From Xanthobacteraceae bacterium (GTDB lineage Bacteria; Pseudomonadota; Alphaproteobacteria; Rhizobiales; Xanthobacteraceae), in NCBI GenBank assembly GCA_009694215.1, contig SHVN01000002.1:1-64000 (forward strand): a stretch of 64,000 nt of DNA, read 5' to 3'. The position numbers were made by a program, and so were the translations under genes. The number at the start of each line of letters is the position of its first letter. Position 1 is the stretch's first letter. Positions 1 through 64,000 of this stretch are shown piece after piece. Under the pieces are notes generated by a model that was not told the DNA's origin, ran no database searches, and was given only the letters and a program-made list of their open reading frames with translations.

Positions 1-2
1 CT

Positions 3-629
3 GGCTGTCCGTGGCGCCTGCTGCCGAGCGATTTGCCGCCGTGGAGCACGATCTATCGCTGGTTTGCGACGTTCCGCGATGAAGGCCGCTTCGAGAAGAT
101 CAATCATGCCCTGGTCATGCTCGACCGCGAACGGATCGGCCGCCAATGCAGCCCCACAGGTGCGATCATTGACAGCCAGAGCGTCAAGACGACCGAGGCC
201 GGTGGGCCGCGCGGCTACGACGCCGGAAAGAAGATCAGCGGACGCAAGCGCCACGCACTGGTCGATACGGACGGGCGTGGCCTCGTGCTCGAACCGCATC
301 CGGCGAGCATCCAGGATCGCGATGGCGGTGGACCACTTCTGCGCGCCTCGCGCCGCGTCTTTATCCAGCGGGTCTTCGCCGACGGCGGTTATGCAGGTGA
401 GAAAGTTGCCACGGCGACATTGATCGCGGTCGAGATCGTGCGTAAGAACCCTGATCAGATCGGCTTCGCCGTTCAGCCGCGACGCTGGGTCGTCGAACGG
501 TCCTTTGCCTGGATCGGGCGCAATCGGCGATTGGCAAAGGACTTCGAGGCTACCATCGACTCCGCACGCGCCTTCCTCTACGCCGCCTCCGTCATGCTCC
601 TCGTGCGCCGAATTGCGCGGGCCTCATGA
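3..629 (+). mobile_element. IS5-family transposase, C-terminal part (gene runs off the window start)
   Basis: Frame 3 reads GCPWRLLPSDLPPWSTIYRWF...IIDSQSVKTTEAGGPRGYDAGKKISGRKRHALVDTDG...FADGGYAG...WVVERSFAWIGRNRRLAKDFE, typical of IS5-group DDE transposases. Confidence 0.9.
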
Positions 630-645
630 CTTTCGAAACCGACTC
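628..645. repeat. Putative terminal inverted repeat of the IS5-family element
   Basis: GACTTTCGAAACCGACTC directly at the transposase stop, followed by TTA; other end is outside the window. Confidence 0.45.
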
Positions 646-983
646 TTAGGGGGGAATCCCAGAGCTTCAGAAAGCGCCGAACAGAACCGCGCCGACGAAA
701 ACGATCGCCGCGCAGACCGCATGCACATTCAGAGAGCAAGGTCATATCCAGCTTCAGGCCTCTTGGTTGGACTGCACTGGAGTCTACCAGACTCGGCCTC
801 CGACTAAAGTTACAAACATGTTGCAGCGCCAGACCGTCCCTGCCGCCACTGTCCCGGCGTAGCTCTATGAATTCACTGGCAAAAAAATCCGGCGCGAACA
901 CTGCCTAGGGCCAGGAGGCAGTTGCACGTCACAGCACATTCTTTAGACATCTACAAGCTGGAGGGGTGACACGAGGCCTTTGC

Positions 984-2249
984 TCATGCCCTCCGGGCGA
1001 TCACGGACTCGACGAACAGGGCGGCTTCGAGCGTCGCTTGGTCGCCGCCGAACCGCCCGATCACCTGCATGCCGAGCGGCAGGCCATTGGGATCGACGAG
1101 GCCCGGCACGTTCACGCACGGGGTCCCCATCAGCGTCCAAAGACGGTTGAAGGTCGAGCTGCCGGTGGAGCCGAGACCTTTGGGCGCGGCTCCCGGCGCC
1201 GACGGCGACAGGATCACATCGAAGTCCGCCATCAGCTCCGACAGCGCGCGACGTGCCTGGTTCGACGTGTGCCTGGCGTCGTCGTAAGCGCCGGCGCCGA
1301 TCGCGAAGCCCGTCTCGACCAGTTCCCTCACGCCCTTGGCGAGTTGGTCCCGGGAGCGCTCGTATTCGGAGGCGAGCGAGCGCGCCGCCTCGTAGGCATG
1401 GATGACCGAATGCGCCCGGAATGCGCTGGCGATGACCGGGGGCAGCTTGATGTCGCGCACGCGCGCCATACCGGCCGAGGCCGCGCGCGCGACGCTGTCG
1501 AGCGCGGCCACCATGTCGTCGCTGGCCGGCGCCCAGGGCTGATCGCGCAGCACGCCGATGCGCGGCGACGATGGTTTGCTGCCGTCGACGCGGAGATCGC
1601 GGTCGCTGATCGCCGCCGCGGCGAAGGCCACGTCCGCGACCGTAGCTGCGAATAACCCCGCGGTGTCGAGATGCCAGGACACGCATTTCATGCCGCCGGT
1701 CGGCAACAGCCGGTACGAGGGCTTGAATCCGGCGACGCCGCAGAAGCTCGCGGGCCGGATCACGGAGCCGCCGGTCTGGCTGCCGGTGGCCACGGGGAAG
1801 AATCCCGCGGCGACGCCCGCCGCCGAACCCGACGACGAGCCACCCGGCGTGTGCGCGAGGTTCATCGGATTGCGGGTCTTGCCGGGATCGATATGAGCGA
1901 ACTCGGTGGTGACGGTCTTGCCGAGCAGCGTGCCGCCATTGCGGCGGATGAGCGCGACCAGCGAGGCGTCGTACTTCGGCCCGTGACCGGCATAGATCGT
2001 CGAGCCGTATTCGGTCGGCATGTCGGCGGTGTCGAAGATGTCCTTGAGCGCGACGGGCAGGCCGCGCAGCGGCGTATCTTTCAGGCCCGGCCGTTCCGCG
2101 GCCTTGCGCGCTCCCTCAAGATCGAGCGTGACGAAGGCGCCGACCTCGCTCTCGCGCTTTGCGATGGCGCCTGCGCAGAGATCGAGTGCCTGCGCAGGCG
2201 TGAGCTCGCCGTCCTCGATGGCGTGGGCAAGGCCCAGGGCTGACAGCAT
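984..2249 (-). CDS. Amidase (amidase signature family)
   Basis: MLSALGLAHAIEDGELTPAQAL...GTLLGKTVTTEFA...HTPGGSSSGSAAGVAAG..TGSQTGGSVIRPASFCGV; ORF trimmed to the ATG at 2249. Confidence 0.88.
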   Translation of the reverse strand: MLSALGLAHAIEDGELTPAQALDLCAGAIAKRESEVGAFVTLDLEGARKAAERPGLKDTPLRGLPVALKDIFDTADMPTEYGSTIYAGHGPKYDASLVALIRRNGGTLLGKTVTTEFAHIDPGKTRNPMNLAHTPGGSSSGSAAGVAAGFFPVATGSQTGGSVIRPASFCGVAGFKPSYRLLPTGGMKCVSWHLDTAGLFAATVADVAFAAAAISDRDLRVDGSKPSSPRIGVLRDQPWAPASDDMVAALDSVARAASAGMARVRDIKLPPVIASAFRAHSVIHAYEAARSLASEYERSRDQLAKGVRELVETGFAIGAGAYDDARHTSNQARRALSELMADFDVILSPSAPGAAPKGLGSTGSSTFNRLWTLMGTPCVNVPGLVDPNGLPLGMQVIGRFGGDQATLEAALFVESVIARRA

Positions 2250-2479
2250 CAGGCCGGGCCGTCGATCAGGGACACGACGCGGGCGGTGAAGCGCCGCGCC
2301 ATCGGCATGACCAGATAGGCGGTTCCCGCCGCGATCGGCCAGGCGATGAGGTAGGCCTTGCCCCATTGCCAGAGGAAATCGGACCGCAGGCCGAGGTTGA
2401 GCCAGGTGACGATCAGTGTGACCATGAGCACCATCATCGACGACTGGGTCGCCGCGAGGATAAAACGAGCCTTGTCCAT
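2249..2479 (-). CDS. DUF2798-like small membrane protein
   Basis: MDKARFILAATQSSMMVLMVTLIVTWLNLGL...FLWQWGKAYLIAWPIAAGTAYLVMPMARR; overlaps the amidase start. Confidence 0.7.
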   Translation of the reverse strand: MDKARFILAATQSSMMVLMVTLIVTWLNLGLRSDFLWQWGKAYLIAWPIAAGTAYLVMPMARRFTARVVSLIDGPA

Positions 2480-2621
2480 TGCCGCTCCCCGGAGCCTGAA
2501 ACGCCGCAGCGTTTTGGCCTGAAAGGCCAAGCCTGATCAAGGCCGCAGTTACGATTGGTTCACCATAAACCCACGGTCAGCATTGAAGCATCCTTAACGG
2601 GGTTCCTCGCATTGTCCGCGC

Positions 2622-4016
2622 ATGTCGCGTGGCGTGCGTTGGGTGCTCATAGGTTCCGCAGCTTTGGTGACGCTGGCCGGATGCGGCCGCGGCATCATGC
2701 AATATGCGGAGCGTGCGCAGTGGCGGCGCGAGGCGGAGGTGGCCTGCCTCAACTCCGGCACCGTCAGGGAGAGCGCCGGCATCGTCAAGATTTCGCCGAT
2801 CGAAGGCCCCGGCATGTGCGGCGCGGACGCTCCGCTGAAGGTCTCCGCGCTCGGCGAAGGCTCGGCGCTGGGCTATGTCGACGAGCCCATTCGCCCGCCC
2901 GGGTCGATTGCCGGGGGAGGCCGTCCGGCGGCGGAGCCGCGCTGGCCGATCCAGCAGCAGCCCTATCCGCCGCCGCGCGCACAGCCGCAGTATGTTTCCC
3001 CGCAACCCGGCGCGCCGATGTCGATCGAAGCGCCCGGCACCGCGCAGTATCCGCAGCAGCAGCTTGGCGCGCCGCCGTCCAATCTGCAGGCGCCGCCCGA
3101 CTGGCAGCGTAGCGGTGAGCGTCAGCCCGGCATGAACCAGGTTCTGGCCCGCCGTTCCGCCGCGCCGCCCATCGAGGACCACGACGAACTGCCGCCCTAC
3201 GCGCGGCCGGGCGCGGCACCGATCGGGCCGCCGCAATCCACACGGCCGCTGCCTCCGCTCGGTCCCCCGCGCAATCCGCAGCTTGCCGCCGCGACCCCGA
3301 TCGAGATCAGGCCCGTGGCGACGCTTGCCTGCCCGATCGTTTCCGCGCTCGACCGTTGGTTCGTCAACGCGGTGCAGCCCGCGGCGCGCAAGTGGTTCAA
3401 CCAGCCGGTGGTCGAGATCAAGCAGATCTCGGCCTATTCCTGCCGCGGCATGAACGGCCAGGCCGGCGCACAGATCTCTGAGCACGCCTTCGGCAATGCG
3501 CTCGACATCGCCGCCTTCGTGCTGGCCGACGGCCACCGCATCACCGTCAAGGGCAGCTGGAACGGTTCACCCGAGGAGCAGGGCTTTCTCCGCGACGTGC
3601 AGGCTTCCGCCTGCGACCAGTTCACGACGGTGCTGGCGCCGGGGTCGAACCAGTTTCACTACGACCATATCCACGTCGATCTGATGCGGCGGGCCAGCGG
3701 CCGGCGCATCTGCCAGCCGGGGGCGGTGGACGGCGAACTGGTGGCGTCGCGCGCCCGCAAGAACCCGGTCTATGCGTCGTCGCGGCCGATCGAGCCGCCG
3801 CCAACGCGGCGCTACGACCCTCCGGTGGAACCAGGCAGCGATCCGTTTGCCTGGCGCGGCGACGCCCGCCGCGGCGACCCGGCCACGACCGGGTCGATCG
3901 CCGCGCGCCGGCCCGGGATCAAGGATCCGACGGTCGAGGATCTCGACTGGGTCGAGGAGCCGGGTCCCCGCCCGGCCATCGACTGGAGCAGGGATAGCCG
4001 CCACAAGGTGCAGTGA
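2622..4016 (+). CDS. Extensin-like C-terminal domain protein with lipoprotein-like N-terminus and proline-rich linker
   Basis: LVTLAGCGR lipobox-like; C-terminal ISAYSCRGMNGQAGAQISEHAFGNALDIAAF...FHYDHIHVDL. Confidence 0.85.
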   Translation: MSRGVRWVLIGSAALVTLAGCGRGIMQYAERAQWRREAEVACLNSGTVRESAGIVKISPIEGPGMCGADAPLKVSALGEGSALGYVDEPIRPPGSIAGGGRPAAEPRWPIQQQPYPPPRAQPQYVSPQPGAPMSIEAPGTAQYPQQQLGAPPSNLQAPPDWQRSGERQPGMNQVLARRSAAPPIEDHDELPPYARPGAAPIGPPQSTRPLPPLGPPRNPQLAAATPIEIRPVATLACPIVSALDRWFVNAVQPAARKWFNQPVVEIKQISAYSCRGMNGQAGAQISEHAFGNALDIAAFVLADGHRITVKGSWNGSPEEQGFLRDVQASACDQFTTVLAPGSNQFHYDHIHVDLMRRASGRRICQPGAVDGELVASRARKNPVYASSRPIEPPPTRRYDPPVEPGSDPFAWRGDARRGDPATTGSIAARRPGIKDPTVEDLDWVEEPGPRPAIDWSRDSRHKVQ

Positions 4017-4118
4017 CCGGCGGTTCGGGGCGGCCTGAACGAAGTTGTATCGCGCGTATCGCGGCATCGAACCCACACGCCCGCTCAAGCGACCTATGCG
4101 TATCGAGGGACGAAACCC

Positions 4119-4349
4119 ATGATCCGCATCACGCTCGTTGCTGCCGCCGCGCTCGCAACCATCGCCACCGCCAGCCCCGCCATGGCGCAGGCCGGCGCGC
4201 CGGTCCGCACGCTTGAACAGCCCGCCACGGCTTCGGGCGTGACGGCCGCGAACGCCGAGCGGAAGGCCGCGCCCTGCGGCGACAAGAGCTGTGCCAGCAA
4301 GCTCCTCAAGCGCGACCGTTACGTCGCGGCCGCCCCGCTCGGCTGGTAA
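4119..4349 (+). CDS. Small predicted secreted protein (76 aa)
   Basis: Signal peptide MIRITLVAAAALATIATASPAMAQA, then short mature part with CGDKSC. Confidence 0.55.
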   Translation: MIRITLVAAAALATIATASPAMAQAGAPVRTLEQPATASGVTAANAERKAAPCGDKSCASKLLKRDRYVAAAPLGW

Positions 4350-4534
4350 TGCCTCGACTTTCCGCCTTCGCAGTGCGGTAAGAGGCCGAAAACGCCCCAA
4401 AAGGTCAGAAAACCCGTTCGCCCCTGCGGCACTATGCAGCGTCCCTTCACGGGGCGTTGTCGCGTACCGATATAATGGCGGGACTACAAGGAATCGGGCC
4501 CAGAGCCCAACCGATAAAATACGAGGAAACACCA

Positions 4535-5485
4535 ATGCTCCGCACTTATCGCCCGATGCTCGCACTCATGGCCGTCGTGGCCGCGCTGGCATTCACAATT
4601 GCATCGGTTGACGCGCGCCCGACGGGCAGTTCCGGCAGCCGCGGCAACCACACGTTTTCGGCGCCCGCGGCGACGCAGACCGCGCCGCGCGCGGCTCCGA
4701 TCGAGCGCAGCATGACGCAGCCGGCTCGCCCCGGCGCGGCTACCACCCAGACCGCAGGCGCAGCAGGCCAGGCCGCAAGGCCCGGACTGTTCGGCGGTAT
4801 GTTCGGCGGCGGCTTGCTCGGCGGTCTTGCCGCCGGCTTTCTCGGCGCCGGCCTGTTCGGCATGCTGTCCGGCAGCGGCTTCATGGGCGGGATGGGCGGC
4901 TTCGCCTCGATCCTCGGCCTGATCCTGCAGGTCGCGCTGGTCGTGATCGTCGCGCGCCTCGCCTGGGCCTGGTGGCAGCGCCGCAATCAGCCGGCGCTGG
5001 CAACCGGACCCTCGTTGCGCGACAATCTGTCGAACGACCGGCCGAGCGTCGGCGGCTTTGGCGGCGGATCGCCGGCTCCGGCCGACGAGCCGATCGAGAT
5101 CACGCCCGCGGACTTCGACGCGTTCGAGAAATTGCTCGGCGACATCCAGACCGCCTACGGCAAGGAAGACCTCGGCGCGCTGCGCGTGCACATGACCCCG
5201 GAAATGCTGTCGTACTACTCCGAGGAACTGGCGCAGAACTCAAGCCGCGGCGTCGTCAACCAGATCTCCGACGTGAAGCTCCTGCAGGGCGACCTCTCGG
5301 AATCCTGGCGCGAGATCAACGACGACTACGCCACCGTGGCGATGCGCTATTCGCTCACCGACCGGATGGTCGATCGTGCGACCGGCCGCGTCGTCTCGGA
5401 GGAGCCGTCCGAGGCCACCGAGTTCTGGACCTTCCGCCGCGCGCGCGACGGCCAGTGGATGCTCTCGGCGGTCCAGCAGACCTGA
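4535..5485 (+). CDS. Tim44-like domain protein
   Basis: N-terminal signal/TM, Gly-rich FGGMFGGGLLGGLAAGFLGAGLFG segment, C-terminal FDAFEKLLGDIQTAYGKEDLGALRVHMTPEMLSYYSEEL...FWTFRRARDGQWMLSAVQQT. Confidence 0.85.
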   Translation: MLRTYRPMLALMAVVAALAFTIASVDARPTGSSGSRGNHTFSAPAATQTAPRAAPIERSMTQPARPGAATTQTAGAAGQAARPGLFGGMFGGGLLGGLAAGFLGAGLFGMLSGSGFMGGMGGFASILGLILQVALVVIVARLAWAWWQRRNQPALATGPSLRDNLSNDRPSVGGFGGGSPAPADEPIEITPADFDAFEKLLGDIQTAYGKEDLGALRVHMTPEMLSYYSEELAQNSSRGVVNQISDVKLLQGDLSESWREINDDYATVAMRYSLTDRMVDRATGRVVSEEPSEATEFWTFRRARDGQWMLSAVQQT

Positions 5486-5508
5486 TCGCAAACGCAGACT
5501 GAATTCAG

Positions 5509-5540
5509 ATGGCCGGGCCGAAAGCCCGGCCATTTTGTTT
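5509..5540 (+). terminator. Rho-independent terminator-like hairpin after the Tim44-like gene
   Basis: ATGGCCGGGC-CGAAA-GCCCGGCCAT followed by TTTGTTTT. Confidence 0.75.
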
Positions 5541-5544
5541 TCGA

Positions 5545-5838
5545 TCAAGGCAGGTTCTTCAGAAACTCGATGTGCTCCGGCTCGTCGAACGCCCGCATCG
5601 TCGTGGTGCGAACATTGCCCTTGGAATTGACGGTCAGCACATATTTGGCGACGGCTTCGTCATTCGGCGCCTCGATGACCTGGACGAAGTCATAGGGCCC
5701 GAACGTCATGTAAACGTTCTTGCGGACGATGCCGAGTTTTGCCGCGGTATCCCGGGAGGATTGTTGCCGGTTGGGAATGTCCGCGACGTTCTTTGCACCG
5801 TGATCGGTGGAATTCACTAGAAGGATGTAGGTGCCCAT
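5545..5838 (-). CDS. GYD domain protein
   Basis: MGTYILLVNSTDHGAKNV...GIVRKNVYMTFGPYDFVQVIEAPNDEAVAKYVL. Confidence 0.85.
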   Translation of the reverse strand: MGTYILLVNSTDHGAKNVADIPNRQQSSRDTAAKLGIVRKNVYMTFGPYDFVQVIEAPNDEAVAKYVLTVNSKGNVRTTTMRAFDEPEHIEFLKNLP

Positions 5839-5858
5839 CGTTCGTCCCTCTCAAGCCA

Positions 5859-6287
5859 TCATGGCACGTAGCCGATGGCCTCGACCTCAAGCCCGCAATC
5901 GAACGGCGTCCGGCCGGCCTGCATGCGCGTGCGCGCCGGCAGCGTTTCCTGGCTGCTGAAGTAGGTCCGGTAGATGCGGTCGAATTCCTCCTGCTGCCGC
6001 TGGTCCTTGAGCCAGACGATAACCTTGAGCAGGCAATCCATGTTGGAGCCGGCGGCTTCTACGAGCTTCTTCAGATGGTCCATCACGATCCGCACCTGGC
6101 GCTCGAACGGGATGTCGGGGAACGCTGGGATCGGTTGCTTGTTGGCGCGCGCGGACCTGAGCAGCGCGGAGAATCCCGCATCGAACGGCGGCAGACCGGA
6201 GACATAGATCATGTCGCCGTGCCGGACGCAGAGATTGAACGGCCCCCCGGTCTCGGGGACGTCGGCCTTGATGACTTGTTTGTGCAT
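5859..6287 (-). CDS. RidA family protein
   Basis: GPFNLCVRHGDMIYVSGLPPFD...FERQVRIVMDHLKKLVEAAGSNMDCLLKVIVWLKD...LPARTRMQAG. Confidence 0.85.
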   Translation of the reverse strand: MHKQVIKADVPETGGPFNLCVRHGDMIYVSGLPPFDAGFSALLRSARANKQPIPAFPDIPFERQVRIVMDHLKKLVEAAGSNMDCLLKVIVWLKDQRQQEEFDRIYRTYFSSQETLPARTRMQAGRTPFDCGLEVEAIGYVP

Positions 6288-6305
6288 GTCGATCCTCTCC
6301 TCAAT

Positions 6306-9300
6306 CTAAGGCCTGCCGTACCCGCCCGCGGTCGGGGTCTGGATGATGATCGCCTCGCCCGCGTCCACTACCGTGGCGTCGGCGCCTTTGAGGCGCTCCA
6401 TCGTGCCGTCGTTGCGGCGAACCCAGTTCTCGCCGATCTGGCCGTCCCCGCCGCCGGCCATGCCGAACGGCGGGATGCGGCGGTGGCCAGACAGCACGGT
6501 GTATTCCATCTTTTCCAGGAACCGGATGGTGCGGCGAATGCCGTCGCCGGCATTCCACTTGCCCTTGCCGCCGGAGCCCTTGCGGATGTGGAAGTCTTCC
6601 AGCACCACCGGATAGCGGAATTCGAGGATCTCCGGATCGGTGAGCCTCGTGTTGGTCATGTGGGTGTGCACGGCGTCGGTGCCGGGGAAGCCGGGCCCCG
6701 CGGGTGAGCCCGAGCAGATGGTCTCGTAATATTGATACGTGTTGTTGCCGAAGTTGACGTTGTTCATCGTCCCTTGCGCCCCGGCCATGGCGCCGAGCGC
6801 GCCGAGCAAGGTGTCGGTGACCATCTGCGACACCTCGACATTGCCGGCCACGACCGCGGCGGGGTAGTGCGGCCGCAACATGGAATTGTCCGGGATGACG
6901 ATGTTGATCGGACGCAGGCAACCGGCGTTCATCGGGATGTCGTCATCGACCATGACGCGGAACACGTAGAGCACGGCGGCGCGGGTGACAGGCTCCGGCG
7001 CGTTGAAGTTTGTGCCCTGCTGCGGTGAGGTGCCGGTGAAATCGACGGTGGCCTCGCGCTTCTTCTTGTCCACCGTGATCTTGACCTTGACGACGTTGCC
7101 CTGGTCGGCCTCGTAGCTGAACTCGCTGTCATGCAGACGGTCGATGACGCGCCGCACGCTTTCGTCGGCGTTGTCCTGGACGTGCTTCATGTAGGCGTGC
7201 ACGACGTTCAATCCAAACAACGTCACCATCTTGTGCAGCTCCTGCACCCCCTTTTCGTTGGCGGCGATCTGCGCCTTCAGGTCGTTGACGTTCTGGATCG
7301 GATTGCGCGCGGGATATTGCGCCTTGGTGAGCAGGTCCATTAACGCGGCCTCGCGGAACTTGCCGCGATCCACGAGCTTGAAATTGTCGATGTAGATGCC
7401 TTCCTCCTCGATCGAGGTGGCAATGGGCGACATCGAGCCCGGCGCGATGCCGCCGATGTCGGCGTGATGGCCGCGGCTCGCCACCCAGAACAGCATCTTC
7501 TTCTGGGCGCGGTCGAACACCGGCGTGCAGACCGTAAGGTCGGGAATGTGGGTGCCGCCGTTGTAGGGCGCGTTGATGAGGTAGGAATCGCCCGGCCGGA
7601 TTCTTCCCTTGTTCTCGCGGATAATGGTCTCCACCGCGCGGTCCATCGAGCCGAGATGCACCGGCATGTGTGGGGCGTTGGCGACAAGCGTGGCATCGGC
7701 CGCGAACACCGCGCAGGAGAAGTCGAGCCGCTCCTTGATGTTGACGGAGTAGGCGGTGTTCTGCAGCGATACGCCCATCTGCTCGGCGATCGACATGAAC
7801 AGGTTGTTGAACACTTCGAGCATGATCGGATCGGCCTTGGTGCCGACGGCCTTGGTGCGTTGCAGCGCCACGACGCGCTTGAGCACGAGGTGATTCTTCG
7901 CGGTGATTGAGGCCTGCCATCCGTCTTCGAGAACGATGGTCTGGTGCGGCTCGATGACGATGGCGGGGCCTTTGACCTTATGACCGGGCGAAAGCTGCTC
8001 GCGGGTGTAGACTGAGGCCTTGTGCCATTTTCCGTTCGAGAAGAACTGCGTCGCGCGAGCGGGCGGGGGGAGTTTTTGCCGCGACCTCCGAAGCACCTTC
8101 TCGCGGAATTTCGCGCCGCCGCCGACCGCTTCGACCGACACCGCCTCGACCACCAGTTGCTTCGTCCGGTCGATGAATCCGAAGCGGGCCTTGTGGGCCT
8201 TCTCGAAGGCGGATTTCATCTTGGCGAGCGTGTCCGCCTCCACCACCAGCGGCGTGTCGGTGCCGGCGTAGCGGATGTGGGCGCGGACGATGATCTTGAC
8301 CTTCCCTGCGGGGACGCCCTGGCCGGCGACCTCGGCTCGGGCCGCCTTGCCGAGGCGGCCGCCCTCGCGCTTGATGGCGGCGAGCGCCTTGCCGCCGAGA
8401 TTTTCCTCGATTGCCAGCTGCCGCGTGGCGCGGATGTCGGCTAGGCCCATGCCGTAGGCGGACAGCAGCGACGACAACGGGTGGATCAGCACTTCGGTCA
8501 TGCCGAGCGCATCGGCAACCAGGCACGCGTGCTGGCCGCCGGCGCCGCCGAAGCAGTTGATCGCATAGCGGGTGACGTCGTAGCCGCGCTGCACGGAAAT
8601 CTTCTTGATCGCGTTGGCCATGTTCTCGACGGCGATCTTGATGAAGCCGTCGGCGATCTCTTCGGCGGATTTTCCGCCGACGTCTTTCGCCAGTTCCGCG
8701 AACGCCGTTTTCACCGCGTCCGCATCGAGGGGCTGGTTCTGCTCGGGGCCGAAAATCTTCGGGAAGAAATCGGGGATGAGCTTTCCGACCAGCACATTGG
8801 CGTCGGTGACGGCGAGCGGGCCGCCGCGCCGGTAGCATTTCGGGCCGGGGTTGGCGCCGGCGCTGTCGGGGCCGACGCGGAAGCGCGCGCCGTCGAAATG
8901 CAGGATCGAGCCGCCACCGGCGGCGACGGTGTGGATCAGCATCATCGGCGCGCGCATCCGCACGCCGGCGACCTCGGTCTCGAAGGCGCGCTCGTATTCG
9001 CCATCGTAGTGCGACACGTCCGTCGAGGTGCCGCCCATGTCGAAGCCGATCAGCTCGCGAAAGCCCGCCTCGCGGCCGGTCTCTGCCATGCCGACCACGC
9101 CGCCGGCAGGCCCGGATAGGATCGCGTCCTTGCCCTGGAATAACTCGGCGGCGGTGAGGCCGCCCGACGACATCATGAACATCAGCCGCGCGCCGGACTT
9201 TTTGGCGTCGAGCTCGGAATCCACCGTGGCGACATAGCGGCGCAGGATGGGAGACAGGTAAGCGTCAACGACCGTCGTGTCGCCGCGGCCGACGAGCTTG

Positions 9301-9974
9301 ATCAGCGGCGAGACCTCGTGGCTGACTGAGACCTGTGGAAAATTCATCTCGCGGACAAGCTTGGCCACGCGCTGCTCATGCTTCGGATAGCGGTAGGCGT
9401 GCATGAACACGATCGCGATAGCCTTGATGCCGTCGGCCTTCGCGCGCTCGAGCTCGGCGCGCACCGGCGCGAGATCCAGCTCGCGCTCGATCGCGCCATC
9501 GGCGCGCATGCGCTCGTCGACCTCGAACACCTGCTCGAACAGCATCTCCGGCTTGATGATGTGCTTGGCAAAAATTTTCGGCCGTGCCTGGTATCCGATG
9601 CGCAATGCGTCGCGAAATCCCTTGGTGGTGAGCAGCAAGGTGCGGTCGCCCTTACGCTCCAGCAGCGCATTGGTTGCGACCGTGGTGCCCATCTTTACCG
9701 CGCCGACGAGGCCTGCCGGGATTGGCTCGCCTCTTGCAAGGCCCAGAAGATCGCGGATGCCCTGGACGGCCGCATCGCGATAGGCCTCAGGGTTCTCGGA
9801 GAGGAGCTTGTGGGCCGTGAGCGTGCCGTCCGGCCGCCGTCCCACCACGTCGGTGAAGGTGCCGCCGCGATCGATCCAGAAGTCCCATGCTTTCAGGTTC
9901 TGGGATTTCAGGTGGGCTTTCGCCGCAGCTTTGTTTTTGGGTTTCGCTTGCTTCATGCCAGTCTCAAACGCCAT
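6306..9974 (-). CDS. Fused hydantoinase A/B (5-oxoprolinase-type) protein, 1222 aa
   Basis: N-half [52 protein letters not shown]-half [17 protein letters not shown]...[21 protein letters not shown]...[13 protein letters not shown]. Confidence 0.93.
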
Positions 9975-10006
9975 GATTGGTCTTGTTCACCGGGCTCCGG
10001 GGCATC

Positions 10007-10549
10007 ATGCGGGCTTTTCTTGATAGTCTCTACCTGTTTTCGGGCTATCTCGCTGGCGCGTTCATGGTGGCGATTTTCGTCCTGATGATGCTGTTGTCGG
10101 CCGGCCGGCCGGTCGGTTTGAACATCCCGGCGGCCGACGACTTCGTCTCCTGGTGCATGGCGGCGATGGCGTTCCTCGGCCTCGCGCACACCTTCCGCAA
10201 CGGCGAGATGATCCGGGTCGGCCTGCTGATCGACAAGCTGCCGGAGCGGAGCCGGCATTGGACCGAGATTGTCTGCCTCGTCATTGGTATCGGCTTCATC
10301 GGGTTCTTTTCGTTCTACGCCTGCCAGCTCATCCGCGATTCTTGGCGCTTCCACGAGATGTCACAGGGCGTGATCTCGATCCCGATGTGGATCCCGCAGA
10401 TCGGCTACGCCGCGGGGCTGATCATCCTGCTGGTCGCATTTATCGACGAACTCGTCCACGTCGCCCGGGGCAACCTGCCGCGCTACGAGAAACCGAAGCC
10501 CACCACCACCGAAGAGGTGGTCGAGCGCGCCGTTCAGAGCGGGGTCTGA
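10007..10549 (+). CDS. TRAP transporter small permease (DctQ type)
   Basis: Four predicted TM segments; located immediately before a DctM homologue. Confidence 0.85.
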   Translation: MRAFLDSLYLFSGYLAGAFMVAIFVLMMLLSAGRPVGLNIPAADDFVSWCMAAMAFLGLAHTFRNGEMIRVGLLIDKLPERSRHWTEIVCLVIGIGFIGFFSFYACQLIRDSWRFHEMSQGVISIPMWIPQIGYAAGLIILLVAFIDELVHVARGNLPRYEKPKPTTTEEVVERAVQSGV

Positions 10550-10550
10550 C

Positions 10551-11858
10551 GTGGACCTCATCTCGATCGCACTCCTCCTGCTGGTGATCCTCACCGTGCT
10601 GCTGGCGGGCGGGGTGTGGATCGCGGTCGCGCTAATGGCCTGCGGCTATGCGGGCATGCTGTTCGTCGGTGGCAACGTGCCACCCGGCTCGGTGCTGGCG
10701 ACGACGGTTTGGGGCAACAGCGCGTCGTGGTCGCTCGCGGCGCTGCCGCTGTTCATCTGGATGGGCGAAATTCTGTTCCGCACCAAATTGTCGGAGGAGA
10801 TGTTCCGCGGGCTCGCGCCCTGGCTCAACTGGATTCCCGGCCGGCTGATGCACGTCAACGTGCTGGCCTGCGGCATCTTCGGGTCGGTGTCGGGCTCCTC
10901 GGCCGCGACCTGCGCCACCGTCGCCAAGATCGCGCTTCCGGAATTGAAGAAGCGCGGCTACGACGAGAAGATCAGCCTGGGCTCGCTCGCCGGCGCCGGC
11001 ACGCTCGGCATCCTCATTCCGCCGTCGATCATGATGGTGATCTACGCGGTGCAGGCCAATGTCTCGATCATCCAGGTGTTCCTGGCGGGCTTCCTGCCGG
11101 GGCTGCTGGTGATGGTGCTTTATTCCGGCTACATCGCGATCTGGTCGCTTGCCAATCCGGACAAGCAGCCGCCGCCCGAGCCGTCGATGACGTTCCGGCG
11201 GAAGGTCGCCGAGTCGGCGCAACTCATCCCGACGCTGCTGCTCATCGCGCTGGTCTTCCTGTCGCTTCTGATGGGCTGGGCGACCGCGACCGAATGCGCG
11301 GCCTGGGGGGTGATGGGCTCGCTCGCCATCGCCTGGTGGCATGGCATGCTGAGCTGGCCGTCGTTCTTCCAGAGCGTGATGGGCGCAACCCGCGTCACCT
11401 GCATGATCATGCTGATCCTGGCCGGCGCCTCCTACATGTCGACCTCGATGGCCTACACCGGCGTGCCGCAGGCGCTTGCCGCCTGGGTGGGTCACTTCGG
11501 CTTGAGCCCCTATGCGTTGATCGCGGCGCTGACCGTCATGTACATCGTGCTGGGCACCGCGCTCGACGGCATCTCCATGATCGTTCTGACCACGGCGGTG
11601 GTCATCCCTATGATCAAGGCCGCGGGCTTCGATCTGGTCTGGTTCGGCATCTTTGTCGTGTTGGTGGTGGAGATGGCGGAGGTATCGCCGCCGGTCGGCT
11701 TCAATCTGTTCGTTCTCCAGACCATGAGCGGCAAGGATTCCAATTTCGTGGCGCGCGCGTCGCTGCCGTTCTTCTTTCTGCTCGTCCTTGCGGTTGCCAT
11801 CATCACGGTGTTTCCTGATATCGTGATGGTGCTCCCAAGGATGGCTTTTCCACCCTGA
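10551..11858 (+). CDS. TRAP transporter large permease (DctM type)
   Basis: SGSSAATCATVAKIALPELKKRGYDEKISLGSLAGAGTLGILIPPSIMMVIYAV; multi-TM. Confidence 0.93.
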   Translation: MDLISIALLLLVILTVLLAGGVWIAVALMACGYAGMLFVGGNVPPGSVLATTVWGNSASWSLAALPLFIWMGEILFRTKLSEEMFRGLAPWLNWIPGRLMHVNVLACGIFGSVSGSSAATCATVAKIALPELKKRGYDEKISLGSLAGAGTLGILIPPSIMMVIYAVQANVSIIQVFLAGFLPGLLVMVLYSGYIAIWSLANPDKQPPPEPSMTFRRKVAESAQLIPTLLLIALVFLSLLMGWATATECAAWGVMGSLAIAWWHGMLSWPSFFQSVMGATRVTCMIMLILAGASYMSTSMAYTGVPQALAAWVGHFGLSPYALIAALTVMYIVLGTALDGISMIVLTTAVVIPMIKAAGFDLVWFGIFVVLVVEMAEVSPPVGFNLFVLQTMSGKDSNFVARASLPFFFLLVLAVAIITVFPDIVMVLPRMAFPP

Positions 11859-11884
11859 AATTCAACCGAAAGGGACTTGAAGCC

Positions 11885-12865
11885 ATGAACACCGCAATGA
11901 AAACGCTGTTGGCCGCGGGCGCGCTGGCGCTGACGGCGGCCATGCCCGCCTCGGCGCAGACCAAGTGGAATCTGCCGAGCGCCTACCCCAACGATAATCC
12001 GCATGTCGAGAACCTCAACGCCTTCGCCAAGGACGTGTCGGATGCGACCGGCGGCAAGCTCGCTATCACGGTCCATGGCGGCGCCTCGCTGTTCAAGGCG
12101 CCGGAGATCAAGCGCGCGGTTGCGACCGGCCAGGCTCAGGCCGGCGAAATCCTGATCTCGATCCTGGAGAACGAGAGCCCGATCTTCGGCATCGACGTGG
12201 TGCCGTTCCTGGCGACAAGCTTCCCGGAGGCGAAGAAGCTCTGGGCCGCTTCCAAGCCGCTAATCGAGCAGAAGCTCGCGGCGCAGGGCATCATGGTGCT
12301 GTTCACCGTGCCCTGGGGCCCGCAAGGCATCTACGCCAAGAAAGAGATCAACACCATCGACGACATGAAGGGCCTGAAGTGGCGGGCCTACAATGTCGGC
12401 ACCGCGCGGATCGGCGAACTCGTGGGCGCGCAGGCCGTGACGGTGCAGGCGGCGGAGTTGCCGCAGGCGCTGGCGACCGGCGTGGTCAACGCGTTCATGT
12501 CGTCGGGCGCGACCGGCTACGACTCCAAGGTCTGGGAGACGCTCACCCATTTCTACGACACCCGCGCTTGGATCCCGCGCAACGTCACCTTCGTCAACAA
12601 GGCCGCGTTCGACGCGCTCGACAAGCCGACGCAGGACGCGGTGCTCAAGGCCGCGAAGGTTGCCGAGGAGCGCGGCTGGAAGGTCTGGGAGACTAAGACC
12701 GAGTGGTACCACGATGAGATCGCCAAGAAGGGCATGAAGGTGCTGAAGCCAAGCCCCGCGCTGGTCGCGGGCTTCAAGAAGGTCGGCGAGCAGCTCACCG
12801 CCGACTGGCTCAAGCGCGCCGGCGCCGAAGGGCAGGGCGTGATGGACGCGTATAAGAAGATGTGA
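11885..12865 (+). CDS. TRAP transporter substrate-binding protein (DctP type)
   Basis: Signal peptide; KWNLPSAYPNDNPHVENLNAFAKDVSDATGGKLAITVHGGASLFK; WGPQGIYAKKEINTIDDMKGLKWRAYN. Confidence 0.92.
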   Translation: MNTAMKTLLAAGALALTAAMPASAQTKWNLPSAYPNDNPHVENLNAFAKDVSDATGGKLAITVHGGASLFKAPEIKRAVATGQAQAGEILISILENESPIFGIDVVPFLATSFPEAKKLWAASKPLIEQKLAAQGIMVLFTVPWGPQGIYAKKEINTIDDMKGLKWRAYNVGTARIGELVGAQAVTVQAAELPQALATGVVNAFMSSGATGYDSKVWETLTHFYDTRAWIPRNVTFVNKAAFDALDKPTQDAVLKAAKVAEERGWKVWETKTEWYHDEIAKKGMKVLKPSPALVAGFKKVGEQLTADWLKRAGAEGQGVMDAYKKM

Positions 12866-12889
12866 GGCCTGATCAGCCTTTCAACGCCA

Positions 12890-12969
12890 TGCCCGCGCTT
12901 GTCGCGGGCATCCACGCCTTGCTTTCTTACGTAAAGGAAGGCGTGGATGGCCGGGACAAGCCCGGCCAT
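12890..12969. repeat. REP-like composite of three consecutive hairpins
   Basis: TGCCCGCG-N5-CGCGGGCA, ATCCACGCCTT-N17-AAGGCGTGGAT, ATGGCCGGG-N5-CCCGGCCAT, back to back in the dctP/Bug intergenic region. Confidence 0.8.
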
Positions 12970-13019
12970 GACAAACGATAATTTTAGACGCTATCAACGA
13001 GAATCCTGGGAGGACCTCT

Positions 13020-13982
13020 ATGATCTTCGCGCGCGCCTTCATTGCGCTTGCTTTCGCCATCCTGCCGACTCTCGCCGCGGCGCAGGACTCGTCGACGCGA
13101 ACGATCAAGATCATCGTTGGCTTCGGAGCGGGCGGCGGCACCGATCTGGCGGCGCGGATCATCGCCCAGCCGCTGCAGGAGATTCTTGGCCAGCCGGTGG
13201 TGGTGGAGAACAAGCCCAGCGCCGGAGGCATCCTCGGCGGCGATCAGGTCGCCAAGGGCCTGAAGGACGGCTCCAGTATCCTGATGATGAGCAATGCCCA
13301 CGCGGTCTCGGCGGCGATGTACAAGACGCTGCCCTACGACCCGGTCAAGGACTTCCAGATGCTGTCGCTGGTGGGGACCGCGGGGCTGGTCATGGTCACG
13401 GCGCCGGACTTTCCGGCTGGCGACGCCAAGGGCATGATGATGCTCCTCAAGTCCGATCCCAACAAATACAATTACGGCAGCGCCGGCGTCGGCACCACGC
13501 AGCAGTTCGCAGCCGAGCTCTTCAACCAGATGGCCGGCGTCAAGATCACCCACATTCCCTATCGCTCGACGCCCGCGGTTGTGGCGGGGCTGCTCTCCAA
13601 GGACACCCACTACGCCTTCGAGCTGATCCAGATCGTGAGCGGGCAGATCCGCGGCGGGACTCTCAAGGCCATCGCGGTGACGTCGCCCCAGCGCTATCCG
13701 TCGCTGGCCGAGGTGCCGACCTTCGCCGAAACGGGCCTTCCAGGCTACGACGTGACGAGCTGGTACGGGCTGGCGATGGCCGCGGGCACGCCGAAGCCGA
13801 TCGTCGACCGGATCAACAAGGCGCTGGTGGAGGCGCTCGGGCGCGACGCCGTGCGCGAGCAGATCCTGAAGGTCGGTGCGCAGCCCCGGAGTTCGACGCC
13901 CGAGGAGTTGTCCCGGCACATCGAGAGCGAAATCGCCAAGTGGCGCGGTGTGCGGGAAAAGGCCGGCATCCCGCAGCTTTAG
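13020..13982 (+). CDS. Tripartite tricarboxylate transporter substrate-binding protein (Bug/TctC family)
   Basis: IKIIVGFGAGGGTDLAARIIAQPLQEILGQPVVVENKPSAGGILGGDQVAKG; HIPYRSTPAVVAGLL. Confidence 0.92.
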   Translation: MIFARAFIALAFAILPTLAAAQDSSTRTIKIIVGFGAGGGTDLAARIIAQPLQEILGQPVVVENKPSAGGILGGDQVAKGLKDGSSILMMSNAHAVSAAMYKTLPYDPVKDFQMLSLVGTAGLVMVTAPDFPAGDAKGMMMLLKSDPNKYNYGSAGVGTTQQFAAELFNQMAGVKITHIPYRSTPAVVAGLLSKDTHYAFELIQIVSGQIRGGTLKAIAVTSPQRYPSLAEVPTFAETGLPGYDVTSWYGLAMAAGTPKPIVDRINKALVEALGRDAVREQILKVGAQPRSSTPEELSRHIESEIAKWRGVREKAGIPQL

Positions 13983-14102
13983 CCTCGGCCTCGTTCCGGA
14001 TCGCCACGCCTCGCCACAGGAGCGGTGGCCGTGCTATGGACCTTGCAGCCGCTCTTCGCGGCATTAAATTCCAAACGCTCGAACCAACCGACAGGACAAG
14101 CA

Positions 14103-14657
14103 ATGGCTCAAGTTGTGGCGATATGCGGCTCTCTGCGTAAGGGCTCCTTCAACCGGCAGCTCATGACGGCCTCGATGGGGCTCGCCCCCGAGGGCATGAC
14201 GATCAAGGAAGCGCCGTCGTTTGCGAAGATTCCGATCTACAATTTTGACGACCAGCAGGCGACTGGCATCCCCAAGGAGTGCGACGCACTGAACGAGGCG
14301 ATCCAGGCCGCCGACGGCGTGCTGATCGTGTCTGCCGAATACAACTGGTCGGTGCCGGGGGGCCTGAAGAACGCCATCGACTGGCTGTCGCGCTACAAGG
14401 AGGTCTCGTTCAAGGACAAGCCGGTGTGCATCCAGTCGGCGGCGCCTGGCCTGCTCGGCGGCTCGCGCATGCAATATCATCTGCGCATGGTGCTGCAGGC
14501 GATCGACGCGCAGCTGTTCGGTAAGCCCGAGGTGATCGTCAACATGGCGGCGAGCAAGTTCGCCGACGGCGCGCTGAAGGACCAAGGTGCGACCGACCTG
14601 ATCAAGCAGCAGCTTGCTGCGTTCGGCAAGTTCATCGAGCGGGTCAAGGTCCGTTAA
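14103..14657 (+). CDS. NADPH-dependent FMN reductase family protein
   Basis: VVAICGSLRKGSFNRQLM...DGVLIVSAEYNWSVPGGLKNAIDWLSR...DKPVCIQSAAPGLLGGSRMQYHLR. Confidence 0.9.
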   Translation: MAQVVAICGSLRKGSFNRQLMTASMGLAPEGMTIKEAPSFAKIPIYNFDDQQATGIPKECDALNEAIQAADGVLIVSAEYNWSVPGGLKNAIDWLSRYKEVSFKDKPVCIQSAAPGLLGGSRMQYHLRMVLQAIDAQLFGKPEVIVNMAASKFADGALKDQGATDLIKQQLAAFGKFIERVKVR

Positions 14658-14689
14658 ACCAGAAACAAGAAGAGCAAGGGAGCAACGCC

Positions 14690-15556
14690 ATGTATGCCGT
14701 CGTCGGAGCCACCGGAAACACCGGGCGAGCCGTTGTCAAGGAACTCAAGGGCCTGAGCGAGAGCCCAGTCTGCATCGTCCGAAACGCCGACAAGGCGGAA
14801 GAGGTGCTGGGCGCGGACACCAGGACTGCGGTGGCGGAGCTTGACGATCGCGCCGGCCTTGAAAAGGCGCTGGCCGGCGCCAAGCGCGTGTTCCTCGTTA
14901 CCGGCCACAATCCGAAGTCGGATGTCCAGCAGATCAACGTGATCGAGGCCGCGAAGGCCGCGGGGGCGGAATACATCGTCAAGGTCACGGGCGGCCGCGA
15001 CGTGATCGGCCCGGACGTGGAGTCGGTCAACGGCCAAGCGCATCACAAGATCGAGGAGCATCTCAAGAAGAGCGGGCTGCAATGGTGCATCCTCAGCCCT
15101 GGCCTGTTCATGCAGAACATCATGGGGCAGGCGGCCTCGATCAAGAACGACGGCAAGATCGTGCAGCCGTGGCCGAAGGATCTGCCGGTGGCGTTGATCG
15201 ACGTGCGCGACACCGGCGCGCTCGGCGCGCGGGTGCTGCGCGACCCGGCCAAGCACTCGGGCAAGATGTATGTCTTCTCCGGGGTCAGCACGACGTTCGG
15301 GGAATTCGCCAATGTGATCGGCGAGGCGTTGGGCAAGCCCATCACCTACATCGCCGTGACGCTTGAACAGGCCGAGGCGGCTCTGAAGGCTCGCAACATG
15401 CCGGATTGGCTTGTCACGCACCTGATTGCGATAGCGCGGGCTGGCGGCAAGGGCGCGTTCTCCAAGGAGAACACGCAGCCGATCCGCGACATCGTCGGCC
15501 GCGAACCGATCACGACCAAGCAGTTCGTGCAGGATTTCAAGGCGGCATTTGGCTGA
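14690..15556 (+). CDS. NmrA/NAD(P)-binding atypical SDR family protein
   Basis: MYAVVGATGNTGRAVVKELK...RVFLVTGHNPKSDVQQINVIEAAKAAGAEYIVKVTGG. Confidence 0.9.
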   Translation: MYAVVGATGNTGRAVVKELKGLSESPVCIVRNADKAEEVLGADTRTAVAELDDRAGLEKALAGAKRVFLVTGHNPKSDVQQINVIEAAKAAGAEYIVKVTGGRDVIGPDVESVNGQAHHKIEEHLKKSGLQWCILSPGLFMQNIMGQAASIKNDGKIVQPWPKDLPVALIDVRDTGALGARVLRDPAKHSGKMYVFSGVSTTFGEFANVIGEALGKPITYIAVTLEQAEAALKARNMPDWLVTHLIAIARAGGKGAFSKENTQPIRDIVGREPITTKQFVQDFKAAFG

Positions 15557-15594
15557 GTTGGGTTTACGTGGAGTGCAGCCTCATAACAGACGTC

Positions 15595-15617
15595 ATGGCC
15601 GGGCCTGACCCGGCCAT
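15595..15617. repeat. REP-like palindrome
   Basis: ATGGCCGGG-CCTGA-CCCGGCCAT, same arm as at 12947-12969 and 5509-5533. Confidence 0.7.
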
Positions 15618-15736
15618 CCATGACTGATTTCAGCGAATTCAGCCGATGAGGTGATCAGTCCTTGCGCCGCTGCATGGACCCCGGGTCAAGCCTGGGGGTG
15701 ACAAGCGGGGGTATGCGGCTGCGCTGCGACTCGGTA

Positions 15737-16315
15737 TCAGCCGACCGGCTCTTCGAACTTGAAGCCGATGGTCTGGAGGCCCTCCAGGGCCTTCTTGCCG
15801 TATTCGTTCTCGATCTCCTTGCCCAAACTCGGCGCGTAGGTGATCGGATCGACCTGCTGGTCGGTCTCCGGCACGATCATCACCAGAAGCCTCCCGACCT
15901 CGTCGGAGATGTTGAAGAACATCCGGTTCTCGCCGCGCGGGATCGAGATCATGTCGTTGGGCTCGAGGATCGTCTTGTGCTGGCCCTCGTCGCCCCAGGA
16001 AATCTCGAAGCGGCCGCACAGACAGAAGAAATTTTCCACCGTGTTGAGATGGCGGTGCAGGCCCGGGCCATTGCGCGGCGGGCATTCGGCGATGCTGACG
16101 ATGAGCCCGCGCGGGCCTTTGACCGGGGCGCCGGCGCTGCGGCCCTGGTAGTCGGGCGGCGCCATCACCGGAAACACCTTGCGGGCGGTGACCTTCTCGA
16201 CCGCGCCGGGCGGGATGTTGTGGGCCTCGAAGTTTTGCTTCTGGTAGGTCTGCAGCTTGTTGAAGCGGGCGGTGCGGGATTCCATCTGCTCGGGCGTCAG
16301 CGATTTGGATGTCAC
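15737..16315 (-). CDS. Cupin-domain protein
   Basis: PPRNGPGLHRHLNTVENFFCLCGRFEISWGDEGQHKTILEPNDMISIPRGENRMFFNIS. Confidence 0.82.
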   Translation of the reverse strand: MTSKSLTPEQMESRTARFNKLQTYQKQNFEAHNIPPGAVEKVTARKVFPVMAPPDYQGRSAGAPVKGPRGLIVSIAECPPRNGPGLHRHLNTVENFFCLCGRFEISWGDEGQHKTILEPNDMISIPRGENRMFFNISDEVGRLLVMIVPETDQQVDPITYAPSLGKEIENEYGKKALEGLQTIGFKFEEPVG

Positions 16316-16385
16316 GGCATTTCCTCCACCTCGGCGTTGCGGGGCGGCCCATTGTCCTCCAAACGCTGCGTCGAAACCAGCCCGG

Positions 16386-17615
16386 TCAGCCGCGCTTCAC
16401 GTTGGAAATGCGCGTCGGAACGCCGAACTCCCGGTGGCAGACATCGGCCAGGACCGCAATACCCTTGCGGATCTCGTCGTGGGTCGGGCTTGCGAAGCAA
16501 AGCCGCATCCGGCTCTTGCTATGTGGCTTGTTCACCGACCACTCCGGGCCGGGATTGATGGCGACGCCGGCTTGCAGCGCGGGCTGGTAGAGCTTCAGCG
16601 TGTCGACGTTGTCGGGCAGCTTCACCCACAGGAAGATACCGCCCTTCGGCTCCTCGAACTCGGCCGTGGTGCCGAACTGCTCGTTGAGCGATTCCATCAG
16701 TGTGTCGAGTTTCTTGCGCAGTCCCCGCGTCAGTTCGGGGATGTGCCTGGAGAAATGCGGCGCGCAGTATTCCGCCAGCACCATCTGCTCGACGGCGCCT
16801 GAGCCGGCGTCGAACTTGATCGAGAGCATGCGCGACAGGATTGCCCAGGGCGCGACGATGTAGCCGACGCGCAGCGCCGGGGCGACCGATTTCGAAAACG
16901 AGCCGATGTGGATCACGTTGGCGCTCTTGCTCATGGCGTGAATCGCCGGCGGCCGCTTGTGGTCCCAGATCAGGTCGGCGTAGCAGTCATCCTCGAAGAT
17001 CGGCACGCCATGCGTCTCGGCGAGCCTGAGCATCTCGGCGCGGCGGGATTCTGGTAGGATGCTGCCGGTCGGGTTCTGCACGGTCGGGATGGTGTAGATG
17101 TATTTCGCGCGGATACCGCGGCGCTTGAGATCGTCGAGCGCGCTCGCCAGCGCGTCCATCCGCATGCCGTCTCGGTCGAGCGGAATGCCGATCGCGTTGA
17201 CGCCCATGTGGGTCAGGCGGTTGATCGAGCCCTGATAGCACTCCTGCTCGATGATGACGGTGTCGCCACGGGCGAGCAGCACGCCGTTGACCAGATCGAG
17301 AGCCTGCAAGGAACCGGAGGTCACGAGGATTTCGTCTGCCGTGCAGACGATGCCGGCGTCGCGCTTGAGTTTCTGCACGAGGAAATCGCGGAGCGCGCGG
17401 TAGCCTTGCGGGCCGCTGGCAAGCCCATAGGTCGCAAGCGTGCGGCCCTCGCGCTTGAGCACCGCGTCAGATGCTGCGACCAGCCCGTCGAGCGGCAGTT
17501 CATCGGCGTCGTTGTTGCCGCCCGTGAAATTGTATTTTGGCGAGCCGGTCCATTTGACAGCAGGCGCTGGGAGGCCGGGGGGCAGGAGCGGGGTGAAGTC
17601 GAACGCGGTGGTCAT
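16386..17615 (-). CDS. PLP-dependent aminotransferase (class I/II)
   Basis: LRDFLVQKLKRDAGIVCTADEILVTSGSLQALDLV...YTIPTVQNPTGSILPESRR...DDCYADL...IHIGSFSKSVAPALRVGYIVAP; ORF trimmed to the ATG at 17615. Confidence 0.92.
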   Translation of the reverse strand: MTTAFDFTPLLPPGLPAPAVKWTGSPKYNFTGGNNDADELPLDGLVAASDAVLKREGRTLATYGLASGPQGYRALRDFLVQKLKRDAGIVCTADEILVTSGSLQALDLVNGVLLARGDTVIIEQECYQGSINRLTHMGVNAIGIPLDRDGMRMDALASALDDLKRRGIRAKYIYTIPTVQNPTGSILPESRRAEMLRLAETHGVPIFEDDCYADLIWDHKRPPAIHAMSKSANVIHIGSFSKSVAPALRVGYIVAPWAILSRMLSIKFDAGSGAVEQMVLAEYCAPHFSRHIPELTRGLRKKLDTLMESLNEQFGTTAEFEEPKGGIFLWVKLPDNVDTLKLYQPALQAGVAINPGPEWSVNKPHSKSRMRLCFASPTHDEIRKGIAVLADVCHREFGVPTRISNVKRG

Positions 17616-17635
17616 TTTCGGGACTCTTTGTTGTC

Positions 17636-18517
17636 TCACGCCAATCCGCTGGCGCGCGCCTGTTCGAGCGCCATCACCGCCCAGTCCTTGTCGCCGTCGC
17701 CGTGTGCGACTGCACCGACGAGGCGGTCGCGCCAGACATTGCCGCTCGGCAGGGGCACGCCCTTGAGGCCTCCGGCCTCCAGCGCCAGGTTGGCGTCCTT
17801 CAGGCCAAGCACCGCCATCTGGCCGACTTTCGAATAGCTCTCGTCCACCATGATCTTGCCGTAGACCTTGTAGGCCGAGCAGTTGAACAGCCCGTCGGTC
17901 ATCACGTCGTAGAAGACACTCGTCTCCACGCCGTATTTGCGCGTGAGCGCAAAGCCTTCGCCCATCGCCTCCATGGCGCAGCCGAGAACGAAATTGTTGG
18001 CGATTTTCATGGCGGTCGCGGCCTCCGGATCGGCGCCGCCCTCGAAGGTGCGCCGGGCGATGGCTCCGAACAGCGGTTTGCACTTGGCCAGCGCATCGGC
18101 TGGTCCCGAGGCGAAAACGCCTGCCGTGCCTGACGAAACGAGTTCCGGCCGGCCCATCATGGGAGCGGCCACCAGGATCTGGCCCTTGTCGGCGTGGGCC
18201 GCCTTGATCTTGCGGATCACCGGAATGCCGTGGGTACCGGCGCAGACGTGGACGCCGCCCTTCGGCAGCGATGCGAGAAGGCCTTCGCTCCGAAACACGA
18301 CATCTTCCAGCGCCGCATCGTCGGCCAGCATGGTGTAGGCGACATCGCCGTAGCGGGTCGTATCGGCGACCGAGCCGAGGATTTTGGCGCCGGCATCTGC
18401 CAGCGGTTTCGTCTTCGCAGGCGTGCGGTTGTAAACCCCTACGTCGTGCTTGGCTTCGAGCAGGCGGAGGACCATGGCCCCGCCCATGCGGCCCGTCCCG
18501 ATGAAACCGACCTTCAT
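17636..18517 (-). CDS. NAD(P)-dependent oxidoreductase, 3-hydroxyisobutyrate dehydrogenase family
   Basis: MKVGFIGTGRMGGAMVLRLLEAKHDVGVYNRTPAKTKPL...MMGRPELVSSGTAGVFASG. Confidence 0.92.
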   Translation of the reverse strand: MKVGFIGTGRMGGAMVLRLLEAKHDVGVYNRTPAKTKPLADAGAKILGSVADTTRYGDVAYTMLADDAALEDVVFRSEGLLASLPKGGVHVCAGTHGIPVIRKIKAAHADKGQILVAAPMMGRPELVSSGTAGVFASGPADALAKCKPLFGAIARRTFEGGADPEAATAMKIANNFVLGCAMEAMGEGFALTRKYGVETSVFYDVMTDGLFNCSAYKVYGKIMVDESYSKVGQMAVLGLKDANLALEAGGLKGVPLPSGNVWRDRLVGAVAHGDGDKDWAVMALEQARASGLA

Positions 18518-18544
18518 GGCATGACCCTCGTTATTGAAGTTGCG

Positions 18545-19741
18545 TTACTGAAGCTGCGCCCGCACCCATTCGATTTCGCGCGAGACGTAATCGACGATGT
18601 CGCCTGTCTTGAGATGATCCGGCAGCACGTCCCAGGTGTAGGTCTCGATCTCGAGCTGACGCGACAGCGGCTTTTTCTTGTGGAACTTCAGTGCGTCCTC
18701 GATGGCAAAGCGCGTGGTGCCGAACTCGCCGAGGTCGTCGAGGAACACCGGGACGTGGAAATGCGTACGCCATTCGCGCGGGCCCGGGTCGGTCTCCCAG
18801 GCCTTGAAGGCGTCTTCGAGATTGAGGAAGCGGTTGAGTTTGCCGTCCTTCTTCTCGACGGTCTGGGTGAGATAGATGGTCTTGGCGTAGCGTCGGAGCG
18901 TGTCGACATTTTTCTGAGTCACGTTTGGAATCCGCAAGGCTGCGGCTTCCTGCAGCTTGAAGATCGGAATGCCGGCGTCAACGAGCTTCTGCAGCGACAC
19001 GGCGATGTCCTCGTACACCACCGCCTGATGGCAGATGTCGAACACGGTGCCGATGAATCGGCGCTGCGCGACGATCGCCTCGGAGATCGGCAGGCCGGAG
19101 AACTTCGCCAACATCTCGGCGGATTTTCCGGTGTAGAGATGGTTGGTGAAGTAATCGACCGTTTCTTCGGTGGTCTCCAGGAAGCAGAATGGCTCGGGTT
19201 CGAGCGCGAGCGTCACGGTGCGGCCGGTGCGCTTTTCGAGGTCGATCAGCCGGGCCGCTACCCGCATGACGTGCTCGGTGTAGCTGTCGATCACGGCCTT
19301 GCCGGTGACGTTGGGCTTGAAGCCCAAAGGTGCGCTCTGGATCGACGGCGAAATTCCCATTGGCACCACGTCGGCGAGAATTTCCGCGACGTTCATGGTG
19401 TATTGCGTGCGTTCTTCCGAGCGCCAGTCCGGCTCGTAGACCTGCTCCTTGACGATCTGGTTCTTGAACGGCCCATAGGGGAAGGCATTGACGGTGTAGA
19501 GATACATGTTGTTGTCGGCGAGGAAGCTTTTCAGCTTGTCGCGCTCGGGCTTGCTCTTTACCAGCGTCGAGGCCGAGGAATTCGACAGCCGCAGTGATAC
19601 CCCGAACGGCGCGGTGGGGCAGACTCGCTTCTGCACCTGCGGCACGTAGGTGGTGAGCGAGGTCCACATGTCTTCCCAGGTGTCGCCGGGATGCACGAGC
19701 GTCGAATAGGTCAGGTGGCCGAGGCCGTTGCCGAGGTCCAT
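18545..19741 (-). CDS. EboE-like TIM-barrel protein (sugar phosphate isomerase/epimerase superfamily)
   Basis: NGLGHLTYSTLVHPGDTWEDMWTSL..YVPQVQKRV..PFGVSLRLS; YLYTVNAFPYGPFKNQIVKEQVYEPDW; SAPLGFKPN; LALEPEPFCFLETTEETVDYF. Confidence 0.75.
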   Translation of the reverse strand: MDLGNGLGHLTYSTLVHPGDTWEDMWTSLTTYVPQVQKRVCPTAPFGVSLRLSNSSASTLVKSKPERDKLKSFLADNNMYLYTVNAFPYGPFKNQIVKEQVYEPDWRSEERTQYTMNVAEILADVVPMGISPSIQSAPLGFKPNVTGKAVIDSYTEHVMRVAARLIDLEKRTGRTVTLALEPEPFCFLETTEETVDYFTNHLYTGKSAEMLAKFSGLPISEAIVAQRRFIGTVFDICHQAVVYEDIAVSLQKLVDAGIPIFKLQEAAALRIPNVTQKNVDTLRRYAKTIYLTQTVEKKDGKLNRFLNLEDAFKAWETDPGPREWRTHFHVPVFLDDLGEFGTTRFAIEDALKFHKKKPLSRQLEIETYTWDVLPDHLKTGDIVDYVSREIEWVRAQLQ

Positions 19742-19759
19742 TGCTGCTTGTTCTCTCTG

Positions 19760-20791
19760 TTACGAAATCTTTTCGACCTGGCCGCTTCTGGCGGAGCGGA
19801 TGATGGCTTCGCTGGCCGACGCGCCGTGCACGATCTGCTCGGGCGTGATCGGGAAGGTCGCGCCGCCTTCGGCCGCGCGGGCGAAGGATTCGAAGCAGGT
19901 GCGGATGATATCGAGCTTCTCGGCCTCCCACACCTCCAGCGGCCCTTTGATCGGCTGGAACTTGCAGGCGCCGAACAGCCGCGTCCGCCGTTCCTCCGAG
20001 GAGGCGCCGGCGACATGGGTGACGCCTTCGAGCCGATGCCAGCCCTTGGAGCCAAACACCTGAATGCTGAAGCCTGGCCCGGTGGTTGTGACGGTGCCGA
20101 GATAGCCCGACATGCCGACCTTCATGCGGAATAGCATGGAACTCGTATCGTCGGTCTCGCCTTGCAGGACCCGCGCGAAGCTCTGGCAATAGACCTGATC
20201 GAACTCGCCGCAGAGATCGATCATGGCGTCGACCGCGTGCACCCCGAGCGGCGCGAGGCCGCCGACCGGGGCTTCCGTCTTTATGGCGCGCCATGCGGTC
20301 GGTTTCAGCAGCAGCGCGTTTGGAAACGTCATGTTGCATTCGACGTGCTGGATCACGCCAAGCTCGCCCGCCTTTATCCGCTCGCGCAGCTTCGTCATCT
20401 CCGGATGGAAACGGCGGTTATATCCGACGCCGATCGTGCGTCCGGCCTTACGCATGGCGGCGACTGCAGTTTCGGCCTCGAGCCTGGAGAACGTGAACGG
20501 CTTTTCGCAGAACACATGTTTGCCGGCGGCGGCTGCTGCCACGATCTGCTGCATGTGCCCCGAGGGCGGCGTTGCCAGCACTACCGCGTTGACCTTTGGA
20601 TCGGCGAGGATTGCCTCGTAGCTGTCCGCGAGGCGGAGCGAGTATTGCTTGGCGAAGGCCTCGACGTCCGGCGAGACCGTGCGCGTCTGCAGGGAGACGA
20701 AGCGCATGACGTCGCTGCCCTCGGCGAGCGATTCCACCAGCGTCTTGCCCCACCAGCCCAGACCCACGATGGCGGCGTTGATCATGTTCAC
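19760..20791 (-). CDS. Gfo/Idh/MocA family oxidoreductase
   Basis: AAIVGLGWWGKTLVESL...VNAVVLATPPSGHMQQIVAAAAAGKHVFCEKPFTFSRLEAE...VGYNRRFHPEMTKLRERIKAGELG. Confidence 0.93.
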   Translation of the reverse strand: MNMINAAIVGLGWWGKTLVESLAEGSDVMRFVSLQTRTVSPDVEAFAKQYSLRLADSYEAILADPKVNAVVLATPPSGHMQQIVAAAAAGKHVFCEKPFTFSRLEAETAVAAMRKAGRTIGVGYNRRFHPEMTKLRERIKAGELGVIQHVECNMTFPNALLLKPTAWRAIKTEAPVGGLAPLGVHAVDAMIDLCGEFDQVYCQSFARVLQGETDDTSSMLFRMKVGMSGYLGTVTTTGPGFSIQVFGSKGWHRLEGVTHVAGASSEERRTRLFGACKFQPIKGPLEVWEAEKLDIIRTCFESFARAAEGGATFPITPEQIVHGASASEAIIRSARSGQVEKIS

Positions 20792-20826
20792 ACTCTCAAC
20801 TGGTCGCGTTTTCTATTCAGGCCGGG

Positions 20827-21204
20827 CTATTTGGGCCACGTCAGCATGGCGAGGGCGATGCAAGCCAGCATCCAGAACACGCAATACTCGATGCCGCCGA
20901 TCACCCAGATCCACTTCTTGGTGACCTTGTAGGTCGCGGCACCGGCGACCAGGAGATGGAACGCGGCGATGGCTGCGACGTAAGGCGTGTAGATGTTGAA
21001 GATGAGCCCGATCGCCAGGAAGGTCTCGATGGTGCCGGCGATATACATCCAGGTCGCCGGCGGATTGAACTTGGCGGCGACGAAGAAGCCCAGCGTGGCG
21101 GGCTCGGTGAACTTGCCGACGATATGCGGGATGAAGAACAAACCGCAGATCAGGCGCAGCAGCACGATCCCGTTGAGCAAGTTGAATTTGTCAGCCCACG
21201 ACAT
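20827..21204 (-). CDS. DoxX-like membrane protein
   Basis: Four predicted TM segments; LRLICGLFFIPHIVGKF...PATWMYIAGTIETFLAIGLIF. Confidence 0.65.
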   Translation of the reverse strand: MSWADKFNLLNGIVLLRLICGLFFIPHIVGKFTEPATLGFFVAAKFNPPATWMYIAGTIETFLAIGLIFNIYTPYVAAIAAFHLLVAGAATYKVTKKWIWVIGGIEYCVFWMLACIALAMLTWPK

Positions 21205-21285
21205 GCTTTCCCCCCGTGGCGTGATTGTCGGTTTATTTCAAAGGATTGTGTGGGACGGCGCAAGAGTGCGGGGCGGTTGACCGGC

Positions 21286-21897
21286 TCACCATCCAATCTT
21301 CTTGCCGCCCTTGAGCCAGCTCGCGCCCAAGGCATAGAGCTTGTCGGTTTCCGGGCCGTCGACCCCCGGCATGTCCTCCTTCACCTTGTAGCCGACCTTG
21401 GTCTGGAGGTAGGCAAGGTGACGGTAGCCTTCGGGGAAGCGCGCCAGGAGCTTCGGGTCGAGCTTGGGCGCCTGCGTCGGATCGACCGGGACGATGCTGT
21501 CCTTCTCGTAGGTCAGGCGGCGCCACACCAGGCCCCATTGGCCCTTGCGCTTCTCCAGGAAGTCGTAGAACCGGCCGATGCAGAGTACGTCGCACATCAC
21601 GCCCTCCACCTCGGCGCGCTGCGAGATCGACATCTTCGTCTGGGCGATGGCGCGCTTGCCCTTGATGTCGATCGAGGAGCCGCCGAGGAAGTGATAGATG
21701 CGCACGCCCTTGGCGTAGCCCTTCAGGTTGGCTGCGATAAATTCCTCGTAGGTGCCCTGAAACCAGGTCGCCCACATCCGCCCTTCCGGGTGCCAGACGG
21801 TCCGGAAGCGGTCCCACTGAAAGCTGTCGCGCCACACCGCCCAGTTCTCGATCAACTCGCGGATGGCGAGCTTGTCCTGTATCTGACTGACCGGCAT
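21286..21897 (-). CDS. SnoaL/NTF2-like family protein
   Basis: QIQDKLAIRELIENWAVWRDSFQWDRFRTVWHPEGRMWATWFQGTYEEFI. Confidence 0.75.
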   Translation of the reverse strand: MPVSQIQDKLAIRELIENWAVWRDSFQWDRFRTVWHPEGRMWATWFQGTYEEFIAANLKGYAKGVRIYHFLGGSSIDIKGKRAIAQTKMSISQRAEVEGVMCDVLCIGRFYDFLEKRKGQWGLVWRRLTYEKDSIVPVDPTQAPKLDPKLLARFPEGYRHLAYLQTKVGYKVKEDMPGVDGPETDKLYALGASWLKGGKKIGW

Positions 21898-21977
21898 TCC
21901 TTCCCTCCCACGGCCTGCTGGCGCCGGCCATCCCGCTGCTCTAGCCTTTGCCAACATTAAGCACAGCCGAGGGTGGT

Positions 21978-22742
21978 ATGGCGAGACTTGAGGGACGCAC
22001 CGCGATCGTGACCGGAGGCGCGGTGGGCATTGGGCAGCATTATTCGCGGGCGCTTGCGGCCGAAGGCGCGCAGGTGATGATCGCCGACATCAAGGACGGC
22101 TCCGGCCTCGCGGCCGAGATCGCCGCCAAGCACGGCCTCAACTCCACTGACAGCATGACGTTCGACGTCAGCGACGAGGCGCAATGCAAGGCGCTGGTGG
22201 CGAAGACCATCGAGCGCTTCGGCAAGATCGACATTCTCATCAACAACGCCGCGCTCTACGCGCCGCTGCCGACGCTCAAGGTCACCGAGATGGACGTCGA
22301 TCTCTGGGACAAGGTGATGGCGATCAACATCCGGGGACCGTTCCTGATGGTGAAGCACGTCGCCCCGCACATGATTGCGAAAAAATACGGCAAGATCGTC
22401 AACATCGGCTCGGGCACGGTCGCGCGCGGCATCCCCGACTTCTCGCACTACGTCACCTCGAAGGGCGCAGTGACGGCGTTCACCCGCTGCATGTCGCGGG
22501 AACTAGGCGGGCACGGCATCTGCGTCAACACGCTGGCGCCGGGTTACACTTTGTCCGACACCGGACTTACCAACACCGTGCATGTCGAACAGTCGAAGGC
22601 CGCCGCGGTGGCGCGCCGTGCGCTCAAGCGCGACCAGTACCCGGAGGACCTCCTGGGAAGCCTGATTTATCTTTGTTCCAGCGACAGCGACTTCATGACC
22701 GGCCAGCTTCTGGCGGTCGATGGCGGCTCGAACAACACCTGA
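21978..22742 (+). CDS. SDR family NAD(P)-dependent oxidoreductase
   Basis: GRTAIVTGGAVGIGQHYSRALAAEGA...DILINNAALYAP...ISFSHYVTSKGAVTAFTR-like YxxxK motif (SHYVTSKGAV). Confidence 0.93.
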   Translation: MARLEGRTAIVTGGAVGIGQHYSRALAAEGAQVMIADIKDGSGLAAEIAAKHGLNSTDSMTFDVSDEAQCKALVAKTIERFGKIDILINNAALYAPLPTLKVTEMDVDLWDKVMAINIRGPFLMVKHVAPHMIAKKYGKIVNIGSGTVARGIPDFSHYVTSKGAVTAFTRCMSRELGGHGICVNTLAPGYTLSDTGLTNTVHVEQSKAAAVARRALKRDQYPEDLLGSLIYLCSSDSDFMTGQLLAVDGGSNNT

Positions 22743-22924
22743 TTCGCTGTATTCGCCGTGGAACGGGCAGCCGCGGCGGCCAACCCCGGCGGCAAGCCCC
22801 GCAAATCGCGAATACCGCCTGCGGCAGCCGTGCGGCTACCAATTTGCCGGAAAATCGCTATGTAGAGGGCAACGCAAGCGAATTTGCCCTTTCTGAAAGG
22901 GCCCGGAATTCCAAGGAGATTACG

Positions 22925-23980
22925 ATGTCCGTCGCTGCCACCGTCGATCCCAAGCACAACGTGCAGGGCAACCGTCAGGCCTATTACGACAAGATCAGCA
23001 AGAAGGACATGGCCCCGCTCTGGGAGGTGCTCCGCCATGTCGTCACCAAGGAACCGAAATCGAAGTGCGCTCCGAACCTCTGGAAGTACGACGACGTCAA
23101 GAAGCTGATGCTGGAGGCGGGCGACGTGATTTCCGCCGACGAGGCCGAGCGCCGCGTGCTGGTGCTGGAGAACCCCGCGATGCGCGGCCAGTCGCGCATC
23201 ACCAACAGCCTGTTCGCGGGCGTGCAGCTCATCATGCCGGGCGAGATCGCCGAGGCGCACAAGCACGTCTCGTCGGCAATCCGCTTTGTGCTCGAAGGCG
23301 AGGGTGCGTACACCGCGGTCGAGGGCGAGAAGGCCAACATGTCGCGCGGCGACTTCATCTTGACGCCGAACTGGGCGCCGCACGACCACGGCAATCCCGG
23401 CAAGCAGCCGGTGATTTGGCTCGACGTGCTCGACATGCCGACGGTCAACCACTTCGAGACGTCGTTCATGGAGCACTTCGACGAGAAGGCGCAGAACACC
23501 GACCGCCAGGACGGCGACTCGCTGGAGCGTTATGGCTCGGGCGTGCTGCCGGACGGCTCGATGGACACGTTCAGCAAGCGCAGCCCGGTCATCAACTACA
23601 CCTATGCCCGGACCAAGCCGATTGTGGAGCGGCTGAAGAAGGCCGGCGACATCGACCCGCGCCACGGCGCCCGCGTGCGTTATTCGAATCCGGTCACCGG
23701 CGGCCACGTGATGCAGACCATGGGCGCCTACCTGGCGCTGTTCCCGAAGGGCTTCAAGGGCCAGGACTACCGCTCGACCGACAGCACCATCTTCGTCTGC
23801 GTCGAGGGCCACGGCACCACCAAGGTTGGCGACAAGGTGCTGGAGTGGGGTCCGAACGACGTGTTCGTGGTGCCGTCATGGCACCGCTATTCGCACAACG
23901 TCAAAGACGAGGCGGTTCTGTTCTCGATCTCCGACAGGCCGGCGCAGGAAGCGCTCGGCATCTGGCGCGAGGGGCAGTAG
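22925..23980 (+). CDS. Cupin protein, gentisate 1,2-dioxygenase-like
   Basis: YYDKISKKDMAPLWEVL...PAMRGQSRITNSLFAGVQLIMPGEIAEAHKHVSSAIRFVLEGEGAYTAVEGEKANMSRGDFILTPNWAPHDHGN. Confidence 0.85.
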   Translation: MSVAATVDPKHNVQGNRQAYYDKISKKDMAPLWEVLRHVVTKEPKSKCAPNLWKYDDVKKLMLEAGDVISADEAERRVLVLENPAMRGQSRITNSLFAGVQLIMPGEIAEAHKHVSSAIRFVLEGEGAYTAVEGEKANMSRGDFILTPNWAPHDHGNPGKQPVIWLDVLDMPTVNHFETSFMEHFDEKAQNTDRQDGDSLERYGSGVLPDGSMDTFSKRSPVINYTYARTKPIVERLKKAGDIDPRHGARVRYSNPVTGGHVMQTMGAYLALFPKGFKGQDYRSTDSTIFVCVEGHGTTKVGDKVLEWGPNDVFVVPSWHRYSHNVKDEAVLFSISDRPAQEALGIWREGQ

Positions 23981-24009
23981 GTCTCGGCTGTCTCGACCGG
24001 ATTGAATTG

Positions 24010-24036
24010 ATGCCCCGCCGAAAGGCGGGGCATTTG
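24010..24036. terminator. Convergent/bidirectional terminator-like hairpin
   Basis: ATGCCCCGCC-GAAA-GGCGGGGCAT-TTG between convergent genes. Confidence 0.7.
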
Positions 24037-24037
24037 C

Positions 24038-26194
24038 TTATGCCGTTGCGGCGGCGGCGGCTCTTCGCCGCCGGCGCCGCAGGTGATCGACCAGCAGAAG
24101 CACGATCCCGGCGCCGATACCGATGAAGTTGATCGTGTGGCCGCCGGTGAAGCTCTCCGGCGGCAGCGCGATGGGCAGCGCGACGAAGCCGTAAACCAGC
24201 CGCATCGGAAAGGACAGCGGCGCGAGCGCGAAGCCGACGATCCCCGCCGTGCCGACGAACAGCGCGAACAGGATGCGCACGACGTTCCATACGATCAGGT
24301 AGCTCGGGCCGTCCATCAGCAGGCTCGGGGTGAGCACGAACAGGAATGGCAGGATAAATGTGCTCCAGCCGACCACGCAGGCGACCCATCCGGTGGTCCA
24401 GCCGTCGGTGCGCGCGATGTTGGCCGCGGCATAGGCCGCGAAGGCCACCGGCGGCGTGATCATCGACAGCATGCCGTTGTACATGACGAACATGTGCGCG
24501 GCCATCGGCGTGACACCGAGCTTGATCAATGCGGGTGCGAGCAGCGTCGCCGTCAGGATGTAGACGCTCACCGTCGGCAGGCCGATGCCGAGCACGAAGG
24601 CGAGGACTGCGATCAGCAGCAACAGCAGGAACACGTTTTCGCCGGACAGTGACAGGAGCTGCATCGTCATGCCGAAGGCCAGCCCGGAGATGCTCATGAT
24701 CCCGACCATGATGCCGGCAGCGGCGCCGATCAGGATGATGTCGAGCGACACGCGCCCGGACTCGATGACTGCGACCGCGATCTGCTTCAGCGACACGCGA
24801 TTGCTGCGGTAGCCGAAAATGAGCGCGAACACGATCAGGATGCCGGTGGCTGCGACCGCGGCCTTCTCCGGCGTCAGCAGCAGTACCTCCGGATAGATCA
24901 GCGCGACGACGAGAAAAACGATTGGCACCAGGAAGTGCCAGCCCGACGTGAGCACGCTTGAAAGCGACGGTATTTCCGCGGAGTCGACGCCGCCGATGCC
25001 GTGCTTGGCGGCCTCCAGATCGACGTGGATGAACAGGCAGGCGTAATAGAGGAGCGCCGGAATGGCGGCGGCGATGCAGACCGCGCCGTAGGAGACCTGT
25101 AAAAACTCCGCCATGATGAAGGCTGCGGCGCCCATCACCGGCGGCATGAGCTGGCCGCCGGTCGAGCCGACCGCCTCGATCGCGCCGGCGCGGTGCGGCG
25201 AGAATCCCGACTTGATCATGGCGGGAATGGTGACCTGGCCGACGGCGAGCACGTTCGAAACGGCGCTGCCGGAGATCATGCCGAACAGCGCCGAGCCGAC
25301 CACCGCGATCTTGGCTGCGCCGCCGCGGAACCTCCACATCGCCGACATGGCGAGGTCGGAGAAGAAATCCGCGCCGCCGGTGCGCGCCAGCACCTGGCCC
25401 AGGATGGTGTAGGGGATGACGATCAGCACCGCGACCTGGAGGATGTTGCCGATCATGCCGTTCACGTCGAGGCCGACATAGGCGACCATGCGCTCGGGGC
25501 TGACCCAGCGGGTCTGGAAATCGCCGCCCAGGAAAGGGCTCACATAGACGTAGGCGGCGATCGCCAGGATGATCGCGACGAAGCCCCAGCCGGAGATGCG
25601 CCGGCTCGCATCCAGCACCAGGAAGGTCAGGATCGCGCTTCCGACGACGCCCTCGACCGGCAGCATCGCCAGCTCATAGGTCAGCGCCTCGTAGCGGACC
25701 GTGATGTAGCCCGTGAGCAGCAGCGAAACCGCGGCGCAGAGCCAGTCGAACCAGCGCGCATAGGCTGCCCGGCTGGCGGTGAAGGTCCACACCAGCGTGA
25801 CGGCAAGGGCGCCGACCACCGGCCATGCGATGTCGCCCCGCGCGGTGTAGCGATAGATGAGGTAGATGACGATGACGCCCGCCGCGGTCACGCCGCCCTG
25901 GTCGATGGCGCTCGGTTGACGCGATGTCTCGGCGACGAAGGCGAGGGCGAGCGTGAGGCCCAGCGTTATCGCCAGGAGTTGCTCGGTGTAGAGCGATACG
26001 TTGAAGACTTGCCGCGGAACGTCCAGCACCCAGAGCACAACGCAGGCCACCAGCAGCGCCTGGAGAACGTTGGCCGCCAGCACTGTCATCTTCGACGATT
26101 CGGAGGCGAACTCCTCCGTGCTGGCAATGAATCGCTCCTCCGACGCGGCTGTAATGTGCGGTGTCGCGCCGGAGGGGGTGCGGTCGTCGTTCAC
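24038..26194 (-). CDS. TRAP transporter fused permease (TAXI-type, 718 aa)
   Basis: Many predicted TMs; SALFGMISGSAVSNVLAVGQVTIPAMIKSGFSPHRAGAIEAVGSTGGQLMPPVMGAAAFIMAEFL. Confidence 0.93.
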   Translation of the reverse strand: MNDDRTPSGATPHITAASEERFIASTEEFASESSKMTVLAANVLQALLVACVVLWVLDVPRQVFNVSLYTEQLLAITLGLTLALAFVAETSRQPSAIDQGGVTAAGVIVIYLIYRYTARGDIAWPVVGALAVTLVWTFTASRAAYARWFDWLCAAVSLLLTGYITVRYEALTYELAMLPVEGVVGSAILTFLVLDASRRISGWGFVAIILAIAAYVYVSPFLGGDFQTRWVSPERMVAYVGLDVNGMIGNILQVAVLIVIPYTILGQVLARTGGADFFSDLAMSAMWRFRGGAAKIAVVGSALFGMISGSAVSNVLAVGQVTIPAMIKSGFSPHRAGAIEAVGSTGGQLMPPVMGAAAFIMAEFLQVSYGAVCIAAAIPALLYYACLFIHVDLEAAKHGIGGVDSAEIPSLSSVLTSGWHFLVPIVFLVVALIYPEVLLLTPEKAAVAATGILIVFALIFGYRSNRVSLKQIAVAVIESGRVSLDIILIGAAAGIMVGIMSISGLAFGMTMQLLSLSGENVFLLLLLIAVLAFVLGIGLPTVSVYILTATLLAPALIKLGVTPMAAHMFVMYNGMLSMITPPVAFAAYAAANIARTDGWTTGWVACVVGWSTFILPFLFVLTPSLLMDGPSYLIVWNVVRILFALFVGTAGIVGFALAPLSFPMRLVYGFVALPIALPPESFTGGHTINFIGIGAGIVLLLVDHLRRRRRRAAAAATA

Positions 26195-26209
26195 TCGAAT
26201 GCCTGTTCC

Positions 26210-27199
26210 CTAGTAGGCCTTGGCTTCGATCTTCTTATCCTGGAAGTATTTCAGCGCACCAGGATGATAGGTCATGGTGTGCTTGCGATGCATTGTATCC
26301 AGCGAGAAGTCGTTCATCGCCGGCGCCGTCGCCACCATGTCCGGCTTGTTGTTGGCCATCGTGTCGATGATCTTGGCGACGGTCTCATCCTTCATCTTGG
26401 AGTTGGTGAACAGGATGTAGTCCATGCTGTACACCTGCATCGCCTCGGAGACGCCGACGTAGGCCGGAATCGGCTTCACTTCGGTGAAGTAGCCGTAGGG
26501 AAAGATTTTGCGGCTCGCTTCGAGGTTGCCGCCGACCTTGACGGCGCGCACGCCGCCGACCGTGGCGTCGGCCTCGCGCACCTTCGGGCCGCCGAACGAG
26601 AACATGAACATGTCGTTGGCGCCGGCCATGAAATCGTCGCCGCCGCGCAGCACGTTGGGCACCATGACGGGTTTCACGTCGTTGAGGGTAAGATCCGCGG
26701 TCGCCAGCATCGCCAGCGTGTTCTTGTCGAGCGTCCGCATGGCGGAATAGCCAGCCGGCACGCGCTTGCCCTTGACGTCGGCCATGGTCACGATCCCGCT
26801 GTCCTTGCGGGTGAAGAAGCCGATGCGCAGCACGTAGATCGAGCCGATGATGCGCAGGTCGCTCTGCAGCTTGCCGGTCTCGATACCTTCGACCACCTCC
26901 AGCATGTTGGCCATGCCGAGATCGATCTCGCCCTTGGCGACCATGGGAATGAGCACCGACTCGCCGGCGGTGTTCTGTACGAGCGTGTTCAGCCCGCCCT
27001 TTTCCTTAAGTGTCTTGGCGATGGCAGACGCAACCGTATGCGCCAGCGTGCCCGGCTGCATGGTGGCGAGGCCGTAGGTCTGCGCCGACGCGGCTTTGCC
27101 GCCGAGAGTCATCGCCAAAGCCATCAAGGCAGCGATCAAGCCGCTGCGGGCGATCTTTCTAAATCCGTTACTCATGGAATTTCCCCCTGGTTCACTCAT
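26210..27199 (-). CDS. TAXI family TRAP substrate-binding protein (copy 1)
   Basis: GLATMQPGTLAHTVASAIAKTLKEKGGLNTLVQNTAGESVLIPMVAKGEIDLGMANMLE. Confidence 0.88.
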   Translation of the reverse strand: MSEPGGNSMSNGFRKIARSGLIAALMALAMTLGGKAASAQTYGLATMQPGTLAHTVASAIAKTLKEKGGLNTLVQNTAGESVLIPMVAKGEIDLGMANMLEVVEGIETGKLQSDLRIIGSIYVLRIGFFTRKDSGIVTMADVKGKRVPAGYSAMRTLDKNTLAMLATADLTLNDVKPVMVPNVLRGGDDFMAGANDMFMFSFGGPKVREADATVGGVRAVKVGGNLEASRKIFPYGYFTEVKPIPAYVGVSEAMQVYSMDYILFTNSKMKDETVAKIIDTMANNKPDMVATAPAMNDFSLDTMHRKHTMTYHPGALKYFQDKKIEAKAY

Positions 27200-27212
27200 T
27201 CAATCCGTTCGA

Positions 27213-28175
27213 TCACTGGACCGCTCGTGGCGTGACGTTTTTCTCCTTGAAGTACTTCAGCGCGCCCGGATGGTATGGCACGCCGTACTGCTTGTATGCG
27301 AAGGCCGGCGTGTACTCGCGGAGCACCGGCTGCACGGCGATCAACTCGTCCTTGTTCTGCTCCATCAGGGTCAGAATCTTGTTGACGAAGTCCTCGGGCA
27401 TCTTGGCGGACACGATCAGCACGTTGTCGAAGCTGTAGACCTTCATTGGCTTCTCGACGCCGGTGAAGATCGGGCCTGGCCCGATATCTGTCAGATAGCC
27501 CCAAGGCATGACCTTTTTCGCGGCCGGCATGCCCGTCTCGTCGATTTCGAGCGCGCGGATGCCGCCAACGGTGGCGTCGGCCTCCTTCACCTTCGGCCCG
27601 CCGAAGGCGAAGGAAAACATGTCGGCATTGCCGGCGATGAACTCGTCGGCGCTGCGCATCACGTTGGGCACCAGGACGGGCTTGATGTCGGCCGGGGTCA
27701 GGCCCGCGGTGGCAAGCTGGGCGACCATGGTCTTTTCGATGTTGCGCATGGCGGAGTAGCCCATGCTCACGCGCTTGCCTTTCATGTCGGCGATCTTGAA
27801 CAGGCCCGAGTCCTTGCGCACGAAAAACGGCGTGCGAAGCGCATGGACCGCGGCGATGAGGCGCATGTCCTTGAATTGGCCGTCGAACGCGTCCTGCGCC
27901 TCCATGATGTTGGTGATGCCGATCTCGACCTCGCCGCGCCCGACCATCGGATTGATGACCTGATCGCCGGCGGTGGGCTGCACCAGCATGTTGATGCCGC
28001 CCTTCTCCTTCAGCACCTTGGAGACGGCGGCCGCGGTGGTGTGATTGAGCGTGCCCGGCGGCAGCGTGGCAAAGCCGTAGGTCTGGGCTGACGCAGGTCC
28101 GACGCTCAGGGCCAGTCCGAGGACGGCGGCTGCCAAAGATCCAGTGGCGGCACGAATGATCGCAGGCATTTGCAA
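27213..28175 (-). CDS. TAXI family TRAP substrate-binding protein (copy 2)
   Basis: GFATLPPGTLNHTTAAAVSKVLKEKGGINMLVQPTAGDQVINPMVGRGEVEIGITNIMEA. Confidence 0.88.
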   Translation of the reverse strand: MQMPAIIRAATGSLAAAVLGLALSVGPASAQTYGFATLPPGTLNHTTAAAVSKVLKEKGGINMLVQPTAGDQVINPMVGRGEVEIGITNIMEAQDAFDGQFKDMRLIAAVHALRTPFFVRKDSGLFKIADMKGKRVSMGYSAMRNIEKTMVAQLATAGLTPADIKPVLVPNVMRSADEFIAGNADMFSFAFGGPKVKEADATVGGIRALEIDETGMPAAKKVMPWGYLTDIGPGPIFTGVEKPMKVYSFDNVLIVSAKMPEDFVNKILTLMEQNKDELIAVQPVLREYTPAFAYKQYGVPYHPGALKYFKEKNVTPRAVQ

Positions 28176-28195
28176 GTCCTCCCCTCAGGTTCTCG

Positions 28196-29185
28196 CTATT
28201 GAGCTGCTTTGATTTCGATCTTGTTGTGGGCGAAATACTTCAGTGCGCCGGGATGATATGGCGTGCTGAATTTCTTAAACAGCCCCCCAGGCGTGAAGGC
28301 TCGCAGCGCCGGCTGGACGGCCACGAGGTCGTCTTTGTTCTTGGCCATTGCCTCGATCAGCTTGTACACGACGTCGTCCTTCACCGTGGCGTTGGTGAAC
28401 AGCAGATTGTCCCAGGTGTAGACGCCCATCGGCTTGTCGACGCCGATATAGAACGGGCCCGGCGCCGCCGGCGCCAGATACCCTTCGGGATAGATCTTGC
28501 GGGCGGCAGGCATGCCGCTTTCCGAAATTTCGAGCGCGCGGATGCCGCCGACGGTCGCGTCCACCTCGCGCACCTTCGGCGCGCCGAAGGCGAAGTAGAA
28601 CGTATCGGCCGCTCCCGACAGGAAGTCGTCGGCGCCGCGGATTACGTTGGGCACGAGCACCGGAGAAATGTCGGCCTCGGTCAGGCCGCCGGTGGCCAGG
28701 ATCGCCCGGGACAGGATGTCGAGCGTGCGTTGCGCCGAGAATCCGAACACCACCTTCTTGCCCTTGAGATCGGCGATGGTGCGCATGGTAGTGTCCTTGC
28801 GCACGAAGAACGCCGTCGGCAGCGGATGGATCGCACCGATCAGCCGCAACTCCGGCAGCCGGTTGTTTTCCACGGCGACGGACACTTCGAGCGCATTGGC
28901 GATGCCGAACTCGGCTTCGCCGCGGCCGACCAGCGGGATGATCACGGATTCGCCCGCGGTCGGCTGCACCAGCGCGTTCAGGCCGGCTTTTTCCTTGATG
29001 ACCTTGGCGATCGCGGTGCCGGTGGTGTGGTTCAGCGTGCCGGGCTGCATGGTGGCGAGCCCGAGCGCCTGGGCTGCGGCCGGAGCCGATTCCATGGCGA
29101 GCGCAGAGAGCGCGCCGGAAAGGCCGAGCGCTGCGATGCGAACGATCCGTGCGATGGACATTTTATTGTTCCTCCTAGGCGGCAA
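28196..29185 (-). CDS. TAXI family TRAP substrate-binding protein (copy 3)
   Basis: GLATMQPGTLNHTTGTAIAKVIKEKAGLNALVQPTAGESVIIPLVGRGEAEFGIANALE. Confidence 0.88.
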   Translation of the reverse strand: MPPRRNNKMSIARIVRIAALGLSGALSALAMESAPAAAQALGLATMQPGTLNHTTGTAIAKVIKEKAGLNALVQPTAGESVIIPLVGRGEAEFGIANALEVSVAVENNRLPELRLIGAIHPLPTAFFVRKDTTMRTIADLKGKKVVFGFSAQRTLDILSRAILATGGLTEADISPVLVPNVIRGADDFLSGAADTFYFAFGAPKVREVDATVGGIRALEISESGMPAARKIYPEGYLAPAAPGPFYIGVDKPMGVYTWDNLLFTNATVKDDVVYKLIEAMAKNKDDLVAVQPALRAFTPGGLFKKFSTPYHPGALKYFAHNKIEIKAAQ

Positions 29186-29297
29186 TCATTGCATAGCGCC
29201 GGGAGCAAGGCTATGCGCCGCAGCCGCCCCAAAACAGGGTCAGCGCGGCTGGACGCCGCACCGGCCGCGGGTTGCCGGCATGGCTGCGGCTTCCCCG

Positions 29298-29804
29298 TCA
29301 CTCGCGCCGGCGCGAGATCACGTAGGATTCGTCTTAGAACCACAGCGCGCCGTGCTTCTGCAGCACCTCGCTGGTTGCCGCGAGGTAGCTTCCGTCGGCG
29401 GCGGCTTCCGCGACCCGGTGGTCCTCGACCTGCGCGACGTAGATGGCGGCGTTCCAGGCGGCGAACAGCGTCGAGGTGCCGATCGAGGATTCCTGGGTGA
29501 TCTCGCTCGGCAGCGTGTGCATGTCGTAGCGGAACAGCGAACGGTTGTCGGCGTAGGCGTTGAAGTTGAGATCGCGCCCGGCGGGCCCGAGCTCCTGCTT
29601 GACCGCCTTCATGATCTGATGGCGGTCGTGCAGGAACGGGTTGTCCCCCGGCCAAACCTTCTGCACGATTTCGTGGCCCGGATCGTTGCCGTGCGAATGG
29701 ATGGCGATCAGCCGTCCGCCCGGCCCGAGCGCTCGCGACAGCGGCGCGATCACGCGTTTGCCTTGAAGTCGAGCGAGGGGGATGCGCTGCCCACTTATGC
29801 CCAC
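29298..29804 (-). pseudogene. C-terminal remnant of a SAM-dependent methyltransferase, 5'-truncated with late in-frame TAA
   Basis: PLSRALGPGGRLIAIHSHGNDPGHEIVQKVWPGDNPFLHDRHQIMKAV...DNRSLFRYDMHTLPSEI...GALWF*DESYVISRRRE*; no N-terminal SAM-binding half in the window. Confidence 0.65.
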
Positions 29805-29919
29805 TAAAGTCTACCGAAAAATCCAATGAATTTCAGAGGCCTATCGGCAGTGCCGGGTGCGGGTCCGGACGAAGTGCGGTAATGAACATCGAAGTCATTC
29901 CCGAACCGAAAGCGCCGCC

Positions 29920-30708
29920 ATGCCCCGCTTCGCCGCCAATCTCGCCTACCTCTTCACCGAACGGCCGCTGCTCGAGCGCTTTGGCGCGGCCGCGGCGGCT
30001 GGCTTCAAGGCGGTGGAACTGCAGGCGCCCTATGACCACGCGCCTTCGGCGCTCAAGGCCGAAATCGACAAGCATGGGCTCAAGCAGCTCGGCATCAACA
30101 CCTTTGTAGGCTCCCGCCCGGGCGATTCCGGATTGGGCGCGGTGCCGGGCCGCGAGAACGACTGGGACGTGGTGTTCAAGCAGGCGCTCTACACCACAGT
30201 GGCGATCGGCGGCAGCGCGATCCATTGCATGGCGGGGACGGTGCCGCCGGAGCAGCGGCCGGCCGCGGAGCGCACCTTCATCGCCAACCTCGCGCGCGCC
30301 GCGGATCTGGCCAAGGAAAAGAACGTCACGCTGCTGATCGAGCCGATCAATCAGCGCGACCGGCCGAACTACTTTCTCACCCGCATCGAGCAGGCCGCCG
30401 ACATCATCGTTAAGGCCGGCCGGCCCAACATCAAGATCCAGTTCGATTTCTATCATGTGCAGATCGTCAGCGGCGATCTCATCACGCGCTTCCAGAAACA
30501 CCTGCCGCTGATCGGTCATGTGCAGATCGCGGCGGCGCCCTCGCGCGCCGAGCCGGACGAGGGCGAGATCAACTATCCGGGTGTGTTCGAGGCGCTCGAC
30601 AGGCTCGGCTGGTCGGGCTGGACGGCTTGCGAATACAAGCCCCGCGCGCGCACCGAGGACGGCCTCGGATGGGGCCGGGCGTATGGACTGGGCGGGCACG
30701 CGGCCTGA
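29920..30708 (+). CDS. Hydroxypyruvate isomerase family TIM-barrel protein
   Basis: MPRFAANLAYLFTERPLLERFGAAAAAGFKAVELQAPYD...LLIEPINQRDRPNYFLTRIEQAADII...IQFDFYHVQIVSGDL...GHVQIA. Confidence 0.92.
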   Translation: MPRFAANLAYLFTERPLLERFGAAAAAGFKAVELQAPYDHAPSALKAEIDKHGLKQLGINTFVGSRPGDSGLGAVPGRENDWDVVFKQALYTTVAIGGSAIHCMAGTVPPEQRPAAERTFIANLARAADLAKEKNVTLLIEPINQRDRPNYFLTRIEQAADIIVKAGRPNIKIQFDFYHVQIVSGDLITRFQKHLPLIGHVQIAAAPSRAEPDEGEINYPGVFEALDRLGWSGWTACEYKPRARTEDGLGWGRAYGLGGHAA

Positions 30709-30788
30709 CCGCAAGTTCCCCAAAAACACGGGGAAAACAACAGCTTGTGTGGTTTACGGGGCCGGGCACTGGCTGCTAAATTGCAGTC

Positions 30789-31379
30789 ATGTGGGGTAGG
30801 AAGCGCAAGGCTGCCGATGAAATGGCCCCCGCGGATGCGCCGCCCGGGCATCTGAAGAAAGCCGTCCGGCAGACCCGCATCGAAATCGCGGAAAAATCGA
30901 GCGTGGTGGTCGACCTCCGCGACGCGGAGATGGCGCGGCTCGAACTGCTTGATGACGCGCTCGATCCGCTGTTCGACGAGACCCCGCCGGACATCGACCT
31001 GTTCGACCGCGGCATCAGCCGGGGCGACACGCCGCGGTTGTGGATCGACGCCATCGCGCATGTGGCAATGGCGCGCGACAAGCGGCGCTACCGTTTCGTG
31101 CAGGACACCCGCTACGGTCGCAAGTTGCTGGCGGAATCAAACGACATCGCCGAGATCGTCGAAGCGGTCACTCATTACGTTGCAGCCCGCATCATCGAGC
31201 GCGAGCGGGCGCTGGCCGAGGACGAAAGTCCGCTGCACGACCGGTTGTACCGAAGCCTGCAGGGCAGCCGGCGCCGCTGGCGGTGGCGCATGGCGGGCGT
31301 CTTCCTGTTCGGCCTGATCTTCGGCAGCTTTGCCCTGTTTGCGGTGCTCTGGATCGTCGCATCGCGGCTGCCGCGATAG
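30789..31379 (+). CDS. Conserved-looking hypothetical protein with C-terminal TM segment
   Basis: 196 aa; charged N-terminus, C-terminal MAGVFLFGLIFGSFALFAVLWIVA. Confidence 0.65.
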   Translation: MWGRKRKAADEMAPADAPPGHLKKAVRQTRIEIAEKSSVVVDLRDAEMARLELLDDALDPLFDETPPDIDLFDRGISRGDTPRLWIDAIAHVAMARDKRRYRFVQDTRYGRKLLAESNDIAEIVEAVTHYVAARIIERERALAEDESPLHDRLYRSLQGSRRRWRWRMAGVFLFGLIFGSFALFAVLWIVASRLPR

Positions 31380-31382
31380 CCA

Positions 31383-32255
31383 TCACACAAACAGCGCCTG
31401 CCGGCTCACCTCGGCAATGGCGCTGTCGCGCCATCCGCGCGCGATCATCGTGCAGCGCCAGGCGCCCCAGGCGCCTTCGATCTCATAGAGATTGTAGCCG
31501 GCCGGATCGTCGTGGTGGCCGGGTGCCCCCGATGCGGAGGGCACGCCGGCGACGGGGATGCGGGCCTGCGGCCCCGACAACCAGTGGAGCGACGCCTCGT
31601 GGTGATGGCCGTGCAGCACCAGTTCCGCGCCGTGCTCTTGCAGCACGTCGCGCAGCGCACCAGCATCGTCCAGGCGGCGGAAATAGTTTGCGCCCGCGAA
31701 TGGCGGATGGTGGATCAGCACGACGCGGAACGCCTCGCGCCTGAGCCTGGCCAGCACCTCGCCGAGCCGGGCGATCTGGTCGCCGTGCAGCCGGCCGGTC
31801 GCGGCAAAGGGAAGCGTCGGCAGCGATGTCGACAGTCCGATCAGCGCCAGCGGCCCGCGCCGCCGCACGAAGGGGAAGCTCTCGCCGCCGTCGCCGCGCA
31901 TGTAAGCATTCCATTCGCGCAGCGCCGATCCCACGGCAGCGCGCACATAGCAATCGTGGTTGCCCGGAACGACGGTCACGTCGCCGGGACCGCCGAGCTT
32001 CTGCAGCCAGGCTCGCGCCGGCTCGAATTCGCTGGCCAGCGACAGATTGACCAGGTCGCCGGTGACCGCGACGTGATCGGGAGCGCGGGTCTTGAGATCG
32101 GCGACCAGCGTCTCCAGCACATCGGCGCGATGGATCCCGCGGCGCTTGCGCAGCCAGTTGACGTAGCCCAGGCCGCGCTTGGACAAGAGCTCAAGCGGGC
32201 GCGGCCGGGGCAGCGGCGCCAGGTGCGGATCGGACAGGTGGGCGAGGACGAACAT
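31383..32255 (-). CDS. Metallophosphoesterase
   Basis: LAHLSDPHLAP...DHVAVTGDLVNLSLASEF...VVPGNHDCYV...LIHHPPFAG...LVLHGHHHE. Confidence 0.93.
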   Translation of the reverse strand: MFVLAHLSDPHLAPLPRPRPLELLSKRGLGYVNWLRKRRGIHRADVLETLVADLKTRAPDHVAVTGDLVNLSLASEFEPARAWLQKLGGPGDVTVVPGNHDCYVRAAVGSALREWNAYMRGDGGESFPFVRRRGPLALIGLSTSLPTLPFAATGRLHGDQIARLGEVLARLRREAFRVVLIHHPPFAGANYFRRLDDAGALRDVLQEHGAELVLHGHHHEASLHWLSGPQARIPVAGVPSASGAPGHHDDPAGYNLYEIEGAWGAWRCTMIARGWRDSAIAEVSRQALFV

Positions 32256-32316
32256 CGGCTGCGGCTCATGCTCTGACGAAGAAGCCGCACCGGTGATGAC
32301 ACAACGACGGTGAAGT

Positions 32317-33276
32317 TCAAGAGCTGCCGATCACGATCCCGGCGATGAACACGAGCGTGCCGCCGACAACGATCTGGAACGCCGCCGAAAGGAATGGCGT
32401 GTCCATGTACCGGTAACGAATCCAGGAGATCGCCGCGAGCTCGACAGCCACCACGATAATGGCCAGGACCGTGGCCGCCCAGAAATCCGGAATGAGATAG
32501 GGCAGGGTGTGGCCGACGCCGCCGATCGTGGTCATCAGCCCACAGACCGTGCCGCGGATCCAGGGCGTGCCGCGCCCGGTGAGCGACCCGTCGTCGGACA
32601 GCGCCTCGGCGAAACCCATCGAGATGCCGGCGCCGACCGAAGCGGCCATCCCCACCAGGAACGTTTCCCAGGTGCTGTGGGTCGCGAAGGCCGCGGCGAA
32701 CACCGGAGCGAGCGTAGAGACCGAGCCGTCCATCAGGCCGATCAATCCCGGCTGCACGTATTGCAGCAGGAACATGCGGCGCTGGGTCTCGTCCTCCTTG
32801 GCGCGCGCGTCCTTGGTCAGGATGCTCTGGCCGAGCTTGTGGGCCATGTTCTCGTGCTCGGCCTCGATTTCGGCGAGTTCGGTCAGGAGCTTGCGAACCG
32901 AGACGTCGCGCGTCGTTTCCGTCGCCTTGCGATAGAAACGCTCCGCCTCGAATTCCATGTTCTCGGCGAACTTTCGTACCTCGTCGAGGCCCAGCGGCCG
33001 CATCAGCCAGAGCGGTTTGCTGTGATGGATGAAGCCTTTGACGTCCTGGCGGCGAATCAGCGGCAGGTACTCGCCGAATTTCGAGCGGTACATGTCGAAC
33101 AGCATGGACCGGTGCCGCACCTCCTCGTCGGCCATCTCGTCGAACACCTTGGCGGAGGCCGGGAAGGCCTCGCGCAGCCCTTCGGCGAAGCCCCGGTAGA
33201 TGCGGCTGTCCTCGTCTTCGTTGGAGATGGCGAGAGCGAGGATTTCCTGCTCGGATAGGTCTGCAAAGCGCTTCAC
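32317..33276 (-). CDS. mbfA: Membrane-bound ferritin-like/VIT1 fusion protein (MbfA type)
   Basis: N-terminal erythrin-like domain (SNEDEDSRIYRGFAEGLREAFP...DEMADEEVRHRSML), C-terminal VIT1-like TM domain (QPGLIGLMDGSVSTLAPVFAAAFATHSTWETFLVGMAASVGAGISMGFAEALSDDGSLTGRG). Confidence 0.9.
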   Translation of the reverse strand: MKRFADLSEQEILALAISNEDEDSRIYRGFAEGLREAFPASAKVFDEMADEEVRHRSMLFDMYRSKFGEYLPLIRRQDVKGFIHHSKPLWLMRPLGLDEVRKFAENMEFEAERFYRKATETTRDVSVRKLLTELAEIEAEHENMAHKLGQSILTKDARAKEDETQRRMFLLQYVQPGLIGLMDGSVSTLAPVFAAAFATHSTWETFLVGMAASVGAGISMGFAEALSDDGSLTGRGTPWIRGTVCGLMTTIGGVGHTLPYLIPDFWAATVLAIIVVAVELAAISWIRYRYMDTPFLSAAFQIVVGGTLVFIAGIVIGSS

Positions 33277-33315
33277 ATGGGTCTCTTGGGGTAACTTGGG
33301 ACTATTTGAAGCTAT

Positions 33316-33332
33316 ATTAGAAATATTCTAAT
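33316..33332. promoter_or_regulatory. Putative Irr-binding ICE-like palindrome upstream of mbfA
   Basis: ATTAGAA-ATA-TTCTAAT, 7-bp perfect arms, 40 nt upstream of the mbfA start codon. Confidence 0.7.
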
Positions 33333-33647
33333 CAAGGAAGAGGTTGGATGCGCCCTGTCAAGGGCCACACGTTTTTTATTGCTGATCAACGACTTAGACT
33401 CATTTTATGTATGCCTCGTTTCGGCTATCGCAACACTGTCGCAACATTGGCGCCAAACTCGTTCGTCACGAAATTTAGCTATGTCTGCTTTGCCTCCGAC
33501 AACAGACGTTTCCGGAATCGCGAGCATGTCCGCTTTTGCCAATAGCGGCCTCTTGCACCGCAGCAATGCTCGTGCGTTTGTAGTGGATATCTCCTTCAAC
33601 GCGACAAGGCGTCTGAAACAAAAGCCTGCCGAGCGAATTTTGCCATC

Positions 33648-33777
33648 ATGCACCCATTTCTCGCAGTTCTTGTCGCGCCCATTATGTTTCGCTTTCGTCG
33701 CCGCGCTTCGTTAAAGCTTGAGGTAATTGCTTTACGACATCAATTGGCGACGTTGCGCCGGTGGCGGAAGGAATTGT
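33648..33777 (+). pseudogene. N-terminal remnant of an integrase-core transposase
   Basis: RFRRRASLKLEVIALRHQLATLRRWRK resembles the leader of rve-type integrases (S/A-xLxxEVxxLRHQLxxLRR); homology then stops. Confidence 0.5.
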
Positions 33778-33978
33778 GTATTTCCTTGTCAGTCCGTAAC
33801 TTGGGTGGTTTCAGAGGAAGCTTTCAGTGGCACAACGCGGGCTCAGACCACGCGCAGCAGTCCGCTATGTACGTTATCATCCCAAAGCGGTCGTACTAGG
33901 GCAACACGACCACGTCGCAGTTCGCCCTTGAGCCAGCATCGTTCGCATCCGAGGCAACTGCATTTCGGGCGTGCCGTC

Positions 33979-35010
33979 CTAGCGTTGCGGTAATGAATCC
34001 AAGAGCTCCACGAGGTACTGCTTCCAAAGCTCCGGATAGCGCGAACCGAAATGGCCGTGGGACTTGTCGCTCGCCGGCACGATAACGGACCGTGCATTGG
34101 GGATTTTCGCGACCGCCCGCTCCACCAGTCCGAGCTCGAGTGTGTTGGCCATGTCGTCGGCGAAGTTAACCGTCAGCAGGCGCGCCTTGATCTTGTCGAG
34201 GTCGGGTTCAGGGTCGTAGTCCCATGACGCTTCGAATCCGTACAAATAGTCGTTGGCATCGATTTTACGGCCGCCCTCGACGATACTGTCATACAGCGCG
34301 ATGCTTTTCTCCCGGGTCGGTGCCGCTTCATAGGTTCTGACGCGGCTTTCCACGATGATGTTCTGGACGGGCAGCGCATAGACCCAATGCGACGGCTGCT
34401 TGACGTAGTTGCCGCCGTTGTAGTCAGGATCGTGGCGGATGCATTCGGTGATGATCCGGCGATAGAAAAAATTGTGACCGCTGATCGGCGCGGGCATCGC
34501 TACCAGCGGCATCAGCCCATCCATCATGTCCGGATATTTTCCGCCCCAGATCCAGGCCTGCATGGCGCCCATCGAAAGCCCGATGATCAGCTGCAGATGG
34601 TCGACGCCGAGACCTTCGACGAGCAGTTTCTGCGCGTCGACCATGTCTTTGTAGCCATAGCGCGGGAACTTGGCGCGCAAGCCATCGCTCGGCTTGCTCG
34701 AAGCGCCACAGCCGACACCATCGGGTACGATCAGATAATACCAGGCGCTGTCGAGCGGCTGCCCTCGGCCGAACAGTTGCGGACTGAGGAGATCGATAAT
34801 GGTTTTTCCGCTGCCGTTTGTGCCGTGCAGTAGCAGCACCGCATTCGTGACACAGCCTGTGGAATCGCGCCGCGGCGTTCCAAAGGTGACGTAGTGCTGG
34901 CGAAGCTCCGGAAGCGTTTCGCCGGTCTGGAAACGAAAGTCGCGGACGATGAAATCGGCTTCTGTTCTATCGGTCGCTTGCGTGGTCGAAGGGTTCATTG
35001 CGTTGTCCAA
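33979..35010 (-). CDS. Alpha/beta hydrolase, MetX-like homoserine acetyltransferase superfamily
   Basis: NAVLLLHGTNGSGKTI...GYKDMVDAQKLLVEGLGVDHLQLIIGLSMGAMQAWIWGGKYPDMM. Confidence 0.85.
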   Translation of the reverse strand: MDNAMNPSTTQATDRTEADFIVRDFRFQTGETLPELRQHYVTFGTPRRDSTGCVTNAVLLLHGTNGSGKTIIDLLSPQLFGRGQPLDSAWYYLIVPDGVGCGASSKPSDGLRAKFPRYGYKDMVDAQKLLVEGLGVDHLQLIIGLSMGAMQAWIWGGKYPDMMDGLMPLVAMPAPISGHNFFYRRIITECIRHDPDYNGGNYVKQPSHWVYALPVQNIIVESRVRTYEAAPTREKSIALYDSIVEGGRKIDANDYLYGFEASWDYDPEPDLDKIKARLLTVNFADDMANTLELGLVERAVAKIPNARSVIVPASDKSHGHFGSRYPELWKQYLVELLDSLPQR

Positions 35011-35079
35011 CGTGTATGATGGTGGGTTGCTAGGAGGGCGCCCCCGATGGGGTGCCGCGCTTGGTCTCGCATGCGTTAG

Positions 35080-36057
35080 CTATTCCGGTTTGATGCCGGC
35101 AGACTTGATCACAGTGCCCCACTTCTCGGTCTCATCGGCAAGAAGCTTGCCGAATTGGGCTGACGATTGCGGCGACGGGACTACGCCGAGGCCGGCCAGC
35201 TTGACCTTGACCGCCGGGTCGGCGAGCACCGCGTTGGTTTCCCTGTTGAGCCGGCCGATAATCTCGGCAGGCGTATTTCTGGGCGCGCCAAGACCGAAGG
35301 TTATAGCCACCTCATAGCCCGGCAGCGCATCGCCAATCGTCGGCAAATCGGGCAGCGCGTCATAGCGCGCGGTTGACGTGACGGCCAGACCGCGCAGCTT
35401 GCCAATCTTGATATGCTCGATCACCGGCGGCATGGTGGAGAAGATCGCCTGCACTTGGCCGCCGAGCAGGTCCGTCACCGCGGGCGCCAGACCCCGATAG
35501 GGCACGTGGACTAGATCGACGCCCGCCATCGCTTTGAACAGTTCGCCCGCCACATGGACCACAGTACCAATGCCGGCCGAGGCATAACTGACCTTGCCTG
35601 GATTGGCCTTGGCATACCCTATGAATTCCGGAACCGTCGTGGCCGCAAACGACGGGTTGACCACCAGCACCAGCGGCCCGCTGGCAAGTGCTGCGACCGG
35701 TACAATGTCGCGAATGAAATTGTAATTGAGCTTGTGATAAATGGCTGCGTTGACAGCGTCCGCCGAGCTGCAAGACACAAGGCTATAGCCGTCCGGCGCC
35801 GAACGTACGACAGCATCGATTCCCAGAGTGCCGCCGGCACCCGGTCGATTCTCGATCACGACCGGCTGGCCGAGTCGGTCCGATAGGCTTTGTCCTACTA
35901 GACGAGTGATGACATCGGCCGCATTGCCCGGGGCAAAGCCGACCACGACGCGCACCGGCTTGGCCGGATAAGCTTGCGCACTTGCCGTCCTTGGCAGGGT
36001 TGGCAGGCAGACAGCTCCTGCCGCCAAGTGAAGGAAAGTTCGGCGGGGAAGTGTCAT
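35080..36057 (-). CDS. Tripartite tricarboxylate transporter substrate-binding protein (Bug/TctC family)
   Basis: YPAKPVRVVVGFAPGNAADVITRLVGQSLSDRLGQPVVIENRPGAGGTLGIDAVVR; LVHVPYRGLAPAVTDLLGGQVQAIF. Confidence 0.93.
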   Translation of the reverse strand: MTLPRRTFLHLAAGAVCLPTLPRTASAQAYPAKPVRVVVGFAPGNAADVITRLVGQSLSDRLGQPVVIENRPGAGGTLGIDAVVRSAPDGYSLVSCSSADAVNAAIYHKLNYNFIRDIVPVAALASGPLVLVVNPSFAATTVPEFIGYAKANPGKVSYASAGIGTVVHVAGELFKAMAGVDLVHVPYRGLAPAVTDLLGGQVQAIFSTMPPVIEHIKIGKLRGLAVTSTARYDALPDLPTIGDALPGYEVAITFGLGAPRNTPAEIIGRLNRETNAVLADPAVKVKLAGLGVVPSPQSSAQFGKLLADETEKWGTVIKSAGIKPE

Positions 36058-36133
36058 GGCTCAACCTCCTGGTCTATTTCGATGATTTTAGCGGTCTCTC
36101 AACGGCTGCCCGCAGAAGCTACGCGGCCTAAAT

Positions 36134-36480
36134 CTAAAAGGCGACCGACAATTCTCCCAGCTTCGCAGACTTGGAGAACCCGAAGAATCGAGACGGATTG
36201 TCCCAGAGAATTTTCTGGCGGACTTCCTCGCTGGGTACCCAACCACTGAACACGCTGGCCTCGCGACCATATTCAACCGGGGCGATTTTCATCGGGCGCT
36301 TCTCCGGCCCGACGTCGGGGTTCAAGAAGGACCAATCCGAACCCCATATGCACCGGTTCACTCCAAAAGCGTTCAGGAGCTCGACCGCATAGGGTTTGAC
36401 ATCCTCGTAAGACTGTTCCCTCGCGGAAATCCGGAAGCCGCCGGAAAGTTTGATGACGGCGCTGCTCGGGTTTGTCCTTG
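36134..36480 (-). pseudogene. C-terminal fragment of an amidohydrolase (amidohydrolase_2 type)
   Basis: Frame reads SSAVIKLSGGFRISAREQSYEDVKPYAVELLNAFGVNRCIWGSDWSFLNP...QKILWDNPSRFFGF; catalytic N-terminal half absent. Confidence 0.7.
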
Positions 36481-36554
36481 TCTTTGTCCGTACTCATATG
36501 CGGATCTCATCGTTAGCGCTGTTAAATATTTTGCGTGCGTAGGCCGCCGTTCGG

Positions 36555-36671
36555 CTAGCCGCTACACTCTCTCAGAGCGAGCAGGTTGTCGTTCCAGTAG
36601 CCGTCCGCGTGGGTGCGGAGGTATTCGCCGCTCGGGCCGTTCACGACGGCGACTTCGGCGCGCTTGCCATT
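36555..36671 (-). pseudogene. C-terminal fragment of a DUF3892-like protein
   Basis: Minus strand reads NGKRAEVAVVNGPSGEYLRTHADGYWNDNLLALRECSG*. Confidence 0.5.
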
Positions 36672-36702
36672 GCAAGAAGCTGACGCAAGAAGATGCGCTC
36701 AG

Positions 36703-36748
36703 GCAAATACGAAAGCCCCTGGAAATTGCCAGGGGCTTTCGTATTTGC
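36703..36748. repeat. Perfect 20-bp inverted repeat with 6-nt loop
   Basis: GCAAATACGAAAGCCCCTGG-AAATTG-CCAGGGGCTTTCGTATTTGC. Confidence 0.85.
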
Positions 36749-36778
36749 GGGCCAACGACGGAGCGGTGGTAGCTGGAG

Positions 36779-37765
36779 CTAACTAACAAATCGGTCGCGG
36801 TCGTGCGGCGCGGTGAAGTCGAGCTCGGGGCCGAGCGGCATGATGCCGGTCGGGTTCACCTTGCGCTGGCTGCCGTAATAATGTCGCTTGATGTGGTCGA
36901 TGCTGACGGTCTCATCGACGCCCGGCACCTGATAGAGATCGCGCAGGTAGTTCGACAGGTTCGCGTAGTCGCCGATGCGCCGCAGGTTACACTTGAAGTG
37001 GCTGTAGTAGACCGCGTCGAAGCGGATCAGCGTGGGGAACAGCCGCCAGTCCGCCTCGGTCAGGCGCGGGCCCGCGACGTAACGCTGCCGGTACAGGCGC
37101 CGCTCCAGATCGTCCAGCGCTCCGAACACGTTGCGGAATGCCTCCTCGTAGGCTGGCTGCGCGGTGGCGAAGCCCGCGCGATAGACGCCGTTGTTGACGT
37201 TAGGATAGACCAGATCGTTGATGGCATCGATCTCGCTCCGCAGCTCCGGCGGATAATAGTCGGCGCTCTCGTTGGTCAGCGCGTCGAACGCTGAATTGAG
37301 CATCCGGATGATCTCGGAGGATTCGTTGCTGACGATGGTCTTGCGCTGTTTGTCCCACAGCACGGGAACCGTCACCCGGCCGGTGTATTTGGCATCCGCC
37401 AGCAGATAGATCTCCGAGACTTTTTGCGTCCCGTTCACCGGGTCGCCGCTCGATCCCTCGTCTTTGTCGAAGGTCCAGCCCTGCTCGCCCATATGCCAGG
37501 ACGTGACCGACATCGAGATGACGTTCTCCAGCCTTTTGAGATGCCGGAAGATGATGGTGCGGTGCGCCCAGGGGCAGGCGAGCGAGACATAGAGATGATA
37601 GCGGCCGGTCTCCGCGGCAAAGCCGCCTTCGCCGGAGGGGCCGGGGCTGCCGTCGGGAGTGATCCAGTTGCGGAATTTCGTGGTCGGCCGGTTGAAGCGG
37701 CCGTCCTGCATCCGCGACTTGTCGAAGCTGTCGTCGCGCCAAACGCCGTCGACCAAAAGTCCCAT
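36779..37765 (-). CDS. Glutathione S-transferase family protein (glutathionyl-hydroquinone reductase/ECM4 type)
   Basis: YHLYVSLACPWAHRTIIFRHLKRLENVISMSVTSWHM...GRVTVPVLWDKQRKTIVSNESSEIIRMLN...DLVYPNVNNGVYRAGFA. Confidence 0.92.
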   Translation of the reverse strand: MGLLVDGVWRDDSFDKSRMQDGRFNRPTTKFRNWITPDGSPGPSGEGGFAAETGRYHLYVSLACPWAHRTIIFRHLKRLENVISMSVTSWHMGEQGWTFDKDEGSSGDPVNGTQKVSEIYLLADAKYTGRVTVPVLWDKQRKTIVSNESSEIIRMLNSAFDALTNESADYYPPELRSEIDAINDLVYPNVNNGVYRAGFATAQPAYEEAFRNVFGALDDLERRLYRQRYVAGPRLTEADWRLFPTLIRFDAVYYSHFKCNLRRIGDYANLSNYLRDLYQVPGVDETVSIDHIKRHYYGSQRKVNPTGIMPLGPELDFTAPHDRDRFVS

Positions 37766-37870
37766 CGGCCTCTCCAATGCTGTCGGGGGCAATGTAGGCG
37801 CTGGAAGCCCCAAGCGACAGAGATGGACCCGCTTCACCCCAGGTGCTATCCGCCATGATGGGCCAGCGCC

Positions 37871-38380
37871 ATGAACGACCTTTCCCTCACCATCCTGCCG
37901 GAATCGTCGGACGACGCGCTGGCGATCGATCGCTTGAACGCGCGGACCTTCGGGCCGGGTCGGTTCGCCAAGACCGCCTACCGGATCCGCGAGGAAGTCA
38001 CGCATATTCCGGAGCTTTCGTTCACGGCGCGGGTCGGTACGCTGCTGGTCGGCTCGGTGCGGCTCTCGCCGATTGCGATCGGGCAGGCGAAGGCCCTGCT
38101 GCTCGGCCCTCTGACCGTTGAGCCGCCGTTCCGCGACCGCGGCATCGGCCAGGCGCTCATGGCGCGGGCACTGGCGGAGGCTAAGGACAAGGGCCACCGG
38201 CTCGTGGTCCTGGTGGGCGACGAGCCCTACTACGGCAAGGCAGGCTTCAGGACCGTTCCCAAAGGCCAGGTGACCATGGACGGTCCGGTCGATCCGGCGC
38301 GGCTCCTGATCGCGGAACTGATCCCCGGCGCCTTCGACGGCGTCGGCGGCACGATCCGGCCCGACTGGAACGGCCGATAA
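37871..38380 (+). CDS. GNAT family N-acetyltransferase
   Basis: ARVGTLLVGSVRLSPI...LLGPLTVEPPFRDRGIGQALMARALAEAKDKGHRLVVLVGDEPYYGKAGF. Confidence 0.9.
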   Translation: MNDLSLTILPESSDDALAIDRLNARTFGPGRFAKTAYRIREEVTHIPELSFTARVGTLLVGSVRLSPIAIGQAKALLLGPLTVEPPFRDRGIGQALMARALAEAKDKGHRLVVLVGDEPYYGKAGFRTVPKGQVTMDGPVDPARLLIAELIPGAFDGVGGTIRPDWNGR

Positions 38381-38470
38381 ATTGCCCTGTGAATTGTCTT
38401 GCCTGCGCAACAGGCCGGCGCGAAGGTTCGGCGACGCGCAATTCCCGCGCACCCAAGCGAGTGCGATGCC

Positions 38471-38773
38471 ATGAAACGCTTGATGATGTTGACGATCGCC
38501 GCCGCGATCGGGGCAACGCTCCCCGCGCAGGCGCAGAAGTAGCAGTTCGATCTCTCCACCACGACCTGCAAGAGGTTCTTCGAGTACGACAAGGACAATC
38601 TGGCGATCATGTTGATGTGGCTTGACGGCTATTACGCCGAGGATGACGCGCCGCCGATCGTCGATTTCGACAAGATGGCGGAGAACAGCAAGAAGCTTGG
38701 CGAATACTGCGGCAAGAACCCGGGCCACAGCGTGATCACCGCCGCCGACAAGGTCATGGGCGGCGACAAGTAG
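38471..38773 (+). pseudogene. HdeA/HdeB-like gene interrupted by an in-frame TAG at codon 24
   Basis: MKRLMMLTIAAAIGATLPAQAQK*QFDLSTTTCKRFFEYDKDNLAIMLMWLDGYYAEDDAPPIVDFDKMAENSKKLGEYCGKNPGHSVITAADKVMGGDK*. Confidence 0.8.
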
Positions 38774-38882
38774 CGGTGTCCGCGGCGGCGGTATGATGGG
38801 GCCGACCGCCCGGCCGGTTTCCTTGTTACCTGTTCATGCGTCCGGCGCGCGCGCTATCCCGCGCCGCGAACGGGTGCAATCC

Positions 38883-39176
38883 ATGAACAAGTCGCTGATG
38901 CTGACGATCGCCGTGGCGCTGCTGGCTGCGTCGCCGGGGCATGCCCAGCGGCTGGATCTCGCGGCCGTCAAATGCCGGGACCTTCTTGCCACCGCCAACA
39001 AGGACAATTTCGTGCCGATCCTGATGTGGCTGGGAGGCTACTACAGCGAGGAGAATGCCTCTCCGATCGTCGACTTCAACACGATGAGAGAACACGGCGG
39101 CAGGATCAGCGAGCACTGCGGCAGGAATCCGGGCGACAGCGTGATCGACGCGGCGGAAAAGGTGCTGGGCAAATAG
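38883..39176 (+). CDS. HdeA/HdeB-like periplasmic protein
   Basis: MNKSLMLTIAVALLAASPGHAQRLDLAAVKCRDLLATANKDNFVPILMWLGGYYSEENASPIVDFNTMREHGGRISEHCGRNPGDSVIDAAEKVLGK. Confidence 0.82.
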   Translation: MNKSLMLTIAVALLAASPGHAQRLDLAAVKCRDLLATANKDNFVPILMWLGGYYSEENASPIVDFNTMREHGGRISEHCGRNPGDSVIDAAEKVLGK

Positions 39177-39185
39177 CAGGCGCGG

Positions 39186-41255
39186 TCAGCGGCCCTCTCT
39201 GGCCCAAGTTGCCGCGAGCGCCCCGACCAGCAGCAGCAGGCCGAGCAGGCCTGCGAACATCGGTAGCACGCCGATGCCGCGCACGACGCTGGCGTCGCGC
39301 ATCTTCAATCCCAGCCAATCGTCGCCGCGATAGGTGTCGCTCGACCGCATGGCGACGATCCGCGGCAGCGCCACGGCGCCAGATGCATCCGCCAGCCGCC
39401 GCGCATCGCCGCCAGTCGCCGCCGCGAAAAGACCCAGCACCTCGGTGGTCGACGTCACCTCGGCGAACTCGCGCGGGTTGGGCGGGCCGACGTTGACCAG
39501 CGCGTTAAGCTTGCCGTCGGTGGCGCGCCACAGACCGAGCTCGGTCGCCCGGATCGAGCCGCGCCACAGGCCGGGATCGCCCGCCGCGAGCGTGACGGCG
39601 CGCGTCACGCCCGACGGCAGGGTCAGCGTCACCTCGCTCACGCTGTCGGCCATGGTCTGGCGCTCGATCAGGAGATCGCGGCCGCGCACGATCAGGCGCA
39701 GCGCCTCCTCTTCAAGATCGGGTTGCTTCATCAGCCAGTGCGACAGCCGTCGCATCAGGTCGAGGTGTGGCCCGCCGCCCTCGAAGCCGCGCGCCCAGAG
39801 CCAGATGTGGTCGGACAGCAGGAGGCCGACCCGGCCTTCGCCCTCGCGCGAGAGCACGAGCAGCGGCTTCTTGTCGGGACCGTCGATGATGGTGGTGCCG
39901 TTGGCGGCGCGGGTGTCGACGAGACGGAACCAGCGGCTCCAGTGCGGCGGGTTAGTGTCGGAGCCCGCAAGGCCCCGTGTCACTGGATGACGCTTGCCGG
40001 CCTCGCTCAATTGTGCGTGGAACGGCATCTCGACGGTCCGCCCGTTCGGCTCCGCCGGCAGGATCTGTTCGAGCGGCGTGCGCCAGAGGCTGGTCTGGCT
40101 TGCGTAGTCGGGGCCGGCCGCGACCAGCACGGCGCCGCCCTCCTGCACGTAGCGGGCGATGTTGTCGAAATAGATGATCGGCAGCACGCCCTGGCGGGCG
40201 TAACGGTCGAAGATGATGAGGTGAAAATCCTTGATCTTCTGCTGGAACAGCTCGCGGGTCGGAAACGCGATCAGCGACAGTTCGTTGATCGGCGTGCCGT
40301 CCTGCTTCTCCGGCGGGCGCAGGATGGTGAAATGGACGAGATCGACGCTGGCGTCGGATTTCAGAAGATTGCGCCAGGTGCGCTCGCCGGCATGCGGCTC
40401 GCCCGAGACCAGCAGCACGCGGAGCTTGTCGCGCACGCCATCGATCGAGACCACGGCGCGGTTGTTCACCGGGGTAAGTTCCCCTTCGAGTGGCGAGGCC
40501 TCGATCTCGACGATGTTCGGCCCCGCGTGCGGGATCGGAATCCGCGCGTTGACGGTGTTACCCGGCGTGACGTTGCGGCGCTCCAGCACCTCGCCGTCGC
40601 GGCGGATGGTGACCTCGGCGGGAGTTGGCCGCGCGCCCTGGTCCTCGACGCGATAGACGATGGTCTGCGACTGGCCGACAATGCCGAAGCGCGGCGTCGT
40701 CACCAGCACCACGCGGCGGTCGCGCTCGTTGCGGGCGCCGGTGATCAGCGCGTGGACCGGCGCGTTGAAGCCCAGCGCCGCCACCTCCGCCGGCATGTCG
40801 TGGACGCGGCCGTCGGTCAGCATGATCGCGCCGGCGACGCGGTCGGGCGGTACGTCGGCCAGCTCCGCGCTGAGCGCGGAGAACAGCCGGGTGCCGTCGG
40901 TCTCGCCGTCGGCTTCGCCCGCCTCGACGAAACGCACGTCGAGGCCGGGGATGCGGCCGAGCCGCTCGGCCAGCATCGCGCGCGCGGTCTCGGTCTGCTT
41001 GATGCGGTCGCCGAAATTCTGGCTCGGGCTCTTGTCGATGACGACTGCCACCACCGACGACAGCGGCTCGCGGTCCTCGCGCGTGAATGACGGGTTCGCG
41101 AGCGCCAGCACCATCATGGCGAGCGCCAGTGCGCGAACGGCCCAGCCGCGGCTCCGCACGAAGGCGAGCAGCGCCACCAGTATAACCGCAAGCGCCAGCG
41201 CCGCCCACAGAACGTAGGACGGGACCAGCGGCGCGAAGTTGATGCCGAAACCCAC
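39186..41255 (-). CDS. Membrane protein with glutamine amidotransferase-like domain (689 aa)
   Basis: N-terminal TMs, VVAVVIDKSPSQNFG, AGAIMLTDGRVHDMP, YVQEGGAVLVAAGPDYASQTSL; C-terminal TM; last gene of the MoxR operon. Confidence 0.82.
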   Translation of the reverse strand: MGFGINFAPLVPSYVLWAALALAVILVALLAFVRSRGWAVRALALAMMVLALANPSFTREDREPLSSVVAVVIDKSPSQNFGDRIKQTETARAMLAERLGRIPGLDVRFVEAGEADGETDGTRLFSALSAELADVPPDRVAGAIMLTDGRVHDMPAEVAALGFNAPVHALITGARNERDRRVVLVTTPRFGIVGQSQTIVYRVEDQGARPTPAEVTIRRDGEVLERRNVTPGNTVNARIPIPHAGPNIVEIEASPLEGELTPVNNRAVVSIDGVRDKLRVLLVSGEPHAGERTWRNLLKSDASVDLVHFTILRPPEKQDGTPINELSLIAFPTRELFQQKIKDFHLIIFDRYARQGVLPIIYFDNIARYVQEGGAVLVAAGPDYASQTSLWRTPLEQILPAEPNGRTVEMPFHAQLSEAGKRHPVTRGLAGSDTNPPHWSRWFRLVDTRAANGTTIIDGPDKKPLLVLSREGEGRVGLLLSDHIWLWARGFEGGGPHLDLMRRLSHWLMKQPDLEEEALRLIVRGRDLLIERQTMADSVSEVTLTLPSGVTRAVTLAAGDPGLWRGSIRATELGLWRATDGKLNALVNVGPPNPREFAEVTSTTEVLGLFAAATGGDARRLADASGAVALPRIVAMRSSDTYRGDDWLGLKMRDASVVRGIGVLPMFAGLLGLLLLVGALAATWAREGR

Positions 41256-41265
41256 GATGCGTTCC

Positions 41266-44157
41266 TTACTGCCCCAACCGTTCCAGCAGCGCCGGGACGT
41301 GGACCTGATCGGCCTTGTAGTTGCCGGTTAGCGTGTACATCACGATGTTGACACCGGCGCGGAAGGCAAACTCGCGCTGGCGCGGCTCGCCCGGAACCAG
41401 CGGCAGCATCGCCTGGCCATCGGTGCGCGTGGCCCAGGCGCCCGCCATGTCGTTCGAGGTGATGATGATGGAGGAGACGCCGTCGCCGGCGCGCGCGGGG
41501 CGCTTGCTTTCGTCGGCCTGCTCGTCCGCGGTCGGCAGCGCCTCGACCCAGAGCTGGCCCGAGTTGAAGCGGCCGGGGAAGTCCTTCAGCAGGAAGAACG
41601 TCTTGGTCAGGACGTGATCGCGCGACACCGGCTCGAGCTCCGGGATGTCGAGTGAGGAAATGATGTTGCGCAGCGCCAGCATCCCGGGCGAGCGGTTGGC
41701 GCCGCCGGGGCCGGGTGGCGCCATGATGGCGTCGCGGGTGTCGAACAGCACGGTGCCGCCGTTCTTCATGTAGGCGTCGATCCGAGCGAGCGCCGCGGGC
41801 GATAGCCGCGCCGCGCCGGGCACGATCGGCCAGTAGATCAGCGGGAAGAACGAAAGCTCGTCGCGGGCGATGTCGAGGCCCACCGGCTCGCCGGCTTCGA
41901 GCGCGGTGCGCTGGGAGAGAAACAGGGTGAGGCCCTGCAGCCCGGACTTGCTGATGCCGTCCACCTCGGCGTCGCCGGTGACGACATAGGCAAGCCGCGT
42001 CTCGATCGTGGCCTTCATGGCGAAGTCGGCGTCTGCGGGCGCGCTCGGCGCGGGCGGTGCAATGCTCAGCGCAGGCGGATTGGGCCGCCGGGGCTGCTGC
42101 TGTGCGCTGTCCTGCGAGAATGCCTGCGAGCCGAACGTCAGCGCCGTGATCGCGACCGCGAGAAGGAGCGCCGCTGCCGCGCGCTGCGGCCGCTTGCGCG
42201 GGATCTGCCCAAGGCCGCCAGCAAGCAGGAGTACCACCAGCGCGTCAAGCGCGAGCAGACCCAGCGCCGCCAGCAGAACCGGGCCGCGCAGATCCTGCGG
42301 CTCGCCGACCTGATAGGCCTCAAGCCGTCCGCGCAGCGGCGCGTAGTCGATGCCGGCCAGCCGGTCGGCGGGTGCGAGCGTGTTGACCGCGAGCAGGCCC
42401 TCCGGGGGCCCATAGAAACCGGGCGGATGATCGGCGGTGGCACGCGCGACATAGCCCACCGGCACCGGCCGAGTGATCGCGGTCGGCGGGCCGAACGCGC
42501 CGAAGCCGTCGAGGATGCGGGTCGGCGGCACCACTTCGCGCTCGGGTTTTCCCTTGGCCGCGTCGTCGGTGGCTGTGGCGGTGCCGGCCATGCCGACCAT
42601 GCGGCGGAGCATCTCGACGAAGCTGCCGGACAGCGGCAGATCGGACCAGCGGGTGTCGGCGGTGACATGGAACAGCACGATCATTCCTTTGCCGCGCTTG
42701 GTGGCGGTGACCAGCGGCGTGCCGTCGGCGAGCGTCGCCCAGGTGCGGTCGGCGAGGCCAGCTTCCGGTTCGGCCAGCACCTGGCGCGTGACGTTGACGT
42801 CCTTCGGGACCGTCATGGTGGCGAACGGGCCTTCGCGCGAGAACGCGGCGAGCGGCTGGGGCTGGTCCCAGCTCAGGCTGCCGCCGAGCGTGCGGCCGCC
42901 GCGGCGAAGTTTCACGGGCACCAGATCGTCGTCGGAGCCGGCCAGGCGCGGTCCTGCAAAACGCACCAGCATGCCGCCGTCCTCGACCCAGGCGATCAGG
43001 CGGTCGCGGGCCTCGCCCGAGACGTTGCCGACATCCGCCAGCATGATCATCGGGACGTTCTGCTCGATAAAGCGGCGCACCATCTCGGCCGGAGCGGCAA
43101 TGTCGGCAAGCCGCACATCGGCGAACGGGTTGAGCGCGCGAGAGAGATAATAGGTCGAAGCGAGCAGCGGCTGCGCGGTGTCGGAGGTCGAGCCGGACAC
43201 GATGCCGACGGTGCGGCGGCGCCAGCGCTTGTCGAGCAATTGCACGGCGCCGGCCGAGCGCTCGTCGGAAATTTCCAGCCGCGCGATGTCGTTCCTGATC
43301 TCGACCGGCAGGTTGATCTCGGCGGCGGTCTCGCGCTCGTCTTCCTTGAAGGCGAAGCGCGTCTCGCCAAGCGGCAGGCCTTTTAGGTCGAGCGCGCGGA
43401 TGACGCCGTCCTCGGTGCCGCCGGTGTTGGCGCGCAGCACCTTCACTGTCAGCCCACCCGCAGCGTTGTCGGCGGCGGCGAGCGCATGCGCGGTCGGTAG
43501 GCCGCCGGTGACGATCGAAACGGTGCGGCCCTCGGTCGAGCGGGCGAGGCCCGCGATGAATTCCGAACCGCGGCCGAGATCGACGCCGTCGGAGAGCCAG
43601 ATCACCTCCATCTCGGGGCTGGCGGCGAGCAGGCGCGTGATGGTCGGCAGCGCGTCGGTACGCTCGATGGCGTGGGGCTTGGGCTTGATCTGCTGGAGCC
43701 GGACGCGGGCGGCGGCCGGGGGTTGCAGCAAGATGTCGCGGGTGGCTTCGCCGAGCGGGATCAGGGCGACGCCGCGGTTGTCGGCCTCCGCGCGCGCCAT
43801 GATGTCGTCGGCGGTGCGAAGCCGCGCGTCCCAGCTTGCCGCGGCGCCGAAGCCGTCGTCGATCAGCAGCGCGATCGGCGTGGCTCCGGTCGTGGTCGCG
43901 ACCGGCGGATTCCACAAGGGGCCCGCCGCGGCGAGGATGACGAGCGTCGCCAGCGTCAACCGCAACAGCGTCAGCCACCAGGGCGTGCGTGCCGGGGTAT
44001 CCTCCTTTGGCTTGATGTCGAACAGGAGCCGCGTCGGCGGAAACTCGATGCGCCGGGGCCGCGGCGGAATGAGCCGCAGGATCCACCACAGCACCGGCAG
44101 GCTGAGCAAGCCGAGAAGGACGAGCGGCGAGGCAAAGCCGAGCGGCAGTCCCATCAT
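41266..44157 (-). CDS. BatA-type N-terminal / DUF4159 C-terminal membrane protein (963 aa)
   Basis: N-term FASPLVLLGLLSLPVLWWILRLIPPRPRRIEFPPTRLLF; C-term LAYVVTGDAEVDGISKSGLQGLTLFLSQRT...GDELSFFPLIYWPI-type DUF4159. Confidence 0.85.
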   Translation of the reverse strand: MMGLPLGFASPLVLLGLLSLPVLWWILRLIPPRPRRIEFPPTRLLFDIKPKEDTPARTPWWLTLLRLTLATLVILAAAGPLWNPPVATTTGATPIALLIDDGFGAAASWDARLRTADDIMARAEADNRGVALIPLGEATRDILLQPPAAARVRLQQIKPKPHAIERTDALPTITRLLAASPEMEVIWLSDGVDLGRGSEFIAGLARSTEGRTVSIVTGGLPTAHALAAADNAAGGLTVKVLRANTGGTEDGVIRALDLKGLPLGETRFAFKEDERETAAEINLPVEIRNDIARLEISDERSAGAVQLLDKRWRRRTVGIVSGSTSDTAQPLLASTYYLSRALNPFADVRLADIAAPAEMVRRFIEQNVPMIMLADVGNVSGEARDRLIAWVEDGGMLVRFAGPRLAGSDDDLVPVKLRRGGRTLGGSLSWDQPQPLAAFSREGPFATMTVPKDVNVTRQVLAEPEAGLADRTWATLADGTPLVTATKRGKGMIVLFHVTADTRWSDLPLSGSFVEMLRRMVGMAGTATATDDAAKGKPEREVVPPTRILDGFGAFGPPTAITRPVPVGYVARATADHPPGFYGPPEGLLAVNTLAPADRLAGIDYAPLRGRLEAYQVGEPQDLRGPVLLAALGLLALDALVVLLLAGGLGQIPRKRPQRAAAALLLAVAITALTFGSQAFSQDSAQQQPRRPNPPALSIAPPAPSAPADADFAMKATIETRLAYVVTGDAEVDGISKSGLQGLTLFLSQRTALEAGEPVGLDIARDELSFFPLIYWPIVPGAARLSPAALARIDAYMKNGGTVLFDTRDAIMAPPGPGGANRSPGMLALRNIISSLDIPELEPVSRDHVLTKTFFLLKDFPGRFNSGQLWVEALPTADEQADESKRPARAGDGVSSIIITSNDMAGAWATRTDGQAMLPLVPGEPRQREFAFRAGVNIVMYTLTGNYKADQVHVPALLERLGQ

Positions 44158-45110
44158 GCGGACCTCCCGAGCGCCATGCCATGCGGCCGGCGGTTGGAGG
44201 TGGCTGCGTCATTGCCCTCGCCGATACGGGCGTGCAGCGCGAGCAGGAGCTCGTTCGCCGGCCGGTCGGTGCGGTGGATGGTGAAGCTCCAGCCCAGACG
44301 GTTGGTCTCGGCGCGGATTTCGTCGCGATGGCGTTGCAGCCGCGCGGTGTAGTCGGCGCGCCAGTTCTCGGCGCGGCCGGCGGTGATCTCGCCATAGCCC
44401 TCCGGCTCGGTGAACTCGATGCGCCCGGAATAGGGGAAGGTCTCTTCCGCCGGATCGACGATCTGGACGAGGTGGCCCTGCGAGCCGTTGCTGGAAAGCT
44501 GCGTCAGGATCGCGCGGATATCTTCGATCGGGCTCCACAGGTCGGACAGCACCACGATCTCCGACAGCGATGCAGGGGCAAAGTCCACGGGCAGGCTCGC
44601 GCGCTCGGTCGGGTCGTGGATGAGTGCCTCGGCCATGCGGTCGATCACGGCGCGGCTGCCGGTCGGGCGCATCAGGCCAGGCAGGCCCACGCGCTCGCCG
44701 GCCTCGACCAGAATTTCTCCCAGTGCAAAGGCAATCGTCAGTGTGCGGTCGAGCTTGCTTTCGCGCGCGAGCCGCGACGAGAACGCCATCGACGGCGAAC
44801 GGTCGGGCCAGAGCCAGATGGTGTGCGCGGCCTCCCACTCCCGCTCGCGCACATAGAGATTGTCGTCGCGTGCGGAGCGCCGCCAGTCGATACGGCGGGC
44901 TTCCTCGCCGGAGACGAAGCGGCGGAATTGCCAAAAATTCTCGCCGGAGCCGGAGCGCCTGCGGCCATGCAGTCCGTGGATGACGGTCGCGGCGATCTTG
45001 CGGGATTCCAGGATAAGACGCGGCAGCGAGGCGGCAAGCGTGCGGCCCGCGCCGCTTGCCCGCTGTGTTGCCTTCAGTTCGTCTCGACCCCCGGGTCCGT
45101 CAGCGGCCAT
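44154..45110 (-). CDS. DUF58 domain-containing protein
   Basis: HGLHGRRRSGSGENFWQFRRFVSGEEARRIDWRRSARDDNLYVREREWEAAHTIWLWPDRSPSM. Confidence 0.93.
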   Translation of the reverse strand: MAADGPGGRDELKATQRASGAGRTLAASLPRLILESRKIAATVIHGLHGRRRSGSGENFWQFRRFVSGEEARRIDWRRSARDDNLYVREREWEAAHTIWLWPDRSPSMAFSSRLARESKLDRTLTIAFALGEILVEAGERVGLPGLMRPTGSRAVIDRMAEALIHDPTERASLPVDFAPASLSEIVVLSDLWSPIEDIRAILTQLSSNGSQGHLVQIVDPAEETFPYSGRIEFTEPEGYGEITAGRAENWRADYTARLQRHRDEIRAETNRLGWSFTIHRTDRPANELLLALHARIGEGNDAATSNRRPHGMALGRSA

Positions 45111-45113
45111 CGG

Positions 45114-46127
45114 TCAGCCGAGGCGCGACGTGAGCTTGCCGATGACGCCGCCGAGGGTTTTGCCGTCGGCGCGGGCGGCGAAGGTGAGCGCCATGCGGTG
45201 CTTGAGCACGGGCTCGGCCATCGCGATGACGTCGTCGATCGAGGGCGCCAGCCGCCCGTCGAGTAGCGCACGGGCGCGCGCGACCAGCATCAGCGCCTGC
45301 GAGGCGCGCGGACTCGGGCCCCAGGCGATCAGCTTGCCAAGGTCGCCGGCGTCGGGACCGGGACGCGCCGAGCGCACGAGCTTGAGGATCGCATCGACCA
45401 CCGACTCGCCGACCGGCAAGCGGCGCACTAGGCGCTGCGCTGCGATCAACTCGTCGGAGGTCATCGCGGCCTTGGGCTTGGCCTCGTCGACGCCGGTGGT
45501 TTCGAACACGATGCGGCGCTCGGCCGCGGCGTCGGGATAATCGACCTCGATTTGCATCAGGAAGCGGTCGAGCTGCGCCTCGGGGAGGGGATAGGTGCCC
45601 TCCTGTTCGATCGGGTTCTGCGTCGCCAGCACATGGAAGGGCTTGGGCATGTCGTGGCGGGAGCCAGCGATGGTGACGTGCTGCTCCTGCATGGCCTGAA
45701 GCAGCGCCGACTGGGTGCGCGGGCTGGCACGGTTGATCTCGTCGGCCATCAGCAACTGGCCGAAGATCGGGCCGGGGATGAAGCGGAAGCTCCGCTTGCC
45801 GCCCGCACCCTCTTCCAGCACTTCGCTGCCGAGGATGTCCGACGGCATCAGGTCGGGCGTGAACTGGATGCGGCGGGCGTCGAGGCCGAGCACGGTTCCG
45901 AGCGCCTCGACGAGCTTGGTTTTGGCGAGGCCGGGAACACCGACGAGCATGCCGTGTCCGCCGCAGAGCACGGTGATAAGCGTGCGTTCAACCACCTGCT
46001 CCTGGCCGAAGATGACGTTTCCGATGGCGGCCTTGGCCGCGGCGACATGAGTGGAGGTCGTTTCCGCGGCCCGGACGATCATGTCCTCGAGCTTCTCCAC
46101 TCCTTCTCCACCTGCTACCGCCATCAT
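45114..46127 (-). CDS. MoxR family AAA+ ATPase
   Basis: GNVIFGQEQVVERTLITVLCGGHGMLVGVPGLAKTKLVEALG...FIPGPIFGQLLMADEINRASPRTQSALLQAMQEQHVTI...NPIEQEGTYPLPEAQLDRFLM. Confidence 0.95.
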   Translation of the reverse strand: MMAVAGGEGVEKLEDMIVRAAETTSTHVAAAKAAIGNVIFGQEQVVERTLITVLCGGHGMLVGVPGLAKTKLVEALGTVLGLDARRIQFTPDLMPSDILGSEVLEEGAGGKRSFRFIPGPIFGQLLMADEINRASPRTQSALLQAMQEQHVTIAGSRHDMPKPFHVLATQNPIEQEGTYPLPEAQLDRFLMQIEVDYPDAAAERRIVFETTGVDEAKPKAAMTSDELIAAQRLVRRLPVGESVVDAILKLVRSARPGPDAGDLGKLIAWGPSPRASQALMLVARARALLDGRLAPSIDDVIAMAEPVLKHRMALTFAARADGKTLGGVIGKLTSRLG

Positions 46128-46328
46128 GCACTCCTAGATTTTTATTGGTTCCGAAGCTGGTCTTTGAGGTGATCTTGGCTCATGCACAAACAATAATCAT
46201 GCCACCCAGAATACTATTCCGATTCCCCGAGCCGCGTTCTCACATTTCCGTCGAAACACCGCTATTTTTCTGCATAAGCGGTGTGCGGTGAGGGATGTTT
46301 TGCGGGCTTGCTATACGTAAGGTCAACA

Positions 46329-46931
46329 ATGGCGAACGAAAGGCATGCGGGGGGACTGGAAGGGCTCGCCAGCAATGCACGCCAGGAAGGCGGCAAAGCG
46401 GGCAAGGGCCCGCCGCCGGTGCATCTATGGAACCCGCCGTTCTGCGGCGATCTCGACATGCGCATCGCGACCGACGGCACATGGTACTACCTCAAGACCC
46501 CGATCGGCCGGCCGGCCCTGGTCAAGCTGTTTGCTTCCGTGCTCAAGCGCGAGGGCGACAAGTATTTTCTGGTCACGCAGGTGGAGAAGTGCGGAATCAC
46601 GGTCGATGACGCCCCGTTCCTGGCGGTGGAGATGAAGGCCGAGGAGGGTGAAAAGGGCCGCGTGCTGAGCTTCCGCACCAATGTGGACGATTGGGTCACC
46701 TGCGGGCCGGAGCACACATTGCGGTTCGAGCCGGAACCGGATACCGGCGGGCTCAAGCCCTATCTGCACGTGCGGCGCGATCTGTGGGCCAAGGTGACGC
46801 GGGCGCTGTTCTACGATCTGGTCGAGCTTGGCGAGGAACGGGACATCGACGGGACTCGGATGTTCGGGATTGTTTCCGGCGGTGAGTTCTTCGCGATGGC
46901 GCCGGCCGACAGCTTAAAGGAATTCGCCTGA
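46329..46931 (+). CDS. DUF1285 domain-containing protein
   Basis: PPVHLWNPPFCGDLDMRIATDGTWYYLKTPIGRPALVKLFASVLKREGDKYFLVTQVEKCGITVDDAPFLAVEM. Confidence 0.88.
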   Translation: MANERHAGGLEGLASNARQEGGKAGKGPPPVHLWNPPFCGDLDMRIATDGTWYYLKTPIGRPALVKLFASVLKREGDKYFLVTQVEKCGITVDDAPFLAVEMKAEEGEKGRVLSFRTNVDDWVTCGPEHTLRFEPEPDTGGLKPYLHVRRDLWAKVTRALFYDLVELGEERDIDGTRMFGIVSGGEFFAMAPADSLKEFA

Positions 46932-47602
46932 TGCAGCCCGGCGTGCCGCTCGACGAGGTCAAGGCGCCGACGCACGAGTTCTTCGAGCGCGCGCGAGCGC
47001 GGCTCAGCCGCGAGGTGACACCGGCGTTAGCCGACCTTGATGCGGCCGTTCGCATCCGTGGCGATCTCGATCTCGATCCGGAGCTTTGGGTGAAGGCCGG
47101 CGTGAAGGCGACCAAGCCCGCCGCCGTGCTGGTGCCGGTGGTGGCGCGGCCCGAGCCCGCCGTGTTGCTAACGCTCCGATCGCCCGATCTCAGGGGCCAT
47201 TCCGGGCAGATCGCTTTCCCCGGTGGCAAGATCGATCCAAGCGACAAGAGTCCTCAGGCGGCGGCGCTGCGGGAAGCGCAGGAGGAGATCGGGCTGGACG
47301 AAAAGTTCATCGATCCGATCGGTTATCTCGATCTCTATCTGACCTTCTCCGGCTTCCGTATTCTGCCGTTGGTGGCGCGCGTCAATCCGGACTACCGGCT
47401 CACGATCAACCCCGGCGAGGTCGCCGATGCCTTCGAAGTGCCGTTGGAATTCCTAATGCATCCCGGCAACCACCAGCGTCACAAGCGCGACTGGAAGGGC
47501 ATCGAGCGCGAATACTACGCCATGCCGTTCAACGACCGTTACATCTGGGGGGTGACTGCGGGTATCCTGCGCAATCTCTATGAACGGATCTACGCCGGAT
47601 GA
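46931..47602 (+). CDS. NUDIX hydrolase, CoA pyrophosphatase-like
   Basis: LRSPDLRGHSGQIAFPGGKIDPSDKSPQAAALREAQEEIGLDEKFID. Confidence 0.93.
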   Translation: MQPGVPLDEVKAPTHEFFERARARLSREVTPALADLDAAVRIRGDLDLDPELWVKAGVKATKPAAVLVPVVARPEPAVLLTLRSPDLRGHSGQIAFPGGKIDPSDKSPQAAALREAQEEIGLDEKFIDPIGYLDLYLTFSGFRILPLVARVNPDYRLTINPGEVADAFEVPLEFLMHPGNHQRHKRDWKGIEREYYAMPFNDRYIWGVTAGILRNLYERIYAG

Positions 47603-47865
47603 TCCGCCCCATATTCACAGAACTCGCGCTGTTCCTGGCGCCATTCGTGGTCTACGCCATCTATCTGGTGGCGACCAAGGCGGCGTTGCTGGAGCTTTCG
47701 TCCTGGCCGCCGAAGGTGCTCGCCTCGCTCGCCATCGTGGCACTGGTCCTGATGATCGGCAGTTTCATCGTTCTGGCGCACTTCTCCGGCGCGCCGGTGG
47801 ACGCAACCTATGAGCCCGCGCATGTCGACGAGCGCGGCAATTTCATTCCGGGACATGTGCGGTGA
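47599..47865 (+). CDS. Small membrane protein (DUF6111-like)
   Basis: 88 aa, two predicted TMs, overlaps the NUDIX and CCA genes. Confidence 0.65.
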   Translation: MIRPIFTELALFLAPFVVYAIYLVATKAALLELSSWPPKVLASLAIVALVLMIGSFIVLAHFSGAPVDATYEPAHVDERGNFIPGHVR

Positions 47866-49124
47866 GCGCGCCGCTTGCCTCGCTGAAAGACGCCGCATGG
47901 CTGCGCGAAGGCGCGTTGGCCAGGCTGCTTGCCGTGCTCAACAGCGCCGGCGAGGAGGCGCGCGTGGTCGGCGGCGCGGTGCGCAACGCGCTGCTCGGCG
48001 AGCCGATCGTCGAGTTCGATGTGGCAACCACCGCGTTGCCCGAGGAAGTGATCCGGCGCGCCGCGGCCGCGGGCTTTAAGCCGGTGCCGACCGGAATCGA
48101 CCACGGCACCATCACGGTGGTGATCGACAGCCGGCCGTTCGAGGTGACGACGCTGCGCCAGGACGTCGAGACCTTCGGCCGCCACGCCAGCGTGCGCTTC
48201 GGCCGCGACTGGCGGGCCGATGCCGAGCGGCGCGACTTCACCATGAATGCGCTGTCGGTCGGCGCCGATGGCGTGGTGCTCGACTATGTCGGCGGCATCG
48301 CCGACCTGCAGGCGCGCCGCGTGCGCTTCATCGGCGAGGCGAGGCAACGCATCGCCGAGGATTATCTCCGCATCCTGCGTTTCTTTCGCTTCCACGCCGC
48401 CTATGGCCGCGGGCTTCCCGACGCGGCAGGTCTTGCCGCCTGCATCGCCGGGCGCGCGGGGCTTTCGCAATTGTCGCGTGAGCGGGTGCGGATGGAACTG
48501 CTTAAGCTTCTGTTGGCGCCGCACGCCACTCCCGCGCTCGCGGCAATGGCGGAATCCGGCCTGCTGGTGCCGGTGCTGGGCGGCGTTCCCGATCTCGCTG
48601 GCTTCGAGAACATGGCCAATGTTGAGGCTGCGGCCGGCATGCAGGCGGATGCCGTGCAACGGCTCGGCGCACTCGGCGCGCGCATTCCCGAGGACGCCGA
48701 ACGGCTGTGGCAGCGGCTTCGCCTCTCCAACGCCGAGCATGAGCGGCTCAAATCCATGAGCGAAGCCTGGTGGCGGGTCACGCCAGCGAACGAGAAGGAC
48801 GCCCGCGCGCTACTCTATCGCCTCGGCCCTGAGCGTTTCGTCGATCGCGTGCTGCTCGGGTGGTCGCGCTCCTGGTCGCGCACCTCCAGGGCCGTTCAGG
48901 ACGAAGCCTGGCGGGCGTTGGCGAAGCTGCCGGAGCGCTGGGCCATCCCGGTGTTTCCGCTCAAGGCGGCCGATTTCATGACGCGCGGCGTGCCCCAAGG
49001 TCCGGCGCTGGGCGCCGCCATGCACGAAGCCGAGGCGGCCTGGATCGCTGCGGATTTCCCGGCCGGTCAGGAAGCCATCGCAGCCATTGCCGCCGCCGCG
49101 GCAGCCGAAGTCCGCCCCATGTAG
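47862..49124 (+). CDS. CCA tRNA nucleotidyltransferase
   Basis: ARVVGGAVRNALLGEPIVEFDVATTALPEEVIRRA...VVIDSRPFEVTTLRQDVETFGRHA...DWRADAERRDFTMNAL...YLRILRFFRFHAAYG. Confidence 0.95.
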   Translation: MSAPLASLKDAAWLREGALARLLAVLNSAGEEARVVGGAVRNALLGEPIVEFDVATTALPEEVIRRAAAAGFKPVPTGIDHGTITVVIDSRPFEVTTLRQDVETFGRHASVRFGRDWRADAERRDFTMNALSVGADGVVLDYVGGIADLQARRVRFIGEARQRIAEDYLRILRFFRFHAAYGRGLPDAAGLAACIAGRAGLSQLSRERVRMELLKLLLAPHATPALAAMAESGLLVPVLGGVPDLAGFENMANVEAAAGMQADAVQRLGALGARIPEDAERLWQRLRLSNAEHERLKSMSEAWWRVTPANEKDARALLYRLGPERFVDRVLLGWSRSWSRTSRAVQDEAWRALAKLPERWAIPVFPLKAADFMTRGVPQGPALGAAMHEAEAAWIAADFPAGQEAIAAIAAAAAAEVRPM

Positions 49125-49152
49125 TGGCGGTAAAATCACCGGGCGTGTTAGA

Positions 49153-49425
49153 ATGCCGGTGGAGTTCGAGAGTATGTCGCGTTACGAACGCCCCAAGGAT
49201 ATCGCCCGCAGTTTCGCGCAGAACAGCGCACGCCGCAGACTTGCGCGCGGCGATTCCTACCGGCGCGAGACGTTCGCGCTGCCGCGCGAGGCCGCCCGCG
49301 AAAAGGCCCGCGAGATGTTCCGCCGCTTTCCCACGGCCGCCTACATGACCGCGATCGAGAGCTGGCGCGAATTGCCGGACGGCGGCATTGAGTTCACCAT
49401 GCGCCGGCTGCCGAGCGCGGATTGA
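49153..49425 (+). CDS. Small basic hypothetical protein
   Basis: MSRYERPKDIARSFAQNSARRRLARGDSYRRETFALPREAAREKAREMFRRFPTAAYMTAIESWRELPDGGIEFTMRRLPSAD; start uncertain (49153 or 49174). Confidence 0.6.
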   Translation: MPVEFESMSRYERPKDIARSFAQNSARRRLARGDSYRRETFALPREAAREKAREMFRRFPTAAYMTAIESWRELPDGGIEFTMRRLPSAD

Positions 49426-49470
49426 TCTGGCGCCCTGTTCGCGCCTCGCGATCGCGTCTAGGTTGCCGCA

Positions 49471-50226
49471 GTGGTCACCGCATTCGCCGACGTCACCATC
49501 TACCAACTCCTGCTGGTCGCGGGCGTGGCGCTGTTTGCCTCCGTCCTCGGCGGCGCCGCGGGCTACGGGACCGGCGCGCTGATGCCGCTGATCCTGGTGC
49601 CGATGGTGGGCGCCGAGCAGGTGGTGCCGATCATCGCGCTGGCGGGGCTATTGACCAACTCCGGCAGGGTGCTGGCATTCCTGCGCTTTGTCGATTGGCA
49701 ACGCGTTTGGCTGGTGGCGATCGGCGCCATCCCGCCCTGCCTCGTCACCGCTTATGGATATACGCTGCTGACCGGCAAGGGCGCCCAGCTTGTGATCGGG
49801 GCCATGTTGGTGCTGACCGTGCCGCTGCGTTACATGCTGCGCCGTCGCGCGGTGGTGTTGCACAACCGCGGTCTGGTGCTGGGCTCGGTGGGCTACGGCG
49901 CCGCGGTCGGCGGCACGGTCGGCGCCGGCGTCATCCTGCTGTCGCTCCTGATGGCATCGGGCCTTGCGGGCTCCGCCGTGATCGCGACCGACGCGGTGTT
50001 GTCGATTGCCATCGGCGTATCGCGGCTCATGGTGTTCGGATTTGCCGGCGCGCTCACGCCCAAGGTGATCGCCTTCGCCCTGCTGATCGGCGTCGTGGCT
50101 TTTCCCGGCGCGTTCCTCGCCAAGGCCTTCGTGGCGCGGCTGCCGATCCATGTGCACACCGCGATCCTCGACGCTGTGGTGCTGCTCGGCGGCGCGGTGA
50201 TGGTGATCGGCGCGCTGATTCAGTAA
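49471..50226 (+). CDS. TauE/SafE family membrane protein
   Basis: LGGAAGYGTGALMPLILVPMVGAEQVVPIIALAGLLTNSGRVLAFLRFVDW; multiple TMs. Confidence 0.88.
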   Translation: MVTAFADVTIYQLLLVAGVALFASVLGGAAGYGTGALMPLILVPMVGAEQVVPIIALAGLLTNSGRVLAFLRFVDWQRVWLVAIGAIPPCLVTAYGYTLLTGKGAQLVIGAMLVLTVPLRYMLRRRAVVLHNRGLVLGSVGYGAAVGGTVGAGVILLSLLMASGLAGSAVIATDAVLSIAIGVSRLMVFGFAGALTPKVIAFALLIGVVAFPGAFLAKAFVARLPIHVHTAILDAVVLLGGAVMVIGALIQ

Positions 50227-50227
50227 T

Positions 50228-51154
50228 TCACGGCCACTTCACCACCGGCGGCATGGATGACAGGATCGAATCGACGTTGCCGCCGGTGCGCAGGCCGAAG
50301 ATCGTGCCGCGGTCGTAAAGCAGGTTGAATTCGACGTAGCGGCCGCGGCGCACCAGTTGTTCCTCGCGCTCCGCGTCGCTCCAGATCTTTGCGAAATTCG
50401 CGCGCACCAATTCCGGATAGATCTTCAGGAAGGCGCGGCCGACGTCCTTGGTGAAGGCGAAGTCGGCGTCCCAGTCGCCGCTGTCGTGCCAGTCGTAGAA
50501 GATGCCGCCGATGCCGCGCATCTCCTTGCGGTGCTTCAGGTAGAAATACTCATCGCACCATTTCTTGTATTTGTCGTAGGGCGCGATACCGGCATGCGCG
50601 TCGCAGGCCGCCTTCATCGCCGCATGAAAGGCCACCGAATCCGGATCGGTTTGCGTGCGGCGGCGGTCGAGCACCGGGGTGAGATCCGCGCCGCCGCCGA
50701 ACCATGCCTTGCTGGTGACGACGAAGCGCGTGTTAATGTGCACCGCCGGGACATGCGGATTGTGCATGTGCGCGATCAGCGAGATGCCGGAAGCCCAGAA
50801 CCGCGGGTCAGTCTCGGCGCCGGGGATTTCCTTGCGAAACTCCGGCGAGAACTCACCGTGCACCGTCGAGCAATGCACACCGACCTTTTCGAACACGCGG
50901 CCGTTCATCATCGACATGACGCCGCCGCCACCCGGCTCGCCGCTGTGGTCGGCGCGCAGCCAGGGCGCGCGTTTGAAGCGGCCGGCCTCGCGGTTCGCGA
51001 GCGGCGCGCCTGCGGGCAGCGCATCTTCGACCGCCTCGAACGCAGCGCAGATGTCGTCGCGAAGCCGCTCGAACCAGATGCGGGCTTGGGTCTTGCGGGC
51101 GTCGAGCGTCCCGGCGTCGGGGAGGGGGGTGGCCATCGATACGATCTTATTCAT
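50228..51154 (-). CDS. hemF: Oxygen-dependent coproporphyrinogen-III oxidase
   Basis: [27 protein letters not shown]...[11 protein letters not shown]...GIGGIFYDW...[35 protein letters not shown]. Confidence 0.97.
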
Positions 51155-51608
51155 TGCGGAGCCCGTTCGTCTGCCTCATCGCTTCGCCCAATGCCATGGC
51201 GGCGACCATCGCCACATTGATCGAGCGCAAACCGGGCCGCATCGGGACCAGGAGCCGCACGTCGGCGGCCGCATGGACGGCATCGGGAACCCCGGCGGAT
51301 TCGCGGCCGAACATCAGAACATCGTCCGGCCGGTAGCCGTGATCGAGGTAGGACACGGCGGCGGAGGTGGTGAAAAGGATCAGGCGCAGGCCCTTCGGCC
51401 GCCGCCAGGCCTCGAACGCCTGCCAACTGGAGTGTCGCACGATCGACACCTGATCGAGATAATCCATGCCGGCGCGGCGGAAGGCGCGGTCCGAACTCGG
51501 AAAGCCCGTGGGCTCGACGATATGGGCTTTGACCCCGAGGCAGGCCGCGAGCCGCAGAATCGTGCCGGTGTTCTGCGGGATGTCGGGCTCGTAGAGGGCG
51601 ATCCGCAT
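51147..51608 (-). CDS. trmL: tRNA (cytidine(34)-2'-O)-methyltransferase
   Basis: [52 protein letters not shown]...[15 protein letters not shown]...[18 protein letters not shown]. Confidence 0.95.
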
Positions 51609-51881
51609 GGCCGTCGTTTCGGCCCTGAATCGATCCGCGTCAATGCGCGAATCGCGAGATAGTCAAAGGATTTGTGCGGCTCTTGGTCATTGCGGTGCGG
51701 GCGGGCTTGCGCTCTCTTTGTAAGGGTGCCAATAAACCCCGCCGGATTGCTGCCTTTCGTCCTTCCCCAGGACCGGGGGGCGGCCGGCCCAACCGCCACC
51801 GCGGGCTGCCAGTCCAATCTGGCAGATGCGTTTGCGGTTCTCCTCGCGGGTGGGCTGACTGGCCAAAGAGGGACCTGGACT

Positions 51882-52427
51882 GTGACAGCAACTTCGGTCG
51901 AGCCGACCCGCCGCGATTTCCTTTACATTGCAACCGGCACAGTAGGGGCCGTCGGCGCGGCAGCGGCGCTGGTGCCTTTGATCGCGCAGATGAATCCGGA
52001 TGCCTCGACTATCGCCGCCGGTGCCCCGGTCGAGGTCGATCTCACCCCGATCGCCGAAGGGCAGGTCATCAAGGTGTTCTGGCGCGGCGCGCCGATCTTC
52101 ATCAACCACCGCACCAAGAAAGAGATCGAGGATGCTCGCAAGGTCAATGTTGCGAGCCTGCCCGATCCGCAATCCGACGAAAAGCGCGTCAAGTCTGGCA
52201 AGGACCAATGGCAGGTTCTGATCGGCATCTGCACCCACCTGGGCTGCATCCCGCTCGCGCATTCGGGCGAGTACAACGGCTATTTCTGCCCGTGCCACGG
52301 CTCGGTCTACGACACGTCGGGCCGTATCCGGCAGGGTCCGGCTCCGAAGAACCTTCCGCTGCCCCCCTACAAGTTCCTTTTCGACTCCAAGATCCGGATC
52401 GGCGAAGAGGACGCGGCCAAAGTTTAG
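51882..52427 (+). CDS. petA: Ubiquinol-cytochrome c reductase Rieske iron-sulfur subunit
   Basis: GTG start; Tat-like [54 protein letters not shown]. Confidence 0.96.
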
Positions 52428-52431
52428 GGTT

Positions 52432-53706
52432 TTGATGATGAGCGGACATTCGACCTACCAGCCGCAAAGCGCATTCATGAAATGGATGGAGCGCCGCCTG
52501 CCGATCGCAGGGCTGGTGTATTCCTCCTTCGTGTCCTATCCGACGCCGCGCAACCTCAACTACTGGTGGACGTTCGGCGGTATCCTGATGTTTCTGCTCG
52601 GCGCGCAGCTCGTCACCGGCATCATCCTGGTGATGCACTACACGCCGCACGCCGACATGGCGTTCAATTCCGTCGAGCACATCATGCGCGACGTGAATTA
52701 CGGCTGGCTCTTGCGCTATCTGCATTCCAACGGCGCCTCGATGTTCTTCGTCGCCGTCTACATCCATATGGCGCGCGGCATGTACTACGGCTCCTACAAG
52801 GAGCCGCGCGAGGTGCTATGGATCCTCGGCGTCATCCTCTACCTGCTGATGATGGCGACCGGCTTCCTCGGCTATACGCTGCCCTGGGGCCAGATGAGCT
52901 TCTGGGGCGCCACCGTCATCACCAACTTCTTCTCGGCGATCCCGCTGGTCGGGGAATCGGTGGTGACGTGGCTGTGGGGCGGCTATTCGATCGGAAATCC
53001 GACGCTGCAGCGATTCTTCTCGCTGCATTACCTGCTGCCGTTCGTGATCGTGGGCGTCGTGGTGCTGCACGTCTGGGCGCTGCACATGGTAGGCCAGAAC
53101 AACCCGACCGGCGTCGAGCCGCAGTCCGAGAAGGACACCGTCGCGTTCACGCCCTACGCCACCATCAAGGACGGTTTCATGATGGTGTGCTTCTGCCTCG
53201 TGTACGCTTGGTTCGTGTTCTACGTGCCGAACTATCTCGGCCACGCCGACAACTACATCCCGGCCAATCCGTCGGTGACGCCGACGCATATCGTGCCGGA
53301 ATGGTACTACCTGCCGTTCTACGCGATCCTGCGCGCCATCCCGAACAAGCTTCTGGGCGTGATCGCGCTGTTCGGCTCGATCGGCATTCTGGCGTTCCTG
53401 CCCTGGCTCGACACCTCGCGGGTGCGCTCGGCCAAATACCGGCCGCTGTTCAGGCAGTTCTTCTGGATCTTCATCCTGGTCACGGTCGGGCTGGGCTGGC
53501 TCGGCTCCAAGCCCGCCGAAGGCGGCTATGTCCTCGCCTCGCGCATCCTGACGTTCTACTACTTCGCGCACTTCATCATCATCCTGCCGGTGCTCGGCTG
53601 GGTCGAAAAGACCAGGCCGCTGCCGAACTCGATTTCCGAGGCCATCCTGAACGAAGGATTGCCGCTCGGAGCGTCCGGCCCCGCGCCGACTGCAACCAAG
53701 AACTAG
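52432..53706 (+). CDS. petB: Cytochrome b of the bc1 complex
   Basis: [60 protein letters not shown]...[22 protein letters not shown]. Confidence 0.96.
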
Positions 53707-53716
53707 AGGCAGACCG

Positions 53717-54553
53717 ATGGCCCGCTCAGTTCTCGCCCTCGTTCTCGCCGGCTCGCTTTTGGGCCTTGTCGCCGCGGCGCCGCAGCCGTCCTTCGCTGCG
53801 GGCGAGCATGAAACCCCGGCGCCGCCGCGGCAGAAGTGGTCGTTCTCAGGCCCGTTCGGGAAGTTCGATCGCGCGCAGCTCCAGCGCGGCCTCAAGGTCT
53901 ATCGCGAGGTCTGCGCGGTCTGTCACGGCCTGAAGTATGTGGCGTTCCGCAACCTCGCCGACCTCGGCTACTCCGAAGCGCAGGTCAAGGCGATCGCGGC
54001 CGAATACAAGATCAAGGACGGCCCCAACGATCAGGGCGAAATGTTCGAGCGTCCCGGCCGCCCGGCCGACTATTTCCCGACGCCGTGGGCCAACGAGAAC
54101 GCCGCGCGCGTGCAATACAACGGCGTGCCCCCCGACATGTCGGTTCTCGCCAAGGCGCGCGGCTATGAGCGCGGCTTTCCCTGGTTCATCTTCGACATGT
54201 TCACCCAGTTCCAGGAGCATGGCGTCGACTACATCCATGCGCTGATGGTCGGCTACAAGGAAAAGCCGCCGGCGGGTTTCACGCTGCCGCAGGGGGCGTC
54301 CTACAACGAGTACTTCCCCGGCCACGCCATCGCCATGCCGCCGCCCTTGTCCGACAAGCGGGTCGACTACACCGATGGCTCGCCGGCCACGACCGACCAA
54401 TACGCCAAGGACGTCTCGGCGTTCATGATGTGGGCGGCTGAGCCGCACATGGAGGCGAGGAAGCGCATCGGCTTCCAGGTGATGATCTTCCTGCTGGTGT
54501 TCGCCGGTCTGCTCTACTTCGCCACGAAGAAGGTTTGGGCGGACGCGCACTGA
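53717..54553 (+). CDS. petC: Cytochrome c1
   Basis: Signal peptide; REVCAVCHGLKYVAFRNLADLGYSE...ANENAARVQYNGVPPDMSVLAKARGYERG. Confidence 0.95.
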   Translation: MARSVLALVLAGSLLGLVAAAPQPSFAAGEHETPAPPRQKWSFSGPFGKFDRAQLQRGLKVYREVCAVCHGLKYVAFRNLADLGYSEAQVKAIAAEYKIKDGPNDQGEMFERPGRPADYFPTPWANENAARVQYNGVPPDMSVLAKARGYERGFPWFIFDMFTQFQEHGVDYIHALMVGYKEKPPAGFTLPQGASYNEYFPGHAIAMPPPLSDKRVDYTDGSPATTDQYAKDVSAFMMWAAEPHMEARKRIGFQVMIFLLVFAGLLYFATKKVWADAH

Positions 54554-54581
54554 GACAAAAATCATTCGACGATCTTGACGG

Positions 54582-54615
54582 AGGGCCCCATTGCTTAGTC
54601 AAAGCATGGGGCCCT
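54582..54615 (+). terminator. Terminator-like hairpin downstream of petC
   Basis: AGGGCCCCAT...ATGGGGCCCT with additional TGCTT/AAGCA pairing; no clear U-tract. Confidence 0.55.
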
Positions 54616-54647
54616 TCGCATTTCGGGGCCTCTAGGGAACAGGCAGC

Positions 54648-55523
54648 ATGACCAAGGCCGTGCTCGGCGTGATCGGCGGCTCCGGCATCTACGATCTGCC
54701 GGGGCTGGAGAAGGTGCGCGAGGAGCGTATCCCAAGTCCCTGGGGCGAGCCGTCGGGCGCAGTGCGGATCGGCGAGATCGCGGGCCTGCCGGTTGTGTTC
54801 CTACCCCGCCACGACAAGGGCCACAGGCTGTCGCCCTCCGACATCAATTACCGCGCTAACATCGACGTGCTCAAGCGCGCCGGCGTCACTGATCTCGTGT
54901 CGCTGTCGGCCTGCGGCTCGTTCAAGGAGGAATTGCCGCCCGGCACCTTCGTGCTGATCGACCAGTTCGTCGACCGCACCAACAAGCGCGAGAGTTCGTT
55001 CTTCGGCAAGGGACTGGTGGCGCATGTGTCGATGGCGCATCCGGTGTCGCCGCGGCTGCGCATCCATCTCGCCGCGGCGGCGGCGGCGGAGAACATCGCG
55101 GTCGTGCGCGATGGCACCTATGTCTGCATGGAAGGGCCGCAGTTCTCGACGCTCGCCGAAAGCCTCACCTACAAGAAGCTCGGATATTCTGTGATCGGCA
55201 TGACCAATATGCCGGAGGCCAAGCTCGCCCGCGAGGCCGAGCTTTGCTACGCGACCGTCGCCATGGTGACCGACTTTGACTGCTGGCACCCCGACCACGA
55301 CGCGGTCACGGTGCAGGACATCATCAAGGTGTTGACCCTGAACGCCGAGAAGGCCAAGCGCCTGGTGGCCCGGCTCGCCCGCGATTTCCCGCGCGAGCAC
55401 GAGAATTGCCCGATCGGGTCCGACCGCGCGCTCGATACGGCCCTGATCACGGCGCCCGAGGCGCGCGATCCCGAATTGATCAAGAAGCTCGACGCGGTGG
55501 CGGGGCGGGTGCTCGGCCGCTGA
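54648..55523 (+). CDS. mtnP: S-methyl-5'-thioadenosine phosphorylase
   Basis: [18 protein letters not shown]...[45 protein letters not shown]...[12 protein letters not shown]...[31 protein letters not shown]. Confidence 0.96.
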
Positions 55524-55587
55524 GCGGTTGCGTCCCGTCCCATGCTTCGCCAGAGTGCGCCTGCCCGCAAGTCATACGAGAACGTCC

Positions 55588-56136
55588 ATGACCGCACCCA
55601 CGCTGCAATTCGATCTGCGCGAGACCATCCGCACTATTCCAGACTATCCCAAGCCGGGGATCATGTTCCGCGACATCACCACGCTTTTGGGCAACGCGCG
55701 CGCCTTCCGCCGCGCGGTGGACGAACTGGTTCAGCCGTGGGCCGGCATGAAGATCGACAAGGTTGCCGGCATGGAGGCGCGGGGCTTCATCCTGGGCGGC
55801 GCAGTGGCGCATCAGGTGTCGGCCGGCTTCATCCCGATCCGCAAGAAAGGCAAGCTGCCGCACAAGCGCGTGAGCATCGCCTATTCGCTGGAGTACGGCC
55901 TCGACGAGATGGAGATGCACGAGGACGCGGTGGAGAAGGGCGAGAAGGTCATCCTGGTGGACGATCTGATTGCCACCGGCGGCACCGCCGAGGGCGCGGT
56001 CAAGCTGCTCAAGCAGCAGGGCGCGGACGTGCTCGCCGCCTGCTTCATCATCGATCTGCCGGAGTTGGGCGGCGCCGACAAGATCAGGAAGCTCGGCGTT
56101 GCGGTGCGCACGCTGATCGCGTTCGAGGGGCACTAG
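55588..56136 (+). CDS. apt: Adenine phosphoribosyltransferase
   Basis: [32 protein letters not shown]...[16 protein letters not shown]...[21 protein letters not shown]. Confidence 0.97.
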
Positions 56137-56139
56137 CCG

Positions 56140-56607
56140 TCAGGCGGAATGTTTCAACTGCGGCGCAACCTCGCCGAGCAGGAGTCGCACCTCGAGTTCG
56201 CGGAAGCCGATGGAGACCTTGCGCATCCAGTCGAAAAGCTCCGACGTGGTGTCGGTCGTCTTGCTGGCATAGGCGACGAACGAGAAGTTCGATCGGTCCA
56301 CCACCGAGCGGACTACCGGCGACAGCGCGGGAATTTTGAGCGCCTCGCCGCCGCGGCGCGTGGGCGGGAAATTGGCGTGATAGCGCGTGAACTGCGGAAT
56401 ATACTCGTTGAGCACCGGCACGAGCGGCAGGTCCGGAAATCGGTCCCTGAGCATGGCATAGCCCTGCTGTGCGCGCTCGTCGGGATCGGCGAGAAGCGGC
56501 ACCATCGGCGCGACCGCCCGGCGCCTGGCCTCGGCCATGAAATCGATCTGCTGCATCACCGCGAAGAACCGGTCGAACGGCGCATTGCCGAGGTACCACT
56601 TCATCAT
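56140..56607 (-). CDS. Hypothetical protein (155 aa)
   Basis: Well-coded ORF WYLGNAPFDRFFAVMQQIDFMAEARRRAVAPMVPLLADPDERAQQGYAMLRDRFPDLPL. Confidence 0.6.
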   Translation of the reverse strand: MMKWYLGNAPFDRFFAVMQQIDFMAEARRRAVAPMVPLLADPDERAQQGYAMLRDRFPDLPLVPVLNEYIPQFTRYHANFPPTRRGGEALKIPALSPVVRSVVDRSNFSFVAYASKTTDTTSELFDWMRKVSIGFRELEVRLLLGEVAPQLKHSA

Positions 56608-56684
56608 TACTGATCGGGGAAAAGAACTACTTCAGAAATATCCGAATCAGATTGATGTTGGTGTTCTGAATCAGTTTCCCTAAT

Positions 56685-56938
56685 TTATCGCTTTTCGAAC
56701 CAAAAGAAATGAGAGCGAAGCTAGTCCCGAAGCCAATGACTCTGCACCGATACATCTAGTTGCTTTAGCAACCCCCGATGAAGCAATTCAATCCGCCGAA
56801 GACGAAATTGCACAAAATCTCAAAAGCCAATTGCTGGAACGCATATACGAACTTTCACCAGCATTTTTCGAGCAGCTTGTTGTGGATTTGATTGTTGCAA
56901 TGGGATACGGCGGATCAAAGGGTGCGGTTCGTGGTTAG
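56685..56938 (+). pseudogene. Remnant of an Mrr-type restriction endonuclease
   Basis: Frame reads NESEASPEANDSAPIHLVALATPDEAIQSAEDEIAQNLKSQLLERIYELSPAFFEQLVVDLIVAMGYGGSKGAVRG*; both sides truncated. Confidence 0.65.
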
Positions 56939-57009
56939 CCTTGCGAACCATACGCAGCCCCCCAAAAAACAGTTTTGGAAATACCGCAATACGAAAATGG
57001 GACTCCACA

Positions 57010-57255
57010 CTAGAAATGCGGCACTTCCATCGTGCCGCCGCCGCCCGGTCGGTTTTCCAGCACGAACGGCTGGCCGATCTGCTTGGACACCTAGTCGAGC
57101 ACCACGCGCCCGACGAGGTCGCTGGCGTTGCCGGCGGTGAAGGGGCTGATGACGGAGATAGCCCGCGTTGGCCAGTTTTGCTCGGCGGCCCCGGATGCGC
57201 CGGCGACGATCAGCGCGCCCACCAGACCGGCGTGCAGAATTCGTGGATTCATCAT
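57010..57255 (-). pseudogene. N-terminal remnant of a Bug/TctC family binding protein with in-frame TAG
   Basis: MMNPRILHAGLVGALIVAGASGAAEQNWPTRAISVISPFTAGNASDLVGRVVLD*VSKQIGQPFVLENRPGGGGTMEVPHF*. Confidence 0.75.
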
Positions 57256-57376
57256 GGCATCCGTCCCTGGATCGTGCCGGGGTGGCCGCTTCTGAAGGGG
57301 GGCGCTTGCGCCGGATATGGCTCCGAGGATGCGCAGTTATGGCGCTGGCGGCAAGACGGTTTGCGCCGCCGCGACG

Positions 57377-60300
57377 CTACGCCGCCGTGTCCCTGATCTT
57401 CACCGCGGCCTCCAGATCGACCGAGACGAGCTGCGAGATGCCGCGCTCGGCCATGGTGACGCCGTAGAGCCGGTTCATGCGCGCCATGGTGATCGGGTTG
57501 TGGGTGATGATGACGAAGCGGGTGTCGGTCGAGCGCCCCATCTCGTCGAGCAGGTCGCAGAAGCGCTCGACGTTGTGGTCGTCGAGCGGTGCGTCCACCT
57601 CGTCCAGCACGCAGATCGGCGCCGGATTGGTGAGGAACACCGCGAAAATCAGAGCGAGCGCCGTGAGCGCCTGCTCGCCGCCGGAGAGCAGCGACAGCGT
57701 CGCGGGCTTCTTGCCGGGAGGCTTTGCGAAAATCTCAAGGCCTGCTTCCAGCGGGTCGTCGTTCTCGATCAGCCGCAGTTCCGCGGTGCCGCCGCCGAAC
57801 AGCTCGGTGAACAGCCGCTGGAAGTGCGTGTTGACCACGGCGAAGGAGGACAGGAGTCGCTCGCGCGCCTCCTTGTTCAGGCTGATGATGCCCTGGCGCA
57901 GCCGCGCGATCGCATTGACGAGATCGTCGCGCTCGGCAGTGAGCGCGCCGTGCTGGGTCTCGATCTCGCCCAACTCCTCCTCGGCACGCAGGTTCACGGC
58001 GCCGAGCCGCTCGCGGTCGCGGCGGAGCCTCTCCAGCTCGGACTCGATGGTGGCGACGTCCGGCAGCGGGGCGTCCGGCACGATGCCGGCAAGGCCGCCG
58101 ACCGCGTCGGGCTCGACCTCGATCATCTCGCGAATCTCGTGGGCGATGTCGGTCAGCCTCCGCTTGGCGCCTTCGACACGTTCTTCGGCGCGCGCGGCCT
58201 CCTCGCGGGCGGCGCCGAGCGCTTCAAGCGCTGCCCGCACTACACGGTCGCAGGCGCCAAGCGCGTTCTCGGCCCCGGCCAGGCGGTCGGCGGCGGCGCT
58301 GCGCGCGGCTTCCGCGGTCTGGATCTCCGCGATCAGCAGACGGCGCTTTTCCTCGAAGATCGCGGGCGCATCGGCGAGCGAGGCGCGTTCCTGACGGGCC
58401 TCGGCGCTGCGGGTGTCGAGGGTGGCGATCTGGGCGATGGCGCGCTCGCGACGGTCGCTCCAGGCCTGCCGGTCGGAACCGATGGCGTTCAGCCGGCGGT
58501 CGGCAAGCTCAGCCTCGCGCGCCAGCGCCTGCGCCTCGGCGCGGACCTCGGCGAGCTCGGCGCGCTTGCCTTCGATTTCGGTGCGGATGGCGGCGAGCTG
58601 GCCTTCCAGGTCCGCTGACGGCGGTAGCGCGTTGAGCGCGCCCTCGGCGACGCTCAAGGCCGCCTGTGCCTCGTCGCGGCCGGTGCTCAGCCGGGTCTTG
58701 GCCTCGGTGAGCGCGGAGATGCGCGCGGTGTTGCGGCCCATCTCGCGCTCGGCCATGGCATGTAGTTCGCGCGCGCCGTCGGCATCGCGTTGCGCGTTGC
58801 GCCAGTACTCGCGGGCGTTGGCCTCGGCGGCGCCTGCCGCGGTCAGGTGCGCTTGCGCGGCCTCGGCGTTCTTGCGCTTGTCATCGAGCGCAACGCGCGC
58901 GGTGACAAGTTCGCCGTCGATGTCGGACAGCCGGCTGCGCTGCGCAAGGCGGCGCGCGGCGCCGGTCGGGGCGTGCGCATCGGCGGCAAAGCCGTCCCAG
59001 CGCCAGAGATCGCCGTCGCGCGAGACGAGGCGCTGGCCGGGCTTGAGCAGGCTCGCGAGGCGCGCGCCGTCGGCGCGTTCCACCACACCGATCTGGGCGA
59101 GGCGGCGGGCGAGTTCTGGCGGCGCCTGCACATACTGGGCCAGCAACTGCGCGCCGTCCGGCAGCGCCGGGTCGGACGGGTCGACCGGGGCGCCCATCCA
59201 GCGCATCGCATGGCTCTGGTCGACCGGCGCGTCGAGATCGTCGCCGAGCGCCGCGCCAAGCGCGATTTCGTAACCCTTCTCGACGGTGATATTGTCGATC
59301 ACCGGCGGCCACATGCTCTGGGTCTCGACCGCCAGAAGCTTCATCAGCGTCTTGGCTTCGGTATCGAGCCGCTGCACCGCGCGCTCGGCCTCGGCGAGCG
59401 GAATGCGGGCGGAGTCGAGGTTCTTGCGCGCGACACTGTGGGCGGCCTCGGCCGCGACGGCAGTCTGCTCGCCTTGGGCAACGGCGGCCTGCGCGCTTTC
59501 GACGGAAGCGCCAAGCACGGCGAGGTCGGGCCGGCTTTCGCTGACGGCGGCAAGGCCCGCTTCGATGTTGGCGATCTCGGTTTCGATGCGCGCGACGCGC
59601 TCGGCCTGCTCGCGGGCGGTCTGGGTGAGCTGCTTGCGGCGCGCGGTGAGGTCGGCGAGCGCGCCGGTCAGTTCGCCGAAGGTCTTTTCCGCGGCGTTCA
59701 CCACGGTGTCGGCCTCGGACGCGCGGATGTCGACACCGGAGCGGCGCTGCGCGCTCAGGCGAGTTTCGTTGCGGAGCGTCTGTTCTTCCTGGGCCAGCTG
59801 CGTCAGCGTCGCCTCCGCGTCGGCGACCAGCGTGCGCTCGCGCGCGACGTCCTCCTCGAACTGCGCCAGCCTGCGGTCGAGCTCGGCGAGACGCTCCCGG
59901 GCGCGAGTTTCTTCCGCGTCGAGCGTGTCGCGGGTAATGAGAAGGCGTTGCAGGGCGGCGGCGGCGCGCGCTTCGGCATCGCGGAGCGGCGGCACGGCTT
60001 CCGCCGCGCTCTCGCGGCCCCGGCCGGTCTCGGTCTGGGCGATGGTGGCTTCGGCGACCGCGCGAACGCTCAGATCCTTGGCGCGATCGGATTCCGCCAC
60101 CTCGGCGTTGGCGCCGAGCCAGCGCAGGTAATAGAGCGTGGCCTCGACCTTGCGGACCTCCGCCGAGACGTTGCGGTAGCGGATCGCCTGCCGCGCCTGG
60201 CGCTTGAGGGCGTCGATCTGGCCGGCCATCTGATTGACCACGTCCTCGACGCGGAGAAGGTTGGTTTCGGCGGCCTTGAGCCGCAGCTCGGCTTCGTGGC

Positions 60301-60829
60301 GGCGTGCGTGCAGGCCGGAAATGCCGGCAGCCTCTTCAAGGACGCGGCGGCGCTGCTCGGGCTTGGCCTGGATGATCTCGCCGATGCGGCCCTGATGGAC
60401 CAGCGCTGGCGAGCGCGAGCCGGTCGAGGCGTCGGCGAACAGGGTCATCACGTCGCGGGCGCGAACCTCGCGGCCGTTGATGCGGTAGAGCGAGCCCTTC
60501 TCGCGCTCGATCCGGCGCGAGATGTCGAGTGTGTCGTGCTCGTTGAACTGGCCCGGCGCTTCGTGCTTCTGGTTGTCGATCTGGATCGCGACTTCGGCGG
60601 TGTTGCGCGGCGGCCGGTTGTTGTTGCCGGCGAAGATCACGTCGTCCATCTCGACCGCGCGCATCGATTTGTGCGAGGTCTCGCCCATCACCCAGCGCAG
60701 CGCTTCGACGAGGTTCGACTTGCCGCAACCGTTCGGCCCAACCACGCCGGTGAGGCCCGGCTCGATCAGGAAGTCGGTCGGCTCGACGAAGGACTTGAAG
60801 CCGATCAGCCGCAGACGGGTGAGTTTCAT
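57377..60829 (-). CDS. smc: Chromosome segregation protein SMC
   Basis: MKLTRLRLIGFKSFVEPTDFLIEPGLTGVVGPNGCGKSNLVEALRWVMGE...LSLLSGGEQALTALALIFAVFLTNPAPICVLDEVDAPLDDHNVERF. Confidence 0.97.
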   Translation of the reverse strand: MKLTRLRLIGFKSFVEPTDFLIEPGLTGVVGPNGCGKSNLVEALRWVMGETSHKSMRAVEMDDVIFAGNNNRPPRNTAEVAIQIDNQKHEAPGQFNEHDTLDISRRIEREKGSLYRINGREVRARDVMTLFADASTGSRSPALVHQGRIGEIIQAKPEQRRRVLEEAAGISGLHARRHEAELRLKAAETNLLRVEDVVNQMAGQIDALKRQARQAIRYRNVSAEVRKVEATLYYLRWLGANAEVAESDRAKDLSVRAVAEATIAQTETGRGRESAAEAVPPLRDAEARAAAALQRLLITRDTLDAEETRARERLAELDRRLAQFEEDVARERTLVADAEATLTQLAQEEQTLRNETRLSAQRRSGVDIRASEADTVVNAAEKTFGELTGALADLTARRKQLTQTAREQAERVARIETEIANIEAGLAAVSESRPDLAVLGASVESAQAAVAQGEQTAVAAEAAHSVARKNLDSARIPLAEAERAVQRLDTEAKTLMKLLAVETQSMWPPVIDNITVEKGYEIALGAALGDDLDAPVDQSHAMRWMGAPVDPSDPALPDGAQLLAQYVQAPPELARRLAQIGVVERADGARLASLLKPGQRLVSRDGDLWRWDGFAADAHAPTGAARRLAQRSRLSDIDGELVTARVALDDKRKNAEAAQAHLTAAGAAEANAREYWRNAQRDADGARELHAMAEREMGRNTARISALTEAKTRLSTGRDEAQAALSVAEGALNALPPSADLEGQLAAIRTEIEGKRAELAEVRAEAQALAREAELADRRLNAIGSDRQAWSDRRERAIAQIATLDTRSAEARQERASLADAPAIFEEKRRLLIAEIQTAEAARSAAADRLAGAENALGACDRVVRAALEALGAAREEAARAEERVEGAKRRLTDIAHEIREMIEVEPDAVGGLAGIVPDAPLPDVATIESELERLRRDRERLGAVNLRAEEELGEIETQHGALTAERDDLVNAIARLRQGIISLNKEARERLLSSFAVVNTHFQRLFTELFGGGTAELRLIENDDPLEAGLEIFAKPPGKKPATLSLLSGGEQALTALALIFAVFLTNPAPICVLDEVDAPLDDHNVERFCDLLDEMGRSTDTRFVIITHNPITMARMNRLYGVTMAERGISQLVSVDLEAAVKIRDTAA

Positions 60830-61082
60830 TCCAGTTCAGGTCCTAATTGCGAGAACGAGGGGTAGCGCGTTGGCGCGGAGAATGAATCGGCGGCCATCAG
60901 ACAGCAACAGAAAGCCGAGCCTTATCCCCGCCTGTGTCGTCCAAAGGGCGGAAAAACCTGTGAGAATCAACGGAATACGGCCAAATGACGACCCCCGGCG
61001 ATTGCCAGGCGGCGCCTCGGGCGGAGAGGCGGGACGGGGCCGCGACAGCCCGGAAGCGGGGCCGTCTGCTGATTCGTGGCGG

Positions 61083-61724
61083 CTAGCTCTTCGGCAGAAT
61101 CGGATCGATGACGTTGGCCAGATCCTCGATCGACTGGCCGCCGATCTGCTTCTTGCCGTTGATAAAAAGTGTCGGCGTCGACGTGACCTGGAACTTGTCG
61201 GAGGCGCGCTTCTGCTCGGCCTGCATCGCATCCAGCATCTTCTGGTCGGACAGGCAGGCGTTGAACTTCTGCTCGCTCATCCCGGCCTGCTTGGCGATTG
61301 CCATCAGCTTGGGAATGGGCTTTTCCACCGCCCATTGGCGCTGCTGCTGGAACAGCGTCTCGATCAGCGGAAAAAACTGCTCCTTGTCGGCGCAGCGCGC
61401 CAGCATCGAGGCGCCGGCGGCCAGCTGGTCGAGCGGGAATTCGCGGAAGATGAAGCGCACCTTGCCGGTGTCGATGTAGCGCTTCTTCAGTTCAGGATAG
61501 GTGGTTTCGTGAAAGGCGGCGCAATGCGAGCAGGTCATAGAGGCGTATTCGACGATGGTGACCGGTGCGTCGTCCTTGCCCAGTACGCGGTCGCCGAGCG
61601 GCGGCGGGACCAGAAGGTCGGACGCGCTCTGCGCTGCCGCCGGCCGCAACGCTTCGATACCGCCGATGGCAAGCACGATCGCAACGGTACTCGCGCCCCA
61701 GAGCAGCTTCCGACGTGTGATCAC
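61083..61724 (-). CDS. DsbA family thioredoxin-fold protein
   Basis: GTG start; signal sequence; DAPVTIVEYASMTCSHCAAFHETTYPELKKRYIDTGKVRFIFREFPLD...TSTPTLFINGKKQIGGQ. Confidence 0.93.
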   Translation of the reverse strand: MITRRKLLWGASTVAIVLAIGGIEALRPAAAQSASDLLVPPPLGDRVLGKDDAPVTIVEYASMTCSHCAAFHETTYPELKKRYIDTGKVRFIFREFPLDQLAAGASMLARCADKEQFFPLIETLFQQQRQWAVEKPIPKLMAIAKQAGMSEQKFNACLSDQKMLDAMQAEQKRASDKFQVTSTPTLFINGKKQIGGQSIEDLANVIDPILPKS

Positions 61725-61850
61725 CTGAAAACTCCGTAAAGGTTCAATTCCTACGCAGCGTCGGGCAGCAATGTGGCATTGGCGGGCCGGTTCGCCAAGT
61801 GTCACAGGGATCGTGCGGTCACGTTCGTTTGATCCGGAAACTGCCCCGAT

Positions 61851-62324
61851 TCAGCGGCCTTTGACGGCGGCGCCGAGACGCCCGAGCGCCGCCCGAAGCC
61901 CGTCGTTGGCGACGGCGGTGAGCGTGGCCTCGACGCGCGCTGCCTCGACGGGGTCGATCTTGGGCGGCACGGATTTGGCCTTGGGGCCCGACAGCGGCGC
62001 CTGGCGGAGCGCGATCCGCCCGACCGCCTGCCAGCCGAAAAAACGATTGATCCGCTCCAGGATCACGGCGGACTGGTGCTGGATCTCGATCGACACCGGT
62101 CCCTCGACCCGCAGCACCAGCGTGGCGGGCTCGGCCTGCTCGCCGTTGACCTCGCGCGGCCATTGCATCTTGATCGGCTCGGCGTGGGCGGCGATATCGT
62201 GCCCCACGATATCCTTCCAGCGCGTCACCAGTTCCGTTGCGGCGAATCCCTGCTTCCGGAACGCATCCGCCATGAACTCCGATGTGAGTTCGGCGAGCTT
62301 GCGGACGGGGCGGGGCTTGTTCAC
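61851..62324 (-). CDS. DUF721/DciA-like protein
   Basis: FAATELVTRWKDIVGHDIAAHAEPIKMQWPRE...LVLRVEGPVSIEIQHQSAVILERINRFFGW. Confidence 0.82.
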   Translation of the reverse strand: MNKPRPVRKLAELTSEFMADAFRKQGFAATELVTRWKDIVGHDIAAHAEPIKMQWPREVNGEQAEPATLVLRVEGPVSIEIQHQSAVILERINRFFGWQAVGRIALRQAPLSGPKAKSVPPKIDPVEAARVEATLTAVANDGLRAALGRLGAAVKGR

Positions 62325-62350
62325 GGCGTTGGGCCCGGTAAAAGCGATCT

Positions 62351-63460
62351 ATGAGGGTATCAGGGGCAGCGGTCCGAAAGAAGCGCGACACGGCGGCTGT
62401 GGACGAGATGCCCGATCCCGCGGTGCTGCTCGCCTGGTACGGCCGCCATCGCCGCCACCTGCCGTGGCGTTCCGCGCCCGGCGAGCGAGCCGATCCTTAT
62501 CACGTCTGGCTGTCGGAGATCATGCTCCAGCAGACCACAGTCAAGGCGGTCGGACCCTATTACACAAAGTTCCTGGCACGATGGCCGGACGTGGGCGCGC
62601 TCGCGGCAAGCCCGCGCGATGACGTGCTCCGCGCCTGGGCCGGGCTTGGCTACTACGCCCGCGCCCGGAACCTTCACACCTGCGCGAAGACGGTCGCCGG
62701 GCAGCACGGCGGACATTTCCCCGACACCGAAAGCGGATTGCGAGCCTTGCCGGGCATCGGCGGATACACCGCGGCGGCGATCGCGGCGATTGCGTTCGGC
62801 CGCCGCGCGATCGCGATCGACGGCAACATCGAGCGCGTGATCGCCCGGCTGTTTGCCGTCGAGACGCAATTGCCGGCGGCGAAGCCCGAGATTCGCGCGC
62901 GCGCGGAGACCCTGGTGCCGCAGCGGCGCGCCGGCGACTTCACGCAGGCGATGATGGATCTCGGCGCCACGATCTGCACGCCGAAGAAACCGGCCTGCGG
63001 CATCTGCCCCTGGATGGCGGCTTGCGCCGCGCGTGCGCGCGGCGACGCCGAGACATTTCCACGCAAGGCGCCGAAGGTGGAGGGCAGGCTCCGGCATGGC
63101 GCGTCGTTCGTCGCCATCCGAGCCGACGGCCATGTGCTGGTCCGCACGCGGCCCACGAAAGGGCTGCTCGGCGGCATGACCGAGGTGCCTTCGACCGACT
63201 GGACGCACAGCTTCGACGAGGCGGTCGTGCTGGCGCAGGCGCCGCTAAAAGCGAAATGGCGCCGCCTGCCCGGCGTGGTCGAGCACGGCTTCACGCACTT
63301 TTCCTTACAGCAGGTGGTCTATGTGGCGCGGGCGCAGCCCCGGACCAAAGCGCCGCCGGGCATGCGCTGGGTGGCGCTTTCGGCTCTGCACGGCGAGGCG
63401 CTGCCCAACGTCATGCGCAAGGTGGTGGCGCACGCCGGCCTCGGCGCCCGTCCCAGGTAG
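62351..63460 (+). CDS. mutY: A/G-specific adenine glycosylase
   Basis: RHLPWRSAPGERADPYHVWLSEIMLQQTTVKAVGPYYTKFLARWPDV...LPGIGGYTAAAIAAIAFGRRAIAIDGNIERV...DLGATICTPKKPACGICPW. Confidence 0.96.
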   Translation: MRVSGAAVRKKRDTAAVDEMPDPAVLLAWYGRHRRHLPWRSAPGERADPYHVWLSEIMLQQTTVKAVGPYYTKFLARWPDVGALAASPRDDVLRAWAGLGYYARARNLHTCAKTVAGQHGGHFPDTESGLRALPGIGGYTAAAIAAIAFGRRAIAIDGNIERVIARLFAVETQLPAAKPEIRARAETLVPQRRAGDFTQAMMDLGATICTPKKPACGICPWMAACAARARGDAETFPRKAPKVEGRLRHGASFVAIRADGHVLVRTRPTKGLLGGMTEVPSTDWTHSFDEAVVLAQAPLKAKWRRLPGVVEHGFTHFSLQQVVYVARAQPRTKAPPGMRWVALSALHGEALPNVMRKVVAHAGLGARPR

Positions 63461-63465
63461 TGTTG

Positions 63466-63954
63466 CTACGGTTGCTTCTTGGCGCGCGGCAGGAAGGCCC
63501 GCAACGGCCGCTTGATGGCGCGGGAACAGGCGCGTGTGAGTGTCTTGCCGCCATCGGTCCAGGTCTGCGTGCCCTTGAGCATGGCGCTGCGCCGCACGAA
63601 GGTGCCGCTGTATTTTGCCTGGTATTCGCGGCTGCCGCCCTTCCACGAACCTTCCAGGCTGATGGACTGGCCGTCGACCTTGCCGGCGCCCTTCTCGATC
63701 ACTGTCTCAGGGAGCTCGCGTAACCGCACCACATGGGTGTAGCTCGCCGAGCCGCCGGCGATCGTGACGTCGATGGCTTCGCGCATCCTGTTTTCCGTGA
63801 ACGGTAGCTTGTCGCACATCAGCGTGCCGCGATAGACGGCGTCGCGCACCTCGGCTGCCGCCGGAGCCGCCGCTGTCACGAGTATCGCCGCGGCAAACAT
63901 GCCGATCGCATTCCCCCTCCGCGCCATCGCCATCCTCCCCTCGGGTATTTTCAT
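63466..63954 (-). CDS. Hypothetical secreted protein (about 155-162 aa)
   Basis: Signal-peptide-like MFAAAILVTAAAPAAAE, then EVRDAVYRGTLMCDKLPFTENRMREAIDVTIAGG...WKGGSREYQAKYSGTF; start uncertain. Confidence 0.6.
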   Translation of the reverse strand: MKIPEGRMAMARRGNAIGMFAAAILVTAAAPAAAEVRDAVYRGTLMCDKLPFTENRMREAIDVTIAGGSASYTHVVRLRELPETVIEKGAGKVDGQSISLEGSWKGGSREYQAKYSGTFVRRSAMLKGTQTWTDGGKTLTRACSRAIKRPLRAFLPRAKKQP

Positions 63955-64000
63955 TGTTGCGGCCGTTGTGGCCTTCAGAATCCGTACAGCGTCTTGGCGT

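Follow-up and report, generated by a model that had tools for sequence, protein, structure and literature searches.

The DNA analysed here, a window of 64,000 nucleotides from a Xanthobacteraceae bacterium, carries a gene resembling eboE. EboE is among those ebo proteins that still lack an assigned reaction (PMC5133447, PMC6282210), and this gene lies among putative dehydrogenase and aminotransferase genes, raising the question of what an EboE-like protein does in such company. The initial annotation placed the open reading frame at 18545–19741 on the minus strand; these coordinates are exact, with 398 aa encoded from ATG to stop. The features of the locus are as follows.

15737–16315, minus strand: Cupin_2 protein, 192 aa (PF07883), a lineage-restricted neighbour
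16386–17615, minus strand: PLP aminotransferase class I/II, start taken as the ATG at 17615 (PF00155), lineage-restricted
17636–18517, minus strand: HIBADH-family (beta-hydroxyacid) dehydrogenase, 293 aa (PF03446, PF14833), a conserved core partner
18545–19741, minus strand: EboE-like protein, predicted xylose-isomerase-type TIM barrel, 398 aa (NF035939, AF2 model, PDB fold matches)
19760–20791, minus strand: Gfo/Idh/MocA oxidoreductase, 343 aa (PF01408, PF22725, PF02894), a conserved core partner
20827–21204, minus strand: DoxX-family small membrane protein, 125 aa (PF07681), a recurrent upstream partner
21286–21957, minus strand: SnoaL-like protein, start uncertain (PF13577), lineage-restricted

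The cupin, aminotransferase, HIBADH-family and Gfo/Idh/MocA genes are as originally described, all on the minus strand. The Gfo/Idh/MocA stop lies 18 bp before the EboE-like start, and the HIBADH-family gene follows 27 bp after the EboE-like gene. The DoxX and SnoaL-like genes, just upstream on the same strand, were absent from the initial annotation; the SnoaL-like gene is the probable first gene of the operon.

Family assignment and distance from ebo clusters

The NCBIfam model TIM_EboE (NF035939) matches the 18545–19741 protein end to end with 410.8 bits (E = 4.3e-123), against a curated equivalog cut-off of 250 bits, a match far beyond chance. The EboE-type motifs on which the gene had been recognised, HLTYSTLVHPGDTWEDMWTSL, NAFPYGPFKNQIVKEQVYEPDW and LEPEPFCFLETTEETVDYF, are all found in the reading frame.

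As had been claimed, none of EboA, EboB, EboC, EboD or EboF was seen near the gene, nor did we find any ebo cluster elsewhere in the source genome, a 77%-complete metagenome-assembled genome. The genome-wide search covered EboA, EboC and EboD, with EboB and EboF looked for near the gene. It returned no EboA match in the rest of the genome, a best EboC match of 42.7 bits (cut-off 250) and a best EboD-type match of 207 bits (cut-off 333), the last being most simply an ordinary AroB. Since the genome is 77% complete, absence here is weak evidence by itself; a stronger test comes from 50 other genomes carrying the window protein's clade, 49 of which lack EboA, with both positive controls detected.

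In an unrooted tree of 99 sequences, built with a quick search, the window protein does not group with the EboE proteins of real ebo clusters (21 sequences); it falls within a clade of 77 rows, separated from them by a single long branch with full support (SH-aLRT 100, length 0.87). Thirteen positions differ systematically between the two clades, and identity to the ebo EboE of Hyphomicrobiales is 41–44%. The clade is sparse: apart from the gene in the window, a protein search of 399 genomes across the phylum gave just two matches, both distant. The protein represents a branch of the EboE family that is distinct yet widely distributed, found in operons of the sugar- or cyclitol-breakdown type rather than in ebo clusters. 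The earlier description of the gene as an orphan holds for the missing ebo partners nearby, but the protein is not a stray, since it sits in a broad clade set apart from the EboE of ebo clusters. NF035939 thus spans two different things, so that a genome annotated with 'metabolite traffic protein EboE' does not always have the ebo pathway. This database label is probably misleading for the window protein, and the equivalog name should not be used for its clade.

Predicted fold and putative active site

An AF2 model of the protein (pLDDT 90.6, pTM 0.91) predicts, with high confidence, a TIM-barrel fold related to sugar isomerases. Its matches in the PDB include UlaE (Foldseek E = 1.5e-7), AtHYD (E = 5.6e-7), YcjR, AsbF, IolI and xylose and rhamnose isomerases. 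TM-scores are only about 0.4–0.5 by query length and identities 10–14%, too low for the fold to reveal specificity. In sequence the relationship is weak: PF01261 matches 13 of 47 clade members, and the clade profile found no match among solved chains at E up to 1. When the clade alignment was compared by hhalign with individual sugar isomerases linked to ebo, it gave short local matches only, in one case around LEPEP; a profile alignment to Hyi-like isomerases was better (P = 3.7e-5), with E181 falling on the glutamate of IEP and D235xxH238 on the DxxH motif.

Both EboE clades conserve residues E181, D235, H238, K262, Q264, H327 and E366. In the predicted metal site, E181, D235xxH238 and E366 are conserved, the first two falling on canonical residues, and K262 aligns with the histidine that usually serves as the metal ligand on strand 7, so the site may be unusual or altered. 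The protein thus resembles the PF01261 barrels (UlaE, AtHYD, YcjR, IolI, Hyi) in its predicted fold, its weak sequence relation and its E...DxxH...E residues, but differs from them in length (about 400 aa against about 280), in K262 and in its low identity. An enzymatic role, which the initial annotation considered plausible, is well supported by the modelled fold together with the conserved residues.

Gene neighbourhood across genomes

Gfo/Idh/MocA and HIBADH-family genes flank the EboE-like gene in 35 of 44 Proteobacteria and Acidobacteria loci, whereas the pair occurs in none of 12 ebo loci. Within 350 bp and on the same strand, the Gfo/Idh/MocA gene is found in 32 and the HIBADH gene in 38 of these 44 loci. 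Identities of the neighbours to the window proteins co-vary with that of the EboE-like protein (Spearman coefficients 0.79 with Gfo and 0.67 with HIBADH, uncorrected for common descent of the hosts). A DoxX gene lies upstream, within 3.5 kb on the same strand, in 20 of 58 clade loci outside Actinobacteria. The pair is missing from all 17 Actinobacteria loci of the clade and from all three in Paraburkholderia/Caballeronia, so Gfo and HIBADH cannot be obligatory partners.

The gene block proposed earlier therefore needs to be redrawn: an arrangement of Gfo/Idh/MocA, EboE-like and HIBADH genes, often with DoxX, is conserved across phyla in a non-ebo setting, but the aminotransferase and cupin are confined to the closest relatives (loci L016, L017, L020 and L090 for the aminotransferase; L016, L020 and L090 for the cupin). 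We accordingly no longer count the aminotransferase among the core genes. A SnoaL-like gene lies within 3 kb in all six closest relatives and in none of 38 others. We found no description of the EboE-like/Gfo/HIBADH arrangement in the literature, where our coverage of subscription papers was limited.

Proteobacteria loci of the clade also carry a GntR/FCD regulator, PDH-like E1/E2 and TRAP or ABC genes. Partners in Actinobacteria are different, comprising a sugar-type binding protein with an ABC importer, an IolM/Tdh-like Zn-dehydrogenase, an M24 metalloenzyme and an XRE-cupin regulator, which means that no single gene block is universal. The M24 gene was dropped as a firm pathway marker because a 47% homologue lies elsewhere in the source genome and related proteins are present in each of the 11 genomes of the genus, whether or not they carry EboE.

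Candidate reactions and competing readings

The 18545–19741 protein is best read as an isomerase, epimerase or lyase that depends on a metal and takes as its substrate a keto-sugar or keto-cyclitol produced by the adjacent Gfo dehydrogenase. The binding-protein, ABC, Zn-dehydrogenase, M24, regulator, PDH-like and TRAP genes are catabolic signs in related loci. We think it rather likely that the protein is a divalent-metal-dependent, xylose-isomerase-like TIM-barrel enzyme of a catabolic operon, a sister of ebo-cluster EboE serving a different pathway. Neighbouring genes are a suggestive pointer to that pathway rather than proof of it, and the metal dependence, the catabolic direction and the order of steps are inferred. 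First, the Gfo/Idh/MocA dehydrogenase would use NAD(P) to turn a hydroxyl group on an imported substrate, sugar- or cyclitol-like, into a ketone; the EboE-like enzyme would then act on the carbons beside the carbonyl through enediol or enolate chemistry at the metal, by isomerisation, epimerisation or beta-elimination/hydration; and the HIBADH-family enzyme would finally oxidise or reduce the resulting hydroxy- or oxo-acid or semialdehyde. The HIBADH-family protein scores under every NCBIfam equivalog cut-off. Catabolism of 2-oxo-tetronate or threonate was dropped, as this protein reaches 100.5 against 350 for L-threonate dehydrogenase and the window's Hyi-like gene lies 10 kb off.

Could the protein instead be a true EboE, catalysing the reaction of the ebo pathway on a cyclitol precursor of the same type, with the other ebo genes lost or missing from the assembly? 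Its score above the equivalog cut-off, the putative catalytic residues common to both clades and the incompleteness of the genome fit such a reading. It is nonetheless strongly disfavoured, and in our view very improbable, given the lack of EboA in nearly all other clade genomes, the separate position in the tree, the conserved non-ebo neighbours and the systematic differences between the clades. An isoprenoid-cyclitol compound has been put forward as the product of the ebo genes (PMC5133447), which would also suit cyclitol-specific catabolism of inositol-like compounds or aminocyclitols; here Gfo would serve as an inositol-type 2-dehydrogenase and the barrel would stand in for IolE, IolI or MocC. 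In line with this, the Gfo protein scores highest in NCBIfam against inositol 2-dehydrogenase IolG (116 bits), the Actinobacteria Zn-dehydrogenase is nearest to scyllo-inosose 3-dehydrogenase IolM (226 bits), and IolI is among the fold matches. However, both scores are far under the curated cut-offs (355 for IolG, 450 for IolM) and no other iol gene was recognised among annotated neighbours, leaving this specific version unlikely.

We consider similarly doubtful that the protein is the deglycosylating half of a 3-keto-glycoside system, in which Gfo would oxidise a glycoside at C3, the barrel would cleave by beta-elimination (as DgpA/DgpC or OGE) or hydrate a glycal (as AtHYD), and the aglycone would pass to nearby aromatic genes such as gentisate 1,2-dioxygenase. 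The top fold matches include AtHYD and YcjR, but AtHYD is equalled in score by UlaE; among solved structures the Gfo protein is nearest to 3db2, DgpA and AAOR, yet no DgpB-like small subunit was recognised among the neighbours, and the clade profile's failure to match any solved chain stands although DgpC-type and OGE structures exist. The gentisate 1,2-dioxygenase gene lies 3 kb away (485.9 bits, cut-off 442.1), but is retained in the closest relatives only. For the preferred reading, precedents for pairing Gfo with a TIM barrel are provided by DgpA/DgpC (PMC8563793) and the Agrobacterium OGE/HYD/Gfo operon (PMC10628242); as far as the available parts of these sources go, there too an NAD-type Gfo gene adjoins a metal TIM barrel of related fold, the metal being predicted in our case, and HIBADH, DoxX and M24 partners, which accompany the EboE-like clade, are not described.

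Under the preferred reading, a catabolic sister of EboE, the protein would share the fold and putative catalytic residues of ebo EboE but work in a different pathway, beside catabolic-type neighbours and without EboA, EboC or EboD. More tentatively, the clade may constitute an enzyme family not yet described, catalysing a reaction of its own within a likewise undescribed pathway of keto-sugar or keto-cyclitol catabolism that Proteobacteria, Acidobacteria and Actinobacteria share in variant forms; we found no measured activity for any member. If so, it would carry out the same class of chemistry as ebo EboE, offering an experimental way into EboE function. Lying outside ebo clusters and beside soluble NAD-linked dehydrogenases, the sister clade should be easier to assay than ebo EboE, since the Gfo product is a candidate substrate, and the neighbours of the EboE-like gene offer a lead on the function of EboE-type enzymes.

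The EboE-like gene and its operon

The 398-aa open reading frame at 18545-19741 on the minus strand matches the NCBIfam model TIM_EboE (NF035939) over its full length, at 410.8 bits against a cut-off of 250, bearing out the EboE-like identity proposed in the initial annotation. A Pfam search of the same protein gave no match; within its clade, 13 out of 47 proteins match PF01261, the xylose-isomerase-like TIM barrel. Seven genes run together here:

21286-21957, minus strand, SnoaL-like protein
20827-21204, minus strand, DoxX
19760-20791, minus strand, Gfo/Idh/MocA oxidoreductase
18545-19741, minus strand, EboE-like protein (NF035939)
17636-18517, minus strand, HIBADH-family enzyme
16386-17615, minus strand, aminotransferase
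15737-16315, minus strand, cupin

Since these genes share a strand and are separated by short gaps (81, 35, 18, 27, 20 and 70 bases in run order from the SnoaL-like gene), they likely form a single operon.

A clade separate from the EboE of ebo clusters

Genome-wide, the assembly containing the window (77% complete, 198 contigs) holds one EboE. The search of this assembly for partner genes covered the EboA, EboC and EboD types; the TatD-like and phosphodiesterase families of EboB and EboF are too broad to be informative. It found no EboA, a best EboC-like match of only 42.7 bits (cut-off 250) and a single match of the 3-dehydroquinate-synthase type, at 207 bits (cut-off 333), in agreement with the earlier remark that no ebo partner genes were visible. 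Among 50 genomes with close relatives of the EboE-like gene, EboA was detected in one; the search also recovered both positive controls. The genome with EboA, G671 (locus L034, contig C130; EboA at 174 bits), may be a natural instance of a cell that has both pathways.

The genome collection contains at least 471 stretches with similarity to the window protein; the top 80, which we compared, are 59-97% identical to it and come from Alpha-, Beta- and Gammaproteobacteria, Acidobacteria and Actinobacteria. Ebo-cluster EboE from the window's own order is 41-44% identical to the window protein. The phylogeny proposed as a check, a maximum-likelihood tree of 99 proteins, places 77 of the window kind and 21 ebo-cluster EboE on either side of one branch (length 0.87, SH-aLRT 100), as did an earlier tree; because it is unrooted, comes from a quick search without cyanobacterial ebo and has long branches on some ebo rows, we speak of a separate clade and not of one derived from the other. 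The two groups show a systematic difference at thirteen positions. Within the window's genus the EboE-like gene occurs in 7 of 11 genomes, including 4/4 of good quality; of 14 genomes with EboE order-wide, 12 have the ebo kind, and the window kind is found in the other two, G102 and the genome of the window.

The 12 ebo loci of the same order, some cut by contig ends, carry EboA (9/12), EboB (10/12), EboC (10/12), EboD (9/12) and EboF (11/12) types, and most of the annotated plasmid examples (Salipiger, Ketogulonicigenium, Azospirillum, Mycetohabitans, Deinococcus, Aureibacter, Streptomyces, Roseivivax) have the complete set. In the Deinococcus record the place of an annotated EboA is taken by a hypothetical protein, and in Streptomyces inositol-3-phosphate synthase replaces 3-dehydroquinate synthase. 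Glucose/sorbosone dehydrogenase (GSDH, PF07995), typically periplasmic, adjoins ebo genes in 10 of the 12 same-order loci (L096, L098-L103, L105-L107), cytochrome c lies beside them in 8/12 and a PQQ-dependent dehydrogenase adjoins ebo in Salipiger, which may hint that the ebo product is oxidised in the periplasm. In a Ketogulonicigenium vulgare plasmid (L118, 3777-5823), two Gfo/Idh/MocA genes directly precede eboD-eboE of a complete cluster; true ebo pathways, too, may therefore be fed by Gfo enzymes.

In the two principal papers on ebo, EboE is placed in the xylose-isomerase-like superfamily or called a TIM-barrel enzyme, without an assigned reaction (PMC5133447, PMC6282210). Searches of an open-access library, subscription papers being outside their scope, turned up no account of EboE relatives that belong to catabolic operons. 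The window protein is of the same superfamily and HMM family as EboE, but differs from ebo EboE in two of its defining features, cluster context and tree position. We propose 'EboE-like TIM-barrel protein of a Gfo/HIBADH operon' as its annotation, in place of metabolite traffic protein.

Neighbourhoods of the relatives

Among Proteobacteria and Acidobacteria loci flanked by 1.5 kb or more of sequence in each direction (n=44), 35 have both Gfo and HIBADH genes within 3 kb on the strand of the EboE-like gene, compared with 0/12 ebo loci. The block proposed initially is thus conserved in its Gfo/HIBADH part, but the aminotransferase and the cupin occur only in the closest relatives. Of 58 loci outside the Actinobacteria clade, 20 have a same-strand DoxX gene upstream; MetE-C-like, CobW, PDH-like E1/E2, M24 and metallo-beta-lactamase-fold proteins and importers also recur.

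None of 17 Actinobacteria-clade loci has the Gfo and HIBADH pair; this clade's neighbours are M24 (19/21), Zn-dehydrogenase (19/21), ABC-type genes (15/21) and a VOC protein (14/21). Its M24 proteins share a median identity of 48% with those of Proteobacteria and Acidobacteria, a link between the loci that is only suggestive because M24 relatives also occur away from EboE. Paraburkholderia and Caballeronia show a third arrangement (ABC importer, Dabb, EboE-like, BKACE, SDR and ketopantoate-reductase-like proteins).

Predicted fold, putative active site and proposed function

Structure prediction, also suggested initially, yielded a high-confidence TIM barrel (AlphaFold2, 47 clade sequences; pLDDT 90.6, pTM 0.91) whose best PDB matches are metal-dependent sugar isomerases, epimerases and hydratases: UlaE (L-xylulose-5-phosphate 3-epimerase, E 1.5e-7), AtHYD (2-hydroxy-3-keto-glucal hydratase, E 5.6e-7), AsbF, YcjR (3-keto-glucoside 4-epimerase), IolI and xylose/rhamnose isomerases. 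The predicted fold belongs with the metal-dependent xylose-isomerase-like group. When the profile is aligned to Hyi-like isomerases (P 3.7e-5), E181 and D235xxH238 coincide with two canonical elements, the IEP glutamate and DxxH respectively, and K262, which the shared Q264 follows, stands at the position of the usual strand-7 histidine. Both EboE clades conserve E181, E183, D235, H238, K262, Q264, H327, H329, E364 and E366, and we infer a putative metal site.

A typical Gfo/Idh/MocA enzyme oxidises a sugar or cyclitol hydroxyl, leaving a ketone; metal TIM barrels in the xylose-isomerase-like group perform enediol or enolate chemistry beside a carbonyl. In the simplest model, Gfo would oxidise the substrate, the EboE-like enzyme would isomerise, epimerise or eliminate, and the HIBADH-family enzyme would act last. 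Related loci also contain importers and regulators, a sign of uptake and breakdown rather than export. IolG-like (Gfo) and IolM-like (Zn-dehydrogenase) scores of the partners fall far under curated cut-offs. Known precedents for a Gfo enzyme paired with a metal TIM barrel are DgpA/DgpC (PMC8563793) and OGE/HYD/Gfo (PMC10628242), in C- and O-glycoside breakdown.

The window holds a second TIM barrel, a canonical PF01261 protein (29857-30708, plus strand) that resembles 2-oxo-tetronate/hydroxypyruvate isomerase (300 bits, cut-off 325); in the genus, five further genomes have a PF01261 gene 11-14 kb from EboE, a distance similar to that in the window. A gentisate 1,2-dioxygenase (22880-23980, plus strand; 485.9 bits, curated cut-off 442.1), preceded by an SDR gene, is kept in the closest relatives. 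At 24038-29185 on the minus strand, a TRAP fused permease is followed by three consecutive solute-binding genes:

26210-27199, minus strand, TAXI-like solute-binding protein (by HMM)
27213-28175, minus strand, TAXI-like solute-binding protein (alike by eye)
28196-29185, minus strand, TAXI-like solute-binding protein (alike by eye)

One permease with three binding proteins alongside is unusual, and the set is kept in close relatives.
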